A stretch of DNA of 64,000 nt. Source: Rubellimicrobium mesophilum DSM 19309. Its GTDB lineage: Bacteria > Pseudomonadota > Alphaproteobacteria > Rhodobacterales > Rhodobacteraceae. Shown here piece after piece: positions 1-64,000 of the stretch. The notes under the pieces are model-generated. The model saw only the letters and a program-made list of their open reading frames with translations. It made no database searches and was not told the DNA's origin. The stretch's first letter is position 1. The number at the start of each line of letters is the position of its first letter. Position numbers and translations under genes: made by a program. The DNA is taken from positions 62,001 to 126,000 of the forward strand of contig NZ_KK088615.1 of assembly GCF_000600335.2 (NCBI RefSeq), in the 5' to 3' direction.

Positions 1-134
1 GGCCGACGCTTCCGCGAAGGGGGCGGGGCACCCTGCCTTGGCGACCGCTCCCGGCCATGCCACAAACGCCCCGACGTGATCGGGAGGCCCCGGATGCCCC
101 AGACGACCCCAACGACGCCCCGAGGTGCGCCCTG

Positions 135-740
135 ATGGAGCTGGACCACCTCGCCATCACCTGCGCCTCGCTGGAGGACGGCGCCGCCTGGGCCGAGTCC
201 CGCCTCGGCGTCCCGCTGGAGCCCGGCGGCCAGCACGCCCATTTCGGCACGCACAACCGCCTTCTCTCCCTCGGTCCCGGCCTCTACCTCGAGGTCATCG
301 CGCCCGACCCCGAGGCGCCCGACCCGGGCCGCCCGCGCTGGTTCGCCCTGGACGAAGCCCGCGAGCCCGCGCTCGGCAACTGGATCGCCCGCGTCCCCGA
401 CCACGCCCAAGCCCTCGCCGAGGCCCCGCCCGAGGCCGGCCAGCCCCTCGACCTCACGCGCGGCGACCTCGCCTGGACCGTCGCCGTCCCCCCGGACGGC
501 AGCCTCCCCTGGGGCGCGGCCTTCCCGACGCTGATCCAGTGGCGCGCGGGCGGCCACCCCGCCGAACGCCTTCCCGACCGGGGCGTCCGCCTCCTCGCGC
601 TGGAGGTCGGCCATCCCCGCGCGCCCCGCCTGCGCGAGCTCCTCGCAGGCCTGCGCGACCCCCGCGTGACCGTCGTTACCAGCGACTCGCCGACCCTGCG
701 CGCGCGCCTCTCCACCCTCCACGGCGAGGTCTCGCTGTGA
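135..740 (+). CDS. VOC/glyoxalase-like domain protein
   Basis: A 201-residue protein that opens with the short beta strand and helix of the vicinal-oxygen-chelate fold ([16 protein letters not shown]), followed by [10 protein letters not shown] and YLEVIAPDP, a pattern known from Glyoxalase_3-type proteins. The substrate cannot be told from sequence; members bind a metal or small ligand in the cytoplasm. I chose the ATG at 135 because homology begins there; an in-frame upstream ATG at 57 would add 26 low-complexity Pro/Asp/Arg residues. The stop overlaps the GTG start of the next gene (GTGA), so the two are probably translationally coupled. Confidence 0.7.
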
Positions 741-1211
741 TCCGCCCCGCCGAGCCGCGCGACGCCGCCGACCTCCACGCCATCTGGACCCCCGTGATCC
801 GCGAGACGACCTCGATCTTCCACACCACCGAGCGCACCCCCGACGAGATCGCCGCCCTCACGCAGGGTCCCGACCCCTTCCTCGTCTGGGACGACGGCAC
901 CCGCGTCCGGGGGCTTCGCCCGCTGCTTCCCGTTCCGCGCCGGCAACGGCTACACCCGCACCGTGGAGCACACGATCCTCCTCGCCCCCGACGCGCAGGG
1001 CAGGGGCATCGGCCGCCAGCTCATCGACGCCCTCGCCCAGGCCGCGAGCGACCAGGGCAAGCACACCATGATCGGCGCCATCTCCGCCGAGAACGCCGCC
1101 GGCCTCGCCTTCCACGCCGCCTGCGGCTTTCAGGAGCATGGACGCCTGCCCGAGGTGGGCTACAAGTTCGGCCGCTGGCTCGACCTCGTCCTGATGGGGC
1201 GCCGCCTGTGA
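737..1211 (+). CDS. GNAT N-acetyltransferase, phosphinothricin acetyltransferase-like (frameshifted)
   Basis: A single GNAT domain of about 157 residues that transfers acetyl from acetyl-CoA to an amine. The N-terminus ([17 protein letters not shown]) and the acetyl-CoA loop QGRGIGRQL are typical of the phosphinothricin/methionine-sulfone acetyltransferase subgroup. The reading frame breaks in the G run at 909-913. Removing one G joins the N-terminal frame to the frame ending at 1211 and restores a continuous GNAT fold, so I read this as a one-base insertion error. The start is GTG at 737, overlapping the stop of the VOC gene. The true substrate is unknown. Confidence 0.7.
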
Positions 1212-1237
1212 ACCTCGTCGTCCCGAAAGGGGGCCTC

Positions 1238-1930
1238 ATGTCCGTCTGGACCCGCGTCACCGAGACCCTGGCCCGCCTCAAGGGCGGCGAGGCCCTGTCC
1301 ACCCTCTTCGACCGCCTCAGGACCCCGCCCGAGAAGACCGTGGGCTTCGCCATCGCCACCGTCGCGCTGGGCGCCAAGATCGCCAAGGCCGACGGCCTCG
1401 TGACCCGGAACGAGGTCGCCGCCTTCCGCGAGGTCTTCATCATCCCCGACGGGGAGGAGGCGAACGTCGCCCGCGTCTACGACCTCGCCCGGCAGGACGT
1501 CGCGGGCTTCGAGGACTACGCCCAGCGCATCCGCCGGATGTTCGGCGAAGGCGCGGCCCAGCTCGCCGACCTCCTCGAAGGGCTCTTCCACATCGCCGTC
1601 GCCGATGGCGACTACCACCCGGAGGAGAACCAGTTCCTGAACGCGGTGGCCCGCATCTTCGGCCTCCCCGAGCACGAGTTCCTGCGCATCCGCGCCGAGT
1701 TCGTCCCCGACGCCGAGCGCGACCCCTACGACGTGCTGGGCGTCCCCCACGGCGCCCCCGTCGAGGAGGCCCGCAAGGCCTGGCGCGCCCTCGTGCGCGA
1801 GACGCACCCCGACCGCCTCATGGCCCACGGCCTCCCCGAGGAATGCCTCCGCCTCGCCGAGAAGCGCCTCATCGCCGTGAATCAGGCCTGGGAGCACATC
1901 AGCGGCGGCAGCCCCCGGCCCGCGCCGTGA
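1238..1930 (+). CDS. TerB-like plus C-terminal DnaJ domain protein (DjlA-type)
   Basis: A 230-residue protein with an N-terminal all-helical TerB/tellurite-resistance-like domain (about residues 20-140, including KIAKADGLVTRNEV and VADGDYHPEENQFL) and a C-terminal J domain (about 164-230). The J domain opens DPYDVLGVPHGA and keeps the essential HPD tripeptide (ETHPDRL). J domains stimulate Hsp70/DnaK ATPase, so this is a probable DnaK co-chaperone. Unlike E. coli DjlA there is no obvious N-terminal transmembrane helix. The ATG at 1238 was chosen because it begins the conserved domain. Confidence 0.75.
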   Translation: MSVWTRVTETLARLKGGEALSTLFDRLRTPPEKTVGFAIATVALGAKIAKADGLVTRNEVAAFREVFIIPDGEEANVARVYDLARQDVAGFEDYAQRIRRMFGEGAAQLADLLEGLFHIAVADGDYHPEENQFLNAVARIFGLPEHEFLRIRAEFVPDAERDPYDVLGVPHGAPVEEARKAWRALVRETHPDRLMAHGLPEECLRLAEKRLIAVNQAWEHISGGSPRPAP

Positions 1931-1940
1931 GGCCCGAATC

Positions 1941-2942
1941 TTGAGGATCGCGACCTACAACTGTCAGTGGTTCGACCACCTCTTCGACGACCACGCCCGC
2001 CTTTGGAATGACGAAGGCCGCGGCGGGCGCGAGGGCGTGACCCGCGCCGAGCAGACGCAGGGCCTGGGCCACGTCTTCCGCGCCCTCGACGCCGACGCGA
2101 TCCTCGTGGTCGAGGCCCCCGACGCCCGCCACCGCGCCCGCGACGGCACCCCGGCCCTGGAGGTCTTCGCCAAGGTCATGGGTCTCCGCACCCGCGAGGT
2201 CCTGATGGGCTTCCACTCCAACTCCCAGCAGGAGATCGCGCTCCTCTACGACCCCGCCGTCCTGACCGTCCGCCACGACCCCCAGGGCGGCGACCCGCCG
2301 CGCTTCGACGGCACCTACCGGGTCGGCTTCAACGGCAACCCGCCCGACCCGATCATCTGGTCCAAGCCCCCCCTCGAGATCGAGGCCCTGACCACGAAGG
2401 GCTCCGTCCTGCGCCTCATCGGCGTCCACGCCAAGTCCAAGGCCCCCCACGGCGCCCGCAACGAGGCCCAGGCCGCCCGCATCGCGCTGGAGAACCGCCG
2501 CAAGCAACTCGCCCAATGCGTCTGGCTGCGCGCCCGCGTGGACCGCCACCTCGCCGCCCGCGACCCGCTGATCGTGCTCGGCGACTTCAACGACGGCCCC
2601 GGCCTCGACGACCAGGAGGAGGTCTTTGGCCGCTCCGGCGTCGAGATCGTCATGGGCGAGAAGGGCGCCGTCCACCTTTACGACCCCCACGCCCGCCTCG
2701 CGCTCTGCGGCCCCACCGCCGCCTCGCCCACCACCGCCCGCTTCCGCGTGCCCCCCGACGGCCGCTGGCTCTCGGCGCTCCTCGACTACGTCATGGTCTC
2801 GCCCGACCTGCGCGCCAGGAAGCCCGCCTGGCGCATCTGGCACCCCTTCGACGACCCCGAATGCTGGGCGGACGAAGCCCTCCGCCGCGCGCTCCTGCAC
2901 GCCTCCGACCACTTCCCGGTCACGCTCGACATCGACCTGTGA
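1941..2942 (+). CDS. Endonuclease/exonuclease/phosphatase (EEP) family protein
   Basis: A 333-residue member of the EEP fold (DNase I/inositol phosphatase-like metal-dependent phosphodiesterases). Seen in the sequence are the N-terminal RIATYNCQWF strand, an HAKSKAP segment with the first catalytic His, LGDFNDGPG with the Asp/Asn pair, and the terminal SDHFPVTLDI motif with the catalytic Asp-His. The substrate (DNA, lipid or nucleotide) is not decidable. There is no signal peptide. The only sensible start is TTG at 1941, 10 nt after the preceding stop, which suggests co-transcription. Confidence 0.75.
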   Translation: MRIATYNCQWFDHLFDDHARLWNDEGRGGREGVTRAEQTQGLGHVFRALDADAILVVEAPDARHRARDGTPALEVFAKVMGLRTREVLMGFHSNSQQEIALLYDPAVLTVRHDPQGGDPPRFDGTYRVGFNGNPPDPIIWSKPPLEIEALTTKGSVLRLIGVHAKSKAPHGARNEAQAARIALENRRKQLAQCVWLRARVDRHLAARDPLIVLGDFNDGPGLDDQEEVFGRSGVEIVMGEKGAVHLYDPHARLALCGPTAASPTTARFRVPPDGRWLSALLDYVMVSPDLRARKPAWRIWHPFDDPECWADEALRRALLHASDHFPVTLDIDL

Positions 2943-2960
2943 CTTGGGGGACGGGTCCAT

Positions 2961-2978
2961 CGGCGCTATATTGCGCCG
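2961..2978 (+). promoter_or_regulatory. Candidate promoter inside a perfect dyad
   Basis: CGGCGC (2961-2966) and GCGCCG (2973-2978) form a perfect inverted repeat around TATATT, which resembles a -10 box. A TTGGGG 17 nt upstream (2944-2949) could be the -35. The ATG of the next gene is at 2980, so the transcript would be almost leaderless. This is inferred from sequence only. Confidence 0.3.
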
Positions 2979-2979
2979 C

Positions 2980-3480
2980 ATGAGACGCCTCATCCTCGCC
3001 GCCGCGCTGGTCGCGGCCCCGCTCGCGGGCCATGCCCAGGACTCCTCCGACGACGGCAACGACCTCCTGCGCGAAGGCGCCAACCTCTTCCTGCGCGGCC
3101 TCCTCGAGGACGTGCAGCCGCCCCTGCAGGAGCTGGCCGGCATCACCGTCCAGCACCTCGCCGCGCTCCAGGCCTTCCTGGACGAGATGGGCCCCGCCTT
3201 CGCCGAGGTGGTGGGCCAGATCGACTCCGTCACCTACTACGAGCCGCCCGAGATCCTCCCCAACGGCGACATCGTCTTCCGCCGCCGCGCCGACGCCCCG
3301 CCCTGGCAGCCGGCCGAGGCCACCCCGGACGAGTCCGAGCCCGCGCCCTCCGAGCCGACCTTGCGCGCCCCGGCGCCGAGCGAGCCCGACGACGAGGCCG
3401 CCCCCTGGACGCGCCCCCCGCCCGAGGCGGAGCCCGACAACCAGCTCCACATCGACCCCAGCCGCGACATGGAGTTGTGA
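2980..3480 (+). CDS. Secreted low-complexity protein of unknown function
   Basis: A 166-residue protein with a clear Sec signal peptide (MRRLILAAALVAAPLAGHAQ, cleavage after AQ). A helical segment of about 90 residues follows (LLREGANLFLRGLLEDVQPP, then FLDEMGPAFAEVV), and the tail is rich in Pro, Glu and Ala with no predicted fold. Similar short exported proteins are common in Rhodobacterales, but I know no defined role. It is probably periplasmic. It ends at a convergent intergenic region. Confidence 0.65.
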   Translation: MRRLILAAALVAAPLAGHAQDSSDDGNDLLREGANLFLRGLLEDVQPPLQELAGITVQHLAALQAFLDEMGPAFAEVVGQIDSVTYYEPPEILPNGDIVFRRRADAPPWQPAEATPDESEPAPSEPTLRAPAPSEPDDEAAPWTRPPPEAEPDNQLHIDPSRDMEL

Positions 3481-3497
3481 CAGAGGCTGCCCTGCTA

Positions 3498-3618
3498 CCG
3501 TAGGGTGCGCTTCAGCGCACCGTTCATCAGGGCATCCTGGAGCATCGGCTTCGCTCGGAGCCGACCCCTGCCCGAATCGCATAGGCCACGGCCAAGCGGT
3601 GCGCTGAAGCGCACCCTA
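3498..3618. repeat. REPIN-like pair of inverted palindromes
   Basis: Two copies of an about 21-nt unit (core GGTGCGCT-NN-AGCGCACC, flanked by TAGG/CCTA) lie in opposite orientation 76 nt apart. Each unit is a hairpin, and the two can also pair with each other over about 22 bp, as in REPINs (paired repetitive extragenic palindromes). No transposase of the RAYT type is visible in this window. The assignment is structural only. Confidence 0.55.
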
Positions 3619-3673
3619 CTGGGCCGCGCAACGACCCCCGCCGGGGGACTTCACCTGTCAATCCAGGCTCTTA

Positions 3674-3740
3674 CCCTCGGGGTGTTGCGTCCCCCAGCCC
3701 CCCACCGAACGCAGGTCCCACAATTCGTTAACCTCTCTCC
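3674..3740. repeat. Dispersed intergenic repeat, copy A
   Basis: This 67-nt segment shares three conserved blocks with 42070-42135: ggtgttgcgtccccc, ccccccaccgaacgc and tcgttaacctctctcc. The sequence between blocks differs. Both copies lie where two genes converge. Function is unknown; the conserved GTTAAC could be a regulator site, or the block could belong to a small RNA. Confidence 0.6.
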
Positions 3741-3767
3741 GGCATCCTGATTCGCAACAGATCAGAC

Positions 3768-3793
3768 AAGGCCCGGGCCGCATCCCCGGCCTT
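3768..3793 (-). terminator. Hairpin downstream of ppx
   Basis: A stem of about 10 bp with one mismatch (AAGGCCCGGG/CCCCGGCCTT, 6-nt loop) lies 27 nt beyond the ppx stop. There is no strong U-run after it, so its use as a terminator is uncertain. Confidence 0.4.
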
Positions 3794-3819
3794 CGGAGAC
3801 CCCAGTGACCACCACGCCC

Positions 3820-5382
3820 CTAGTCCGCGAAGACGACCCGCGCCTCGGCCCCCATCGCCTGCCCGAGCGCCTTGAGCCGTGCCTGCGCGACCTCGCCGAA
3901 GAGCGGCCGCGCCCGGTTCTCGAGGCTCAGCGTCAGCGCCTTCCTCTCGGGCTTCCACAGGAAGGCCCCCGGCGCGTCGTGCGCCCCCAGCCACAGCATG
4001 GCCCCCAGCCGCATCGCGCGCCCCAGCACCTCCGCCTCCTTGGCGTCGGCATCCGAGAGCAGCTTGAACAACGCGTCGAACCGCGTCCCCTCGCGGCGCG
4101 AGGAGTAGCGGTAGAGCAGCGCGAGCCCGATATAGACCCGCTCCTCGTGCTTGACCCCGCCCAGGTTCGCCCGCGTCGCCGCGTCCACGCAGGTCTCGGC
4201 CCGGTAGTCCGGATGCGCCCGCCAGTTGACGTCGTGGAGCAGGCAGGCCGCCTCGATGATGCGCCGCCGCTGCCAGTCGGCCTCCGGGAACAGCGGCAGC
4301 ACGAACTTGAACAGCGTCTCCCCGAAGCCCGGCAGCCTTGCGTCCCGCCGCTCCTGGAACCGGCAGGCCTCGAGCAGCGGGTCCCGTTCCCGCAGCTCCT
4401 TGGGCATCCGCTCGTAGAGCATCCCCTCGCGGATGCCGTAGGAGCTCACCGCGATGTCCTTCGGCTTGAACACCCGCACCAGCTCGTCCAGCACCTGCAC
4501 CGCGACGGGCACCAGCGCCATCCGGTCCTCGGAGATGCCGAGCTGCCGTCGCATGGCCTCGATATCCTTGTCCGCGATGTAGGCCCGCGTCGCGGCCACG
4601 GCGGCGGGGGTCATGCGGTACTCGTGCAGCACGGTCAGCGGCCAGTCCCGCCGGTGCATGTCCACCCGTGCGATGGCGCGCCAGGACCCACCCACGAGGA
4701 ACAGCCGCATCCCCGTCTCGCCGCCCATCTCCTCGTGCAGCCGGCCGATCACCTCGGCGATGTGCTTGCTCAGCGCCTTAGGCCCGCCCTTGACCTCCTG
4801 CAGCTTGAGCCCGCCCAGAGGCGAGGTCACGCGCCGGCCCACCTGCCCCCGGGCAAGGTCGGCCAATTCCATCGACGCGCCCCCGATGTCGCAGACGAGG
4901 CCATAGGAGCCCGGCCAGCCCAGCAGCACCCCTTGGGCCGAGAGCCGCGCCTCCTCGTCGCCCGGGATCACCTCCAGCGAGAGGCCGGTCGTCCGCTCCA
5001 CCTCCTCGACGAAGGCGGGCCCGTCCTCGGCCTCGCGCACGGCGGCGGTGGCGACCGCCATCATGCTCTGCAGCCCCATCCCCCGCGCCAGCGCCGCGAA
5101 ACGGCAGAGCGCGTCCAGCGCGCGCGCCTTGCCCTTGGGATTGAGCCTGCCGGTCTCCGACAGCCCCGCGCCCAGCGCGCACATGATCTTCTCGTTGTAG
5201 AAGTACGCCGGGCTCCGCGCCGCGCCGTCGAAGACCACGAAGCGCACCGAGTTGGATCCGACGTCGATCACGCCGACATGCAGCCTCTCGTTCGGCTCGA
5301 ACAGCGGCCGTCCCGCGCCCCAGCCCGGGGTCCTTGGCACGTCGGCACGGAAGGTGTCGTCGGGGGCCATGGTCATCGGCAT
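3820..5382 (-). CDS. ppx: Exopolyphosphatase, Ppx/GppA family
   Basis: A 520-residue cytoplasmic enzyme that removes terminal phosphate from polyphosphate (or pppGpp). The N-terminal half is an ASKHA ATPase-like fold with VGVIDVGSNSVRFVVFDG (phosphate-1 loop), CDIGGASMELADL (phosphate-2) and SPLGGLKL. The C-terminal half has an HD-type helical domain (LLHDVNWRAHPDY). Length matches alphaproteobacterial Ppx. It lies 54 nt downstream of ppk1 on the same strand, the usual operon order, so synthesis and breakdown of polyphosphate are encoded together. Confidence 0.88.
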   Translation of the reverse strand: MPMTMAPDDTFRADVPRTPGWGAGRPLFEPNERLHVGVIDVGSNSVRFVVFDGAARSPAYFYNEKIMCALGAGLSETGRLNPKGKARALDALCRFAALARGMGLQSMMAVATAAVREAEDGPAFVEEVERTTGLSLEVIPGDEEARLSAQGVLLGWPGSYGLVCDIGGASMELADLARGQVGRRVTSPLGGLKLQEVKGGPKALSKHIAEVIGRLHEEMGGETGMRLFLVGGSWRAIARVDMHRRDWPLTVLHEYRMTPAAVAATRAYIADKDIEAMRRQLGISEDRMALVPVAVQVLDELVRVFKPKDIAVSSYGIREGMLYERMPKELRERDPLLEACRFQERRDARLPGFGETLFKFVLPLFPEADWQRRRIIEAACLLHDVNWRAHPDYRAETCVDAATRANLGGVKHEERVYIGLALLYRYSSRREGTRFDALFKLLSDADAKEAEVLGRAMRLGAMLWLGAHDAPGAFLWKPERKALTLSLENRARPLFGEVAQARLKALGQAMGAEARVVFAD

Positions 5383-5436
5383 CAGGGTCCTGTGCAGTCG
5401 CTAGGTGGGGCGGAACACGCGGTCGTCAACGACGGA

Positions 5437-7598
5437 TCAGACGGCGCCCAGGGCCGGCGGGCGCACATCCGCCGCCCCCTTGGACCCCCGGCCCGACAGC
5501 GACGGCGTCTCCATGAAGAAGCGGTGGCACGAGAAGGCGTCCTCCTCGACCCTGGCCCGGGCAAAGCTCCCGTCGGGCGACATGACCCAGGAATTCGCCA
5601 CGTCGGCGAGGTTCGCCGCCATGATCTGATCGACCATCTGCGCCTTGACCGTGGGATTCATGGCCTCGACCAGCGTCTCGACGCGGCGGTCCATGTTGCG
5701 CCCCATCCAGTCGGCCGAGCTCAGGAACACCCGCGCCCGCCGCGACGGCAGCCCATGCCCGTTCCCGAAACAGACGATCCGGCTGTGCTCCAGGAACCGA
5801 CCCACGATGGACTTGACGCGGATGTTCCCGCTCAGCCCCGCGATGCCGGGCCTCAGCCCGCAGATGCCCCGCACGATCAGGTTGATCCGCACCCCGGCCT
5901 GGGAGGCGGCATAGAGCGCGTCGATCAGGTCCTCGTCGATGATGGAGTTCATCTTGGCCCAGATCGCCGCCGGCCGCCCCGCCCGCGCGTGCTCCGCCTC
6001 CGCCGCGATCAGTTCGAGGAGCCGCGGCTTCAGCGTCAGGGGCGAGATGGCGAGGTTCTCCAGGTTCTCCGGCATGGCGTAGCCGCCCACGTAGTTGAAC
6101 ACCTTGGTCGCATCCCGCCCGAGCCGCCCGTCCACCGAGAAGAGCGACAGGTCCGTGTAGATGCGCGCGGTGATCGGGTGGTAGTTCCCCGTCCCGAAAT
6201 GCGTGTAGGTGACAAGCTTCTCCCCCTCGCGCCTCACCACGACGCTCATCTTCGCGTGGGTCTTGAGGCTGGTGAAGCCGTAGACGACATGCGCGCCCGC
6301 CCGTTCCAGGCGTCGGCTCTGCCGGATGTTCGCCGCCTCGTCAAACCGCGCCTTGAGCTCCACCAGCGCGGTCACGGACTTCCCGTCCTCCGCCGCCTCG
6401 ATGAGGGCATCCACGATGGGGCTGTTCCGCGACGTCCGGTAGAGCGTCTGCTTGATCGCCACCACGTCCGGGTCGCGCGCCGCCTGCTGCAGGAAGCGGA
6501 TGACCATGTCGAAGGTCTCGTAGGGGTGGTGGAGCAGCATGTCCTTCTGCCGCACCGCCGCGAAGATGTCGCCCCCGTGGTCCTGCACCCGCTCCGGCAC
6601 GCGCGGCACGAAGGACGGCCAGAGCAGGTCGGGGCGCGAATCCAGCACCAGCTCGCTGAGGTTCCCGATGCCGATCATCCGGTCGACCTCGACCACCTCC
6701 TGCGGCTCGACATGGAGATTGTCCATGACCAGCGTCTTGAGCGAGGGCGGCGCGTTGGCGGTGATCTTGAGCCGCACGACCTCGCCCCGCCGCCGCCGCT
6801 TCAGCGCCGTCTCGAACTCGCGCACGAGGTCCTCGGCCTCGTCCTCGACCTCGATGTCGCTGTCCCGCAGCACCCGGAACGCGCAGGACCCCGTGAGCCG
6901 ATACCCCGGGAACAGCCGGTCGAGATGCAGGAGCAGCAGCTCCTCCAGCGGCAGGAACCGGTGCCCCCCGCCGTGGGCAGCGCGACGAAGCGGTCGATCT
7001 GCGACGGAACGGGCAGCAGGGCGCGCAGGCTGCGCCGCTCGCCCGACCGCTCGAGCGCGAGCGCCAGCGCGAAGCCCTCGTTCGGGATGAAGGGGAAGGG
7101 GTGCGCGGGGTCGATGGCGAGCGGCGACAGGATCGGGAAGACCCGATTGAGGAACACGTCCTCCAGGAAGGCCCGGTCGCCGTCCTCGACCTCCTGGCGG
7201 GTCAGGATCACGATCCGCTCGCGCGCGAGTTCGGCCTTCAGCCCCTCCCAGTTGCCCTGCTGCGCCGCGATGAGCCGCCGCGCCTCCGCGTCGATGAGCG
7301 TCAACTGCCGCGCGGGCGTGAGCCCGTCGGGCGAGGGCGTGACGTTCCCGGCCCGTGCCAATTCCCGCAGCCCCGCGACCCGCACCGTGTAGAACTCGTC
7401 GAGGTTGGTGGCCGAGATCGACAGGAACCGCAGCCGCTCCAGCAGCGGCACGCGCGGGTTCTGCGCCTCCTCCAGCACCCGCCAGTTGAAGCCCAGCCAC
7501 GACAGCTCTCGGTTGAAGAACCGCGCGGGTCCGGTCATGTCGGCGGGCGCCGCGACCGGGGCGGGGAAGGGGGCCTTGAGGAAGTCGGCGTCGGGCAT
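5437..7598 (-). CDS. ppk1: Polyphosphate kinase 1 (frameshifted)
   Basis: About 720 residues after correction, the normal size for PPK1, which makes polyphosphate from ATP by way of a phosphohistidine. The N domain starts [19 protein letters not shown]. Later landmarks are [40 protein letters not shown] and [11 protein letters not shown], which contains the catalytic-His region, then HFGTGNYHP. The frame breaks in the run of six C at 6964-6969 (plus strand): one missing base separates the N-terminal 210 residues from the rest. Both halves are fully conserved, so this is most likely a sequence error. It lies 24 nt after the hdaA-like gene. Confidence 0.9.
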
Positions 7599-7622
7599 CG
7601 TGGTCCTCTTCGGGCCGCCAGC

Positions 7623-8378
7623 CTAGGCAGCCGGCTCGGCGGAGTCGAGCACCCGGCGGGCCAGCGGAAGGCTCACCTTGCGCCCCTCCGAGAGGCTCGC
7701 CCGGTCGATGGAGGCCACCGCCGCCGCCGCCGCCGCATGGGACCTCTCGATGCGCCGCGCCACGAAGGCCAGCACCCCCGGCGCGGGGAACAGTTGCCGG
7801 TCCGCGAACTGCTTGGCGAGCAGCGCCTCGATCAGCGCGTCGTCGGGGGAATCGAGCCGCACGACCGTCGTCGCCTGCATCCGCGAGGCGAGGTCGGCGA
7901 GCCTGATCCCCCAGCGCGCCGGCGGCCGGTCCGAGGTCAGCAGCAGCCGGCCCCCGGTGGCGAGGATGTGGTTGTGCAGGTGGAACATCGCCGCCTCGGC
8001 CTCGCGCGGCAGGGTCTCCATGTCCTCGACGGCGACCGCCGCGCCCGGTGGAGGCAGGTCCCCCGACAGATCCCGCGCGTCGCGCCGCTCGGCCCCGGCC
8101 AGACCCTGCCAGATGCGGACCAGGTGCGTCTTGCCCGATCCCTCCGGCCCCACGAGCGCAAGCTTCCCGTCCGGCCAGCGCAAGCCCCCGGCGATCATGG
8201 CATGGGCGTCCGTATTCGCCTCCGAGACGAAGAAGTCCTCGGGCCCCAGCGCCACGGGGAGCGCCCAGTCGAAGCTGAGCTGCTCCGCGTCCAGTGCGGG
8301 TGCGGTGGTCCGCGTGACGCGGCGCGGTTTCTCGGGCCAGCCCTCGGCCCCCAGGAAGCTCAGTTGCTCGTCGCTCAT
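7623..8378 (-). CDS. hdaA: HdaA/DnaA-related AAA+ regulator of replication
   Basis: A 251-residue protein equal to the AAA+ core of DnaA without the DNA-binding domain IV, as in Hda/HdaA, which promotes ATP hydrolysis on DnaA after loading of the sliding clamp. Walker A is [10 protein letters not shown] and Walker B is [26 protein letters not shown] is a DnaA-like sensor region. Two QLSF tetrapeptides occur, near residues 5 and 33; QL-S/P-L motifs bind the beta clamp in this family. Its start overlaps the stop of the upstream permease gene by 4 nt. The partner protein assignment is inferred from family. Confidence 0.78.
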
Positions 8379-9441
8379 GGGAGGGGGTTGCCGTGCGTGC
8401 CCTGATAGAGGCGGCTCTGCTTGTACTTGCCGATGGCGAACCGCACGAGCACCCCGATCACCGCCGCGACCGGCACCGCGACCAGCACGCCGAGGAAGCC
8501 GAACAGCGCACCGAAGGCCGCCAGGGCGAAGATCAGCCAGACCGGATGCACGCCCACCCGCTCGCCCACGAGCTTGGGCGTCAGGAAGTTGCCCTCGACG
8601 AACTGCCCCGACTGGAAGATCGCCCAGACGGCGATCACCCAGACCCAGTCCCCCCAGAACTGGTAGAGCGCGAGGCCGATGGCCAGCACGCCCCCCACCA
8701 GCGCGCCCACATAGGGGATGAAGGTCAGGAACCCCGCGATGGCCCCGACCACGAGCCCGAAGTTGAGCCCGACCATGACCAGCGCGACCGCGTAGTAGGT
8801 CCCCAGGATCAGGCAGACGAGCGCCTGCCCCCGGATGAAGGCGGCGAGCCGGTCGTCGCTCTCGCGCATCAGCGCCCGGATCGTCGGCGCGTGCTCGCGC
8901 GGGAGGAGGTCGTCGATCCGCTCGACCATCGCGTCCCAGTCGAGCAGCAGGTAGAAGGTCACCACCGGCACCACCACGACGATGAGCAGCCAGTTCAGCA
9001 CCCCCACACCGAGGTCAGCACCGTGTTGAGGAGCTGCCCCGCCCGCTCCTGCAGCCCCGCCGCGAGGTCCGCGATCTGCTGCCTCAGCGCGCTGCTCTCG
9101 TCCGTGAGCTCGGGGAATCGCTCCAGCAGCCTCTCGCTGATGCGGGTGACGAGGTCGGGCGTCATGGCGACCAGCGCGGTCGCCTGGTCGATCAGCGTCG
9201 GGATCAGGAGGACGATGGCCCCGGCGATGGCCAGCACCGCCGTCAGGGTGATGAGCACCACCGCCCAGACCCGCCTGAGCCCCATCCGCTCCAGCCGGTC
9301 GGCCAGCGGGTCGAGCAGGTAGGCCAGGATCGCCCCCAGCACGAAGGGCAGCAGCACGTCGCCCAGCAGCCAGAGCAGCAGCAGGAAGACCAGGGCCGCG
9401 ATGCCCCAGATCCGTGCCTGCTGCCCCATCGTGACCGCCAT
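8375..9441 (-). CDS. AI-2E family transporter / PerM-like permease (frameshifted)
   Basis: After joining two frames this is an integral membrane protein of about 355 residues with the AI-2E/PerM pattern: paired N-terminal helices, a soluble amphipathic middle ([20 protein letters not shown]), then a cluster of C-terminal helices with [15 protein letters not shown] and [20 protein letters not shown]. The frame breaks at the C run 9001-9005, where one missing G (coding strand) turns SVWGVLNW into a stop. Substrate is unknown; family members include exporters and Na/H antiporters. It is the first gene of the perM-hdaA-ppk1-ppx run, a conserved order in this group. Confidence 0.8.
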
Positions 9442-9507
9442 GGCGGCTCGACTCCCTGTTGCCGTCGCCCAGATGTGCCCGAGCCCCCGCCCGCTGGCAA
9501 GGACGGC

Positions 9508-10455
9508 TCAGCCCGGCAGGTTCGCCTCGCCCTCGTTGAGCGGTCTCAGGATGCGCGCCACCTGCTCGCGCAGCCAGCGGTGCGAGGGCGAGGTCGTGGC
9601 GCGACGGTGCCAGACCAGGCCGATCAGCGGCGCGGGAAGGGGCAGGGGCGCCTTGTAGACCTCCAGCCTCAGAATGGGCGCCATGTGCCGGGCGAGCTGC
9701 CCGGGAATCATCGCCACGATGTCGGTCGTGGCGACGCTCCGGCAGATGCCGCCGAAGAAGGGCAGGGTCATCGCCACCCGCCGCGCCCGCCCGACCCGCT
9801 CCAGCGCGTCGTCCATCATCGCCCGCGTCCGCCCCTCGGGCGACATGAGCGCATGGTCCAGCTCGCAGAACAGGTCCAGCGGCACCGGCGTCCCGGGCTC
9901 GACGCCGGCCAGCCGGGGATGCCCCCGCCGCGCGATCATGCAGAAGCTCGAATGGAAGAGCGGCTCCCACTCGATCCAGTCGGGCGCGTCCTGCCGAGGG
10001 ATCAGCGCGAGGTCGGCGAGGTAGCGGTCGAGGGTGTCGGCGTAGTTCGTGGGCACGAGGTCGAGGAGGTGGACCCGCACCTCCGGCGCCTCGGCCAGCA
10101 GCGTCCGCCCCAACTCCGGCATCAGCATCTCGCCGAAGAAATCCGACCCCGCGATTCGGAAGCTGACGCTGGCGGTCGCCGGATCGAAGGCCTCCGGCCC
10201 CGACAGGAGCCGCTGGAGCGAATCGAGATGCTCGCGCAGCGGCACCGCGAGGCTCCGGGCGTAGTCGGTGGCCTCCAGCCTCGGTCCCCGCCGGACGAAG
10301 AGGGGATCGCCGAGAGCATCCCGGAGCCGCGCCAGCGCCGCCGAGACGGCGGGCTGCGAAAGGCCGACGCGACGCCCGGCCGCCGTGGTGGACCCCTCGC
10401 GCAGCAGCGCATCCAGCACGCGCAGCAGGTTCAAGTCGAAGGTCGCCATATTCAT
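9508..10455 (-). CDS. LysR-family transcriptional regulator
   Basis: A 315-residue LysR protein. The N-terminal winged helix-turn-helix is FDLNLLRVLDALLREGSTTAAGRRVGLSQPAVSAALARLR (in part), and the periplasmic-binding-like effector domain runs from about residue 90 to the end. The ATG at 10455 begins the domain; a longer in-frame extension to 10611 would run through the divergent promoter and into the cupin gene. It is divergent from the cupin gene, which is its most likely target. The effector is unknown. Confidence 0.85.
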   Translation of the reverse strand: MNMATFDLNLLRVLDALLREGSTTAAGRRVGLSQPAVSAALARLRDALGDPLFVRRGPRLEATDYARSLAVPLREHLDSLQRLLSGPEAFDPATASVSFRIAGSDFFGEMLMPELGRTLLAEAPEVRVHLLDLVPTNYADTLDRYLADLALIPRQDAPDWIEWEPLFHSSFCMIARRGHPRLAGVEPGTPVPLDLFCELDHALMSPEGRTRAMMDDALERVGRARRVAMTLPFFGGICRSVATTDIVAMIPGQLARHMAPILRLEVYKAPLPLPAPLIGLVWHRRATTSPSHRWLREQVARILRPLNEGEANLPG

Positions 10456-10491
10456 GGGACGGATGATGACTATACGATCAATCCATTTTCC

Positions 10492-10512
10492 ATAAGTTTC
10501 GTCCGAAGTTAT
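10492..10512. promoter_or_regulatory. Candidate LysR operator in divergent promoter
   Basis: Imperfect dyad ATAAGTTTCG / CGAAGTTAT in the AT-richer 100-bp gap between the LysR and cupin genes. Position and symmetry fit a LysR-type site; no footprint knowledge is available for this protein. Confidence 0.3.
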
Positions 10513-10555
10513 CTCCCTTGGCATCGGTTCCGCCGAATTAACCACGGAGATTGAG

Positions 10556-10996
10556 ATGAAGCATTTTCCCCCGAGCCCTGCCCCCGAGACCCTGGACTGG
10601 GGCGGCGTCACCTACCGCACCATCCTGTCCACTGCCGAGACAGGCGGGGCCATGAGCATCGTGGACAGCACCTCGCCCGCGCTCTCGGGCCCGCCGCGCC
10701 ACGTCCATCACGCCGAGGACGAGACCTTCATCCTCCTCTCGGGCGAGATGGAGTTCTGGCTCGCGGGCCGGACCTTCCGCAAGGGCCCGGGCGAGACGGC
10801 CTTCATCCCGCGCGGGACGGAGCATACGTTCAAGGCCCTCACCGAGTGCCGCCACCTCGTGATCCTGACTCCCGGCGGCTTCGAGGGCTTCTTCGCCGAC
10901 ATGGCGCGGAACGCCTACCGCATCCCCGAGGACATGGGCCCGATCACCGAGAGCGCCACGCGCCACAACCTCACCTTCACCGGCCCGCCGCTCTGA
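10556..10996 (+). CDS. Cupin domain protein
   Basis: A 146-residue single-domain cupin. Motif 1 is seen in PPRHVHHAEDETFILLSGEMEF (metal ligands H-x-H and E) and motif 2 in FIPRGTEHTFKAL (His). It lacks a signal peptide and is likely a cytoplasmic metal-binding enzyme or sensor such as a dioxygenase or isomerase. It is divergent from the LysR regulator, which probably controls it. The exact reaction is not inferable. Confidence 0.78.
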   Translation: MKHFPPSPAPETLDWGGVTYRTILSTAETGGAMSIVDSTSPALSGPPRHVHHAEDETFILLSGEMEFWLAGRTFRKGPGETAFIPRGTEHTFKALTECRHLVILTPGGFEGFFADMARNAYRIPEDMGPITESATRHNLTFTGPPL

Positions 10997-11073
10997 GGTC
11001 GGGTATTCCTGACCCGGCCCTTGCGGCGGCTTGACGCAGGGCAGGGGCCGGGTGTTCATCGCCCCCGAAGCGC

Positions 11074-11118
11074 GGATGCATTTCGCATCCTGATTACCGG
11101 GGCCGGTCCTCCGGCCCC
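11074..11118. repeat. Two adjacent perfect hairpins
   Basis: GGATGC-ATTTC-GCATCC (11074-11090) is followed by GGGGCCGG-TCCT-CCGGCCCC (11099-11118). They lie between the cupin gene and the next gene, both on the plus strand. There is no T-run; they may act as a terminator, attenuator or mRNA 3' stabiliser. Confidence 0.45.
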
Positions 11119-11157
11119 GATGACCGATTTGATGTTGCGATTTCTCATGAGGATTCC

Positions 11158-11589
11158 ATGCGCGATATCCCCTTCGTCTTCTTCCTGGCCGCGGTGCTCT
11201 GCGTGATGACGGGCATGAGCCTCGGCATCTGGATGGGCATGGCCCAGCAGTTCCAGTTCGCCCCCGTGCACGCCCACCTGAATCTCGTCGGCTGGGCGAC
11301 CATGGCGCTCTTCGCCATCTATTACCGCTTGACGCCGCAGGCGGCGCAGGGCTGGCTTCCCCGCATCCACGCGGTGCTCGCCATCACCGGCATCATCGCG
11401 ATGGCGTCCGGCCTCGCGGGCGAGATCGCCGGGCGGAACGGGCTGATCCCCGCGCTGCAGGTCGGCTCGCTGCTGACCGCCGCGTCCATGCTGCTCTTCC
11501 TGTTCACCGTGGTCCGGTTCGGCTTCGGCACCGCTCCGACTCGGGCCGGGCGCATGGCCCGCGACGCGGCGATGACGCCCGCCGAATGA
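11158..11589 (+). CDS. Four-helix integral membrane protein
   Basis: A 143-residue protein with four hydrophobic segments (about residues 5-28, 40-58, 70-88 and 98-118). The loop and second helix contain HAHLNLVGWATMALFAIYY, which resembles the heme-ligand helix region of small proteins related to heme-copper oxidase subunit I and NnrS; this suggests, but does not prove, a heme or metal-binding role. It starts after ATGAGGATTCC with an AGGA ribosome site. No characterised family is recognised with confidence. Confidence 0.65.
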   Translation: MRDIPFVFFLAAVLCVMTGMSLGIWMGMAQQFQFAPVHAHLNLVGWATMALFAIYYRLTPQAAQGWLPRIHAVLAITGIIAMASGLAGEIAGRNGLIPALQVGSLLTAASMLLFLFTVVRFGFGTAPTRAGRMARDAAMTPAE

Positions 11590-11751
11590 ACCTTCCCGGG
11601 CGGGCGCTCCGGCGCCCGTCCTCCGCTGTCCTGTCCCCCACTTCGGGCGCCCTCGCGGCGCCCGCTTCTTTTGCGGAGGGGCCGCCGCTTGCCCGGCCGG
11701 TCCGCTTGCCCTAGACCGGCGCGGCCAAGGAACCCGCCGCTAGGACCCGCA

Positions 11752-13088
11752 ATGCGCCTGACCCGCTACTTCCTCCCCGTCCTCAAGGAAAACCCGGCGG
11801 AGGCGCAGATCGTCTCGCACCGCTACATGCTGCGCGCGGGCATGATCAAGCAGCAGTCGGCGGGCATCTACTCCTGGCTGCCGCTCGGCTTCAAAGTCCT
11901 CAAGCGCGTGGAGCAGATCGTCCACGAGGAGCAGCAGCGCGCCGGGCACATCCCGCTCCTGATGCCGACGCTCCAGTCGGCCGAGCTGTGGCGCGAATCC
12001 GGCCGCTACGACGACTACGGCGAGGAGATGCTCCGCATCACCGACCGCCACAAGCGCGAGATGCTCTACGGCCCGACCAACGAGGAGATGATCACCGACA
12101 TCTTCCGCTCGGGGGTCAACAGCTACAAGGACCTGCCGCTCACGCTCTACCACATCCAGTGGAAGTTCCGGGACGAGGTCCGGCCCCGGTTCGGCGTCAT
12201 GCGCGGGCGCGAGTTCCTGATGAAGGACGGCTACAACTTCGACATCGACAAGGAAGGCGCGCTCCACGCCTACAACCGCCACATGGTCAGCTATCTCCGC
12301 ACTTACGAGCGGATGGGCCTGACCGCGATCCCGATGCGCGCCGCCTCCGGCCCCATCGGCGGCGACAACACCCACGAGTTCCTGGTGCTGGCCTCCACCG
12401 GCGAATCCGAGGTCTTCTACGACAGCGCCGTGACCGAGTTGGAACTCGGCGCCCGCGACGTGGACTACGGCAACCCCGAGCAGGTGCAATCCATCTGCGA
12501 CGAGTTCACCTCGCTCTACGCCCGCACCGACGAGACGCACGACCCCGCTCTCTTCGACCGGATCCCCGAGGAGCGCCGCCGCGTGGGGCGCGGGATCGAG
12601 GTCGGCCAGATCTTCTACTTCGGCACCAAGTATTCCGAGCCGATGGGCGCCTTCGTCACCACGGCGACTGGCGAGCGGGTTCCGGTGCACATGGGCTCGC
12701 ACGGGATCGGCGTGTCGCGCTCCTCGGCGCGATCATCGAGGCCAGCCACGACGACAAGGGCATCATCTGGCCCGAAGGCGTGACGCCTTTCGCCGCCGGC
12801 ATCGTCAACCTCAAGCAGGGCGACACCGACGCGGACGCCGCCTGCGAGATGCTCTACGGCAGCCTCAAGGCCAAGGGCCTCGACATCCTCTACGACGACC
12901 GCGACGCGCGGGCGGGCGAGAAGTTCGCGACCATGGACCTGATCGGCCTGCCCTGGCGGATCACCGTCGGCCCTCGCGGCCTCAAGAACGGCGTCGTGGA
13001 GCTGACCTCGCGCCGCACCGGCGAGAGCGAGGAGATGTCGCCCGAGGCCGCCGTCGCGCGGATCGCGGAAATCTACGAGGGCATCTGA
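11752..13088 (+). CDS. proS: Prolyl-tRNA synthetase, short form (frameshifted)
   Basis: About 445 residues after correction, the short alphaproteobacterial ProRS that lacks the large editing insertion. It charges tRNA-Pro. Class II motif 2 lies in [19 protein letters not shown], motif 3 around HGIGVSR, and the anticodon-binding domain runs from [16 protein letters not shown] to the end. The frame breaks at about 12720: one missing C after GVSR. This is an essential single-copy gene, so an error is far more likely than real inactivation. The ATG at 11752 ([13 protein letters not shown]) is the family start. Confidence 0.92.
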
Positions 13089-13091
13089 CCC

Positions 13092-13586
13092 TCAGGACGG
13101 CCGCTTCGTCGCGCGGCGGCCGTTCCGCACCAAGGCCCATCCGACGGCCAGCATGGCGGCCCCCCATGCCAGGAATCCCAGGTCCCACCAGAGCCATTGC
13201 TCGCGCGGGGCCGTCTCGTTGACGTGGTGGAGCCCCAGAAGCTGGTGGTCCACCACTCCCTCGACCAGGTTGAACAGCCCGAACCCCATCAGCAGCGTCC
13301 CGACGAAGAGTCGGGACGACCACCAGCGATGCCGTAGCCGCGCAGTCCGCCACAGCAGCGCGAGCCCCAGCGCGACAAGGGCATAGGTCACGACGTGGAA
13401 GAGTCCGTCGAGACGCGTGTTGAGCTTCAGGTTCTCCAGGCTGTCGGCCGGATAGCCCGCGCTGGTGGCGATGTGATGCCACTGGAGCACCTGATGCAGG
13501 ACGATGCCGTCGAAGAATCCCCCGAGGCCCGCCCCGAGCAGGATGCCGGCGGTCGTCGGGAACTCCTGGTCCTCGTCCAGCGCCAT
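13092..13586 (-). CDS. DUF2243 membrane protein
   Basis: A 164-residue inner-membrane protein with four predicted helices. The DUF2243 hallmark GFFDGIVLHQVLQWHH lies in helix 1, and the paired motif NLVEGVVDHQLLGLHHV lies in helix 3. The conserved histidines suggest metal or heme binding, but no function is established. It converges on proS with a 3-nt gap. Confidence 0.8.
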   Translation of the reverse strand: MALDEDQEFPTTAGILLGAGLGGFFDGIVLHQVLQWHHIATSAGYPADSLENLKLNTRLDGLFHVVTYALVALGLALLWRTARLRHRWWSSRLFVGTLLMGFGLFNLVEGVVDHQLLGLHHVNETAPREQWLWWDLGFLAWGAAMLAVGWALVRNGRRATKRPS

Positions 13587-13706
13587 CCGGTTGCTCCCCT
13601 TCCGATCGGACCAGGAACCTAGGTGGACTCACCGTCCCGTCACGCGAACCGTTTGCATTCCGGCCACCGCTCGGAAACTCTGGCGCCCGATCTGGGAGGA
13701 CCATGA

Positions 13707-14420
13707 ATGACGAAGTCACTCATCACTTGGGGCGGCTGGGCCGGCCACGAGCCCGACCTCGTGGCGGACATCTTCCGCCGGATGCTGGAAGGCGAGGGGA
13801 TGGAGGTCACCGTGACCGACTCCCTCGACGCCTTCGACGACGCCGAGGGGCTGCGCGCCCTCGACCTCATCGTCCCCGTCTGGACCATGAGCGAACTGAG
13901 CCGCGAGCGGGCCACCAACGTCTCCGAAGCGGTGGCGCGCGGCACCGGGATCGGCGGCTGCCACGGCGGGATGTGCGACGCCTTCCGGGGCAACCCCCTC
14001 TGGCAGTTCGTCACCGGCGGCCAATGGGTCGCCCACCCCGGCGGCGATGGCGTCCGCTACACCGTCCGCATGACCGAGCCCGACCACGAGCTGATTCAGG
14101 GCATCGGCGACTTCGAGGTCGCGACGGAGCAGTACTACCTCCACGTCGACCCCGCGAACCGCATCCTCGCCAGGACGACCTTCCCGACGGTGAGCTGGTA
14201 TCACTCGCCCAACGGCCCCGTGGAGATGCCGGTCGTCTGGACCCGCCAGTGGGGCCTCGGCCGCGTCTACTACAACGCGCTGGGCCACAAGGCGAACGTC
14301 ATCGCTCAGGGAGCGCCCTACGAAATGCTCCGTCGCGGCCTCGTCTGGGCGGCCAAGGGCAAGGCGTTGGCCGAAGGGCAGGGGGTGGATCAGTTCCAGA
14401 GCCCCGGCAACCACTGGTGA
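13707..14420 (+). CDS. ThuA-domain (trehalose utilisation-like) protein
   Basis: A 237-residue ThuA-family protein with the class-I glutamine-amidotransferase-like flavodoxin fold. Landmarks are WGGWAGHEPD at the N-terminus, GGCHGGMCDAFRGNPLWQF in the middle (family GxHGG-type loop) and VVWTRQWGLGRVYYNALGH near the end. ThuA proteins are linked to trehalose/sugar catabolism in rhizobia; here no sugar genes are adjacent, so the substrate is open. The ATG at 13707 fits homology; an overlapping ATG at 13703 is in another frame. Confidence 0.78.
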   Translation: MTKSLITWGGWAGHEPDLVADIFRRMLEGEGMEVTVTDSLDAFDDAEGLRALDLIVPVWTMSELSRERATNVSEAVARGTGIGGCHGGMCDAFRGNPLWQFVTGGQWVAHPGGDGVRYTVRMTEPDHELIQGIGDFEVATEQYYLHVDPANRILARTTFPTVSWYHSPNGPVEMPVVWTRQWGLGRVYYNALGHKANVIAQGAPYEMLRRGLVWAAKGKALAEGQGVDQFQSPGNHW

Positions 14421-14424
14421 GGCG

Positions 14425-15099
14425 CTACCGTACGATCCGGTAGCCGAAGATCGGGTCCCCGCTGACCATCCAGAGGCGGACCCAGATCACCACGAACATC
14501 TCCTGCGCCCGCGCGCCCTTGATGTCGCCCAGGTCCACGAACCGGCTCCACCCGAACCCACGGGCCAGCTCCCGCACCGCCTCCTTGGCCGCCTCGTCGT
14601 CACCGCAGAGGAACAGGTCGTGCTCCCCCGGCACGAGGCCCGGATTGGTCATCACCGACGCCGTGACGGTGTTGAAGCACTTCACCACCCGCGCTTCGGG
14701 GAACGCCGCCTGAACCTGCTCGCCCAGCGAGGTCGGCCCGGAATACTCCGCCATCAGGAAGGGCGGCATCCCCTTCGAGAAGTCGAGCGGGTTCGCCACG
14801 TCGATCAGCACCTTCCCCGCGAGGTTCCTGGTCCCCGCGATCCGCAGCGCCTCCAGCGATCCCGCCCCGTTGGTGGCGTTGACCACGGCCTCGCCGCGCC
14901 ACGCCGCCTCCTCCATGGTCACGACCCGCGCACCCGTCTCGTCCTGCCACTCGGCCAACGTCCTGGCCTGGTTGCGCGGCTGCGCCAGCGTCTCGGGCGT
15001 CACCTCGCGGATGCCGAGCACCACCTCGTGCCCCGCCTTGGCGAAGCCCGCCCCGAGCGTCTGCCCCACCGACCCGCCGCCCACGATCCCGATCCGCAT
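14425..15099 (-). CDS. NAD(P)-binding F420-dependent-oxidoreductase-like protein
   Basis: A 224-residue protein with an N-terminal Rossmann fold, MRIGIVGGGSVGQTLGAGFA (GxGxxG), and the NADP_oxidoreductase_F420-dependent layout (VLIDVANPLDFSKG, then VVKCFNTVTASVM). Proteins of this family reduce cofactors or small substrates with NAD(P)H; F420 itself is not expected in this lineage, so the name is historical. It converges on the ThuA gene with a 4-nt gap. Confidence 0.75.
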   Translation of the reverse strand: MRIGIVGGGSVGQTLGAGFAKAGHEVVLGIREVTPETLAQPRNQARTLAEWQDETGARVVTMEEAAWRGEAVVNATNGAGSLEALRIAGTRNLAGKVLIDVANPLDFSKGMPPFLMAEYSGPTSLGEQVQAAFPEARVVKCFNTVTASVMTNPGLVPGEHDLFLCGDDEAAKEAVRELARGFGWSRFVDLGDIKGARAQEMFVVIWVRLWMVSGDPIFGYRIVR

Positions 15100-15219
15100 C
15101 GCGTCCCTCCGTGCTGGCCCGGCGCCATGCTAGCGGACTGGTGAGCGCCCGTCAGCCGCCTCGCGTTGACCTTGCCCGCGCCCGGGGGCAATGGTCCCAC
15201 GCGACCGAAAGGACCCCGG

Positions 15220-16497
15220 ATGAGCCGCCCCTTCGCCCCTACGAATGGATGATCGCCTGGCGCTACCTCCGCGCCAAGCGGGCCGAGGGCGGGGTCTCGG
15301 TCATGACCTGGATCAGCCTCGTCGGCGTCACCCTCGCCGTCTTTGCGCTGATCGCCACGCTCGCCGTCCGCTCGGGCTTCCGCGAGGAGTTCGTGGACAC
15401 GATCCTCGGCGCCAACGCCCATGTCACGGTCTACAAGCAGCCCGAGATCGACGCGAACGGTCGGCAGGTCGCCACCATCGCCGACGCCTCGGCCATGGCC
15501 GACCTGATCGCTCAGGTCCCCGGCGTGACCCGCGCCGCCCCCCTCGTGCGCGGGCAGGTCATGGCGACGTTCCAGGGCCGCAACTCGGGCGTGGAGGTCT
15601 TCGGCATCGCGCCCGAGGACCTCGCCACGATCCCCCGCGTCGCGCACCCGGAAGAGGCCGAAGGCAGCCTCGACGACTTCCCGCAGGGCATCGCCATCGG
15701 CTCCGGCGTCGCGCGCGAGCTGGGCATCATGGTGGGCGACAAGCTCCGCATCATCTCGCCCGATGGCGCCCGCACGCCGATGGGCGTCAGCCCCCGCGTC
15801 TCGGCCTACACGGTGACCTACATCTTCACCAGCCGGGCGCTACGACATCGACCGCACCCGCGCATACCTGCCGCTCCCCGAGGCGCAGAAGTTCTTCAAC
15901 CGCGACGGCGTCGCGGACGAGATCGAGGTCATGCTGGACGACCCCGACGACGTGGAGGCGATCGTCCCCGCGATCCTTCAGGCCGCCGGTCCCATGACGC
16001 TCGCCTGGACTTGGAAGGACTCCTCCGGTGCGTTCCTGAGTGCGCTGACCGTCGAGGACAACGTGATGTTCGTGATCCTCTCGGTCCTCGTGCTGATCGC
16101 CTCGATGAACATCATCTCGGGTCTCATCATGCTGGTGAAGAACAAGGGCCGCGACATCGGCATCCTCCGCACGATGGGCCTGACCGAGGGCGCGGTGCTG
16201 CGCGTCTTCTTCCTTTGCGGGGCAAGTATCGGCACCATCGGCACGATCCTCGGCGTCCTCCTCGGCTGCGCCTTCGCCATCTGGATCGACCCGATCTTCG
16301 CCGCCGTGAACTACCTTTCGGGCGGGGGCGTCTGGGACCCCTCGATCCGGGGCATCTATCGCCTGCCCGCCAAGCTCGAATGGGGCGACGTGCTCTCGGC
16401 GGTGTCCCTGTCCCTGTTCCTGTCCTGGGTCGTCACGCTCTTCCCCGCGCGCCGCGCCGCCCGCATGAACCCCGTCGAGGCCCTGCGCTATGAGTGA
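15220..16497 (+). CDS. lolC: Lipoprotein-releasing permease LolC/LolE family (two frameshifts)
   Basis: About 425 residues after correction. With LolD it extracts outer-membrane lipoproteins from the inner membrane and passes them to LolA. The order is an N-terminal helix ([20 protein letters not shown]), a MacB-like periplasmic core, and three C-terminal FtsX-type helices ([20 protein letters not shown]). Two single-base breaks are visible: a missing C in 15236-15239 just after the start ATG, and one extra base at about 15831-15838 before [13 protein letters not shown]. The 3' end overlaps lolD by 8 nt. The window holds probable surface lipoproteins that would depend on it. Confidence 0.88.
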
Positions 16498-17170
16498 CAC
16501 CCTGCGGCTCTCGGGCGTCACCAAGACCTACAACCCCGGCAAGCCCACCGCCGTTGAGGTGCTGCGCGGCGTGGACCTCGCCGTCGCCCCCGGCGAGGTC
16601 GTGGCCCTCGTCGCCCCCTCGGGCGCGGGCAAGTCCACGCTCCTCCACGTCGCGGGCCTCCTCGACACGCCGGACGCGGGTCAGGTGCTCCTCGACGGCA
16701 CCGACATGACCCGCCTCAGCGACCGCCGTCGCACCATGGCGCGGCGCGACCTCGTGGGCTTCGTCTACCAGTTCCACCACCTCCTGCCCGAGTTCACGGC
16801 GCTGGAGAACGTGGTGCTCCCCCAGCTCGCCCACGGCACCCCGCGCGCCCAGGCCGAGGCCCGCGCCCTCGACCTCATGGACCGAGTCGGCGTCCGGAAC
16901 CGCGCCACGCACCGCCCCGCCGAGCTCTCGGGCGGCGAGCAGCAGCGCGTCGCCTTCTGCCGGGCGCTCGCCAACGCGCCGCGCCTGCTCCTCGCCGACG
17001 AGCCCACGGGCAACCTCGACCCCGCCACCTCGGACCGGGTCTTCGACGCGCTCATGGTCCTCGTCCGCTCGACCGGCCTCGCGGCACTGATCGCCACGCA
17101 CAACCTCCAGCTCGCCGCCCGCATGGACCGGGTCCTCAGGCTCGACGCCGGCCACGTCGTTCCGGCATGA
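16490..17170 (+). CDS. lolD: Lipoprotein-releasing ABC ATPase LolD
   Basis: A 226-residue ABC ATPase of the LolD/MacB class that powers the LolC/E permease. Walker A is APSGAGKST, with the Q-loop in [20 protein letters not shown], the signature LSGGEQQR and Walker [13 protein letters not shown]. The [11 protein letters not shown] stretch is characteristic of LolD. It is intact and translationally coupled to lolC. Confidence 0.92.
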
Positions 17171-17232
17171 TCCACCTCAAGGCGACTCACAGCTCGCCAG
17201 CCGAACCTGGGACAGAACGAGCAAGAGCCCCC

Positions 17233-17635
17233 ATGCGCCGCCCCCTCATCCTCCTCGCGCCGCTGGCGCTCATGGCCTGCGTGCCCGACCCGCACGAGCC
17301 CGTCTCAGGCCGCGCGGCCTTCCTCGAGTCCTGCTCCGCCTGCCACGGCGAGGACGCCACCGGCAACGGCCCTCTGGCCGCCGGTCTCGATCCGCACCCC
17401 GCCGATCTCACCCGCATCTCTGCCCGCAACGGCGGCACCTTCCCCCGCGACCGGGTGATGAGCACCATCGACGGCTTCGCCCGTGGCGCCCACTTCAGCC
17501 CCGCCATGCCCGAGTTCGGCCGGACCGACCTAGGCGACACCGTCGTGGTGGAGGACGACCCCGGGCGTCGGCACCCCGATTCCGGAAAAGCTGCTCGCGC
17601 TCGCGGACTATCTGGAGAGCATCCAGCAGCCTTGA
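17233..17635 (+). CDS. Cytochrome c lipoprotein (frameshifted near C-terminus)
   Basis: About 133 residues. A lipobox-type signal (LLAPLALMAC) precedes one class I cytochrome c domain with the heme site CSACH and a distal Met in PAMPEFG. It is therefore probably a membrane-anchored periplasmic electron carrier. The frame breaks at the CCCCGGG at 17559-17565; removing one base gives the family-like end GTPIPEKLLALADYLESIQQ and the stop at 17633-17635. Partners are not evident nearby. Confidence 0.75.
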
Positions 17636-17765
17636 GGGGCTAGGGCAGGGTACGGCTTCCCCTCGGCTTTTTCTCAGCCGTTAAAGGTTTCTCAACCTTC
17701 TTCTGCCATGGTGATCCCGTCCCCGGGTCGCCGCCCGGCGGGGTAGGGGGAGTTGCGCCCTCCCC

Positions 17766-18914
17766 CTAGCTCGTCGCCAGCTCCCGCGAGACCTCGAGGA
17801 ACCGCTGGAACATCTCCTCATCATCCAGCGGGATCAGCTCCGGCGGCGAGATCTCCATCAGGCTCTCGAACTCCGACGACGACCACAGCATCTGCGACTG
17901 GAGCGACACCGCCGCCTCCAGCGTCTTGAGCGTGTTGAGCGCGACGTCGGCGTCCGCGCGGGCGACCTCCAGCCCGTCCCGGGTCAGCGCCTCGCGTTCC
18001 AGCAGCATCGCGCGGTAGGCGTCGATCACCTCCGCCACCTGCTGCTGCACCCGCAGGTTCCCCTCGTAGATGGGCTTACGGGACTCGTCGGCCTCGCCGA
18101 TGGCAGCCTCCGTCTCGGCGATGAGGGCGTCGTTCCGCTGCTCGATCTCCGCGAGCCGGGGCAGCCACTGCTCCTCGTAATCCTGCAGGTGCCGCTCGTA
18201 GAGCCGCTCGACCAGCAGCCGCGTCACCGCCGCCACCGCATAGTAGCGCCGCAGGACCGAGTCGTCGTCGGTGACGCCCTGGATCTCGCGCAGCCGTTCC
18301 TCGATCTTGCGGACCACCTCGAAGGCCATCGCCGACTCCACGATGGTCACGCCGTTCACCTGATAGAGCGCCGCCTCCGCCTCCTCCGGCGTGATCTCGA
18401 CGCCGTATTCCGCCATCAGCCGGTCCGCGAAGTCCCTGAGCAGCGCCGCCCGCCGCCGCTCCAGCTCCTCCTTCTGCGCCTGAAGTTGCGCGATCTCCGC
18501 GTCGATGGCCTCCATGGAGCCTTCCGCGTAGCGGTTCAGCGTCCGGTCGATCACGCCGACCGCGTCCGCGCTCCGGGGCGCCGTGATCCGGTCGATCCGC
18601 AGCTCCGCGATCCGCGCGTCGATCCTCACGCGCTCCTCGTCCAGCGAGAACAGCGCCGACCGGCTCTCGCCGTAGAGGTCGCCCAGCACCAGCCCCAGCA
18701 CGCGGTCGAGCTGCCGGTTCAGGTCCTCACGGTAGTCCTCCTTGTCCGACAGGAGCGGCAGCGAGGTCTCGGGCGCCACGTCCATGTCCTCGATGATGCC
18801 CCGGATCGTGTCGATGTCGTCCTCGATCCCCTGGATCACCGGGGCCACGTCCCGCCCCTCGGCCCACAGCGGCGCCCCCGTGACCAGCGCGGCGGCGAGC
18901 AGAAGTCCCCTCAT
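17766..18914 (-). CDS. Exported coiled-coil protein of unknown function
   Basis: A 382-residue protein with a Sec signal (MRGLLLAAALVTGAPLWAEG) and long heptad-rich segments, most clearly AIDAEIAQLQAQKEELERRR and the region around RLAEIEQRNDALIAETEAAI. It is rich in Glu, Asp and Arg and lacks known catalytic motifs. It is presumably a periplasmic scaffold or envelope protein. The start at 18914 follows an AGGGAGG ribosome site. It lies just downstream of the metallopeptidase-like lipoprotein gene and probably shares its transcript. Confidence 0.6.
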   Translation of the reverse strand: MRGLLLAAALVTGAPLWAEGRDVAPVIQGIEDDIDTIRGIIEDMDVAPETSLPLLSDKEDYREDLNRQLDRVLGLVLGDLYGESRSALFSLDEERVRIDARIAELRIDRITAPRSADAVGVIDRTLNRYAEGSMEAIDAEIAQLQAQKEELERRRAALLRDFADRLMAEYGVEITPEEAEAALYQVNGVTIVESAMAFEVVRKIEERLREIQGVTDDDSVLRRYYAVAAVTRLLVERLYERHLQDYEEQWLPRLAEIEQRNDALIAETEAAIGEADESRKPIYEGNLRVQQQVAEVIDAYRAMLLEREALTRDGLEVARADADVALNTLKTLEAAVSLQSQMLWSSSEFESLMEISPPELIPLDDEEMFQRFLEVSRELATS

Positions 18915-18930
18915 GGCACCCTCCCTGTCG

Positions 18931-19646
18931 TCACTCCCGACGTAGGTATGGCTCCGCTTCTCCGGAAGGCTCCCCGTCGCAGATACCTTCCACCTGCGCG
19001 CCCGACACGGCAGCTCGACCCACTCCGTCATCGGCTCGTCGAGCGGCTTCAGGGGGAAGTAGCGCGACAGCATCTCGTGCAGCCGCTCCGTCCGGCCAGC
19101 CTTGGGCGCCAGCGTCCGGCAGCAGACATACTCCTCCATGATCGCGCCCTGCTGCTCGTAGCCGTAGTCGAGGTAGTCGGCCGAGGTGTCGAGGTCGAAG
19201 AGGTAGGGGTCCGCCGTCTCGACGTGCTCGAACGCGGCCTTCAGCGGGAAGTATCCCGTGAGGTCCCGGTGCTGCCACTGCCAGGCATGGACCATCTCGT
19301 GCGCGAGCAGCATCGCGTCCGCGAGGGGCAGGACCCGGGGCCACCCCTCCACCATGTCGTCGCGGTAGAGGTCCCGGCGCACGTAGACGTCCTCGAAGAT
19401 CGAGATGGCCCCCGTCGCCGTGCGGATCGTGTCGCCCCGGGGCGGCGGGAAGATCCGCGACTGGCAGGTGAGCCTCGGCGGCGCGGGCAGCACGCGCACC
19501 GCGCTCAGGCGCGGCGAGTCGTGCAGCCTGACCCGAGAGGTGTCCAGCGCCGGTCCTTGCAGGTCCGACAGGAAGGCCACCTCGTCGGGCGTGAGCGGCC
19601 GCCCGCAGGCCGCGAGCAGGAGCAAGGCAAGGAGGGCAGGGCGCAT
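18931..19646 (-). CDS. HExxH lipoprotein, putative metallopeptidase (frameshifted at 3' end)
   Basis: About 238 residues. A lipoprotein signal (LLALLLLAACG) is followed by a domain with HEMVHAWQW, an HExxH zinc-binding motif, and a downstream EEYVCC that could supply the third ligand. It therefore looks like an envelope zinc peptidase related to proteins annotated as hypothetical in Rhodobacterales. As given, the frame runs without a stop into the next gene. Restoring one G near 19001 instead yields the end GEAEPYLRRE and a stop at 18931, followed by a ribosome site for the next gene, so I favour a deletion error over a fusion. Confidence 0.6.
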
Positions 19647-19690
19647 CGGACCACTTGGCCACGCGGGCCGGCCGAGGGCAAGGGCCCCGC

Positions 19691-20380
19691 TCAGGCGACC
19701 TCGCGCTTGATCGGCGCGAAGCTGGACAGCCCCAGCCAGGTCGAGATCGACCGCACCAGCGCCGGCGGACCATGGGCTTCCAGCGTGCCGGCCGCCATCT
19801 CCGCCCGCAGGGAGCAGTGGCCCATCCAGATCGCGGTCATGACGCGCAGGGGCGCGCGCAGCTCCAGGTCCACGTCGTAGCCCGGATCGTGGAGGCAGAG
19901 GTCGACCGTCCCGTCCGCGACCACGAGCCACCAGTCCTGCCGCTCCTCGTCCAGCTCGGGATAGTGGAAGTGAACCACCGTCCGCCCCGGTGGGAAGGAC
20001 TTGGGGTCGACGCGCCGCCGCATGTCCCACATGAGGAGCGAGGGGTCGAGGTTCTTCAGGGACAGGTTGGACTCCACCCAGCGCTGGCCCCAGGTCCCGA
20101 GCCCCTCGACCAGCCCCCGCAGCTCCTCCCCGGCCCGAGTCAGCCGGTAGTCGTTGATGCCGGGCTGCCCGGTGGGCTCGACCCGCACGATCCCGGCCTG
20201 CTCCAGCTCCTTGAGGCGCTTGGACAGGAGCGCCGGCGACATCCGCGGCACCCCCCGTCGCAGGTCGTTGAAGCGCGTGGAGCCGCAGAGCATCTCGCGC
20301 ACCACCAGCATCGTCCACCGCGAGCAGACGACCTCCGCCGCCATCGAGACCGGGCAGAACTGGCCGTAGGAGGAGCTCAT
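19691..20380 (-). CDS. HxlR-type winged-helix regulator with C-terminal ligand-like domain
   Basis: A 229-residue protein. The N-terminal 100 residues are an HxlR winged helix (GQFCPVSMAAEVVCSRWTML, then MSPALLSKRLKELEQAGIV). The C-terminal part (about 120-229) resembles the SCP2-like extension seen in this group and may bind a lipid-like ligand. The start at 20378-20380 fits homology. It is divergent from the acyl-CoA dehydrogenase gene, its likely target. Confidence 0.8.
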   Translation of the reverse strand: MSSSYGQFCPVSMAAEVVCSRWTMLVVREMLCGSTRFNDLRRGVPRMSPALLSKRLKELEQAGIVRVEPTGQPGINDYRLTRAGEELRGLVEGLGTWGQRWVESNLSLKNLDPSLLMWDMRRRVDPKSFPPGRTVVHFHYPELDEERQDWWLVVADGTVDLCLHDPGYDVDLELRAPLRVMTAIWMGHCSLRAEMAAGTLEAHGPPALVRSISTWLGLSSFAPIKREVA

Positions 20381-20427
20381 GACCCGCCTCCATCGAGGAT
20401 GCCGGATCATGCGCCCGAGGACGCCGC

Positions 20428-20456
20428 CGGTCCAGTATAGATTCGAGACTGGACCG
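20428..20456. promoter_or_regulatory. Perfect inverted repeat, candidate HxlR operator
   Basis: CGGTCCAGT and ACTGGACCG form a perfect 9-bp dyad with an 11-nt spacer (atagattcgag), centred between the divergent HxlR and acyl-CoA dehydrogenase genes. The spacing suits a winged-helix dimer and the site could control both genes. Confidence 0.5.
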
Positions 20457-20506
20457 ATTCGCGCGACAGGAGGACACTCCCCGGCATTCATCCCCTGGAG
20501 GATTCC

Positions 20507-21670
20507 ATGACCCTCGTTGATGCGCCGACTACCGCCAAGCACATTGCCGCTCCGCCGACCCTCGTCGAGAGGGCCGAGGCCCTGGGCGCGGTCTTCGCCG
20601 ACCGCGCCCAGCGGCTCGACGAGGAGGACGCCTTCGTCGCCCAGAACTACGCCGACCTGAAGGAGGCGGGCTTCCTCGAGGCCGCCGTCCCCGCCGAGCT
20701 CGGCGGCGGCGGGGCCGACATCCCCGAGCTCTCCCTGATGCTCCGCACCTTCGCGCGTCACTGCGGATCGACCGCGCTCGCGCTCGCCATGCACACCCAT
20801 CTGGTCGCGGTCCCCGCCTGGCGCTGGCGCCACCAGGGCGTCGCCGCCGTCGAGCCCCTGCTCCGGCGCGTCGCGGCCGAGCGGCTCGTCCTCGTCGCCA
20901 CCGGCGGCTCCGACTGGGTGGGCGGCAGCGGCGAGGCTGTCCGCGTCGAGGGCGGCTACCGCATCAACGCCCGCAAGATCTTCTCCTCGGGCTCCCCCGT
21001 GGGCGACCTCCTGATGGCCAGCGCGATCCTCAAGGGCGAGGACGGCGCCCCCGACGAAGTGCTGCACTTCGCGGTGCCCTTCGCCTCGCCGCAGGTGAAG
21101 CGCCTCGACACTTGGCACACGCTCGGGATGCGGGCCACGGGCTCGCACGACGTCCTCATCGACGGCCACGTGGTCCCCGAGGCCGGCGTCGCGCTCCGCC
21201 GTCCCGCCGGCCAGTGGCACCCGTTCTGGCACATCGTCGCCACGACCGCGATCCCGCTGATCTACTCGGCCTATCTCGGCGTGGCCGAGGCCACCCGCGA
21301 CGCCGCGGTGGCATTGGCCCGCCTGCGCCCGACGCCGCACACGATCCCCCTCGTGGGCCGCATGGACACCGAGCTCATGGGCGCCCGCCTCGCGCTGCAG
21401 GGGATGCTCGACGTGGTAGCCGAGAACGCGCCCTCGGCCGACACCGTCAATCGCGTGATGATGGGCCGGACGCTCTGCGCCCGCCACGCCCTCGCGGTGG
21501 CCGACCTCGCGATGGAGGCCGCCGGCGGCGCGGCCTTCTACCGCAAGAACGGCGTGGAGCGCCGGTTCCGGGACCTCCAGGGGGCGAGGTATCACCCGAT
21601 GCAGCAGGGCCCGCAAGCGGAGTATGCGGGGCGGATGGCGCTGGGGATGGGGGTGGAGAGGGTGTTCTGA
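20507..21670 (+). CDS. Acyl-CoA dehydrogenase family protein
   Basis: A 387-residue flavoprotein with the three-part acyl-CoA dehydrogenase fold: N-terminal helices (VPAELGGGGADIPELSLMLR), a middle beta domain (LGMRATGSHDVLIDGHVV) and a C-terminal four-helix bundle. The usual active-site Glu region is not clear, and similarity extends to flavin-dependent monooxygenases/DszC-like members, so it may act on a non-CoA substrate. It probably works in the cytoplasm with FAD and is likely controlled by the divergent HxlR regulator. Confidence 0.75.
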   Translation: MTLVDAPTTAKHIAAPPTLVERAEALGAVFADRAQRLDEEDAFVAQNYADLKEAGFLEAAVPAELGGGGADIPELSLMLRTFARHCGSTALALAMHTHLVAVPAWRWRHQGVAAVEPLLRRVAAERLVLVATGGSDWVGGSGEAVRVEGGYRINARKIFSSGSPVGDLLMASAILKGEDGAPDEVLHFAVPFASPQVKRLDTWHTLGMRATGSHDVLIDGHVVPEAGVALRRPAGQWHPFWHIVATTAIPLIYSAYLGVAEATRDAAVALARLRPTPHTIPLVGRMDTELMGARLALQGMLDVVAENAPSADTVNRVMMGRTLCARHALAVADLAMEAAGGAAFYRKNGVERRFRDLQGARYHPMQQGPQAEYAGRMALGMGVERVF

Positions 21671-21747
21671 CTGCTTTGATAGCTTATGCAGGACTACGAA
21701 GGGCAGACGAGAGAGTTAATCGACGCGTTAAAGGCTCGCCTCCGAAA

Positions 21748-22658
21748 TTAATCAGTTCTTTCGTCTTCTTCTGCATGAGTTATCGCGGCAACTCCAAAAC
21801 GTTCCGCGTCAGCCTGCATGGCCTCAAATAATGGAGAGGTGCGCATTCGTTCAAGGTTCTTTCGAACTTCTCGGTCAGTCTTCACTCTTTGGTTCGGATT
21901 CACCGAACGTGCCATAGCTTCCGCCATCTTTGCTCGAGAGAAGAAGTAATCAAGCAAGTTGCCGGGTAGGACAACAAATTTTGGGCTATGCAGTCCATGA
22001 TTAATGCTGAGCCGTGTGCCTTTCCAAAGTTTCCCATAGTTGCGGACGTGGCCGAAAAATGCAATCGGTCCGATCTTACAGTAAACTGCTACAAAATCTA
22101 AACTGTCAGAATGCGGGATGTCGATTTCGACAGACCGTTTTATGTAGCGGTTCCAGTAGACCGGGGTATCGTCAGACTTGACGTCCGAGAACCACCCAAT
22201 TGGCACCATATGTAGCTCGTTCGTTCCTGGGTTGCTAAGCTCTCCTATTAAGAAGCGTCTCCAAACTTCCATACATTTAGCTAGGTCAGCTTCCAGCGAC
22301 GGATCGACGCGAGCGAAAACACCTCCCTCACTGATCGAGTATAGGCTGGCTCGATAGAGCAAGGATGCGGCAAACTTAGAATACCACTCGCTATATGATC
22401 CTCTCGGCCCGTCACTTGATGAGATTTGCGAGAAGACTTTCTCTGCAAACTCTTTCTCCCAAGAGGAAAGCATCTGTTCGCAATCCCAGCAGAACAGGGG
22501 TGCCTTGGCGCCATCTTGGATCCGACGATTAGGACTAGCCCCCGCTTCTAAGGTAATCAGTCCCGCTCGTTTGTTTCATCCAACGAACACAAAGCCGGGA
22601 TAACGTGACTCTTCTGCAATTCCTTTAGCTGACCGCATAGCTTGCAGCTTGCAATCAA
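21748..22658 (-). pseudogene. Low-GC zinc-site protein, HNH-like, with two frame breaks
   Basis: The intact 3' part (21748-22473, 241 residues from MLSSWEKEFA) is only the C-terminus. Reading upstream restores a conserved N-terminus: from TTG 22658, IASCKLCGQLKELQKSHVIP; then in the next frame VRWMKQTSGT; then LITLEAGASPNRRIQDGAK and LFCWDCEQM. Two extra bases, near 22590 and about 22560, account for both shifts and give a 302-residue protein. CxxC, SHVIP and a second CxxC suggest a zinc site like those of HNH-type proteins. GC is near 48%, far below the flanks, so it is a transferred gene. Whether it is truly broken or misread is open. Confidence 0.6.
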
Positions 22659-22739
22659 TTTCGGATCACTGGCGCTTATATCTCAGCGGCTATCGGCTTG
22701 GATACTTCTAAGTCTTCCGCTAGATCGAACTGCCCCAAC

Positions 22740-24732
<1,993 letters not shown>

Positions 24733-24778
24733 TTTTCCCTCGCTTCGCAACGCGACCGTCCGTCACCCAGGCCTTTTC

Positions 24779-25443
24779 TCAGGGCCGAACGGGCTCCCGC
24801 GACCGCTCGTCCCACATCCGCTGGAACGCCGGGCGCCCCTGGCACATCCGCAGCCACCCGTCCACGGCGGGATAAAGGGGCAGGAGCCCCGCGTCGGCCT
24901 GCGCATAGCGGACGATCTCGGCCAGGTTGATGTCGGCCACCGTGAAGCGGCTCCCCACCATCCACTGCCGCACCCCCAGATGCGCCTCCAGGGCCTTCAG
25001 CGGCCGGTGCAGCCGCTCCTTGGCCCGCTCGACCTCGGCGCGGCCCTCCTCGGTCTCCGTGCGCCCATACTGATAGGCGTTCTGGATCGCGAGCGCCGGC
25101 TCCTCGACGCTGGCCGCCCCGAACAGCGCCCATTGCACCATCAGCGCGTTCTCCGCCTCGTCGCGCGGCCCGAGGTCCCCGCCATGGCGCCGCGCGAGGT
25201 AGAGGTTGATCGCCAGCGACTCGGCCAGCACGAGGCCGTCGTCCTCCAGCACCGGGATCGCGCCCATGGGGACAGCGCTAGGAACTCCGGCGAGTGCGTG
25301 TTGAGCGGCGCGGCTGGCCCCGAAGGGTCGTCCAGCCGGTAGGCCTGCCAGACCGTTCGGATCGGCAGGTCCATCCCGATCTCATGGGCCAGCCAGATGT
25401 TGCGGCTCGCGCGGGACCGATAGCAGCCATGGAGCAGGGGCAT
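24779..25443 (-). CDS. Glutathione S-transferase family protein (frameshifted)
   Basis: About 221 residues. The N-terminal thioredoxin-like domain (LLHGCYRSRASRNIWLAHEI, then MGAIPVLEDDGLVLAESLAI with the glutathione-binding cis-Pro and ES) is followed by a helical C-terminal domain with FTVADINLAEIVRYA, the GST N-capping box. One missing base in the G run at 25268-25271 splits the protein just before MGAIPVL. Substrate unknown. It lies upstream of parE on the same strand. Confidence 0.82.
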
Positions 25444-25547
25444 CGCGGACTCCTTCCTGTCAGACCTTCCTTGCTAATCCTCCTCACGCGCCCTTGAAAG
25501 CCGGCGCCCACCGGGCTTCATTCCGGACGAGGCAAGGAGGGAACACC

Positions 25548-26435
25548 ATGCGCGTCTTCTTCACCGGAGGCTCCGGCAAGGCCGGCAAGCACGCCATCGC
25601 CCATCTGGCCGAACAGGGGCATCAGGTCACCAACATCGACCTCACGCCGCATCGCCATCCGGGCGTGCCGTTCCTGAAGGTGGACCTCACCGACGGGCAC
25701 CAGGTCTTCAACGCCATGGCCTCGCCCGCCTCGGGCGACGACCTCGACCGCGAGCCCGCCCGCTACGACGCGGTCGTCCACTTCGCGGCCATCCCGTCGA
25801 TGTTCCTGACCGCGGACAACGAGACCTATCGCGTCAACGTGCTGAGCACCTACAACGTGCTCGACGCCGCGACCAAGCTCGGCATCCGCAAGATCATCGT
25901 GGCGTCCAGCGAGACGACCTACGGCGTCTGCTTCGCCCAGGGTGAGGTCCGGCCCGACTACATCCCGGTGGACGAGGAGCACCCGACCGTCCCGCAGGAC
26001 AGCTACGCCATGTCCAAGGTCGTCAACGAGGTCACGGCCCGCAGCTTCCAGGCGCGCACCGGCTTCGACATCTACGCGCTCCGCATCAACAACGTCATCG
26101 AGCCGCATGAATACCTGACCTATTCCAAGGCCTGGCGCGAGACGCCCGAGGTCCGGCGCCGCAACATCTTCGCCTATATCGACGCCCGCGACCTCGGCCA
26201 CATGGTGGACCGCTGCCTCAAGACGGACGGCTTGGGCTACCAGGTCTTCAACGTGTCCAACGACGACTCCTCCGTCGGCATCCCCACGGCCGAGGTGATC
26301 GAGCGTTTCTACAAGGGCATCCCGGTCAAGCGACCCCTGGGCGAGCACGAGACCTTCTACTGCAACGCCAAGGCCAAGCGACTCCTCAACTACGCGCCGT
26401 CCCACGGCTGGCGCGACCTCCCCTCCAAACCGTAA
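25548..26435 (+). CDS. NAD-dependent epimerase/dehydratase family protein
   Basis: A 295-residue extended short-chain dehydrogenase. The Rossmann motif is MRVFFTGGSGKAGKHAI, the catalytic Ser is in VASSETTYG, and the Tyr-x3-Lys is in DSYAMSK. It oxidises, reduces or epimerises a sugar-like or other hydroxylated substrate using NAD(P). The ATG at 25548 sits behind an AAGGAGG ribosome site; an upstream in-frame ATG at 25494 is less likely. The next gene starts 9 nt downstream. Confidence 0.82.
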   Translation: MRVFFTGGSGKAGKHAIAHLAEQGHQVTNIDLTPHRHPGVPFLKVDLTDGHQVFNAMASPASGDDLDREPARYDAVVHFAAIPSMFLTADNETYRVNVLSTYNVLDAATKLGIRKIIVASSETTYGVCFAQGEVRPDYIPVDEEHPTVPQDSYAMSKVVNEVTARSFQARTGFDIYALRINNVIEPHEYLTYSKAWRETPEVRRRNIFAYIDARDLGHMVDRCLKTDGLGYQVFNVSNDDSSVGIPTAEVIERFYKGIPVKRPLGEHETFYCNAKAKRLLNYAPSHGWRDLPSKP

Positions 26436-26444
26436 GGGCCTTCG

Positions 26445-27406
26445 ATGGATGCCCCCGCCGCCCCGCTCGTCCGCGCCTTCGACCTCGCCGCCTTCGAGGG
26501 CGCGACCGGCCCCGACCGGCAGGCCCGGACCGAGGATCTCGACCGCATCTGCCGCGAGACGGGCTTCCTCGTGCTCGCAGGCCACGGCGTGCCCGAGGCG
26601 ACGATCCGGGGCGTGTGGGCGGCGGCGCAGGCCTTCTTCGCCCAACCCCCTGAGGAGAAGGCCAAGGTCGCCGCCAAGCCCGGCGACCCCTACGGCCTGG
26701 CTCGGCCCCGACCGCGACGGCCCATGGCGAAGTCGCGCGGCGATGAGACCGCCCCCCGACCTCAAGGAAAGCTTCAACGGCGGCCCCTCACGATTCCCCA
26801 GGGCCTGAGCGACCCCGACGCCTACGCCTTCTGCTACGTCCCGATCCCTGGCCCGACCTCCCCGGCTTCCGCAAGGCCTGGACGGCCTACTACACGGCCC
26901 TGGAGGACCTAGCCGCCCGCGTCATGGGCGCCATGGCCGTCGCGCTTCACCTGCCCGAGAACCACTTCGACGCCTACCTGACCGTCCCCGTCTCCGCCCT
27001 CCGCGCGCTCCACTACCCGGCCACGCCGCCCAGCACGCTCCCCGGCCAGCAGCGCGCGGGCGCCCACACCGACTACGGCTCCCTCACGATCCTCCTCCCG
27101 CAGCCCGGCTCGCGCGGCCTCGAGATCAGGGACCCCCGAAGCGGCGACTGGATCGAGGTCACGGCCCCGCCCGGCACCTTCGTCGTCAACATCGGCGACC
27201 TCATGGCCCGCTGGACCGCCGACCGCTGGGTCTCCACCCTCCACCGCGTCGTCGCCATCCCCGGCCAGCCCGCGCGCCAGAGCCTCGCCTTCTTCCACCA
27301 GCCCGACTGGGAGGCCGAGATCGTTCCCCTCGACGGCTCCTCGGCCTATCCGCCCGTCCGCTCGGGCCCCTACCTCCGCGCCAAGTTCACCTCGCCCGGG
27401 ACCTGA
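26445..27406 (+). CDS. Fe(II)/2-oxoglutarate-dependent oxygenase, IPNS-like (multiple frameshifts)
   Basis: About 320 residues after correction. The N-terminal DIOX_N-type part contains ICRETGFLVLAGHGVPEATI; the jelly-roll core has AGAHTDYGSLTILL with the H-x-D iron ligands, STLHRVV with the distal His, and RQSLAFF with the 2-oxoglutarate Arg. Five single-base indels between about 26697 and 26848 alternate between frames, yet every translated piece matches the family (LGPDRDG, MAKSRGDET, PDLKESFNGGP, LTIPQGLSDPDAYAF). It probably forms an operon with the epimerase. Substrate unknown. Real decay cannot be fully excluded because the indels are clustered. Confidence 0.75.
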
Positions 27407-27468
27407 CTCCTCTAGGTTTACCCAAGGTCAAGGTCGTGCCATGATCCCCTCGAACCCCGAGGGCGACC

Positions 27469-28272
27469 ATGGCACGCGACCTCCCTGACCGCACCGAGGC
27501 TGAGGGCATCGAGGCCCTGGCCTGGGACGCGATGTACGCCGCCGCGCCGCCTCCTTTCGCCGCCGCGACCGGCCTTGCGAGCCGGAGCTTCGGCGCCATG
27601 ACCGCCTATGCGATCAAGGCGGCTCCGACGATCCAGTTCAACCGCGCCCAGCGCGCCGGGCCCGAGAAACCCTCCGCGGACGACCTCGCCGCCAGCGCCG
27701 ACTGGATGCGCGGCAACGCCTCGCCGGCCTGGACCCTGCAACTGCCCGAGGACGACGACCGGCCCGCCCGGCTCGGGCTGCGGCCCAGCGGCTCCTGGAC
27801 CAAGTTCGGCCGCTCCCTGACCGACCTGCCCGAGGCGGGCAGCCGCCTCGACCTCCGCGTCGTTGGGCCCGATCGGGCCTCGGACTTCGGCTCGGTCGTG
27901 GCCGCCGCCTTCGGAGCCCCGCCGCCCTTCGCCGCCTGGATCGCGTCCCTGGTCGGCCTGCCCGGCTGGACGGTCTACGTCGCCTACGAGGGCGAGACGC
28001 CCGGGGCGGCGGCGGCCCTTGCCGTCTCGGGCGAGGTCGCCTGGCTCGGCATGGGCTGCGCGCTCCCCGAGTTCCGCCGCCAGGGCGCCCAATCCGCGCT
28101 CCTGGCCCGCCGCCTGGGCGACGCGCGCGGGCAGGGCGCCCGCGTCGCCGTGACCGAGACCGGCACGCCTCCGCCGGGCGGCATCGCCGACCACCCGTCC
28201 TACCGCAACATCACCCGTGCCGGCTTCCAGCCGCTCTACCTCCGCACCAACTGGCGTCCGGAGGCGGGGTAG
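27469..28272 (+). CDS. GNAT N-acetyltransferase domain protein
   Basis: A 267-residue protein with an N-terminal extension of about 130 residues and a C-terminal GNAT domain. The acetyl-CoA loop is PEFRRQGAQSALLARRL, preceded by VAWLGMGCAL and followed by a hydrophobic strand. Substrate is not predictable. The ATG at 27469 is preceded by a weak GAGGGCGACC ribosome site. Confidence 0.75.
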   Translation: MARDLPDRTEAEGIEALAWDAMYAAAPPPFAAATGLASRSFGAMTAYAIKAAPTIQFNRAQRAGPEKPSADDLAASADWMRGNASPAWTLQLPEDDDRPARLGLRPSGSWTKFGRSLTDLPEAGSRLDLRVVGPDRASDFGSVVAAAFGAPPPFAAWIASLVGLPGWTVYVAYEGETPGAAAALAVSGEVAWLGMGCALPEFRRQGAQSALLARRLGDARGQGARVAVTETGTPPPGGIADHPSYRNITRAGFQPLYLRTNWRPEAG

Positions 28273-28336
28273 GGGAACCCCGCCCTCCGCCGCATCGCCT
28301 CTGGACGCATCCTGCAAACGAGCCTAACTCGCCCCC

Positions 28337-29722
28337 ATGACCCAGGCGCCCACCCTCTCGCAGCCCCTCGCGGGCTGGTCCGGCCATGCGCGCGGCCTCC
28401 TCGGCCTCGCGCTGCCGCTGATCGGCTCGAACATCGCGGGATTCGCGATTCATGCGACCGACGTCGTGCTGATGGGCTGGTACGACGTGACCGCGCTCGC
28501 CGGCATCGTGCTGGCCAGCTCCTTCTACTTCATCCTCTTCATCACCGGCTCGGGCTTCGCCGTGGCCGTGATGCCCCTCGTCGCCACCGCCGCGCAGGAA
28601 GGGGACGCGACCGAGGTCCGCCGCGTGACCCGCATGGGCCTCTGGCTGATTCTGGGCTTCGCCGCGCTCATCATGCCGATCCTGATCTTCTCGGGGCCGC
28701 TGCTCGCCTCCATGGGCCAGAAGCCCGAGGTCGCCGACTACGCCGGGCGCTACCTCCACATCGCCGGCTGGATGATCGTGCCGGCCCTGGTGATCTCGCT
28801 CCTGCGCTCGTTCCTCTCGGCGCTCGAGCACACGGCGGTCCTGCTCTGGTCCACCATCGGCATCGCCGTGATGAACGCCGTCCTGGGGTATGCCTTCATC
28901 TTCGGACGCTGGGGCTTCCCCGAGATGGGGATCGAGGGCGCGGCCTGGGTCGCGCTGACCACCAACTCGGCCGGCGCCCTCGCGCTCCTCGGCTACGCGG
29001 TCTGGAAGCTGCCCGAGTATCGCCTCCTCCAGCGCCTCTGGCGCCCCGACTGGGCGGCCCTGGATCGCGTCTTCCGCCTGGGCTGGCCCATCGGCGGCCA
29101 GCTCCTGGCCGAGGTCGGGCTCTTCGCCGGCTCCGCCATGATGGTCGGCTGGGTCGGCGCCGTGCCTCTCGCGGCCCACGGCGTCGCGCTCCAGCTCGCG
29201 TCGCTCACCTTCATGCTCCACCTTGGCCTTTCGCAGGCCGTGACCGTCCGCACCGGCCAGGCGCTGGGGCGCGGGGACAGCGAAGGGATGCGCCAGGGCG
29301 CGCTCGTCGCCATCCTCATGTCGGCGGGCTTCGCCCTCCTGGCCAGCGCCGTCTTCCTCCTCTGGCCCGAGACGCTCCTGTCGCTCTTCGTGGACCCCTC
29401 CGATCCCGCCCGCCCGCAGGTCCTCGAGGTCGGGGTCACGCTCCTCGCGCTCGCCGCCGTGTTCCAGATCTTCGACGGCGCGCAGGTCCTCGCCATCGGC
29501 CTCCTGCGCGGCATCCAGGACACCGCCATCCCCATGGTCCTGGCGGCCCTCAGCTACTGGGTGATCGGCCTCCCCGCCGCCTACGCCTTCGGCTTCGTCT
29601 TCGGCGGCGAGGAGATCGGCGTCTGGCTCGGCCTCGTCATCTCCCTCGTCTGCGCCGCCTCGCTGCTCATGGCCCGCTTCTGGCGCCTCGCCTCCCGGCC
29701 CCTCACAGGACTGCACGCCTGA
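28337..29722 (+). CDS. MATE family efflux transporter
   Basis: A 461-residue inner-membrane antiporter with twelve predicted helices in two homologous halves. The first half begins LALPLIGSNIAGFAIHATDVVLMGWYD and the second FRLGWPIGGQLLAEVGLFAGSAMMVGW, both typical MATE half-starts. It exports cationic drugs or metabolites against Na+ or H+. The stop overlaps the start of the DedA gene (TGATG), so the two are coupled. Confidence 0.9.
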   Translation: MTQAPTLSQPLAGWSGHARGLLGLALPLIGSNIAGFAIHATDVVLMGWYDVTALAGIVLASSFYFILFITGSGFAVAVMPLVATAAQEGDATEVRRVTRMGLWLILGFAALIMPILIFSGPLLASMGQKPEVADYAGRYLHIAGWMIVPALVISLLRSFLSALEHTAVLLWSTIGIAVMNAVLGYAFIFGRWGFPEMGIEGAAWVALTTNSAGALALLGYAVWKLPEYRLLQRLWRPDWAALDRVFRLGWPIGGQLLAEVGLFAGSAMMVGWVGAVPLAAHGVALQLASLTFMLHLGLSQAVTVRTGQALGRGDSEGMRQGALVAILMSAGFALLASAVFLLWPETLLSLFVDPSDPARPQVLEVGVTLLALAAVFQIFDGAQVLAIGLLRGIQDTAIPMVLAALSYWVIGLPAAYAFGFVFGGEEIGVWLGLVISLVCAASLLMARFWRLASRPLTGLHA

Positions 29723-30327
29723 TGTTCGACTTCATCACCGGCTGGATCGAGCAGGGGGGCCTCCTCGCGGTGGGCCTCCTGATGATCCTCGAGAACGTCT
29801 TCCCGCCGATCCCATCCGAGCTCATCGTCCCCCTCGCGGGCTTCAAGGCGGCGCAGGGCGCCATCGGCCTCACGGGCCTCCTGATCGTCGCCACGCTGGG
29901 CTCCACCCTCGGCACGCTCCTCTGGTACGGCCTCGCCCGAGCCTGGGGCCGCGAGAGGTTCCTGCGCTTCCTCGACCGCCACGGCGTCTGGCTGACCATG
30001 TCGCGCGAGGAGGCGGAGACCGCGATGCAGTGGTTCCACCGCTACGGCCCCTTGGCGGTGTCCTTCGGACGCCTCGTCCCCACGGTGCGGACGCTGATCT
30101 CCGTCCCCGCCGGACTGTCGGAAATGTCCTTCCCGGCCTTCCTGGCCTACACGGCGGTCGGCAGCGCCGTCTGGATCGCGATCCTCGCCGGGGCCGGTTA
30201 CCTCCTCGAGGACAACTACGAGCTGGTCGAGAAATGGGTGAACCCGGTCTCCACCCTCGTCGTGGTCGCGATCGTCGCGCTCTACCTCTATCGCCTCGTC
30301 CGGGGCCTGATGCGCCGCCGCGCCTGA
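29722..30327 (+). CDS. DedA family membrane protein
   Basis: A 201-residue DedA/SNARE-associated family protein. Motifs are ENVFPPIPSELIVPLAGF and FGRLVPTVRTLISVPAGLSEM, with the acidic/Pro and Arg residues conserved in the family. DedA proteins are thought to act as lipid (undecaprenyl phosphate or phospholipid) transporters supporting envelope homeostasis. It is coupled to the MATE gene by a 1-nt overlap. Confidence 0.9.
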   Translation: MFDFITGWIEQGGLLAVGLLMILENVFPPIPSELIVPLAGFKAAQGAIGLTGLLIVATLGSTLGTLLWYGLARAWGRERFLRFLDRHGVWLTMSREEAETAMQWFHRYGPLAVSFGRLVPTVRTLISVPAGLSEMSFPAFLAYTAVGSAVWIAILAGAGYLLEDNYELVEKWVNPVSTLVVVAIVALYLYRLVRGLMRRRA

Positions 30328-30328
30328 C

Positions 30329-30754
30329 TCACGGCTCCTGGTAGCCCAGCGCCCTCAGCCGGAGGTCCCCTTCGCGCGGGTCCTCCGCGAAGAACAGCCC
30401 GCCCCGCTTCTCCGAATGGCCGGGCACGTAGTCGAGCGTGGCCCGCGCGGTCTCGACCGCCTCGCCGCCGCGGCTGAGCACGCCTTCCACCTCCACCCCG
30501 GCCGCCGTCTCGGACGAGCCGTTCACCGCCGCGATCCGCGCCACGAACCCCTCGCCGGCCGGGAGCACCTCCTCCAGCCGCACCGTCACCTCGGGGGGCA
30601 CGTCGCCGGGGCTCGTCCAGGCCTGCCAGCCCAGGAAGCCCAGCAGCGCCAGGGTCAGGATCGCCCCGATCGCGCCCGCGACCCATTCGAGCAACGGCGT
30701 CGATTCCCCTTGCGCCCGCTCCTGCCTCCCGTGATCCGCCGCCATGTCCGCCAC
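30329..30754 (-). CDS. TIGR02588-like membrane-anchored protein
   Basis: A 141-residue protein with one N-terminal membrane helix (AGAIGAILTLALLGFLGWQAW) and a periplasmic domain of beta type (VARIAAVNGSSETAAGVEVE). Sequence and its position right after the seven-helix protein match the TIGR02588/TIGR02587 pair, a two-gene unit of unknown function. The start could be M1 (30754) or M4 (30745). Confidence 0.62.
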   Translation of the reverse strand: MADMAADHGRQERAQGESTPLLEWVAGAIGAILTLALLGFLGWQAWTSPGDVPPEVTVRLEEVLPAGEGFVARIAAVNGSSETAAGVEVEGVLSRGGEAVETARATLDYVPGHSEKRGGLFFAEDPREGDLRLRALGYQEP

Positions 30755-30766
30755 GCCATTCCTCCC

Positions 30767-31603
30767 TCAGACGATCAGCCGCGCGATGGCGGCGCCCAGC
30801 GCGGACGGGAGGCTCAGCACCGTCACCATCATCGCCACCTGCCCCAGGGCGACCCCGTCCGTCCGCCCGAAGGTCCAGAGCACGTACAGGCTCACCAAGA
30901 GCGCGATCGCGTACCCCGCGAGGCTGTAGCCCCAGAAGGTCCGCCAGAACCCGTTCCCGCCGGGCTTCTCCTCCTGTCCCGAGAACTCCAGCGAATAGAC
31001 GAAGGCGTGCAGCATCAGCAGCGACACCACGACCAGCACGATCGCGTGCCACGGCGTCATCACGTAGGCGATCAGGATCATCTCCTCGGTCGGCGCCACG
31101 TTGAAGGCCAGGAACAGCGCGCCCGCCAGCATCAGGAACAGCTCGCCCCCGTAGCAGTCCGGCCGCTCGTCCTCCTCCTCGCTGTCGCCGAGCTGCCGCC
31201 GCGCGGCCATCGCGCCGATGCTCGCCGGCACGGCCTGCACGGCGATCTTGCCCAGCACCTCGTCCGCGTTCATCCCCCAGGAGATCAGGTCGAAGGCCAG
31301 GAGCAGCGCCGCCGAGGCGAGGATCCCCACCCCGTAGGCCGCCAGCATGTCGAGCGTGTCGTCCTTCAGGCTGAACGCCTTGCGGAATCCCGCGACGAAG
31401 GAGAGCCCTTCCAGCAGCGCGAGGTTGAGCGCCAGGAACAGCACCAGCCGCCAGCGGTCCATGGTGAAGCCCAGCCACCACATCTCCATGGTCATCAGGA
31501 GCGGGAAGGCGAAGATCACCGCCCCGCCGAAGGCCCGGAGGAGGTCCACCGCATAGTCCCGGTTCGTCAGGCCCTGCGAATCGCTTTTCGACTGGTCCGA
31601 CAA
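30767..31603 (-). CDS. TIGR02587-like integral membrane protein
   Basis: A 278-residue protein with about seven hydrophobic helices, beginning NRDYAVDLLRAFGGAVIFAFPLLMTMEMWW and ending ALGQVAMMVTVLSLPSALGAAIA (in part). The invariant-looking MEMWWLGFTMDRWRL and NVAPTEEMILIAYVMTPWHA segments recall TIGR02587. It is probably the partner of the following TIGR02588-like protein (12 nt apart). Function unknown. Confidence 0.65.
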   Translation of the reverse strand: MSDQSKSDSQGLTNRDYAVDLLRAFGGAVIFAFPLLMTMEMWWLGFTMDRWRLVLFLALNLALLEGLSFVAGFRKAFSLKDDTLDMLAAYGVGILASAALLLAFDLISWGMNADEVLGKIAVQAVPASIGAMAARRQLGDSEEEDERPDCYGGELFLMLAGALFLAFNVAPTEEMILIAYVMTPWHAIVLVVVSLLMLHAFVYSLEFSGQEEKPGGNGFWRTFWGYSLAGYAIALLVSLYVLWTFGRTDGVALGQVAMMVTVLSLPSALGAAIARLIV

Positions 31604-31673
31604 GCCCTTGCTCCGCCGGTGGCCGCATTCGTGCCACCAACGAACCGGGACCTTGCCGGTTCCCCGCCGGCCG

Positions 31674-33226
<1,553 letters not shown>

Positions 33227-33230
33227 GCGG

Positions 33231-33243
33231 ATTCGAATCGAAT
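33231..33243. promoter_or_regulatory. Candidate MarR-type operator
   Basis: ATTCGAATCGAAT is a perfect 13-nt palindrome in the AT-richer gap upstream of the MarR gene, about 95 nt before its start. MarR proteins often bind such short dyads in their own promoters. Inference only. Confidence 0.3.
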
Positions 33244-33337
33244 TGTCGAGGTTCGGACGAAAACGTTGTTCCAGCTTAACCTTATCTTGGTAATTTGACG
33301 CCAACCTGTCGCAAATCCCATCCAACGGAGTCGCGAC

Positions 33338-33844
33338 ATGAACCTCCGCCTCGCCCCCGAGCCCATCCTTCCCGCACGCGACGCCGCCTTCATGCGCGGC
33401 TATCTCGACGCCCTCGCCCTGGTGGAACGCCTCCACCGCCTCCTCCTCGACGTCCTCAAGGACGAGTTCGAGCGTCTCGCCATCGAGGACGTGAACCCCG
33501 TCCAGGCGCTCCTCCTCTTCAACATCGGCGAGAACGAGGTCTCGGCCGGGGAGCTCAAGACCCGCGGCTACTACCAGGGCTCGAACGTCAGCTACAACCT
33601 CAAGAAGCTCGTCGAGCTCGGCTACATGCACCACCAGAGGAGCGAGGTCGACCGCCGCTCCGTCCGCGTCCGCCTGACCGACAAGGGCCGCCGCCTGCGC
33701 GATATCGTGGCCAGGCTCTTCGCCACCCACGCGGAGGGGCTGACCTCGCGCGGCATCCTCGACGCCGACACCCTCGACGGCCTCACCCATTCCCTCAAGC
33801 GGGTGGAGCGGTACTGGTCCGACCAGATCCGCTACATCTACTGA
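33338..33844 (+). CDS. MarR-type winged-helix regulator (PetP/LdtR-like)
   Basis: A 168-residue winged-helix protein. Helices and wing are seen in VNPVQALLLFNIGENEVSAG, GYYQGSNVSYNLKKLVELGY and the wing RSEVDRRSVRVRLTDKGRRL. The overall form matches the MarR-related regulators called PetP in Rhodobacter and LdtR in rhizobia relatives, which act in envelope or stress control; the target here is unknown. An AACGGAG ribosome site precedes the ATG. Confidence 0.82.
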   Translation: MNLRLAPEPILPARDAAFMRGYLDALALVERLHRLLLDVLKDEFERLAIEDVNPVQALLLFNIGENEVSAGELKTRGYYQGSNVSYNLKKLVELGYMHHQRSEVDRRSVRVRLTDKGRRLRDIVARLFATHAEGLTSRGILDADTLDGLTHSLKRVERYWSDQIRYIY

Positions 33845-33846
33845 CC

Positions 33847-34550
33847 TTACCCCGCATCCCCTCCGAGGGCAGGCCCGCTCACGACGGGCCGCTCCAACTC
33901 CCGCAGGAGCTTCGTTCTCATGGCCCGCTCATAGTCGCCATAGCCGTCCGCAAGCATCCAGAACGCCCCGGGTCCCCGCAGACGTCCGCCTCGAACCACG
34001 CCCCGAGCGTGCGCCCGTCCTCCGCCCCGCCGATGACGAGGGCGTTGACCGTCACCCCCTCCCACAACGGGTCGGCATAGACGGCGGACGGCCGGGGCCC
34101 GTCGTTGATCTGCCCGTCGCCCGAGATGTCGACCGTCCGGCCCCGGCAGGGCGGCGCCTCCGCCAGGGCCGCGCCGGCGAACTCCAACGCCGCGCCGACG
34201 GCCGTGAAGTCGCTCGGCCCGGTCGTCCGCCGGCTGCCCGCAATGGCCGCCGCCACGCGGGCGAGGTCCGCCTGCGCCTCCACCACAACCCAGCCGGGCA
34301 GGATCGCCCGCTGCGAAGCGGCCCCCGACCAGTCGAAGGCGAACAGCGCCACCGGGTCCCCCCGCAGGAACGCCGACGCCACCTCCGGCGCCATCAGCGC
34401 CCGCGCCAGCCCCTCACGCTGCAACCGGTCCTCCTCTGCGTCCACCGACACCGACACGTCCAGCGCCAGCACCAGGGCCAGTCGGCACCCCTCCGCCCCC
34501 GCCGGTCCCGCCAGCCCGAGCGCGAGCGCCAGGCCGCCCCAGGTCCTCAC
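33847..34550 (-). CDS. DUF1194 secreted von Willebrand A protein, copy 3 (frameshifted)
   Basis: About 234 residues after correction. A Sec signal peptide (LALALGLAGPAGAEG) is followed by a vWA domain with a MIDAS-type DVSVSVD. The frame breaks near 33980: a missing C converts ADVLRGPGAFW into another frame that ends early; the restored end ERAMRTKLLRELE matches its two neighbours. The start is GTG at 34550, overlapping the stop of copy 2. It is the last of three tandem paralogs. Confidence 0.8.
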
Positions 34551-35248
34551 CCGGACGCCCCTCCGAGCACGGCGCCCGCCACCTCCGGCAGCTCGAGCTC
34601 CCGCAGGAGCTTCGACACCATCGCCTGCTCGTAGTCGCCGAAGTCCCGCGCGTGGATCAGGAAGGCGTCCGGCCCGTGCAGGACCTCCCAGCGGAACCAG
34701 TCCACGAGCGGGCTGTCCTCCGCCTCGCCGCCGATCACCAGCGCGTTCACCGTCACGCCCTCGAAGGGCAGGGCCGCGTAGACTTCGCCCGGGTCGGCGC
34801 CCGCGTTGCTGATCCCGTCGCTCGACACGTCCACCGTCCGCGTCCGGCAGGGCGGCCCGGCCTGCAGCGCCTCCCAGGCATGGCGCAGCGCCGCGCCGAG
34901 CGCGGTGTTCAGGTCGTCCCGGCTCCGCTCGCTTCCCGCGATGGCCTCCGCCGCGCGCCTCAGGTCCGGCTCGCCCCGCACCACCATCCAGCCGGGCAGG
35001 AGAGGGGTCTGCACCCGGCTCCCCGACCACTCGAAGGCGAAGATCGCGACCGGCTCCCCGGTCAGGAAGGCCCGCACCACCTCGGGCGCCACCAGCGCCC
35101 CGGCCAGCCCCTCCCTCTGCAGCCGGTCCTCCGTCGCATCGACCGAGGACGAGATGTCGAGCGCCAGCACCAGCGCGAGCCGGCAGTCCGCCGCCGCGGG
35201 GCCCGCCAGGCCCAGCGCCACCGCCACGGCGGCCAGAGTCCCGGTCAC
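34547..35248 (-). CDS. DUF1194 secreted von Willebrand A protein, copy 2
   Basis: A 233-residue exported protein (signal LAAVAVALGLAGPAAAD). The vWA/DUF1194 domain shows the MIDAS DISSSVDATED, RLQREGLAGALVAPEVVRAF, then VDVSSDGISNAG with a second acidic metal site, and a conserved end DYEQAMVSKLLRELELPE. vWA domains bind Mg2+/Ca2+ and mediate protein contacts. It overlaps copy 1 and copy 3 by 4 nt on each side, so all three are co-translated. Confidence 0.85.
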   Translation of the reverse strand: MTGTLAAVAVALGLAGPAAADCRLALVLALDISSSVDATEDRLQREGLAGALVAPEVVRAFLTGEPVAIFAFEWSGSRVQTPLLPGWMVVRGEPDLRRAAEAIAGSERSRDDLNTALGAALRHAWEALQAGPPCRTRTVDVSSDGISNAGADPGEVYAALPFEGVTVNALVIGGEAEDSPLVDWFRWEVLHGPDAFLIHARDFGDYEQAMVSKLLRELELPEVAGAVLGGASG

Positions 35249-35958
35249 CCCGCCGCCCCGTCCAGGGGCACCCCGCCCACCATCGGCAGCTCCAGCTCCT
35301 TCAGGAGCTTGGCTTCCATCGCGTTCGCGTAGTCGTCGTAGCCCCGCGTATAGACCGAGAAGGCCCCCGGGCCATGCAGCACCTCGGCTTGGAACCAGGC
35401 CACGAGCCGCGCGTCCTCGCCCCCCGCGCCGCCCACGATCAGCGCGTTCACGGTCACGTCCGCCAGCGGAAAGTTCTCGTAGGCGAGCCGGGGGGAGAAC
35501 CCGTCGTTGTGGACGCCGTCGCCCGCCACGTCGATGGTCTTGGCCCGGCAGGCCGGCGCGTTCCGCAGCTCCGTCGCCGCATGGCCCAGCGCCGCGCCCA
35601 CCGCCGTGGGCAGGTTGCTGCGGCTCCTCCGGCTGTCCAGGATCGTGCGCGAGATGCGGTCGAGGTCCGCCTCGTCGGTGACCAGCTCCCAGCCCGACAG
35701 GATCGCCACCTGCGAATGTTCACCCGACCACTCGAAGGCGGCGAGGGCGACCGGATCTCCCGCGAGGAAGGCCTCCCTCACGCCCGGCGCGACCAGCGCC
35801 CGCGCCAGCCCCTCGCGCTGGAGCCGGTCCTCGCTCGCGTCCACCGAGGACGACACGTCGAGAGCGAGCACCAGCGCGAGCCGGCAGTCCTGCGCCTCGG
35901 CGCCCCCGGCCAGCGCCGCCCCCCATGCCAGCATCAGCAGGGCAGGGGGCCGGCGCAT
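35245..35958 (-). CDS. DUF1194 secreted von Willebrand A protein, copy 1
   Basis: A 237-residue exported protein (signal LLMLAWGAALAGGAEA). It has the MIDAS DVSSSVDASED, IDVAGDGVHNDGFSP and the C-terminal DDYANAMEAKLLKELELP. It is the first of the triplet in the direction of transcription, with an ATGA overlap to copy 2. The glyoxalase gene ends 4 nt upstream. The role of the family in Rhodobacterales is not established. Confidence 0.85.
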   Translation of the reverse strand: MRRPPALLMLAWGAALAGGAEAQDCRLALVLALDVSSSVDASEDRLQREGLARALVAPGVREAFLAGDPVALAAFEWSGEHSQVAILSGWELVTDEADLDRISRTILDSRRSRSNLPTAVGAALGHAATELRNAPACRAKTIDVAGDGVHNDGFSPRLAYENFPLADVTVNALIVGGAGGEDARLVAWFQAEVLHGPGAFSVYTRGYDDYANAMEAKLLKELELPMVGGVPLDGAAG

Positions 35959-35962
35959 CCGC

Positions 35963-36391
35963 TCACCAGTGGCCGGTGTTGGGCATCGAGGACCAGGGCT
36001 CCTGCGGAGGCTTCCGCTCGCCCTTCTGCAGGATCTCGATGGACACGTTGTCGGGCGACCGCACGAAGGCCATGTGGCCGTCCCGGGGCGGCCGGTTGAT
36101 CGTCACGCCCGAGTCCTGCAACTGCCGGCACATCTCGTAGATGTCGTCCACCTCGTAGGCGAGGTGCCCGAAGTGCCGCGAATCCGACGGCAGTCCCTCG
36201 TCCCCGTCCCAGTTCCAGGTCAGCTCGACCGGGCACTCCTCCTGTCCCGGGGGCGCCATGAACACGAGGCTGAAGCGTCCCCCCTCGTTGTCGATGCGAC
36301 GGATCTCGCGCAGCCCCAGCTTCTCGTAGAACGCCTTGGACGCATCGAGGTCCTTCACGCGGACCATGGTGTGCAGATATCGGACCGTCAT
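35963..36391 (-). CDS. Lactoylglutathione lyase-like VOC protein (glyoxalase I)
   Basis: A 142-residue protein close to GloA, which isomerises the glutathione-methylglyoxal hemithioacetal. Seen are YLHTMVRVKDLDASKAFYEK with the first metal His, VELTWNWDG with a Glu, FGHLAYEVDDIYE with the second His, and VSIEILQKGE with the second Glu: the four expected ligands H/E/H/E. Cytoplasmic. It is immediately upstream of the DUF1194 array, probably without functional link. Confidence 0.85.
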   Translation of the reverse strand: MTVRYLHTMVRVKDLDASKAFYEKLGLREIRRIDNEGGRFSLVFMAPPGQEECPVELTWNWDGDEGLPSDSRHFGHLAYEVDDIYEMCRQLQDSGVTINRPPRDGHMAFVRSPDNVSIEILQKGERKPPQEPWSSMPNTGHW

Positions 36392-36443
36392 TCCGTCCCT
36401 CCCTTTGCGGAAGGAACCTAGCAGGCCGGGCGGGCCGCGCCAG

Positions 36444-37823
36444 TCAGAAGGTCGACTCGAACCCGAGGTCGAGGCTCAGGGCGTTCCGGTCGATGCGGTC
36501 CGCATCCGATTCCGTCCGGCTCGCCTCGATGGTCACCGTGGGTTCGAAGCCCCAGACCTCGAGCCCCGGCAACCCCATCGTGGCCCGCAGGGTCCCGCGC
36601 AGGTCGTCGCGCCCCTCCGGCGCGAGGAATGACTCGTCGAACCGCCGCCAGTCGATCTCCGCCCCCAGGCCGAGATGCACCCCGAGGATCGGCTCGGCCC
36701 AGTCGTAGCCCGTTCCGGCGGTCACGCCGCTGTAGGTCGTGTCGGGCAGCTCGTTCAGGTAGTCACGCGCGCCCAGCGAGACGTTGAACCGGTCCCCGCC
36801 CTCGCGCAGATGCGTCCAGCGCCCCCTCAGGCCGATCGAGCGCGTACGGTCGAGGTCCACCTCGCCACCGCTCAGCTCCTGCCGCCGCTCGGTCCAGTCG
36901 GCGAACACCGACAGCGAGAGCCGGTCGTCCTCGTCCAGCACGAAGGACCGGTCGTAGCCCAGTTGCGCGAAGCGGGTGTAGGGCTCGCCGCCGTACCAGG
37001 TCCGGCCCACCGTCGCCCGCAGCGCCGAGGGGCCGGTCGCCCCCTCGGCCTGCCAGCGATGGACGAGGCTCTCGGAGAAGGCGAGGTCGGCGTAGTCGCT
37101 CCCCTCCGCGTCCGGGGCGGTCCGCTTGGCCTCGTCGCTCAGGACATAGGTCGTGCCGTTGACGGCGGTCTCGAGGAAGGTGGCCGACCGCTCCCCCGTC
37201 GCGATCCGGTAGGACAGCGTCGCCCCGCCCGAGACGCGCAGGCCGGAGAGGGGCAGAGCGTCCCCCACGGGAATGGTGGGAAGGTAGCCTCCGAAGGTCG
37301 GGATGTAGAGCCAGACGACATCCGCCGAGGTGCCGCCATTCACGTTGGAGGAGGGCGCGATCCCGAAGCTCAACGACACCGAGAGGGGGTTGTGGGCCCG
37401 CACCGACCGGTAGTCGCGCTCGAGCGCGGCCAGCGCCTCGGCGTTGGGGGCGTCGCTTCGCGCGCGCCGCAGCCAGAACTGGGCCAGCGTGTCCTGTCCG
37501 AGGTCGAAATAGGCCTTGGCGATCAGCCGCGACGCGAGGAAGCGCTGCGTCCCGTCCGAGAGGCCGTGCGCCCGCCGCGCCGCGTCCAGCCCCTCCCTGG
37601 TCTCGCCCATCTCGATGGCCGCCCGCGACAGCAGCAGGAGCGCCGTCACGTCCTCCGGGTCGCGCCGGAGCAGGGCCTCCGCCATGTTGCGGGCCTCCGC
37701 CGGCTGCCCTTGCGCCAGCAGCCGCGCCGAGATCTCGCGCAGGCCCGCCGCGTCGGTCACGACCTGCGAATGGGCAGCGCCCGCCCAAAGGGCGAGCGCC
37801 AGGGTAAGGAGCGGACCGCGCAT
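36444..37823 (-). CDS. Slam-type outer-membrane translocon (type XI secretion)
   Basis: A 459-residue protein with a signal peptide (LLTLALALWAGAAHSQ) and a TPR-like helical domain (about 20-140: ALLRRDPEDVTALLLLSRAA, RLIAKAYFDLGQDTLAQFWL). The rest, about 300 residues, is an amphipathic beta barrel that ends in Phe (LSLDLGFESTF), the outer-membrane insertion signature. A TPR domain plus a 14-strand barrel is the architecture of Slam (DUF560), which moves lipoproteins to the cell surface. It directly follows, with a TGATG overlap, a lipoprotein with a TbpB-like barrel, the typical cargo arrangement. A GTG at 37826 is an alternative start. The Slam call rests on architecture plus context. Confidence 0.75.
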   Translation of the reverse strand: MRGPLLTLALALWAGAAHSQVVTDAAGLREISARLLAQGQPAEARNMAEALLRRDPEDVTALLLLSRAAIEMGETREGLDAARRAHGLSDGTQRFLASRLIAKAYFDLGQDTLAQFWLRRARSDAPNAEALAALERDYRSVRAHNPLSVSLSFGIAPSSNVNGGTSADVVWLYIPTFGGYLPTIPVGDALPLSGLRVSGGATLSYRIATGERSATFLETAVNGTTYVLSDEAKRTAPDAEGSDYADLAFSESLVHRWQAEGATGPSALRATVGRTWYGGEPYTRFAQLGYDRSFVLDEDDRLSLSVFADWTERRQELSGGEVDLDRTRSIGLRGRWTHLREGGDRFNVSLGARDYLNELPDTTYSGVTAGTGYDWAEPILGVHLGLGAEIDWRRFDESFLAPEGRDDLRGTLRATMGLPGLEVWGFEPTVTIEASRTESDADRIDRNALSLDLGFESTF

Positions 37824-39394
37824 CACCGGTAGACGATGAAGCCGCCGGTCTCCTGCGCCGTCACGCCGTCGAAGCGGGGGTCCGCGCTCTCGACCACCAC
37901 GATGCCGACGATCTCGTCCGCGTTGTCGCCGGCCATGATCGCGTAGTAGTTGCCCGCCTCGTATTCCACGACCTCGCCGTTCTCGTCCACGCGGGTGCTG
38001 CGGATGCCGCCCGCCATCTCGCCGTTCTGCGTCACCGTGCCCGGCCCGATGTCGAAGAGCAGGTCCGCATCGGGAAGGTCGACCACGATGGCGTTGCCTT
38101 CGCTGTCCGTGTAGGCGCGGTCGGTGATCTGGCCCTTCACGCCGCCGCCGTCGTTGAAGTCGGCGAAGTCGACATCGACCTGGGCCTCGCCGGTCACGTA
38201 GTAGAGGTCGTCGCCCGGGGCAGCGCCCGCCATGACGCGCATCCCGGCATAGTCCCCGGCGAAGGTGGCCTGGCCGCTGGTGGGCAGCTCCACGCCGCCG
38301 TTCCGCTCGTAGACGAAGCCGCCGAAGCCGTAGTCCACGAAGGACCCCGTCCGCACGATGGCGAATTGCGTCGTCGGCTCGCCGTTCGCGGCGACGGTCG
38401 TGGACCGGCCCAGGATCGCCCGGTACTGGAGCTGGCTGACCTCGTTGCCGCTCAGGTCATCCGGCACCACGGTCGCGGCCTCGTAGACGGTGTAGAGCGC
38501 CTGCCCGTCCGGGTCGCTCAGCGTGGTCACCGCCGGGTTGTCCTCGCGGGTGTAGACGTTGTCGCCGTCGAAGGCGAGGTTGTCGACCTCGAAGGTGTCG
38601 TTCGCGGCGTTGTAGGTCACGTCGCTGACATAGCCGCCGGTCGCGCTCGGGGCCTCGCGGCGGAAGATGCTCTCCTCCGGGGTCGGGCGCTCGGTCCCTG
38701 GCGGCAGTTCGGGGTCGCCGTTGATGCCGCCGGGGACCTCGTCGACGTCCGGCACGCCGTCGTTGTCGTCATCGGGGTCCAGGTCGTCGATCACCCCGTC
38801 GCCATCGGAGTCGATCTCGCTGGTGTCGGGGGTGCCGTCGTTGTCGTCGTCTTGGTCGAAATCGTCGATCCGCCCGTCGCCGTCGGTGTCCACCTCGCTG
38901 GTATCTGGGGTCCCGTCGTTGTCGTCGTCCAGATCCCGATCATCGATCAGCCCGTCGCCGTCGGTGTCGACCTCGTTCGCGTCGGGGGTGCCGTCGTTGT
39001 CGTCGTCCGGGTCGAGGTCGTCGATCAGCCCGTCGTCGTCGGTGTCGGGCTCGCGCCGGTCGGGGGTGCCGTCGTTGTCGTCGTCCGGGTCGAGGTCGTC
39101 GATCAGCCCGTCGTCGTCCGAATCGGCCTCGCGCGTGTCGAGGATGCCGTCGTTGTCGTCGTCGCGGTCCTTGTCGTCGATCAGGCCGTCCTTGTCCGAA
39201 TCGACCTCGTCCTCGTCGAGGATGCCGTCGTTGTCGTCGTCGGTGTCCTCGGAATCCATGATCCCGTCGTCGTCGGTATCCACGTTGGTCCCGCCGTCGC
39301 CACCGCCGCCGCTATCCTCGTCGAAGAACGGCTGCCCGTCGCCGCAGGCCGAAAGAGCGGCCAGGAGGCCAAGCATGATAAGAGTGCGGTTCAT
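37823..39394 (-). CDS. Surface lipoprotein with TSP3 calcium-repeat stalk and TbpB-like barrel (Slam cargo)
   Basis: A 523-residue lipoprotein. The signal peptide ends in the lipobox LSAC (Cys17), followed by a Gly/Asp linker. Residues 39-220 are seven units of 26 residues (consensus DTDGDGLIDDLDPDDDNDGT plus six), thrombospondin type 3-like loops that bind calcium. The C-terminal 250 residues form a beta-rich domain with FGGFVYERNGGVELPTSGQA, ATFAGDYAGMRV and the end QETGGFIVYR, as in TbpB-type barrels carried by Slam cargo. The ligand is unknown; no TonB receptor is adjacent. The calcium repeats could form a rigid stalk that lifts the barrel off the membrane. Confidence 0.75.
   Translation of the reverse strand: MNRTLIMLGLLAALSACGDGQPFFDEDSGGGGDGGTNVDTDDDGIMDSEDTDDDNDGILDEDEVDSDKDGLIDDKDRDDDNDGILDTREADSDDDGLIDDLDPDDDNDGTPDRREPDTDDDGLIDDLDPDDDNDGTPDANEVDTDGDGLIDDRDLDDDNDGTPDTSEVDTDGDGRIDDFDQDDDNDGTPDTSEIDSDGDGVIDDLDPDDDNDGVPDVDEVPGGINGDPELPPGTERPTPEESIFRREAPSATGGYVSDVTYNAANDTFEVDNLAFDGDNVYTREDNPAVTTLSDPDGQALYTVYEAATVVPDDLSGNEVSQLQYRAILGRSTTVAANGEPTTQFAIVRTGSFVDYGFGGFVYERNGGVELPTSGQATFAGDYAGMRVMAGAAPGDDLYYVTGEAQVDVDFADFNDGGGVKGQITDRAYTDSEGNAIVVDLPDADLLFDIGPGTVTQNGEMAGGIRSTRVDENGEVVEYEAGNYYAIMAGDNADEIVGIVVVESADPRFDGVTAQETGGFIVYR
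38735..39280 (-). repeat. Seven tandem 78-bp units encoding calcium-binding TSP3 loops
   Basis: This coding tandem array lies inside the cargo lipoprotein gene. Each 78-bp unit encodes two Asp-rich loops (DTDGDGxIDD and DDDNDGTPD). Third-to-fourth units are almost identical at the DNA level, so unit number is likely to vary between strains by slippage or recombination. Confidence 0.85.
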
Positions 39395-39583
39395 ATGACG
39401 ACCTGTCCCACAAGGATTTGGCCCGACCCTCGCCGACGACCCGCTTCGCCGTCAACTGCGCGGACTCGGCCCGCCGTCCTGTGTCGCCGCCGGGCCACGG
39501 CCCACGCGCGCCCGAGGTCCGGCGCCGCTTTCCGCCGCCCGCCCAGCCGCTAAGCTGCCCCCCGTCGCAAGGAGGACCGACCC

Positions 39584-40502
39584 ATGCCGCTGACCCCCGA
39601 GCAGGAGGCCGAGATCGCGGCCCTCCGCGAGACCGCCCGCCCCACGCTCCGCCCCGTCGCCGAGGGCATGGAGAAGCACCTCCACCTCGTCCACCCGGTG
39701 CTCGACCACGGCTTCGTCCGCGTCGTTGACTACATGGGCGACGACTCGTCCATCGTGCAGGCCGCCCGCGTCTCCTACGGGCGCGGCACCAAGTCCGTGC
39801 AGAACGACGAGGGGCTGATCCGCTACCTCATGCGCCACTGGCACTCGACCCCCTTCGAGATGTGCGAGGTCAAGCTCCACGTGAAGCTGCCGGTCTTCGT
39901 GGCCCGCCAGTGGATCCGCCACCGCACCGCGAGCGTCAACGAATACTCCGCCCGCTACTCCATCCTCGACCGCGAGTTCTACATCCCCGCGCGCGAGGCG
40001 CTGGCCGCCCCAAGAGCGCCGTCAACAACCAGGGGCCGGGGGCGAGACCCTCTCCGACGACGAGGCCGCCCGCGTCCTCGACTGGCTGCGCGAGGACGCC
40101 ACGCAGGCCTACGACCACTACGAGGCGATGATCTCGCAGGAGGGCCAGCAGGGCCTCGCGAGGGAGCTCGCCCGCATGAACCTCCCCATGAACGTCTACA
40201 CCCAGTGGTACTGGAAGACGAACCTCCACAACCTCTTCAACTTCCTGCGTCTGCGCGCCGATTCCCACGCCCAGTACGAGATCCGCGTCTACGCCGAGGC
40301 CCTGGCCCGCATCACCCGCGACTGGGTCCCCTTCGCCTGGTCGGCCTTCGAGGACTACCGGATGGGAGGCGCCCAACTCTCCGCCAAAGGTGTCGAGGTG
40401 CTGAAGCGGAGGCTTGCCGGGGAGGTCGTCACGCAGGAGACCTCTGGGATGAGCAAGGGGGAATGGCGGGAATTTGAGGGGGTGTGGGGCACAAATGGTT
40501 GA
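39584..40502 (+). CDS. thyX: FAD-dependent thymidylate synthase ThyX (frameshifted)
   Basis: About 305 residues. It makes dTMP from dUMP using FAD, NADPH and methylene-tetrahydrofolate. The ThyX motif is intact in [15 protein letters not shown], preceded by FARQWI-type FVARQWI. The flanks also fit ([11 protein letters not shown]-like [30 protein letters not shown]). Three single-base indels lie in 40008-40042: a missing C at 40008-40011 and one extra G in each of two G runs at 40032-40042. Corrected sequence reads [20 protein letters not shown]. It is essential unless thyA exists elsewhere, so an error is likely. Confidence 0.88.
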
Positions 40503-41514
40503 TCTTGCAGACTTGAAAGCTCCAAGTGTTCAGCGCAGCTTAGAGCGGGTTCAAAGTATTGAGCCTGCATCGGTTGTCCTCGCGAAACACGGCCAGTATT
40601 CGTTCGAAGATGCTGTTGAGCCTGTCAGTAGGCTCGTATCCCTATTCAGGCAGCTTCCGTCCAGCTCGCTCGGACATTTTCCTCAGCAACAACTTGAAAT
40701 GATACAGAATTTATCTGACTCTGTGTTTTCAGTGATTCAGGAAATTAAGAACTTTGATTTGGAAGCCGGGGACAACACAACTCGTCGGCAGAATTTAATA
40801 GCTAAGCTGGACTCTCTATATCAAGGTGTCTTCACTCAGTTATTTCCTTTGGTGGCCTATGCTGTTGCAAGAACTGCCGACCTCGGACGTCTTGAGATCG
40901 AGCAGCAGGCAGCGCTTCAGAGGATGCGCGATGAGTCGCAGTTGGCACTTGCTCAACAACAGGATGCCCAAGCAGAGATTGAACGAGTGCTCGATGATGT
41001 CCGAAGGGTAGCTAGCGAACAGGGTGTTACACAGCAGGCAATCTATTTTAAGAACGAGGCCGACAGATATGAAGCCCAGAGCCGATCTTGGCGGCGGGCC
41101 ACAGTGACTATGGCTGTTGCTGTAGGCCTGTTTGGCCTGATAGCGCTCTTTTTGCCAAAATGGACATGGCTCGCGCCAACAAACAGCATCGAATTGGTCC
41201 AGTATACTCTCGCGAAAGTGCTGATGTTCTCAGTCCTTGTGTTTATGCTCATATTCTGTTCAAGGAACTTCCTTGCGAATCGGCACAATGAAGCAGTCAA
41301 TCGGCACCGACAGAACGCTCTGCTAACCTACAAGGTTCTTGTAGATGCGGGCAGTAATGGTGAAGCGCGTGACATTATTTTGAATCACGCTGCTTCGGCG
41401 ATTTACAAACTCCACGAAACGGGTTTCACGCGCTCTTCGGAAAGCAGCGGGGGCTCAAGTGCATCGGTTATTGAAATGCTGCCTAAGGCAAGTATGCCGG
41501 TCAGTTTGGGTTGA
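40495..41514 (+). CDS. Low-GC membrane protein with coiled coil, unknown function
   Basis: A 339-residue protein. A helical N-terminus leads to a coiled coil (about 135-185: LEIEQQAALQRMRDESQLAL, DAQAEIERVLDDVRRVASEQ). Two transmembrane helices follow (about 205-222, TMAVAVGLFGLIALFL, and 240-260, VLMFSVLVFMLIF), then a cytoplasmic helical tail. No enzyme motif is seen. GC is about 49% and codon use is unlike the flanks. The ATG overlaps the last 8 nt of thyX, so the insertion point coincides with the thyX 3' end. It is clearly acquired; a role in defence or signalling is possible but unsupported. Confidence 0.7.
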   Translation: MVDLADLKAPSVQRSLERVQSIEPASVVLAKHGQYSFEDAVEPVSRLVSLFRQLPSSSLGHFPQQQLEMIQNLSDSVFSVIQEIKNFDLEAGDNTTRRQNLIAKLDSLYQGVFTQLFPLVAYAVARTADLGRLEIEQQAALQRMRDESQLALAQQQDAQAEIERVLDDVRRVASEQGVTQQAIYFKNEADRYEAQSRSWRRATVTMAVAVGLFGLIALFLPKWTWLAPTNSIELVQYTLAKVLMFSVLVFMLIFCSRNFLANRHNEAVNRHRQNALLTYKVLVDAGSNGEARDIILNHAASAIYKLHETGFTRSSESSGGSSASVIEMLPKASMPVSLG

Positions 41515-41630
41515 TAGTGTAAGTCTTGGAGAACGTCAGTTGAGTGAGGAAAAGCAGGTTTAGGGTAGGTGAAGTCCGCATCGGGTTCGCAACCCACGCC
41601 GAGGCCCTCTCGGGGCGAAGGAGGGACGCT

Positions 41631-41661
41631 GTGGGTGGCGCCCCTTCGGAGCTTCACCCAC
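41631..41661. repeat. Hairpin element after the low-GC gene
   Basis: GTGGGTG and CACCCAC (41631-41637 / 41655-41661) enclose GCGCCCCTTCGGAGCTT. It has the same GGGTG/CACCC character as other palindromes in the window and marks the return from low to high GC. Confidence 0.4.
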
Positions 41662-41720
41662 CCTGCGGCAGGCCTCAACTGCTGTCCCGTCTTGCCGCCC
41701 CACACTCACGGAGCCCACCC

Positions 41721-41936
41721 ATGTCCCGCCTGATCCGCCAAACCCACCGCTGGACGAGCCTCGTCTTCGCCCTGCTGGTCGCCGGCATCTTCCTCGCCCT
41801 GGGCCTGGGCTCCGAGCCCGCGCAGTGGGTCTACTTCCTCCCGCTGGCGCCGCTCTTCCTGCTCCTCCTCACCGGCCTCTGGCTCTTCGTGCTCCCCTAC
41901 CTCGCCCGCTCGCGCCGAGTCGCCCGGCCGGAGTAG
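41721..41936 (+). CDS. Small two-helix membrane protein
   Basis: A 71-residue protein with two hydrophobic helices (SLVFALLVAGIFLALGLG and FLPLAPLFLLLLTGLWLFVL) and basic ends (MSRLIRQTHRW, ARSRRVARPE). Short proteins of this form are common in Rhodobacterales and have no known role. The ATG at 41721 follows a weak GGAG site. Confidence 0.65.
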   Translation: MSRLIRQTHRWTSLVFALLVAGIFLALGLGSEPAQWVYFLPLAPLFLLLLTGLWLFVLPYLARSRRVARPE

Positions 41937-42069
41937 GGTGGTGTCCCACCCCGCCATCCCCGGCCCGAGACGGTGCTGATTCGTCCCACCTCGCGGCCGG
42001 CTGAAGCCCACCCACCGGGGCGACGCAACAACTGACGCGAGCACTTCCGCAGCAATATCAGCCCCTTGC

Positions 42070-42135
42070 CCCTGAGGTGTTGCGTCCCCCCACCCCCCAC
42101 CGAACGCCGCGTTCACCACTCGTTAACCTCTCTCC
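42070..42135. repeat. Dispersed intergenic repeat, copy B
   Basis: It shares ggtgttgcgtccccc, ccccccaccgaacgc and tcgttaacctctctcc with 3674-3740, in the same orientation relative to the window and again between convergent genes. Spacer sequence differs between copies, so selection may act on the blocks. Confidence 0.6.
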
Positions 42136-42474
42136 CGCACTCTCCTCCTCAGAGTCGCGCGGGAGTCCTTTGGTTCGCGCCTCCCTCGGCAGGGGCTTTG
42201 GTCGGCCAGCCCCTCGCCAGGATCACATGACTGACCATGTCCGGGGCTCGCCCAAGCGCGAGAGAGGCTTCACGGACGAGAGCTCTTTGAAGGGTGGGCG
42301 CGGGCCCCTCACCCCCTGGGAGATGCCTTGGGCAGGCATCGCAAAGACCCAGCCGCCGCGTGCCGAAGCGCGCTCCCACCCGTGCCGGCTTGGCCGCCGG
42401 ACGAGGTGGCCCCCGGGAACGACGGGCGGCGTGGCTCTCCACACGCCGACCGTGACGGCCCGGGACCGAACGGA

Positions 42475-42501
42475 AACGGCCGGAGCCACGCTCCGGCCGT
42501 T
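42475..42501 (-). terminator. Terminator hairpin downstream of cspA
   Basis: AACGGCCGGAGC and GCTCCGGCCGTT form a perfect 12-bp stem with a 3-nt loop, 20 nt past the cspA stop. On the minus strand it is followed by TTTCCGTT, a weak U-tract. Confidence 0.65.
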
Positions 42502-42520
42502 CCAACCTCCTGCGCCGGCC

Positions 42521-42730
42521 TCATTGCGCCTTGCGCAGGTTCCCGGCCATCTTCCGGCCGTCGCGGCCCTCGATCATGTCGAACTCGACCTTCTGGTTGT
42601 CCGCGAGCCCCGTCATCCCCGATTGCTCCACCGCCGAGATGTGGACGAAGATGTCTTTCCCGCCATCATCCGGCGCGATGAAGCCGTAGCCCTTCGTCGT
42701 GTTGAACCATTTCACAGTGCCGCTGGCCAT
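42521..42730 (-). CDS. cspA: Cold shock protein, CspA family
   Basis: A 69-residue single cold-shock domain with RNP1 KGYGFI and RNP2 DIFVHIS, the RNA/ssDNA-binding motifs. It acts as an RNA chaperone. It is intact and has its own hairpin terminator. The leader on the minus strand contains a GGGCGCC/GGCGCCC palindrome (42753-42767) that may fold in the 5' UTR. Whether it is cold-induced cannot be seen. Confidence 0.92.
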   Translation of the reverse strand: MASGTVKWFNTTKGYGFIAPDDGGKDIFVHISAVEQSGMTGLADNQKVEFDMIEGRDGRKMAGNLRKAQ

Positions 42731-42897
42731 CGTCGTCTCTCCGTCGCGCCTTGGGCGCCTGGCGCCCGTTCACGCCGGGAAACCTAGGCGTCGGGGCCAA
42801 GCGGGCAACGTGTCCGCAACCCGAAATTGCAAGGCCCGGCAAAGGAAAGGCCCCCGACGCCATCGCGCCCGGGGCCCCGTTCAGACGCTGCGCGCCG

Positions 42898-44073
42898 TCA
42901 GATGTCGTCGCGCGTCCGGTCGCCCGTCAGCCGCGTGCGGTCGCCGGTCCGCTCGTCCTCGATCTCGACCTCGGTCTTGCGGACGGTGTCCTGGATGGTC
43001 TGCCGCTCGACCTCGGTCTCCTTGCGCAGGCCGATCTCCTCGACCACGCGGGCCTCCTTGTTGACGACCGGCTCCTCGCGGTATTCGCGGGCTTCCAGCG
43101 TCCGGTCGCCGAACTGCACGTCGCCCGGATTCACCGCGCGGTCCACCGGACGGCGCTCCACGTAGACGCGCTGCGCCCGCAGGTCCACGTCGGCCGAGAC
43201 CGGCTCCTCGCGGACATAGGACCGGACGCGCACCGCGCCGCCCTCGACCTCGCGCTTGCCGACGTTCAGTCGCTCCTCGACGACCTTGAGCGTGCCGTCC
43301 TCGTTGTAGTCCTCGTCGCGGTAGTCGGTGGCGCCGAGCCCAGTCGTCTGCCGCATCGACGCCGTGTCGGCATAGCCCTGCTGCTGCGAGCCCAGGTCCG
43401 CCTGGCTGCGGCGCCCGGTGTCGGCCGCCATCTGCAGGTTGCGGTCCTGCATCCCGTCGTCATAGATCGTGCCGCGCGTGTTGCTGTCCCCGGTCAGGGC
43501 ATCGCCCACCCGGTCCGCCCCACGGGCGATCGCGTCGCCGGTCCGCTCGGCCGCGCTGCCGATCGTGTGGCCCAGCCCCGCCGCCGCGCCCGACAGCCCC
43601 GAGGTCCCGCCAGCCATGCCGCCGGTGCCCGAGATGTCGTTCGGGTTCGCGTAGTAGGGCGAGGTCCGGTAGTCCGACCAGCCCGACGACCGCCACTCGC
43701 TCTCCCGCGCGTCGAGGTCCACCGAGCCCTCGTCGTCGAGGATGTCGACCACGGCGTCGTACATCGTCGACTCGAACCCGCTCACGGTCACCATGTGCGA
43801 GCCCCGCGCCAGCCCCTCGGCGTAGGCGTAGCGATCCTCCTCCGGGAAGAAGAAGTCCGCGAGCGAGTCCCAGAAGCCCTTGTGCTGGTCGCGGTAGGTC
43901 GTGTCGCTGGTGTCGACCGTGCCCGAATAGCTCGTGTTCGAGCCCTGGGTGACGCGGATCTGGCTGTCGGGGATCCCCGCCGAACGCAGCCGCGAGGCCG
44001 CGCGCTCCGCCTCGGCCGCCGTGTCGAACATCGCGGTGACGGTGCGCGTGCCGGTATAGGTGTCGTCCATCAT
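42898..44073 (-). CDS. YflT plus DUF2382 (YsnF/AvaK) stress protein
   Basis: A 391-residue protein. The N-terminal YflT/general-stress-17M-like domain contains TVTAMFDTAAEAERAASRLR. A Gly/Ser/Asp-rich linker of about 130 residues follows, then a C-terminal DUF2382 domain (LKVVEERLNVGKREVEGGAV, VYVERRPVDRAV, REEPVVNKEARVVEEI). Proteins with this domain are tied to general or osmotic stress; the biochemical role is unknown. Start at ATG 44073 after GGAGTGACCAG. In the given sequence the upstream gene reads into this one without a stop, which I attribute to an inserted base. Confidence 0.78.
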   Translation of the reverse strand: MMDDTYTGTRTVTAMFDTAAEAERAASRLRSAGIPDSQIRVTQGSNTSYSGTVDTSDTTYRDQHKGFWDSLADFFFPEEDRYAYAEGLARGSHMVTVSGFESTMYDAVVDILDDEGSVDLDARESEWRSSGWSDYRTSPYYANPNDISGTGGMAGGTSGLSGAAAGLGHTIGSAAERTGDAIARGADRVGDALTGDSNTRGTIYDDGMQDRNLQMAADTGRRSQADLGSQQQGYADTASMRQTTGLGATDYRDEDYNEDGTLKVVEERLNVGKREVEGGAVRVRSYVREEPVSADVDLRAQRVYVERRPVDRAVNPGDVQFGDRTLEAREYREEPVVNKEARVVEEIGLRKETEVERQTIQDTVRKTEVEIEDERTGDRTRLTGDRTRDDI

Positions 44074-44078
44074 TCTGG

Positions 44079-44556
44079 TCACTCCTGAGTGGGTGTCTGG
44101 ACTTGCGTGTTCGCCCAGCGGGGGAAGCCGTTCCACCTCCGCCACCTGGCGGTGGAGCTCGACGGGCACTTCGACCTCGCGGCTCCGGGCCTTGCGGCGG
44201 ACGTGGACTTCCTCGACCAGGAACAGCCTCTTCTCGACGACGAGGCGCTCCTCGTAGACAGGCAGGATGGTGACGTCGCCGTCGCTGCGCGGCGCTTCCG
44301 CCGCCTCGACGAAGCGGCCCACCGGGACGCGCTCCACCTCCACGGCCACATCCTCGAGCGTGTCGCGGACGGTGTCCTGGACGGTCTCGGTCCGGGTGGA
44401 GACCCGGATGCCGCCCTCGTCCACGATGCGCTTGCCGATGACGGCCCGCTCCTCGACGCGCTCGATGACCCCGTTCTCGGGGAGCCGCTCCGCAACGCGA
44501 AGACGGTCCTCCCGGGCACGGGGATCGGTCGGGTCGAAAGAGGGGACTTGCGCCAT
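44079..44556 (-). CDS. DUF2382 (YsnF-like) protein, short form (frameshifted)
   Basis: About 158 residues, mostly one DUF2382 domain (VAERLPENGVIERVEERAVI, GKRIVDEGGIRVSTRTETVQ, LPVYEERLVVEKRLFLVEEV). One extra base in the G run 44120-44124 (plus strand) shifts the end; without it the protein ends RWANTQVQTPTQE with a stop at 44079-44081, 5 nt before the next start. It is paired with the longer DUF2382 gene and probably expressed with it under stress. Confidence 0.72.
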
Positions 44557-44655
44557 GGGGATTCCGCTGCCTGTCTGCCCCGCTGGGCGGGATGCCAGAC
44601 AAACGGACAGGCGCGCGGGTTCGTTCCGCGCGCCGCGCTTAATTTCGGGCGGAAC

Positions 44656-46602
44656 CTAGCCCTGCAGGTCCGGCGCCCGCGCCTCCCGCGCGAGAAGGGA
44701 GATCGCCTCGCCCAGCGGCATCACGCGCTGCCCTTCCTCGCCGAGCCGCCGCATCGAGACGGTCCGCGCCTCGACCTCCTTCTGGCCGATGGCGAGGATC
44801 ACGGGCACCTTGCCGACCGAATGCTCGCGGACCTTGTAGTTGATCTTCTCGTTCCGCGTGTCCGCTTCCGCCCGGAGCCCTGCCGCCTGCAACGCCTCCG
44901 TCACCTCGCGCACGAAGTCGTCCGCGTCCGACACGATGGAGGCCACGACGACCTGCCGAGGGGCGAGCCAGAAGGGCAGCTTGCCGGCATAGTGCTCGAT
45001 CAGGATGCCGAGGAAGCGCTCGAAGCTCCCCAGCACGGCGCGGTGGAGCATCACGGGCCGGTGCTTGGCGCCGTCCTCGCCCACGTATTCGGCGTCCAGC
45101 CGGTTGGGCAGGTTGAAGTCCGCCTGGAACGTCCCGCACTGCCACTCCCGCCCGATGGCGTCGGTCAGCTTGAAGTCGAGCTTCGGCCCGTAGAACGCCC
45201 CTTCGCCGGGATCGACGACATAGTCGTTCCGCACCTTGCGGATCGCGTTCTCGAGCGCCGTCTCGGCCTTGTCCCAGACCTCGTCCGAGCCCACCCGCAC
45301 GTCGGGCCGCGTGGAAAGCTTGATGTCGAACTTGGCAAAGCCGAGGTCCTTGTAGACCGAGCTGAGGAGGTCGAGGAACCTCGCGCATTCCTCCTCGATC
45401 TGGTCCTCTGTGCAGAAGATATGGGCGTCGTCCTGCACGAAGCCACGCACCCGCATCAGCCCGTGCATGGACCCCGACGACTCGTAGCGGTGGCACGACC
45501 CGAACTCGGCGAGCCGCAGCGGCAGGTCGCGGTAGCTCTTGAGGCCCTGGTTGTAGACCTGGACGTGGCAGGGGCAGTTCATCGGCTTGAGCGCGTTGAC
45601 GCGCTTCTCCTTGGCGCCTTCCTCGTCCACCTCCACGATGAACATGTTCTCGCGGTAAGCCTCCCAGTGGCCGGACTTCTCCCAGAGGATGCGGTCCACG
45701 ACCTGCGGCGTCTTGATCTCCTTGTAGCCGGCCTTGATGAGCCGCCGGCGCATGTAGTCCTCGAGCGTGCGGTAGATGGTCCAGCCGTTCGGATGCCAGA
45801 AGACCATGCCCGGCGCCTCCTCCTGCATATGGAAGAGGTCCATCTCGCGTCCCAGCTTGCGGTGGTCGCGCTTCGCGGCCTCCTCCAGCATCGTCAGATA
45901 GGCCTTGAGCTCGTCCCGCGTGCGGAAGGCGACGCCCGTGATGCGCTGGAGCTGCGGCCGGTTCACGTCGCCGAACCAGTAGGCGCCCGACACGCCCATG
46001 AGCTTCCACGCGTCGCCCGGGAGCTGCCCCGTGTTCTGCAGGTGCGGCCCGCGGCAGAGGTCCTGCCAGTCGCCGTGCCAGTACATCCGGATCGGCTGCC
46101 CCTCCGGGATGCGGTCGATCAGCTCGATCTTGAAGGGCTCGCGCGTCGCCTCGTAATGCGCAAGCGCCCGGTCGCGGTCCCAGACCTCGGTCCGTACAGC
46201 ATCTCGCGCCGCGATGATCTTGCGCATCTCGGCCTCGATCAGGCCCAGGTCCTCCGGCGTGAAGGGCTCCGCGCGGTCGAAGTCGTAGAACCAGCCCGTC
46301 TCGGTCACCGGGCCGATCGTCACCTTCACGTCGGGCCAGAGCGTCTGCACCGCCCGCGCCATGACGTGCGCGAGGTCGTGCCGGATCAGCTCCAGCCCCT
46401 CGGCGTCCTTGAGCGTCCGGATGGCGATCTGGCCGTCCTGCTCGATGGGCCACTGGAGGTCCCAGTGCTTGCCATCGAGCGTGGCAGACACAGCGGCCTT
46501 GGCGAGCGAGGGGGCGATGGATTGCGCCACCTGGGCGGCGGTCACCCCGGCCTCGTAGTCCCGGGAGTTGCCATCGGGGAATGTCAGGGAGATGGAGGCC
46601 AT
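44656..46602 (-). CDS. thrS: Threonyl-tRNA synthetase
   Basis: A 648-residue class II synthetase that charges tRNA-Thr. Order: TGS domain ([20 protein letters not shown]), editing domain with the Hxxx[10 protein letters not shown] and later CRGPHL, catalytic core with [22 protein letters not shown] (motif 2) and [15 protein letters not shown] (motif 3), and the anticodon-binding domain at the C-terminus. Size and motifs are complete. The ATG at 46602 begins the TGS domain. It is divergent from the first hydrolase gene. Confidence 0.95.
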
Positions 46603-46726
46603 GGCCTGCTCCTCGTCGGTTTGGCGCCCACGAATGCGCCCGGTTGCGGGTCCGGGGTTTCTGCCCACGGCTTGCGGAGGCGTCAAGGCCCGGGGCACCA
46701 TGCGCGAGCGAACAGGAGGCCGGACC

Positions 46727-47455
46727 ATGGAGATCATCACCACGCCGCACGGACGACGCCTCGCGGTGCGGCGCGAGTCGGGGCAGGGGCCCCATGTCGT
46801 GTTCCTGGGCGGCTTCCGGTCCGACATGACGGGGACCAAGGCCGCCTGGCTGTCCGATTGGGCGAAAGAGAGGGGCCGCGCCTTCCTCCGCTTCGACTAC
46901 TCCGGCCACGGCGAGAGCGAGGGGGAGTTCGAGGCCCACGCCATCACCGAATGGCGCGAGGACGCCGAGGCGATCCTCGACCTTGCGCCCGGGCCCGTGG
47001 TCCTCGTCGGCTCCTCGATGGGCGGCTGGCTCTCCCTCCTGATCGCGCGCGAGGCGCCGGAGCGGGTCGCTGGCCTCGTCACCATCGCCGCCGCGCCGGA
47101 CTTCACCGAGGACAGCATGTGGGCCAACGCTCCCGACTTCCTGCGCGAGCGCCTCATGCAGGACGGGCACATCGAGACGCCTTCGGACTACGGCGCGCCT
47201 TACAGGATCACACGCCGTCTCATCGAGGACGGGCGCGAGAACTTCGTCCTCCGTGCCCCCCTGCACCTGCCGATGCCGACGCGGATGCTCCAGGGCACCG
47301 CCGACCGGGAGGTCTCGACCGAGACGGCGCTGCGCCTCCTCGACCACGCGACGGGGCCGGACATCCGCCTCACTTTGGTCAAGGACGCCGACCACCGCTT
47401 CTCCTCGCCCCGCTGCCTCAAGCTCATCGCGCGGGCCATCGAGGAGGTCTCGTGA
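46727..47455 (+). CDS. Alpha/beta hydrolase, esterase-like
   Basis: A 242-residue alpha/beta hydrolase. The oxyanion region is [13 protein letters not shown], the nucleophile elbow is VGSSMGGW (G-x-S-x-G), the acid is likely in GTADREVS, and the His is in [10 protein letters not shown]. It resembles the palmitoyl-protein-thioesterase ABHD10-like group found in alphaproteobacteria. An AGGAGG ribosome site precedes the ATG. The stop overlaps the GTG start of the next hydrolase (GTGA). Confidence 0.82.
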
Positions 47456-48309
47456 CGCTCCCTCCGCCGGAGTCGCTCGACGCCTGGCTCGCCGGGAGGG
47501 AGGCGCAGGTCCCCGGCCTGCGGCCCGGCTGCGAGAAGCGCATCCTCTGGGCCGATGGCCCGCGCCGCACGCCGTGGTCGGTGGTCTACATCCACGGCTT
47601 CTCCGCCAGCCGCCGCGAGGTCTCGCCCTACTCCGAAAAGGTCGCCGAGGCCCTGGGCGCCAACCACTTCGGCACCCGGCTCTCGGGCCACGGCCAGGAC
47701 GGCGACGCCATGGGTCGGGCAACGCTGGCCGAGTGGCGGGCGGACGTGGCCGAGGCGCTCGCCATCGGGCATGCGCTCGGGGACCGTGTCCTCGCCGTCT
47801 CCTGCTCCACCGGCTGCACGGTGCTGACGCTGGCGCTCGCCACGGGGGAGACGGTCGCGGCGGCGGCGATGCTGTCGCCCAACTTCGGCCTGCGCCTCCG
47901 CCGCCTTCAGGCCGCGCTCGACGCGCCCTTCGCCGCCCACTGGGCGCCCTACCTGATCCGCCGTCCGCAGCGACCCCCGGCGGCGAGCTCCGCCTCCGGC
48001 ATCTGGACCAACGGCTTCCCCGTCCGCGCCTATGTCCCCATGGCCCAGGCCGTCCGCGCCATCCGCCGCGCCGACCTCGAGGCGATCCGCGCGCCCGCGC
48101 TCTTCGTCCATTCGGAGGCCGACCAGATCGTGGACCCGGCCCTGACCGCCGCCGTGATGCGCCGCTGGGGCGGGCCGTCGCGCCACATCGCGCCCACGCC
48201 GGGGCAGGGCGACGACCCCATGGCCCATGTCATCGCCGGCGATGCCCTGAGCCCCGGCCAGACCGAGCCGTTGGTCCGCGCCACGCTGGACTGGATCAGG
48301 GCCCTCTGA
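47452..48309 (+). CDS. Alpha/beta hydrolase, second of a tandem pair
   Basis: A 285-residue alpha/beta hydrolase. VVYIHGFSASRREVSPYSEK is the oxyanion strand-loop, and the nucleophile elbow is unusual, SCSTG in place of G-x-S-x-G. The acid is in HSEADQIVD and the His in HVIAGDALSP. Lipase or carboxylesterase activity is likely; substrate unknown. The start is GTG at 47452, overlapping the preceding gene. It converges on phaZ with a 1-nt gap. Confidence 0.75.
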   Translation: MTLPPPESLDAWLAGREAQVPGLRPGCEKRILWADGPRRTPWSVVYIHGFSASRREVSPYSEKVAEALGANHFGTRLSGHGQDGDAMGRATLAEWRADVAEALAIGHALGDRVLAVSCSTGCTVLTLALATGETVAAAAMLSPNFGLRLRRLQAALDAPFAAHWAPYLIRRPQRPPAASSASGIWTNGFPVRAYVPMAQAVRAIRRADLEAIRAPALFVHSEADQIVDPALTAAVMRRWGGPSRHIAPTPGQGDDPMAHVIAGDALSPGQTEPLVRATLDWIRAL

Positions 48310-48310
48310 A

Positions 48311-49597
48311 CTACTCGCCCGTCGAGGCCGCGACGGCCGGCATCAGCGACAGCCCCCGCCCGCGCCGCCCGTGCTTGCCGGAGTTGCCGTCGATGAACTT
48401 GAGCACCAGCGGCCTGATGTTGTCGCGCCAGCTCTTCCCCGCGAAGATGCCGTAGTGCCCTGCCTTGGGCTCCAGGTGAGCGGCCTTCTTGGCGGAAGGG
48501 AGCCCGGTCAGCAGGTCGAGCGCGGCGAGGCATTGGCCAGGCGCCGAGATGTCGTCCTTCTCGCCCTCCACGACCATCACCGCGACGGTCGAGATGCGGC
48601 CGATGTCCACCCGGCGCCCGTCCACGGTGAACTCGTTCCGCGCGATCTCGCGGCCCTTGAAGATGCGCTCGACGGTGGAAAGGTAGAACTCGGCGGTCAT
48701 GTCCATGACGGCCAGGTATTCGTCGTAGAAGGCGTTGTGCTTGTCGTGGTCGCCCGCCTCGCCCTTGGCGGTCCGCAGGATCTGGTCGAGAAAGCTCTGG
48801 CTGTGGGTCTGCGCGTTCATCGACATGAAGGACGCGAGCTGCAGGAGCCCCGGATAGACCATCCGGCCCACGCCCCGGTACTTGAAGCCGACCTGCTGGA
48901 TTACCGTCTGCTCGAGCACGCCCATGGTCGTCCGGCGGCCGAAGTCGGTGACCTCGGTCGGCGCGGCGTCCGGGTCGATGGGCCCGCCCACGAGGATCAG
49001 CGTGCGCGGCTGCGCCTCGGGCGCCTCCTCGGCCAGCAACGCCGTCGCGGCGAGGACCAGCGGCGCGGGCTGGCAGACGGCCATGACGTGGATGTCCGGC
49101 CCGAGGTGGCGCATGAACTCGGCGACGTAGAGGGTGTAGTCCTCGACGTCGAACTTGCCGTCGGAGACAGGGATGTCGCGGGCGTTGGTCCAGTCGGTGA
49201 TGTAGACCTCGCAGTCGGGCAGGAGCGAGATCACCGTCTTGCGCAGGAGCGTCGCGTAGTGCCCCGACATGGGCGCCACGAGGAGCACGCGCCGCTCGCG
49301 CGGGAAGCGGCCGGGGACGCGGAAGTGGATGAGGTTGCCGAAGGGCTTGCTGACGACCGTCTCGATCCGGACCGTGTGGTCGCGACCGTCGTCGCCCGTG
49401 ACCGCCGAGATGCCCCAGTCGGGCTTGACCACCATGCGGGCGAAGGTCCGCTCCGTCACCTCGCCCCAGGCCTTGACCCATTCGACCATCGGATTGCCGG
49501 TCGCGGCCATGATCGGATAGGCGCCCCAGGCCCGCGCGGTGGCACCCAACCATTGATTGGTGTTCCGTGCGCTTTCCATCAGGTCGTAGGTCAACAT
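48311..49597 (-). CDS. phaZ: Intracellular polyhydroxyalkanoate depolymerase
   Basis: A 428-residue PHA depolymerase of the intracellular type that mobilises stored polymer. Landmarks are VLLVAPMSGHYATLLRKTVI, VYITDWTNARDIPVSDGKFD, HVMAVCQPAPLVLAATALL with a Cys at the nucleophile position as in this family, VVEGEKDDISAPGQC with the Asp, and PKAGHYGIFAG with the His. It is divergent from phaC, the common arrangement in Rhodobacterales. Start at ATG 49597; a TTG a few codons upstream is possible. Confidence 0.92.
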   Translation of the reverse strand: MLTYDLMESARNTNQWLGATARAWGAYPIMAATGNPMVEWVKAWGEVTERTFARMVVKPDWGISAVTGDDGRDHTVRIETVVSKPFGNLIHFRVPGRFPRERRVLLVAPMSGHYATLLRKTVISLLPDCEVYITDWTNARDIPVSDGKFDVEDYTLYVAEFMRHLGPDIHVMAVCQPAPLVLAATALLAEEAPEAQPRTLILVGGPIDPDAAPTEVTDFGRRTTMGVLEQTVIQQVGFKYRGVGRMVYPGLLQLASFMSMNAQTHSQSFLDQILRTAKGEAGDHDKHNAFYDEYLAVMDMTAEFYLSTVERIFKGREIARNEFTVDGRRVDIGRISTVAVMVVEGEKDDISAPGQCLAALDLLTGLPSAKKAAHLEPKAGHYGIFAGKSWRDNIRPLVLKFIDGNSGKHGRRGRGLSLMPAVAASTGE

Positions 49598-49663
49598 ATA
49601 TTTCAAAACGAAAGCCTCCGCGGCGGTGCGCCCTGCTTCGCACCGAGTCGCGAGAGAGCTCAA

Positions 49664-49676
49664 TGCTGCAACAGCA
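49664..49676. promoter_or_regulatory. Candidate PhaR operator between phaZ and phaC
   Basis: TGCTG-CAA-CAGCA is a perfect dyad in the phaZ/phaC divergent gap. PhaR repressors of Paracoccus and Rhodobacter bind TGC/GCA-rich dyads of this kind. The site would link control of synthesis and depolymerisation to free PhaR. Confidence 0.55.
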
Positions 49677-49699
49677 AACGGTATGATGGGGTTCCGGCA

Positions 49700-51517
49700 A
49701 TGGCAACCGACCTTCCCGAAGCGGGCGATGGACTGGGGCAAAAGGGCCGCAACCTCGAGCTCTTCGAGGCCAATCTCAAGAAGATCGACGACCTGACCAA
49801 GCGGCTCGTGGCGGTGATGGCCAAGCGCAGGAAGGTGCCGCAGGCGCTGCAGGGACCGGGCCAGGACATCTACCTCAAGGCCGCGACGGCGTGGATGAGC
49901 GAGGCGATGAAGCATCCCGCCAAGATCATCGAGCTTCAGGCCGGCTACTGGGGGAGGACGCTCGCCACCTTCGCCGAGGCGCAGGCGGCGCTCGCCAAGG
50001 GCGAGTTCCGGGCGCCCGAGGACCCTGGCCCCAAGGACAAGCGCTTCGCGAACCCGCTCTGGGACACGCATCCCTGGTTCAACCTCATCAAGAAGCAGTA
50101 CCTCACCAACGCCGAGGCGATGCAGGAGGCGGTCCGGCAGGTCGAGGGCCTCACCCCGCGCGAGAAGAAGAAGCTCGAATACTTCTCCCGCCAGATCGTA
50201 GACATGCTGGCACCCACGAACTTCCTCGCCACCAATCCCGACGCGCTGGAGAAGGCCGTCGCGACCGAGGGGCAGTCGCTGGTGGACGGCCTCGAGAACC
50301 TGGTTCACGATCTCGAGCGGAACGACGGCGAGCTGATCGTGCGGCTCGCCGACGAGGATGCCTTCACGGTCGGGGGCAACATCGCCACTTCGCCGGGCGA
50401 GGTCGTCCACCGCAACCGGATGTTCGAACTGATCCAGTACAAGCCCACGACCGAGCAGGTCCGCGAGGTTCCGCTCCTGATATTCCCGCCCTGGATCAAC
50501 AAGTTCTACATCCTCGACCTCAAGCCGCAGAACAGCCTCATCAAGTGGATCGTGGACCAGGGCTTCACGCTCTTCGTGGTGTCCTGGGTGAACCCCGACG
50601 CCTCCTACAAGGACGTCGCGCTGGGCGACTACATCGAGGACGGCTTCTTCGCGGCCCTGCGCGAGGTGAAGGCGATCTGCGGGACCGACGTCGTCAATGC
50701 CGTGGGTTACTGCATCGCGGGGACGACGCTGTCGCTGACGCTGGCGCTGATGGACAAGCGGGGCGACCGGACGGTCAACTCGGCCACGTTCCTCACCACG
50801 CTGACCGACTTCTCGGACCAGGGCGAGATGGCGGTCTTCCTCGACGACGACTTCGTGGACGGGATCGAGACGGAATCCACGCAGAAGGGCATCCTCGAGT
50901 CCTTCTACATGGCGCGGACCTTCTCCTACCTGCGCTCGAACGACCTGATCTACCAGCCGGCGATCCGGTCCTACATGATGGGCGAGACGCCCCCGGCCTT
51001 CGATCTCCTCTACTGGAACGGGGACGGGACGAACCTCCCCGCCAGGATGGCCGTCGAATACCTCCGTGGGCTCTGCCAGAGCGACCGCTTCGCCACGACG
51101 GGCTATCCGATCCTGGGCGAGACGGTGCGCATCTCGGAGGTGAAGGTGCCGCTCTGCGCCATCGCCTGCGAGACGGACCATATCGCGGGATGGAAGTCCT
51201 CCTATCGGGGCGTCCAGGCGATGGGGTCGGAGGACAAGACCTTCATCCTGTCCGAGTCGGGTCACATCGCCGGGATCGTGAACCCGCCCACCAAGAAGAA
51301 GTACGGGCACTGGATCAACTCGGACCTGTCCCTTTCCCCCGAGGAGTGGCTCCAGAAGGCAGAGAAGCATCCGGGAAGCTGGTGGCCGCGCTGGACCGAA
51401 TGGCTGGCGCAGCGCTCGGGCGGAATGGTGCCGGCGCGAGAGCCAGGGGACGCGGCGCACCCGCCGCTCGCCCCGGCGCCGGGAACTTACGTGACCGCGC
51501 AGCCGGACGCCGCCTGA
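49700..51517 (+). CDS. phaC: Class I polyhydroxyalkanoate synthase
   Basis: A 605-residue PhaC that polymerises 3-hydroxyacyl-CoA. The lipase-like box is GYCIAGT with the catalytic Cys; the Asp is in ETDHIAGW and the His in SGHIAGIVNPP. Other landmarks are PPWINKFYILDLKPQNSLIK and GLTLFVVSW-like GFTLFVVSWVNPD. The N-terminal 200 residues are the class I dimerisation/granule region. The ATG at 49700 fits the family. It is followed by phaP and phaR on the same strand. Confidence 0.95.
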   Translation: MATDLPEAGDGLGQKGRNLELFEANLKKIDDLTKRLVAVMAKRRKVPQALQGPGQDIYLKAATAWMSEAMKHPAKIIELQAGYWGRTLATFAEAQAALAKGEFRAPEDPGPKDKRFANPLWDTHPWFNLIKKQYLTNAEAMQEAVRQVEGLTPREKKKLEYFSRQIVDMLAPTNFLATNPDALEKAVATEGQSLVDGLENLVHDLERNDGELIVRLADEDAFTVGGNIATSPGEVVHRNRMFELIQYKPTTEQVREVPLLIFPPWINKFYILDLKPQNSLIKWIVDQGFTLFVVSWVNPDASYKDVALGDYIEDGFFAALREVKAICGTDVVNAVGYCIAGTTLSLTLALMDKRGDRTVNSATFLTTLTDFSDQGEMAVFLDDDFVDGIETESTQKGILESFYMARTFSYLRSNDLIYQPAIRSYMMGETPPAFDLLYWNGDGTNLPARMAVEYLRGLCQSDRFATTGYPILGETVRISEVKVPLCAIACETDHIAGWKSSYRGVQAMGSEDKTFILSESGHIAGIVNPPTKKKYGHWINSDLSLSPEEWLQKAEKHPGSWWPRWTEWLAQRSGGMVPAREPGDAAHPPLAPAPGTYVTAQPDAA

Positions 51518-51568
51518 CCCTGCGGCAATCCGGCGCGGGTCCGCTGCGGCGCAGAGATCGCGCTTGCA

Positions 51569-51585
51569 ATGCTGCGCTGCAGCAT
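51569..51585. promoter_or_regulatory. Candidate PhaR operator upstream of phaP
   Basis: ATGCTGC-GCT-GCAGCAT is a perfect 7-bp dyad with a 3-nt centre, matching the CTGC-N3-GCAG form reported for PhaR sites in Rhodobacter/Paracoccus. It lies 65 nt before the phaP start, next to a TATACC-like box. Confidence 0.65.
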
Positions 51586-51649
51586 CCATATACCGCTCAT
51601 CGAATCCGGGGGCGATGCCCTCGCCCTCAACCCTCGAAAGGAGCCTGAC

Positions 51650-52135
51650 ATGGCCAACACCGATTACGCCCAGATGGTGAAGGACGCGATGAGCAACTTC
51701 CCCGTGGACACCTCGTCCTTCGAGAACCTGGCCAAGTCGCAGGCCGCTCTCGCCGAGAAGCTGTCCTCCGTCGCCATCGAGGCTGCCCAGAAGTCGACCG
51801 ACCTGTCGGCCCGCTGGGTTCAGGACGCCCTGACCAAGCTCTCGACCGTGACGACCGCCAAGACCGAGCCGGCCGACTATGCCAAGTCGGTGACCGATTT
51901 CGTCTCGACCTCGGCCGAAGCCGCCGCCGAGAACCTGGCCGCCTTCGCCGAGATCGCCAAGAAGGTCCAGGCCGAGACGCTCGAGCTCATGCTCGCCGCT
52001 GGCAAGGACATGTCGGCGGACGTCACGGCGGCCGCCCGCAAGGCCGGCGAGGACCTGACCTCGGCCGCCCGCAAGGCGACTCAGGAGTTCTCGACCGCCG
52101 CCAAGTCGGCGACCTCGGTCTCCACCAACGTCTGA
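51650..52135 (+). CDS. phaP: Phasin, PHA granule protein
   Basis: A 161-residue helical, Ala-rich phasin that coats PHA granules. It carries the Phasin_2-like amphipathic pattern (LAKSQAALAEKLSSVAIEAA, AENLAAFAEIAKKVQAETLE) and a low-complexity Ala/Ser/Thr tail. It has a strong AAAGGAG ribosome site, its own probable promoter/operator and a strong terminator, consistent with high inducible expression under PhaR control. Confidence 0.9.
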   Translation: MANTDYAQMVKDAMSNFPVDTSSFENLAKSQAALAEKLSSVAIEAAQKSTDLSARWVQDALTKLSTVTTAKTEPADYAKSVTDFVSTSAEAAAENLAAFAEIAKKVQAETLELMLAAGKDMSADVTAAARKAGEDLTSAARKATQEFSTAAKSATSVSTNV

Positions 52136-52188
52136 TCCTTCGGGATCGAGCGCCCGATCCGACTCCTCCCTGCCGGATCGTTGGACTA

Positions 52189-52220
52189 GGGCGGGCCCAC
52201 GCGGGTCCGCCCTTTCTTTT
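52189..52220 (+). terminator. Rho-independent terminator of phaP
   Basis: GGGCGGGCCC and GGGTCCGCCC form a 10-bp stem with one G-T wobble and a 4-nt loop, followed by TTTCTTTT. This is the best canonical terminator in the window and would separate phaP from phaR. Confidence 0.85.
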
Positions 52221-52272
52221 CGCGCGGCGGGGGCCTAGGCTTTGTGCAGCCGCAGCAAGGGGGAGCCCGTCC

Positions 52273-52761
52273 ATGCCCGAATCCGACAAGCCGCTCCTCA
52301 TCAAGCGCTACGCCTCGCGCCGGCTCTACAACACGGAGACGAGCGACTACGTGACCCTGGAGGACATCGCGGCCTTCATCCGGCAGGGGCGGGACGTGCA
52401 GATCGTGGACCTCAAGTCCGGCGACGACCTGACGCGGCAATACCTCCTCCAGATCATCGCGGAGCACGAGGCCAAGGGCGAGAACGTCCTGCCGACCGAC
52501 GTGCTGACCACGCTCGTGCGGAGCTACACGACGCAGGCGGCGACTGTGGTGCCCCAGTTCCTCGCGGCGAGCTTCGAGATGCTGCGCGAGGGCCAGTCGA
52601 AGATGATGGAGCAGATGACCAAGGCCAACCCGATGGCCAAGCTCCCCGGCTTCGAGGCGATGCGCGCGCAGCAGGAGGCGTTCTTCAAGGCGATGACCGG
52701 AGGGCTTATGCCCGGCGGCTCCTCCGGCCCGGCGAAGGACGAGGACGAGAAGAAGAAGTAG
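52273..52761 (+). CDS. phaR: Polyhydroxyalkanoate synthesis repressor PhaR
   Basis: A 162-residue PhaR. The N-terminal DNA-binding part is LLIKRYASRRLYNTETSDYV, a motif nearly invariant in the family; the central helices (ATVVPQFLAASFEMLREGQS) sense PHA or granule surface; the tail is acidic-basic (AKDEDEKKK). It represses phaP, and probably phaC/phaZ, until polymer titrates it. The two palindromes upstream of phaC and phaP are the expected targets. Confidence 0.92.
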   Translation: MPESDKPLLIKRYASRRLYNTETSDYVTLEDIAAFIRQGRDVQIVDLKSGDDLTRQYLLQIIAEHEAKGENVLPTDVLTTLVRSYTTQAATVVPQFLAASFEMLREGQSKMMEQMTKANPMAKLPGFEAMRAQQEAFFKAMTGGLMPGGSSGPAKDEDEKKK

Positions 52762-52767
52762 GTCGCA

Positions 52768-52861
52768 GGGTGCATGGTTCTCCGCAACGCGGAGGTTCAC
52801 GCACCGTGCAAGCACCGGAAGGTGCGCGAGCCCGGCTCTTGGGAGCCGGAACCACGCACCC
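52768..52861. repeat. Cloverleaf-like nested inverted repeat between convergent genes
   Basis: An outer stem (52768-52779 GGGTGCATGGTT with 52850-52861 AACCACGCACCC, one mismatch) encloses three hairpins: CTCCGC-AAC-GCGGAG (52780-52794), GCACC-GGAA-GGTGC (52812-52825) and CCGGCTC-TTGG-GAGCCGG (52832-52849). It fills the gap between phaR and the aminotransferase, and could serve as a bidirectional terminator or be a mobile palindromic element. It lacks tRNA consensus bases. Confidence 0.6.
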
Positions 52862-52867
52862 TTCGGG

Positions 52868-54235
52868 TCACGCCACCTCTGCGAACACCTTGTCGAGCGC
52901 CCGGCCGAGCTTGGTGAACATCTCGTCCATCTGCTCCTCCGTCATGATGAATGGCGGCGCGAGCACGATGGATTGCCCGAGCGGACGACAGATCAGGCCC
53001 TGGTCGGTCGAGGCGTTGGCGATGCGCTCGGAGACCGAGAGCTTTGAGTCGAAGGGCCGCTTGGTCGCCTTGTCGGCCACCGCTTCGAGCGCGCCCATGA
53101 GGCCCACGCCGCGCCATTCGCCGATGTTCGGGTTCTCGGCCAGCTTGGCCATGCCGGCCTGGAACCGGGGCGTCAGGCGCTTCACGTTGTCCGAGAGCCC
53201 CTCGTTCATCACCACGTCGATGGCCTTGAGCGCGATGGCGCAGCCGACCGGGTGGCCGGAGGCGGTGAAGCCGTGCGGGAACTCCTCGATCGCCTCCGAA
53301 GCGCGCTGGAGACGGTCCGTGAGCTCCGGCCCCAGGATCACGGCGCCCATCGGGAAGAAGCCGGCCGTCAGGTTCTTGGACGAGATGATCGCGTCTGGGA
53401 CGAAGCCGAAGGTCTCGCAGCCCCAGGTGTTGCCGGTCCGGCCAAAGCCGCAGATCACCTCGTCGGAGATGAGCGGGATGCCGTGCTTCTTCAGGATCGG
53501 CTGGATCGCCTGGAAGTAGCCCTTGGAGGGGACGATCACCCCACCCGCGCCCATGACCGGCTCGGCCACGAAGCCCGCGATGGTGTCGGCGCCCTCGCGC
53601 GCGATGACCTCCTCCAGCTCGTCGGCCATGCGGTGGGTGAACTGCTCCTCGGTCTCGCCTTCGGCACCGTTCCGCCAGTAGTGCGGGCAGGTGAGATGGA
53701 TGAAGCCGGGGAGAGGCAGGCCGAAGACGGAGTTGTAGGGCTTGCCGGTCATCGAGGCCGAGACCGCGGTCACGCCGTGATAGGCGTTGATCCGGGTCAG
53801 GATCTTGCGGCGCTGCGGCTGACCCTCGGCGGCCCAGAGGAACCAGAGCATCTTGACCAGCGTGTCGTTCGCCTCGGAGCCGGAGTTGGTGTAGAACACC
53901 TTGCCGCTCTCGAAGGGCGAGACCTCCACGAGCTTCTCGGACAGCATCACGGTCTGGTCCGACAGGCGGCCGAAGAAGGCGTGGTAACCGGGGAAGCGGG
54001 CGTATTGCTCCTGCGCGGCGGCGATCAGGCCCGGGTGGTCGAAGCCCGCCACCATGTTCCAGAGGCCGGAGTTCGCGTCGAGATACTCGCGCCCGTGGAC
54101 GTCGTAGATGTAGGGACCCTTGCCATGCGTCAGGACCACGGCCCCGCGTTGCTTCACCGAGGGGAGGTCCGTGAAGCCGTAGAAGGTGGCGGCGTCGGCG
54201 CGCGATTCCCAGGAGTTGGGGCTCTGGTCGTTCAT
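52868..54235 (-). CDS. Class III aminotransferase, putrescine/omega-amino acid:pyruvate type
   Basis: A 455-residue fold-type I, class III aminotransferase. Motifs are FYTNSGSEANDTLVKMLWFL, AYHGVTAVSASMTG, ISDEVICGFGRTGNTWGCE with the PLP Asp, and ISSKNLTAGFFPMGA with the PLP lysine. It resembles SpuC-type putrescine/diamine:pyruvate aminotransferases. Downstream position in the gamma-glutamylation operon supports a role in polyamine or omega-amino acid breakdown. The exact donor is inferred. Confidence 0.85.
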   Translation of the reverse strand: MNDQSPNSWESRADAATFYGFTDLPSVKQRGAVVLTHGKGPYIYDVHGREYLDANSGLWNMVAGFDHPGLIAAAQEQYARFPGYHAFFGRLSDQTVMLSEKLVEVSPFESGKVFYTNSGSEANDTLVKMLWFLWAAEGQPQRRKILTRINAYHGVTAVSASMTGKPYNSVFGLPLPGFIHLTCPHYWRNGAEGETEEQFTHRMADELEEVIAREGADTIAGFVAEPVMGAGGVIVPSKGYFQAIQPILKKHGIPLISDEVICGFGRTGNTWGCETFGFVPDAIISSKNLTAGFFPMGAVILGPELTDRLQRASEAIEEFPHGFTASGHPVGCAIALKAIDVVMNEGLSDNVKRLTPRFQAGMAKLAENPNIGEWRGVGLMGALEAVADKATKRPFDSKLSVSERIANASTDQGLICRPLGQSIVLAPPFIMTEEQMDEMFTKLGRALDKVFAEVA

Positions 54236-54385
54236 GGCGGCTCTCCTCGTGTTTCCTTAGCGTAGCCGGTCCGGCGCGCCTCGGGCAACGCGCCGCTGGG
54301 CGGGGTTCGGTCGAATCGGCGCAAGGTGCTTGCGCCGGAGTTCAGGGCGGCGCGAAGGCCTTGCGTCAGCGGACCTCTGGCCGGG

Positions 54386-55699
54386 TCAGACGCCCAGCCT
54401 GTCCCGCATCGCGTACCAAGTCATCGCCAGCGTCAGCAGCGGTGCTCGGGCGAGGGCACCTCCGGGGAAGCGGGGCGTCGGCAAGAGCGACAGGGCGTCG
54501 AACCGGCCCGCCTGACCTAGGACTGCCTCGGCCATGGCGCGGCCCGAGATCCCGGCGAGGGCCACGCCGTGGCCGGAGAAGCCGCCGCCCGACAGGATGT
54601 TGGGCGCGACCCGCAGCAACAGCGGGAGGCGCGTCATGGTGATGCCGAGGGTGCCGCCCCAGACGTGCTCGATCTTCGTCCCGGTCAGTTGCGGGAAGAG
54701 GTCGGCGAGGCGTTTGCGGAGTGGGCCGCCGATGTCCTTCGGGAAGCCCAAGCCGTAGCTCTCGCGCCCGCCGAAGAGGAAGCGGCAGTCCTCGGAGAAG
54801 CGATAGTAGTTCACCACGAACTTGGTGTCGGCGACGGCGATGTCCTGGGCCAGGACCTCCTTCCAGCGGTCGCCGATGGGCTCGGTCGCGCCGATGAAGC
54901 TGTTGATCGGCATGACGCGGGCCGCGACCTGCGGCTCCAGATCCGGCATGTAGCCGTTGCCGGCGAGAATGACGTGGTCGGCCTTCAGCTCTCCGTCCCC
55001 GGTGCGGAGCGTCGCGGGCTGGCCCTTCTCGATTCCGAGGACGATGGAGCCTTCGTGGATCACGGTGCCGGCGCGCTCGGCGGCCTTCGCGAGCGCGAGG
55101 GCATAGCGGAGAGGGTGGATGTGGCCTGCGCCGTGGTCGAGGGCGCCGGCCACGTAGAGCGGCGACCTGACGAGGTCGCGGAAGCGGGCCCCGTCCATGA
55201 CCTCGATCTCGTTGTAACCGTAGCGGGTGGCGAGGTGGTCGGCATTCTCGCGCGTCTCGCGGGCCTCGGCGGCGTCGTATTCGCCGTGGGCCACGCCGGA
55301 GAGGTAATGGGCCTCGGGCGCCTCGGTGGCGATGAAGTCGCGGAGCTGGCGCTTGCCCTCCTCGCAGATGTCCCAGACCGCGTGGGCGGCGTCCTTGCCG
55401 ATTCGCCCCTCCAGCTTCTTCTGGTGCCAGTTGTAGCCGGTGCCGACTTGGCCCCCGTTCCGGCCCGAGGCGCCCCAGCCGACGCGGTGGGCCTCCAAGA
55501 CGACAGGATTGAGCCCCGCCTCGGCGAGGGTCTTGGCCGCCCAGAGGCCGGTGTAGCCCGCGCCGACGATGGCCACGTCGGCGCGGTGGGAGCCCTTGAG
55601 CGGTGCGCGGGCGTCGTGCGCCTGGGCCGTCGCGGCATACCAAGAGGCCGGGTAGGCCCCGGGGATGGGGTCGTTGCGGGTCAGCGGGTCTCGGGCCAT
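54386..55699 (-). CDS. puuB: FAD-dependent gamma-glutamylputrescine oxidase-like protein
   Basis: A 437-residue DAO-family flavoprotein. The FAD motif is VAIVGAGYTGLWAAKTLAEA (GxGxxG), followed by GWGASGRNGGQVG, as in PuuB. The C-terminal FAD contact is GGGFSGHGVALAGISG. It would oxidise a gamma-glutamylated amine to the aldehyde. The ATG at 55699 overlaps the glutamine-synthetase-like stop (TGATG); an in-frame start at 55732 lies inside that gene and is less likely. Confidence 0.82.
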   Translation of the reverse strand: MARDPLTRNDPIPGAYPASWYAATAQAHDARAPLKGSHRADVAIVGAGYTGLWAAKTLAEAGLNPVVLEAHRVGWGASGRNGGQVGTGYNWHQKKLEGRIGKDAAHAVWDICEEGKRQLRDFIATEAPEAHYLSGVAHGEYDAAEARETRENADHLATRYGYNEIEVMDGARFRDLVRSPLYVAGALDHGAGHIHPLRYALALAKAAERAGTVIHEGSIVLGIEKGQPATLRTGDGELKADHVILAGNGYMPDLEPQVAARVMPINSFIGATEPIGDRWKEVLAQDIAVADTKFVVNYYRFSEDCRFLFGGRESYGLGFPKDIGGPLRKRLADLFPQLTGTKIEHVWGGTLGITMTRLPLLLRVAPNILSGGGFSGHGVALAGISGRAMAEAVLGQAGRFDALSLLPTPRFPGGALARAPLLTLAMTWYAMRDRLGV

Positions 55700-57048
55700 C
55701 ACACGTTGAGGAGCAGGTGCTCCCTCTCCCATGGGCTGATGACCTGAAGGAACTCCTCGTTCTCGGTCCGCTTCACGATGGAATAAACGCGGGAGAAGTC
55801 TGGGCCGAGGACGTCGTGCAGCTCGCTCGCCTCCTCAAAGAGGTCGAGCGCGTCGGAGAGCGAGTAGGGAATCTCGGCGTCGGACTGGTAGGCGTCGCCC
55901 TCGAACATCTGGCCGGCGGGGGTCTGCTGGATCATGCCCAAGTAGCCGCAGGCCAGCGAGGCCGCGATGCAGAGGTAAGGGTTGCAGTCCATCCCGGCAA
56001 GGCGGTTCTCGATGCGCCGCGCCTCGGGCTGGGAGACCGGGACGCGCAGGCCGGTAGTGCGGTTGTCGCGTCCCCATTCGAGGTTGATCGGCGCCGCGTG
56101 GCCGCGGACGTAACGGCGGTAGCTGTTCACGTAGGGCGCCATGACGGCGATGGCGGCGGGCAGGTGCCGCTGGAGGCCACCCACGAAGTTCAGGAACTCG
56201 GGGGTCTCCTCCCCGTCCGGCCCGCAGAAGATGTTGCGGCCCGAGCGGTCGAGCACCGAGTGGTGGACGTGCATCGCGGAGCCGGGCTCGCCCTCGATGG
56301 GCTTGGCCATGAAGGTCGCGAAGCAGTCGTGCTTGAGCGCGGCCTCGCGGATCAGGCGCTTGAAGTAGAACACATCGTCGGCGAGGCGGACGGGGTCGCC
56401 GTGGCGGAGATTGATTTCGAGTTGCCCGGCGCCGCCCTCCTGGGTGATGCCATCAATCTCGATGCCCTGGATCTCGGCGTATTCGTAGATGTCGTCGATG
56501 ACGGGGCCGTATTCGTCCACGGCGGTCATGGAGTAGGCCTGACGCGCGGCGGCGGGGCGGCCCGTCCGGCCCATCATGGGCACGATCTCCTTGGCCGGAT
56601 CGGTGTTCCGGCCGACGAGGTAGAACTCCATCTCGGGCGCGACGATGGGGGTCCAGCCCTTGGCCTGGTAGAGCGACACGACGCGCTTGAGGACGTTGCG
56701 GGGCGCGGCCCCGATGGGGTTGCCCGACAGGTCGAAGGCGTCGTGGATGACCTGGAGCGTGCCGTCCACAGCCCAGGGGGCGGCGGTCGCGGTGTCGAGG
56801 TCGGGGCGCAGGATCATGTCGGGCTCGGTGAAGCCGTCGGTCGCGGCCTCGGCCCAGTCGCCGGTGATGGTCTGGAAGAAGATGGAGTTGGGCAGGTGGA
56901 AATACTGCTGCCTCTCCCACTTCGCCGCCGGGACGGCCTTGCCGCGCGCGATGCCGGGGAAGTCGGCGATCACGCATTCGACCTCGTCCAAGCGGTTCTG
57001 GTCGAGATAGGTCCGCGCCGCCTGGGGGATCTTGTCGAGCCAGCTCAT
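55699..57048 (-). CDS. puuA: Glutamine synthetase family, gamma-glutamylputrescine synthetase-like (copy 1)
   Basis: A 449-residue GS-fold ligase. ATP and metal motifs are EMEFYLV, GQLEINLRHGDPVRL, HVHHSVLD with the catalytic His, and NLEWGRDNRTTGLRVP. The divergence from true GlnA and the flanking oxidase and amidotransferase genes indicate a PuuA-type enzyme that joins glutamate to an amine such as putrescine. A second paralog lies 1.7 kb upstream. Start overlaps the amidotransferase stop (ATGA). Confidence 0.85.
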   Translation of the reverse strand: MSWLDKIPQAARTYLDQNRLDEVECVIADFPGIARGKAVPAAKWERQQYFHLPNSIFFQTITGDWAEAATDGFTEPDMILRPDLDTATAAPWAVDGTLQVIHDAFDLSGNPIGAAPRNVLKRVVSLYQAKGWTPIVAPEMEFYLVGRNTDPAKEIVPMMGRTGRPAAARQAYSMTAVDEYGPVIDDIYEYAEIQGIEIDGITQEGGAGQLEINLRHGDPVRLADDVFYFKRLIREAALKHDCFATFMAKPIEGEPGSAMHVHHSVLDRSGRNIFCGPDGEETPEFLNFVGGLQRHLPAAIAVMAPYVNSYRRYVRGHAAPINLEWGRDNRTTGLRVPVSQPEARRIENRLAGMDCNPYLCIAASLACGYLGMIQQTPAGQMFEGDAYQSDAEIPYSLSDALDLFEEASELHDVLGPDFSRVYSIVKRTENEEFLQVISPWEREHLLLNV

Positions 57049-57728
57049 GCCGCGACCCCTTCGTGGAAGAAGCGCGCGATGCGGCTTGCGAGCTTGTCGT
57101 CGTCGAGGGGCTGCTCGACGGCGGTCCTGGCGGCGTCGAGGAGCGGGTCGGGGACGAGGCCGCGCCCGCGCTTCTCGATCATGTCGGCGAGGAAGGGACG
57201 GTTGAACTCGGGGTGCGCCTGGACGGTGAAGGCGCGGTCGCCGTAGACGAGGGCCGCGTTCTCGCAGAAGGGGGAGCTGGCCACGACCTCGGCACCCTCG
57301 GGGCGCTGCGTGACCTGATCCTGATGCCAGGCGTTCAGGGCGATAGTATCGCCGCCGAAGTCGTATTCGGTGCGGCCGACGGACCAGCCGCCGGGGTATT
57401 TCTCGACCTTGCCGCCAAGCGCCTGTGCGATGATCTGGTGGCCGAAGCAGATGCCGACGAGGGGGACCTTCTCGGCGACGATGTCGCGGATCAGGGCTTC
57501 GAGCGGCGGGATCCAGGGGTGGTCTTCGTAGGCCCCGTGGCGGGAGCCGGTGATGAGCCAGCCTTCGGCGTCGTGGGGGCCGGAGGGGAACTCTCCGTCC
57601 ACGATGGACCAGGTGCGGAAGGTCAGGCCCTTGTCCTTGAGGAGCTCGGCGAAGAGGTCGGGGTAGTCGCCATGGGTGGGCCGGAGCGCGTCGGGCGCGT
57701 GGCCGGTCTGCAATATGCCGATAAGCAT
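57045..57728 (-). CDS. Class I glutamine amidotransferase-like hydrolase
   Basis: A 227-residue type-1 GATase. The nucleophile is in GICFGHQIIAQALGG (Cys), the His in VQAHPEFNRP, and the Glu a few residues on. In this operon it is a candidate hydrolase for the gamma-glutamyl product, although PuuD-like enzymes are usually a different subgroup. The start MLIGILQTGHAPD at 57728 is preferred over 57755, which would add nine unlikely residues. Confidence 0.78.
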   Translation of the reverse strand: MLIGILQTGHAPDALRPTHGDYPDLFAELLKDKGLTFRTWSIVDGEFPSGPHDAEGWLITGSRHGAYEDHPWIPPLEALIRDIVAEKVPLVGICFGHQIIAQALGGKVEKYPGGWSVGRTEYDFGGDTIALNAWHQDQVTQRPEGAEVVASSPFCENAALVYGDRAFTVQAHPEFNRPFLADMIEKRGRGLVPDPLLDAARTAVEQPLDDDKLASRIARFFHEGVAA

Positions 57729-57735
57729 GGAAGTC

Positions 57736-58686
57736 TCAGTGATTGAGGTCCCCAAGGCCTACGCCCGGACCCGGGGGGTCGTCAACCCCCGGACCGCCTT
57801 GGGCCGCGATCCGCCGCGACGTCCAGAAGGGATAGAGGACTCCCAGGCCCAGTCCGCCGATCACCAGCCCGGTCGAGGCGACCTTCCAGACGGGCAGCGG
57901 CTCGCCGAGCCAGAGCGCCGAGGCGGCAAGCCCGAAGACGGGGACGAGCAGCGCGGCCGGCACGATGCTCGCCGCCGGGTGTCTCGCCAGCAGCCAGCCC
58001 CAGGCGGCATAGCCGAAGAGCGAGTTGCCGATGGTCTGCCACAGGAGCGCGCCCCAGGTGGCAGCGCCCGCCGAGGCGAGCCCCGTACGGATCGCAGGCC
58101 AACCCTCGACGAGGAGCGACATGAGCAGGAGCGGCGGGAAGGAGAACAGGCTGCCCCAGACCACGACCGGCAGCAGATTGCGGGCGCCACTGGCCTTGGC
58201 GACGACGTTGCCTCCTGCCCAGGACAGCGCCGCGAGGAGCACGAGGCCGAGACCCAGCGGCGTGGTGGTCCCGTCCGTATTGACGGCGATGACCGCTATG
58301 CCCGAGGCCGCGACGACCAGCGCCACGAGCTGGAAAGTGCGTATGCCCTCACCCATCCACCAGACCGAAAGGCCGATGGTGAAGAAGACCTGCATCTGGA
58401 CCACCAGCGAGGCCAGCCCGGGCGAGATATGGCCGTCCATGGCGATGAACAGGAGCCCAAACTGCCCCGCCCCGATCAGGAGGCCGTAGGCCGCAAGGCT
58501 GCCCCAACCCACGGGTGGGCGCCGGACGAGACCAAGAGCGGGCAGGGCAGCCAAGGCGAAGCGCAGCCCGGCGAAGAGCAGCGGGGGCAGGTGGTTCAGG
58601 CCGATGCGTATGACGACGAAGTTCGTTCCCCAGATCGCCACCACGAGCAGGGCAAGCGCAAGGTGGCTGAGAGGGATGCGGGCCAT
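57736..58686 (-). CDS. DMT superfamily EamA transporter
   Basis: A 316-residue inner-membrane protein with ten helices in two EamA repeats (LALALLVVAIWGTNFVVIRI and LGLVLLAALSWAGGNVVAKA mark the half-starts). It resembles the cysteine/O-acetylserine exporter branch. It probably exports or imports an amine or amino acid of this pathway. It lies 7 nt upstream of the amidotransferase gene. Confidence 0.85.
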   Translation of the reverse strand: MARIPLSHLALALLVVAIWGTNFVVIRIGLNHLPPLLFAGLRFALAALPALGLVRRPPVGWGSLAAYGLLIGAGQFGLLFIAMDGHISPGLASLVVQMQVFFTIGLSVWWMGEGIRTFQLVALVVAASGIAVIAVNTDGTTTPLGLGLVLLAALSWAGGNVVAKASGARNLLPVVVWGSLFSFPPLLLMSLLVEGWPAIRTGLASAGAATWGALLWQTIGNSLFGYAAWGWLLARHPAASIVPAALLVPVFGLAASALWLGEPLPVWKVASTGLVIGGLGLGVLYPFWTSRRIAAQGGPGVDDPPGPGVGLGDLNH

Positions 58687-58736
58687 GCGGCCCTTCTGTC
58701 ACCCCCTTCAGCCACTCGCAAGGCGACCACGCCCGT

Positions 58737-60068
58737 TCACACCGTGTCCAGATACAGCTCCAACTGCTGCCGCGGCGTCAGGTCCTTCATGTAGTGGAGC
58801 TCCTGCCGCTTGGTCATCACCAGATTGGCGATGAGCTGGGGCGCGAAGATGCGGTGGGCGAAGGCGCTCTCCTCGAAGGCGTCGATGGCCTGCTCCCAGG
58901 TGTCGGGAATCTGGGCGAGGTCCTGGTCGTAGGCGTTGCCGGTGATCGGTGGGGGCGGCTGGAGGCCATCCTCGATGCCGACCAGCGCCGAGCCCAGGAC
59001 CGCCGTCAGGAACAGGTAGGGGTTCACGTCGCCGCCCGCGACGCGATGCTCCACCCGCCGCGCCATGAGGCTGCCGCCGGGGACGCGGACCGAGGCGGTC
59101 CGGTTCTCGTAGGCCCAGCAGATGCCGGTCGGCGCATGGCTCTCCGGGACCAGCCGCTCGTAGCTGTTGGCATGGGGCGCGAAGATCAGCGCGAGGTCGG
59201 GAATGCCCTTGAGGCAGCCGGCGATGGCGTTCCTGAGGAGCGGCGTGCCTTCGTGCGTGCCGTCGGCGAAGGCGTTGCGACCCTCCTCGTCGAGGACGGA
59301 GAAGTGGGTGTGGAGGCCGCTGCCCGCATAGTCCTCATAGGGCTTGGCCATGAAGCTCGCCGCGAACCCGTGGTTCCGGGCAAGGCCATGGACCAGCATC
59401 TTGAAGAGCCATGCGTCGTCGGCCGCCTTGAGCGCATTGGGGACGTGGCTCAGGTTGATCTCGAACTGTCCGAGGCCCACCTCGCTGATCGCCGCCTCGG
59501 CCGGGATGTCCATGGCGTCGCAGGCGTCGTAGAGCTCCGTGAAGAAGGCGTCGAAGGCGTCGAGGGCGCGCAGGGAGAGGATCTCGGCGCCCGGGCGGCG
59601 CTTGCCGGAGCGGGGGGACGGGGGTTGGCGGAGCTCGCTCCCCGAATCGTCCACGAGGTAGAACTCCATCTCGGTGGCGACGACCGGGGTGAGGCCCCGC
59701 GCCTGGAACCGCTCCATCACCGCGCGGAGGGCATGGCGGGGGTCGCCGTCGTAGGGGCGCCCGTCCTCCTGGTACATCCACATGGGCAGGAGCGCCGAAG
59801 GGGTCTTGAGCCAGGGCATGGGAACATAGCCGCGCTCGGTCGGCTTCAGGACCCCGTCGGGGTCGCCGATCTCGAAGACGAGCGGGGAGTCCTCCACGTC
59901 CTCGCCCCAGATGTCGAGGTTGAGGACCGAGAGGGGGAAGCGGGTTCCGTCCTCCTCGATCTTCTGGGCATAGCGGACGGGGACACGCTTGCCGCGGGCC
60001 TGTCCGTTGAGGTCGATGGCGCCGCAACGGATGTTGCGCACCTCGGGGTGCTGGTCGAGCCAGCTCAT
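58737..60068 (-). CDS. puuA: Glutamine synthetase family, gamma-glutamylpolyamine synthetase-like (copy 2)
   Basis: A 443-residue GS-fold ligase, a distant paralog of the downstream copy. Motifs are EMEFYLVDDSGSE, GLGQFEINLSHVPNALKAAD, LHTHFSVLDEEGRNAF with the His, and NRTASVRVPGGSLMARRVEH with the ATP/glutamate-site Arg residues. Two PuuA-like ligases in one operon suggest different amines (for example putrescine versus a longer polyamine or ethanolamine). Start at ATG 60068. Confidence 0.82.
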   Translation of the reverse strand: MSWLDQHPEVRNIRCGAIDLNGQARGKRVPVRYAQKIEEDGTRFPLSVLNLDIWGEDVEDSPLVFEIGDPDGVLKPTERGYVPMPWLKTPSALLPMWMYQEDGRPYDGDPRHALRAVMERFQARGLTPVVATEMEFYLVDDSGSELRQPPSPRSGKRRPGAEILSLRALDAFDAFFTELYDACDAMDIPAEAAISEVGLGQFEINLSHVPNALKAADDAWLFKMLVHGLARNHGFAASFMAKPYEDYAGSGLHTHFSVLDEEGRNAFADGTHEGTPLLRNAIAGCLKGIPDLALIFAPHANSYERLVPESHAPTGICWAYENRTASVRVPGGSLMARRVEHRVAGGDVNPYLFLTAVLGSALVGIEDGLQPPPPITGNAYDQDLAQIPDTWEQAIDAFEESAFAHRIFAPQLIANLVMTKRQELHYMKDLTPRQQLELYLDTV

Positions 60069-60101
60069 GATGTCACCTTTGGAAACTCTGGGTCGTGAAG
60101 C

Positions 60102-60140
60102 TCAGCGGGCCGACGGCCGGAACCGTGGGGGCCATGTCAT
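60102..60140 (-). other. Possible 12-codon leader ORF upstream of the second GS-like gene
   Basis: On the minus strand an ATG at 60140 opens MTWPPRFRPSAR and stops 33 nt before the gene. Its ribosome-site/start context AGGTGACATCATGA is an exact 14-nt duplicate of the one used by the gene itself (60137-60150 and 60065-60078). It may be a leader peptide or a duplication remnant. Confidence 0.3.
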
Positions 60141-60179
60141 GATGTCACCTGTCTTGCGGGTTGCGCCTTTCGTCCGGGG

Positions 60180-60983
60180 TCAACGGACAAGCTGGAACTT
60201 GGCCTTCCGCCGGCCGGGGACGGAGGGCAGGTGGCGGTTGAGCCGGCGGGAGGCAAGGCTGAACAAACCGATCACCACGAGGGTGAGGCCGATATAGTAG
60301 CCGGCAAGGATGGGATAGGGGACGAAGGGGTTGAAGGTCTTGTCGGCGAAGTAGTTCGCGTAATAGAGCGCGTCGCCTTTCTGCTGCAGCGCGGGGAAGG
60401 CCGAGAAGAAGACCAGCGTCGTCGCCTGGAAGAGGAAGAGCGCCTCGTTGGTGTAGGCGGGCCAGGCGAGGCGGAGCATGGTGGGCCAGGTGATCCGGCG
60501 GAACTTCGAGAAGCCGGTGAAGCCGTAGGCGTCGGCGGCCTCAAGGTCCCCCCGGGGAATGGCCCGGAGCGCGCCGTAGAAGATCTCGGCCGAATAGGCG
60601 GCGGTGTTGAGGAAGAGGACGACCAGCGCGCCGAGCCAGGCGTTGGTGAGGATGCCCAGGGTCGGGAACTGGCCCTTGAGGCTGAGGAACAGGAAGTATC
60701 CGAAGAAGAACTGGATGAAGAGCGGGGAGCCCCGGAAGACGAAGACGAACCAGTCGGCGAGCTTGCGGATCAGGGGGTTGCGCGAGGTGCGGGCGAGGGC
60801 CACGCCGGTCGCGAGGAAGAAGCCGGCGGCCAGCGCGAGGATCCCGAAGTAGATGTTCCATATGAGCCCCGAGCCGATCAGCGTCACCTGCTGGCAGAGA
60901 GTGATGTCGGCCGTGGGCAGGAGCTTCTCGCCGATGCCGAGGCTGCGGAGGGCGTAGGCCTGGACCGTGTCCCAGCAGCTCAT
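60180..60983 (-). CDS. Amino-acid-type ABC transporter permease (HisM-like)
   Basis: A 267-residue permease of the polar amino acid (HAAT) class with about five helices. The EAA loop is seen in RAIPRGDLEAADAYGFTGFS (G spaced 3 after EA), and the N-terminal helix starts WNIYFGILALAAGFFL. It pairs with the next permease to form the channel. ATGA overlap with the other permease gene. The ligand is set by the binding proteins upstream. Confidence 0.88.
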   Translation of the reverse strand: MSCWDTVQAYALRSLGIGEKLLPTADITLCQQVTLIGSGLIWNIYFGILALAAGFFLATGVALARTSRNPLIRKLADWFVFVFRGSPLFIQFFFGYFLFLSLKGQFPTLGILTNAWLGALVVLFLNTAAYSAEIFYGALRAIPRGDLEAADAYGFTGFSKFRRITWPTMLRLAWPAYTNEALFLFQATTLVFFSAFPALQQKGDALYYANYFADKTFNPFVPYPILAGYYIGLTLVVIGLFSLASRRLNRHLPSVPGRRKAKFQLVR

Positions 60984-61870
60984 GTCCGCACCTCGGCCGT
61001 GGAGGAGTCGCGGAGGGCGGCGTTGCCGGACATGGCCTGGCCGTGGGTCAGGCGGCGCATGAGGCGGTCGAGGACGATCTCGGAGACGCGGGTGAAGGCG
61101 AGGTAGAAGACGAGCAGGAACAGGAAGTACCACATTCGCCAGTCGCCGTGCGGGAAGCTGGTGAACTGCGGGGTCTTGGAGCCGCCGAGGTCGCGGGCCC
61201 AGTAGACGATGTCCTCCACCCCCAGGAGGAAGAGGAGGGGCGTCGCCTTGATCAGGACCATCCAGAGGTTTGAGAGGCCCGGCAGCGCGTAGACCCACAT
61301 CTGTGGGACGAGCACGCGCCAGAAGGCCTGGCGGTGGGTCATGCCGTAGGCCTCGGCCGTCTCGATCTGGGCGCGGGGGACGGCGCGCATGGCGCCGAAG
61401 ATGACGTTGGCCGCGAAGGCGCCGAAGACGATGGAGAAGGTGATGACGGCGAGGAAGAAGCCGTAGACCTCATGCATCCACTGCGGCGAGGTGGAGAGGG
61501 GCAGCTTCGCCGCGTCGCAGACGATGAAGTCGTTGCCCTGGTAGACGGGCTGGTTCCAGTCGGGGCACTTGATCCGGTGGCGGAGGTATTCGAAGGCCTG
61601 GTCGAGCGCGATCACGAAGAACAGGAAGAAGGCGATGTCGGGCACGCCGCGCACGACCGCGATGTAGGCCTTGCCGATCCAGGCGAGCGGCGCGATGCGC
61701 GACCGGGCCAGCATGGCGCCCCCGAAGCCGAGCGCGAGCGCCACCGGCGCCGTTACTGCCAGCAGCAGAAGCACCGTCCCGAAGGAGGCGTAGAAGTTCA
61801 GGTGCTTGCCCGTGGTCAGGTAGCACAGGAACCAGGACAGGCCGTGGAGGGAGGAGGGGTCGCTGCACAT
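60980..61870 (-). CDS. Amino-acid-type ABC transporter permease (HisQ-like)
   Basis: A 296-residue permease of the same class. EAA loop: RAVPRAQIETAEAYGMTHRQ; helix-rich, with VVRGVPDIAFFLFF as the family RGxP motif. The stretch FEYLRHRIKCPDWNQPVYQG is a periplasmic insert between helices longer than usual. It is co-translated with the HisM-like permease. Confidence 0.88.
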   Translation of the reverse strand: MCSDPSSLHGLSWFLCYLTTGKHLNFYASFGTVLLLLAVTAPVALALGFGGAMLARSRIAPLAWIGKAYIAVVRGVPDIAFFLFFVIALDQAFEYLRHRIKCPDWNQPVYQGNDFIVCDAAKLPLSTSPQWMHEVYGFFLAVITFSIVFGAFAANVIFGAMRAVPRAQIETAEAYGMTHRQAFWRVLVPQMWVYALPGLSNLWMVLIKATPLLFLLGVEDIVYWARDLGGSKTPQFTSFPHGDWRMWYFLFLLVFYLAFTRVSEIVLDRLMRRLTHGQAMSGNAALRDSSTAEVRT

Positions 61871-61973
61871 GACGGGGGTCGATGCGGCGTGTCCATTCAG
61901 CCTGTCGCGTCGGGGGAGTCGGCCCCGGGCTGCTGGTGGTCACGACCTTGGCGCATCCTCCTTTGTGGGAACC

Positions 61974-61996
61974 GGGGCGCCCGCCGTGGGCGCCCC
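61974..61996 (-). terminator. Hairpin between binding-protein and permease genes
   Basis: GGGGCGCCC-N5-GGGCGCCCC is a perfect 9-bp stem just after the stop of the first binding protein. In ABC operons such structures often lower expression of the permeases relative to the binding protein. Confidence 0.55.
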
Positions 61997-62004
61997 GTCG
62001 GGGG

Positions 62005-62767
62005 TCACTGGGTGGAGTCCTCGGTGGCGCCTTCGACGGAGGCCTCGAAGGTTTTGGGCCTCGGGGCCGAACCACTTGGTGATGAGCTCGTTGAGCGAGC
62101 CGTCGGCCTTCATGGCGGTGATCACCTCGTCGAGCTTGCCCTTGAGCTCGGTGTCGCTCTGGCGAAGGCCGACGCCGATGCCGTTGCCGAGCGAGACGTC
62201 CTCGCTTACGAACTGGAGCTCTCCGCCCGCGGCCTCCACGAGGGGGGCGAGGAAGTCCTTGTCGGCGAAGACGGCATCGGCTTCGCCGTTCTGGACGGCG
62301 GCGACGCTCTCCTCGCCGGTGGCGAACTCGAGCGGCTTGGCGCCGGACTCGGCGATGTGGGCGGCCTGGATCGTCCCGGACTGCACGGCGATGGTCCCGC
62401 CCTCGAGGTCGGCGTCGGGCGAGAGGGCGGCGTAGGCCGAGGGGGCGGGCGGCAGGTAGTTCTGCGTGAAGGCGATGACCTCCTGCCGCTCGGGCGTGAT
62501 GCTCATGCCGGCCATGATGGCGTCGTAGTTGCTCGACACGAGGTTCGGGATGATCGAATCCCAGTCGTTCGTCACCCAGGTGCAGGTGAGGCTGGCCCGC
62601 TCGCAGAGCGCGTTGCCGAGCTCGATCTCGAAGCCGTCCGGCTGTCCCTGGTCGTTGATGAAGTTGTAGGGGGGATAGGCGCCCTCGGTGGCGAGGCGCA
62701 CCGTGTCCTGCGCCCAGGCGCCGCTGGCGGCCAAGGCCAGCCCGGCGGCGAGGATCAGGTTTCTCAT
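62005..62767 (-). CDS. ABC transporter substrate-binding protein, amino acid type, copy 2 (frameshifted)
   Basis: About 253 residues. The signal peptide MRNLILAAGLALAASGAWAQ precedes a periplasmic SBP_bac_3 domain (VRLATEGAYPPYNFINDQGQ, NYDAIMAGMSITPERQEVIA, ADGSLNELITKWFGPE). One extra A in 62052-62055 alters the tail; corrected it ends TFEASVEGATEDSTQ with a stop at 62005-62007. It is a near-duplicate of the upstream binding protein, suggesting two related ligands. Confidence 0.85.
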
Positions 62768-62856
62768 CGTCAACTCTCCCGTGTCCTTGTCGTTTTCCCC
62801 ATCAGAGGGGCGTTGCCGCCGAATCTCAAGGCCCTTCGGCGGGGCGGGCCGGTGCG

Positions 62857-63576
62857 TCAGAAGGTCGGCGGGTTCTCGGGGAACCACTTGGTGATGAGCT
62901 CGTTCAGCGAGCCGTCCGCCTTCATGGCGCCGATGGCGTCGTCGAGTTTGCCGCGCAGCTCGGCGTCGCTCTCCCGCAGGCCGACGCCGACGCCCCGTCC
63001 GATCGGGATCGGATCGCCGATGAAGGTCAGCTCGCCCCCGGAGGCGGCGACGATGGGCGTCAGGTAGTCGTAGTCGGCGAAGGCCACGTCCGCCTCGCCG
63101 TTCCGGGCCGCCGCGACGGCTTCGTCGGCCGTCGGGAACTCGACCAGAGTGGCGCCGGAATCGGCGATGTAGGAGGAATGGATAGTGGAGACCTGGGCCG
63201 CGACGGTGCCCATGGTGTCGGCGTCGGGGCTGGTGCCGACATAGGCCGAGGTGGCGGGCGGCGTGTAGTTCTGGGTGAAGTCGATCACCTTGTCCCGCTC
63301 GTCCGTGATGTTCATCCCGGCCATGATCGCGTCGTAGTTGCCGGCGAGCAGGTTGGGGATGATCGAGTCCCAGTCGTTCTGGACCCAGGTGCAGGTCAGG
63401 CCCGCGTGTTCGCAGAGCGCGTTGCCGAGCTCGATCTCGAAGCCGTCGAGCTCGCCCTGGTCGTTGATGAAGTTGTAGGGCGGGTAGGCGCCTTCGGTGG
63501 CGAGGCGCACCGTGTCCTGCGCCCAGGCGCCGCTGGCGGCCAAGGCCAGCCCGGCGGCGAGGATCAGGTTTCTCAT
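62857..63576 (-). CDS. ABC transporter substrate-binding protein, amino acid type, copy 1
   Basis: A 239-residue SBP_bac_3 protein with the identical signal peptide MRNLILAAGLALAASGAWAQ and the same binding-lobe landmarks (NYDAIMAGMNITDERDKVID, ADGSLNELITKWFPEN). A Cys pair (LCEHAGLTC) suggests a disulfide as in LAO/HisJ proteins. It differs from copy 2 mainly in the mid-region loops (TSAYVGTSPDAD versus PSAYAALSPDAD) that line the ligand cleft. Confidence 0.9.
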   Translation of the reverse strand: MRNLILAAGLALAASGAWAQDTVRLATEGAYPPYNFINDQGELDGFEIELGNALCEHAGLTCTWVQNDWDSIIPNLLAGNYDAIMAGMNITDERDKVIDFTQNYTPPATSAYVGTSPDADTMGTVAAQVSTIHSSYIADSGATLVEFPTADEAVAAARNGEADVAFADYDYLTPIVAASGGELTFIGDPIPIGRGVGVGLRESDAELRGKLDDAIGAMKADGSLNELITKWFPENPPTF

Positions 63577-63613
63577 CGTGTCGTTCTCCCCTGTCGTCGA
63601 GCGGTCGTTGTCG

Positions 63614-64000
<387 letters not shown>

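Follow-up and report, generated by a model that had tools for sequence, protein, structure and literature searches.

The window, a 64,000-nucleotide stretch of contig NZ_KK088615.1 from Rubellimicrobium mesophilum DSM 19309, carries a gene pair on its minus strand in which a lipoprotein gene (37823..39394, 523 aa) is followed by a gene for an outer-membrane barrel protein (36444..37823, 459 aa), the stop of the first and the start of the second sharing the sequence TGATG. The ORF coordinates and the sequence bear out the position, strand and overlap given in the first-pass annotation; a GTG at 37826 offers an alternative start. The N-terminus of the lipoprotein reads MNRTLIMLGLLAALSAC, with a signal peptide (39344..39394) whose lipobox LSAC, also claimed earlier, puts the lipid-bearing cysteine at residue 17; Pfam LPAM_1 is matched there below threshold (E 0.13). 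A repeat stalk (38735..39280, residues 39-220) and a head with a C-terminal barrel (37826..38692, 289 aa modelled) make up the remainder. The barrel protein ends in ESTF, its final residue being Phe. Further along the minus strand lie a glyoxalase-family gene (35963..36391; Pfam Glyoxalase, E 9.7e-20) and three DUF1194 genes (33918-35958), each encoding a DxSxS motif, at 35245..35958 (E 7.9e-58), 34547..35248 (E 5.1e-57) and 33918..34625 (E 1.1e-46, start uncertain). On the plus strand, thyX (39584..40502) is the divergent neighbour, its Pfam Thy1 match divided in this assembly between two overlapping ORFs in different frames. A Pfam scan of ten neighbouring ORFs (32954-44556) found no TonB receptor among them, in agreement with the first-pass annotation. 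The lolC-lolD pair that had been named elsewhere in the window is compatible with matches to MacB_PCD (15111-16493) and ABC_tran (16490-17170), which by themselves do not prove LolC/LolD identity.

Loci of this type are already known. Marine cluster-3 type XI secretion (T11SS) loci of the Rhodobacteraceae and Roseobacteraceae have thyX, glyoxalase and DUF1194 genes beside them; in 10 of 11 such loci the lipoprotein predicted as cargo measures 282-375 aa (PMC12282271, 2025), as against 523 aa in the window. DUF1194 co-occurs with 102 of 145 cluster-3 loci, and the same source leaves open whether these systems keep a cognate cargo or use another, such as DUF1194. All three neighbours are present in the window by Pfam match, and from this synteny we infer that the locus is of the marine cluster-3 kind and would belong to cluster 3 of the published similarity network. 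The glyoxalase and DUF1194 genes, which went unmentioned in the first-pass annotation, are part of the described locus. Its remark that Slam is known mainly from Neisseria and other host-associated bacteria needs correction, environmental Slams having been published as marine cluster-3 T11SS (PMC12282271). Relatives of the barrel protein occur in 104 of 198 sampled family genomes (E<=0.001). Of these at least 104 places, 60 (59 genomes) were fetched with flanks of ~5 kb. Most of them are full-length matches with the highest scores; among those passed over are several that are partial, at a contig end or lower in rank. If cargo is taken to be any stop-to-stop frame of at least 200 codons that lies at the Slam start on the same strand, 55 of the 60 loci have it, 55 have glyoxalase and 51 thyX; these three occur together with Slam in 47, and with DUF1194 as well in 32, a lower bound set by a BLAST criterion. 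Both glyoxalase and thyX are missing in three loci (L039, L041 and L081). A distant plasmid match in Pseudorhodobacter turbinis (25.5% identity) and the published locus both point to the Rhodobacteraceae/Roseobacteraceae.

The stalk consists of seven units of exactly 26 aa, bearing 14 DxDxDGxxD-type motifs at a spacing of 13 residues; 1000 composition shuffles of the 185-aa stalk gave a mean of 0.74 motifs and a maximum of 4. At the DNA level it is a 78-nt tandem repeat of 6.3 copies with 84% matches. Against the sequences of solved structures it matches lanmodulin best (E 1.5e-7), a protein of the EF-hand type. No Pfam TSP3 family is matched at E<=10, and in G204, a second species of the genus, the stalk reaches TSP3_bac at E 0.013 with 15.8 bits, under the cut-off of 25. 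Thus, of the earlier claim of seven TSP3-type calcium repeats, the regular calcium-loop array stands, whereas a match to the curated TSP3 model does not; the term TSP3 rests on the motif, and membership in Pfam TSP3 is not claimed. Judged from its sequence, this unusually long stalk probably binds calcium, and would serve as a spacer that lifts the lipoprotein off the cell.

The length of the tether, measured from the lipid-bearing Cys to the column of a conserved PPGT, is 214 residues in the window, the extra length being the seven 26-aa units. In 57 other cargo proteins it is 10-77 residues (median 27), with a maximum of 49 where the lipobox is resolved; the lipobox pattern is missing in 5 of 59 cargo proteins (L054, L069, L077, L081 and L085), whose tether lengths are overstated or unsure. 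Within the genus, Slam was found in four of eight genomes and the stalk in two of those four. One stalkless genome, G202, has the cargo type of the window and another, G200, a different type. The stalk of G204 has four units and eight motifs, and its head reads like that of G200, a type assigned by inspection instead of by tree because the assembly interrupts both its cargo frame and its Slam frame. A search with the stalk through 394 family genomes (393 genera) gave matches in 15 at E<=1e-4, comprising 17 loci, one of them a 925-aa protein without a lipobox start (G634). Four of the 17 have a Slam-like frame, namely the window, G202 (L181), G018 (L078) and G733 (L231), and the cargo tethers of the last three contain zero calcium motifs. 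No other Slam-adjacent stalk was found in this sample, from which other species-level stalks may be missing since it holds about one genome per genus, with only the window's and G202 from this genus and without G204. A search of genome contigs with the whole lipoprotein kept 80 loci, mostly stalk-type matches, of which none had a Slam-like frame at E<=1e-3 within the sequence examined. Likewise, at 30 SlipAM loci drawn from genomes elsewhere in the phylum, no frame within ~1.5 kb carried as many as three calcium motifs. T11SS and TSP3 repeats were not treated together in any of the best-ranked 40 of 59 papers from a literature search whose reach stopped short of bioRxiv and most subscription papers.

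These data also bear on a rival account, in which the genes form a T11SS pair and the stalk is an acidic flexible tether, a low-complexity length polymorphism devoid of specific calcium binding. The tethers of relatives are indeed of low complexity, rich in D/G/S/T/E and variable in length, and the array is a DNA tandem repeat, able to expand, that Pfam TSP3 does not match. However, 14 motifs with an exact 13-residue spacing exceed anything seen in the shuffles, and the eight motifs of the G204 stalk keep the same spacing, making the flexible-tether account rather unlikely, albeit the most serious competitor.

The C-terminal 289 residues of the lipoprotein were modelled by AlphaFold with a mean pLDDT of 89.5 and contain, by count, eight long strands at the C-terminus. 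Of the Foldseek matches, 14 lie at E<=0.001: 13 are entries titled TbpB and one is titled "Surface Lipoprotein". The C-terminal domain of NHBA follows next (E 0.0022). Superposition on TbpB gives modest TM-scores (0.30-0.46 by query length) and a high rmsd. The protein matches FHBP_C weakly, at E 0.11 as a whole and E 0.037 for its C-terminal part. Among 31 selected cargo relatives, 12, that of the window being one of them, match FHBP_C at E<=0.05 (best 9.5e-7), a figure that holds for that selection because the alignment comprises proteins like that of the window and leaves out divergent cargo, type 1 among them. The TbpB_B_D profile, suggested earlier as a check, matched one of the 31 relatives, at E 0.02. 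Run as a profile against the PDB, the cargo alignment picked up no relative. The Foldseek matches, the strand count and the FHBP_C matches in the family nonetheless sustain the proposal of a TbpB-like C-terminal barrel, and the lipoprotein is the predicted cargo of the adjacent Slam, which would place it at the cell surface.

For both proteins, single-protein searches (Pfam, NCBIfam, PDB sequences) were nearly blind, and family alignments decided. On its own, the barrel protein reaches Pfam SlipAM below threshold (E 0.35, residues 268-459) and otherwise gives mostly TPR matches, so that the proposed Slam/DUF560 profile check fails for the single protein but succeeds for the family: 27 of 41 aligned relatives match SlipAM at E<=0.01 (best 4.2e-11), the 41 being proteins with convenient starts (the window, L181 and 39 of the 60 fetched loci). 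The family profile aligned with that of nine canonical Slams, defined as SlipAM matches of 170 bits or more, at a probability of 99.5 over 402 columns, and with eight lower-scoring SlipAM proteins at 100 over 412 columns; the comparison alignments were drawn from 17 of the 30 SlipAM loci, those with a frame cleanly picked by script. Alignments of the barrel alone gave 99.3 and 99.9, respectively, and controls (reversed, column-shuffled and cargo) 2.7 or less. A SlipAM search of the window's own genome gave no match, and likewise none was found in 14 of 14 control genomes. The Slam-family profile matched 275 of 394 family genomes, an upper bound because many weak, probably TPR, matches are included. 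The AlphaFold model (mean pLDDT 93.6) has TPR helices at residues ~25-144 and 14 long strands, counted from the DSSP list, within ~147-457, as in the published Slam architecture of TPR and 14-stranded barrel (PMC5449769). Both the TPR plus C-terminal-Phe barrel and its interpretation as a Slam, as put forward in the first-pass annotation, are thereby upheld, structure prediction having been run for both proteins as it proposed.

The best solved structures for the barrel model are other TPR-barrels (BcsC, PelB) and porins, with no Slam structure among the best 50 matches listed, and the 60 matches listed from a PDB profile search with the Slam family include TPR-region matches. Together with the mostly TPR matches of the single protein, BcsC and PelB could point to another TPR-barrel of the exopolysaccharide-secretin or porin kind beside a periplasm-facing lipoprotein, an alternative made very improbable by the controlled SlipAM homology of the family, the 14 long strands, the TbpB-like fold predicted for the lipoprotein and the co-variation described next. 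By family homology and model, the barrel protein is a Slam, the T11SS outer-membrane protein, and by analogy with Slam1 it would translocate its cargo.

Slam and cargo distances are correlated across loci. The partial correlation, controlled for glyoxalase and ThyX, is 0.56, with 0 of 2000 permutations as high (n=50), after removal of L080 (Slam under 400 aa) and L081 (cargo of 202 aa, no lipobox); it stays at 0.56 (0 of 5000, n=49) when the window, with its broken ThyX frame, is excluded. By Slam sub-domain, the TPR part gives 0.57-0.59 and the barrel 0.41-0.45. On a common set of 25 loci the Slam-cargo value is 0.62 (0 of 5000 as high), and the values for Slam with DUF1194, MarR, glyoxalase and ThyX are 0.12 (495 of 5000), 0.07 (1162), -0.03 (3120) and 0.11 (628). 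The neighbouring genes correlate among themselves at just 0.24-0.26 (191 and 263 of 5000), and the control genes therefore carry limited signal. These figures address the possibility that Slam chiefly serves the DUF1194 proteins, as cargo or partner, instead of the lipoprotein. DUF1194 is present at most published cluster-3 loci, as noted above, and may have a weak link to Slam, since in larger sets it shows a weak correlation (0.75-1.5% of permutations as high): 0.20 (16 of 2000, n=35), 0.30 for the second copy (15 of 2000, n=21) and 0.27 for the 23 rows with the tightest DUF1194 lengths (75 of 5000). With cargo as an added control, however, the value is 0.16 (99 of 2000, n=34), and on the common loci DUF1194 falls far behind the lipoprotein, so that a primary role for DUF1194 has little probability. 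The strong co-variation of Slam with the lipoprotein, and its weak co-variation with DUF1194, provide an independent argument, at the level of sequence, for the lipoprotein as the cognate cargo.

Average linkage divides the cargo proteins into two types, of 13 and 37 among 50. A two-cluster cut of the Slam distances fails to match these types, setting L085 apart from the other 49, and the agreement of Slams with cargo types is therefore visible only on the tree. On the Slam tree the cargo-type label requires 3 changes, against a mean of 11.6 for shuffled labels, none of which came as low in 500 trials. Two loci are exceptions there: L082 has a type-2 cargo although its Slam falls among those of type 1, and L033 shows the opposite combination. 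The glyoxalase-ThyX tree requires 12 changes, which is no improvement on shuffled labels (360 and 393 of 500 as low). Both trees come from quick searches, and that of the neighbours is poorly resolved, with 8 of 47 inner branches starred and 16 open. Slam and cargo distances thus vary in step, unlike those of the flanking genes, a pattern that would arise if both genes were swapped together at a single chromosomal slot.

In light of the family SlipAM matches, the full-length profile alignment, the barrel model and the TbpB-like cargo fold, it is very probable that the two genes make up a marine cluster-3 type XI secretion pair in which Slam exports a lipoprotein with a calcium-type spacer stalk. 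Slam homology, the predicted cargo fold, synteny, co-variation and the tether difference come from computation; surface exposure of the lipoprotein, calcium binding by the stalk and its role as a spacer are inferred. In Neisseria, unfolded TbpB is moved by the outer-membrane translocon Slam1, Skp holds the cargo unfolded, and a C-terminal cargo motif is thought to be recognised (PMC9090332). By this analogy, the lipoprotein would leave the cytoplasm by Sec, receive its lipid at Cys17 and be taken by Lol to the outer membrane, where Slam would recognise it via the C-terminal barrel. The unfolded cargo would then thread through the 14-stranded Slam barrel and fold outside, with its anchor in the outer leaflet. 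The seven calcium-type units take the place of the short low-complexity tether of relatives and, stiffened by bound calcium, would form a spacer keeping the TbpB-like head off the membrane. Because the stalk adjoins the lipid, export beginning at the C-terminus would bring it out of the pore at the end; that its folding with calcium also aids export is speculation.

A more tentative extension, possible but doubtful, is that Slam and cargo form a swappable surface cassette in a fixed slot between thyX and the glyoxalase gene, the pair being exchanged across genera while the tether evolves independently, rebuilt in one genus as a calcium-stiffened stalk of variable unit number. The stalk could then fold in calcium-rich water on leaving the Slam pore, and this might serve as a ratchet in the final export step. 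If true, exchange of the whole pair would be in keeping with a receptor or adhesin that is strongly pressed to diversify, e.g. by phages or grazers.

To the locus type described in PMC12282271, the present analysis adds stronger support, at the level of sequence, for Slam-cargo pairing and an unusual architectural feature, the long calcium-type stalk on the cargo; the main text of that source uses none of the words "calcium", "TSP" and "stalk". The genus offers a natural experiment, with the same head lacking the stalk in G202 and a different head bearing one in G204, so that the effects of tether length and of calcium on export by Slam, and on how far the head reaches for its ligand, become testable.

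Comparison with known systems places the pair as follows. The window pair resembles Neisseria Slam1-TbpB in combining a TPR and 14-stranded barrel protein with a lipoprotein cargo of TbpB-like fold; it differs in its one lobe-like head, its long stalk, the lack of a TonB receptor among the neighbours scanned, and a distant sequence, the single barrel protein falling below the SlipAM cut-off. Other T11SS cargo proteins also have a repeat region before the C-terminal barrel, whether Pls-like helix repeats, proline-threonine repeats (Sphingomonas) or PTD repeats (Psychrobacter) (PMC12282271), but these are not of the calcium-loop type. TSP3 and bacterial TSP3 repeats (PF18884), whose models are unmatched by the window stalk and matched below cut-off by that of G204, nevertheless have in common with the window stalk its tandem DxDxDGxxD loops.

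At L082, the Slam locus of one relative, the cargo is 59% identical to the head of the window cargo, and the Slam, which falls among the Slams paired with type-1 cargo, shares only 29% identity with the window Slam. Judged from these sequences, L082 possibly represents a re-pairing of cargo and Slam. G204 is a second species of the window's genus, and at its locus (L182, 6105-8779) the assembly splits both the gene for the stalked cargo and the Slam gene over two frames each.

Divided frames are also seen in the divergent thyX (39584-40502, + strand), where Pfam assigns the N-terminal part of the Thy1 domain to ORF 39584-40477 (+) and the C-terminal part to ORF 40128-40502 (+), a split that may reflect either a pseudogene or a sequencing error. 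The 346-aa ORF downstream of thyX (40474-41514, +) has no Pfam match at E<=0.001, and a relative of it (44%) likewise lies behind thyX at locus L058. On the other side of the pair, all three tandem DUF1194 genes (33918-35958, - strand) carry a DxSxS (MIDAS-type) motif.

Elsewhere in the window, a MacB_PCD permease and an ABC ATPase (15111-17170, +) form a pair whose sequences are compatible with LolC/LolD.

When solved structures were searched by sequence, the top match of the stalk (38735-39280, -) was lanmodulin (E 1.5e-7), a lanthanide-binding protein of EF-hand type; the match probably stems from loop composition that the two have in common.
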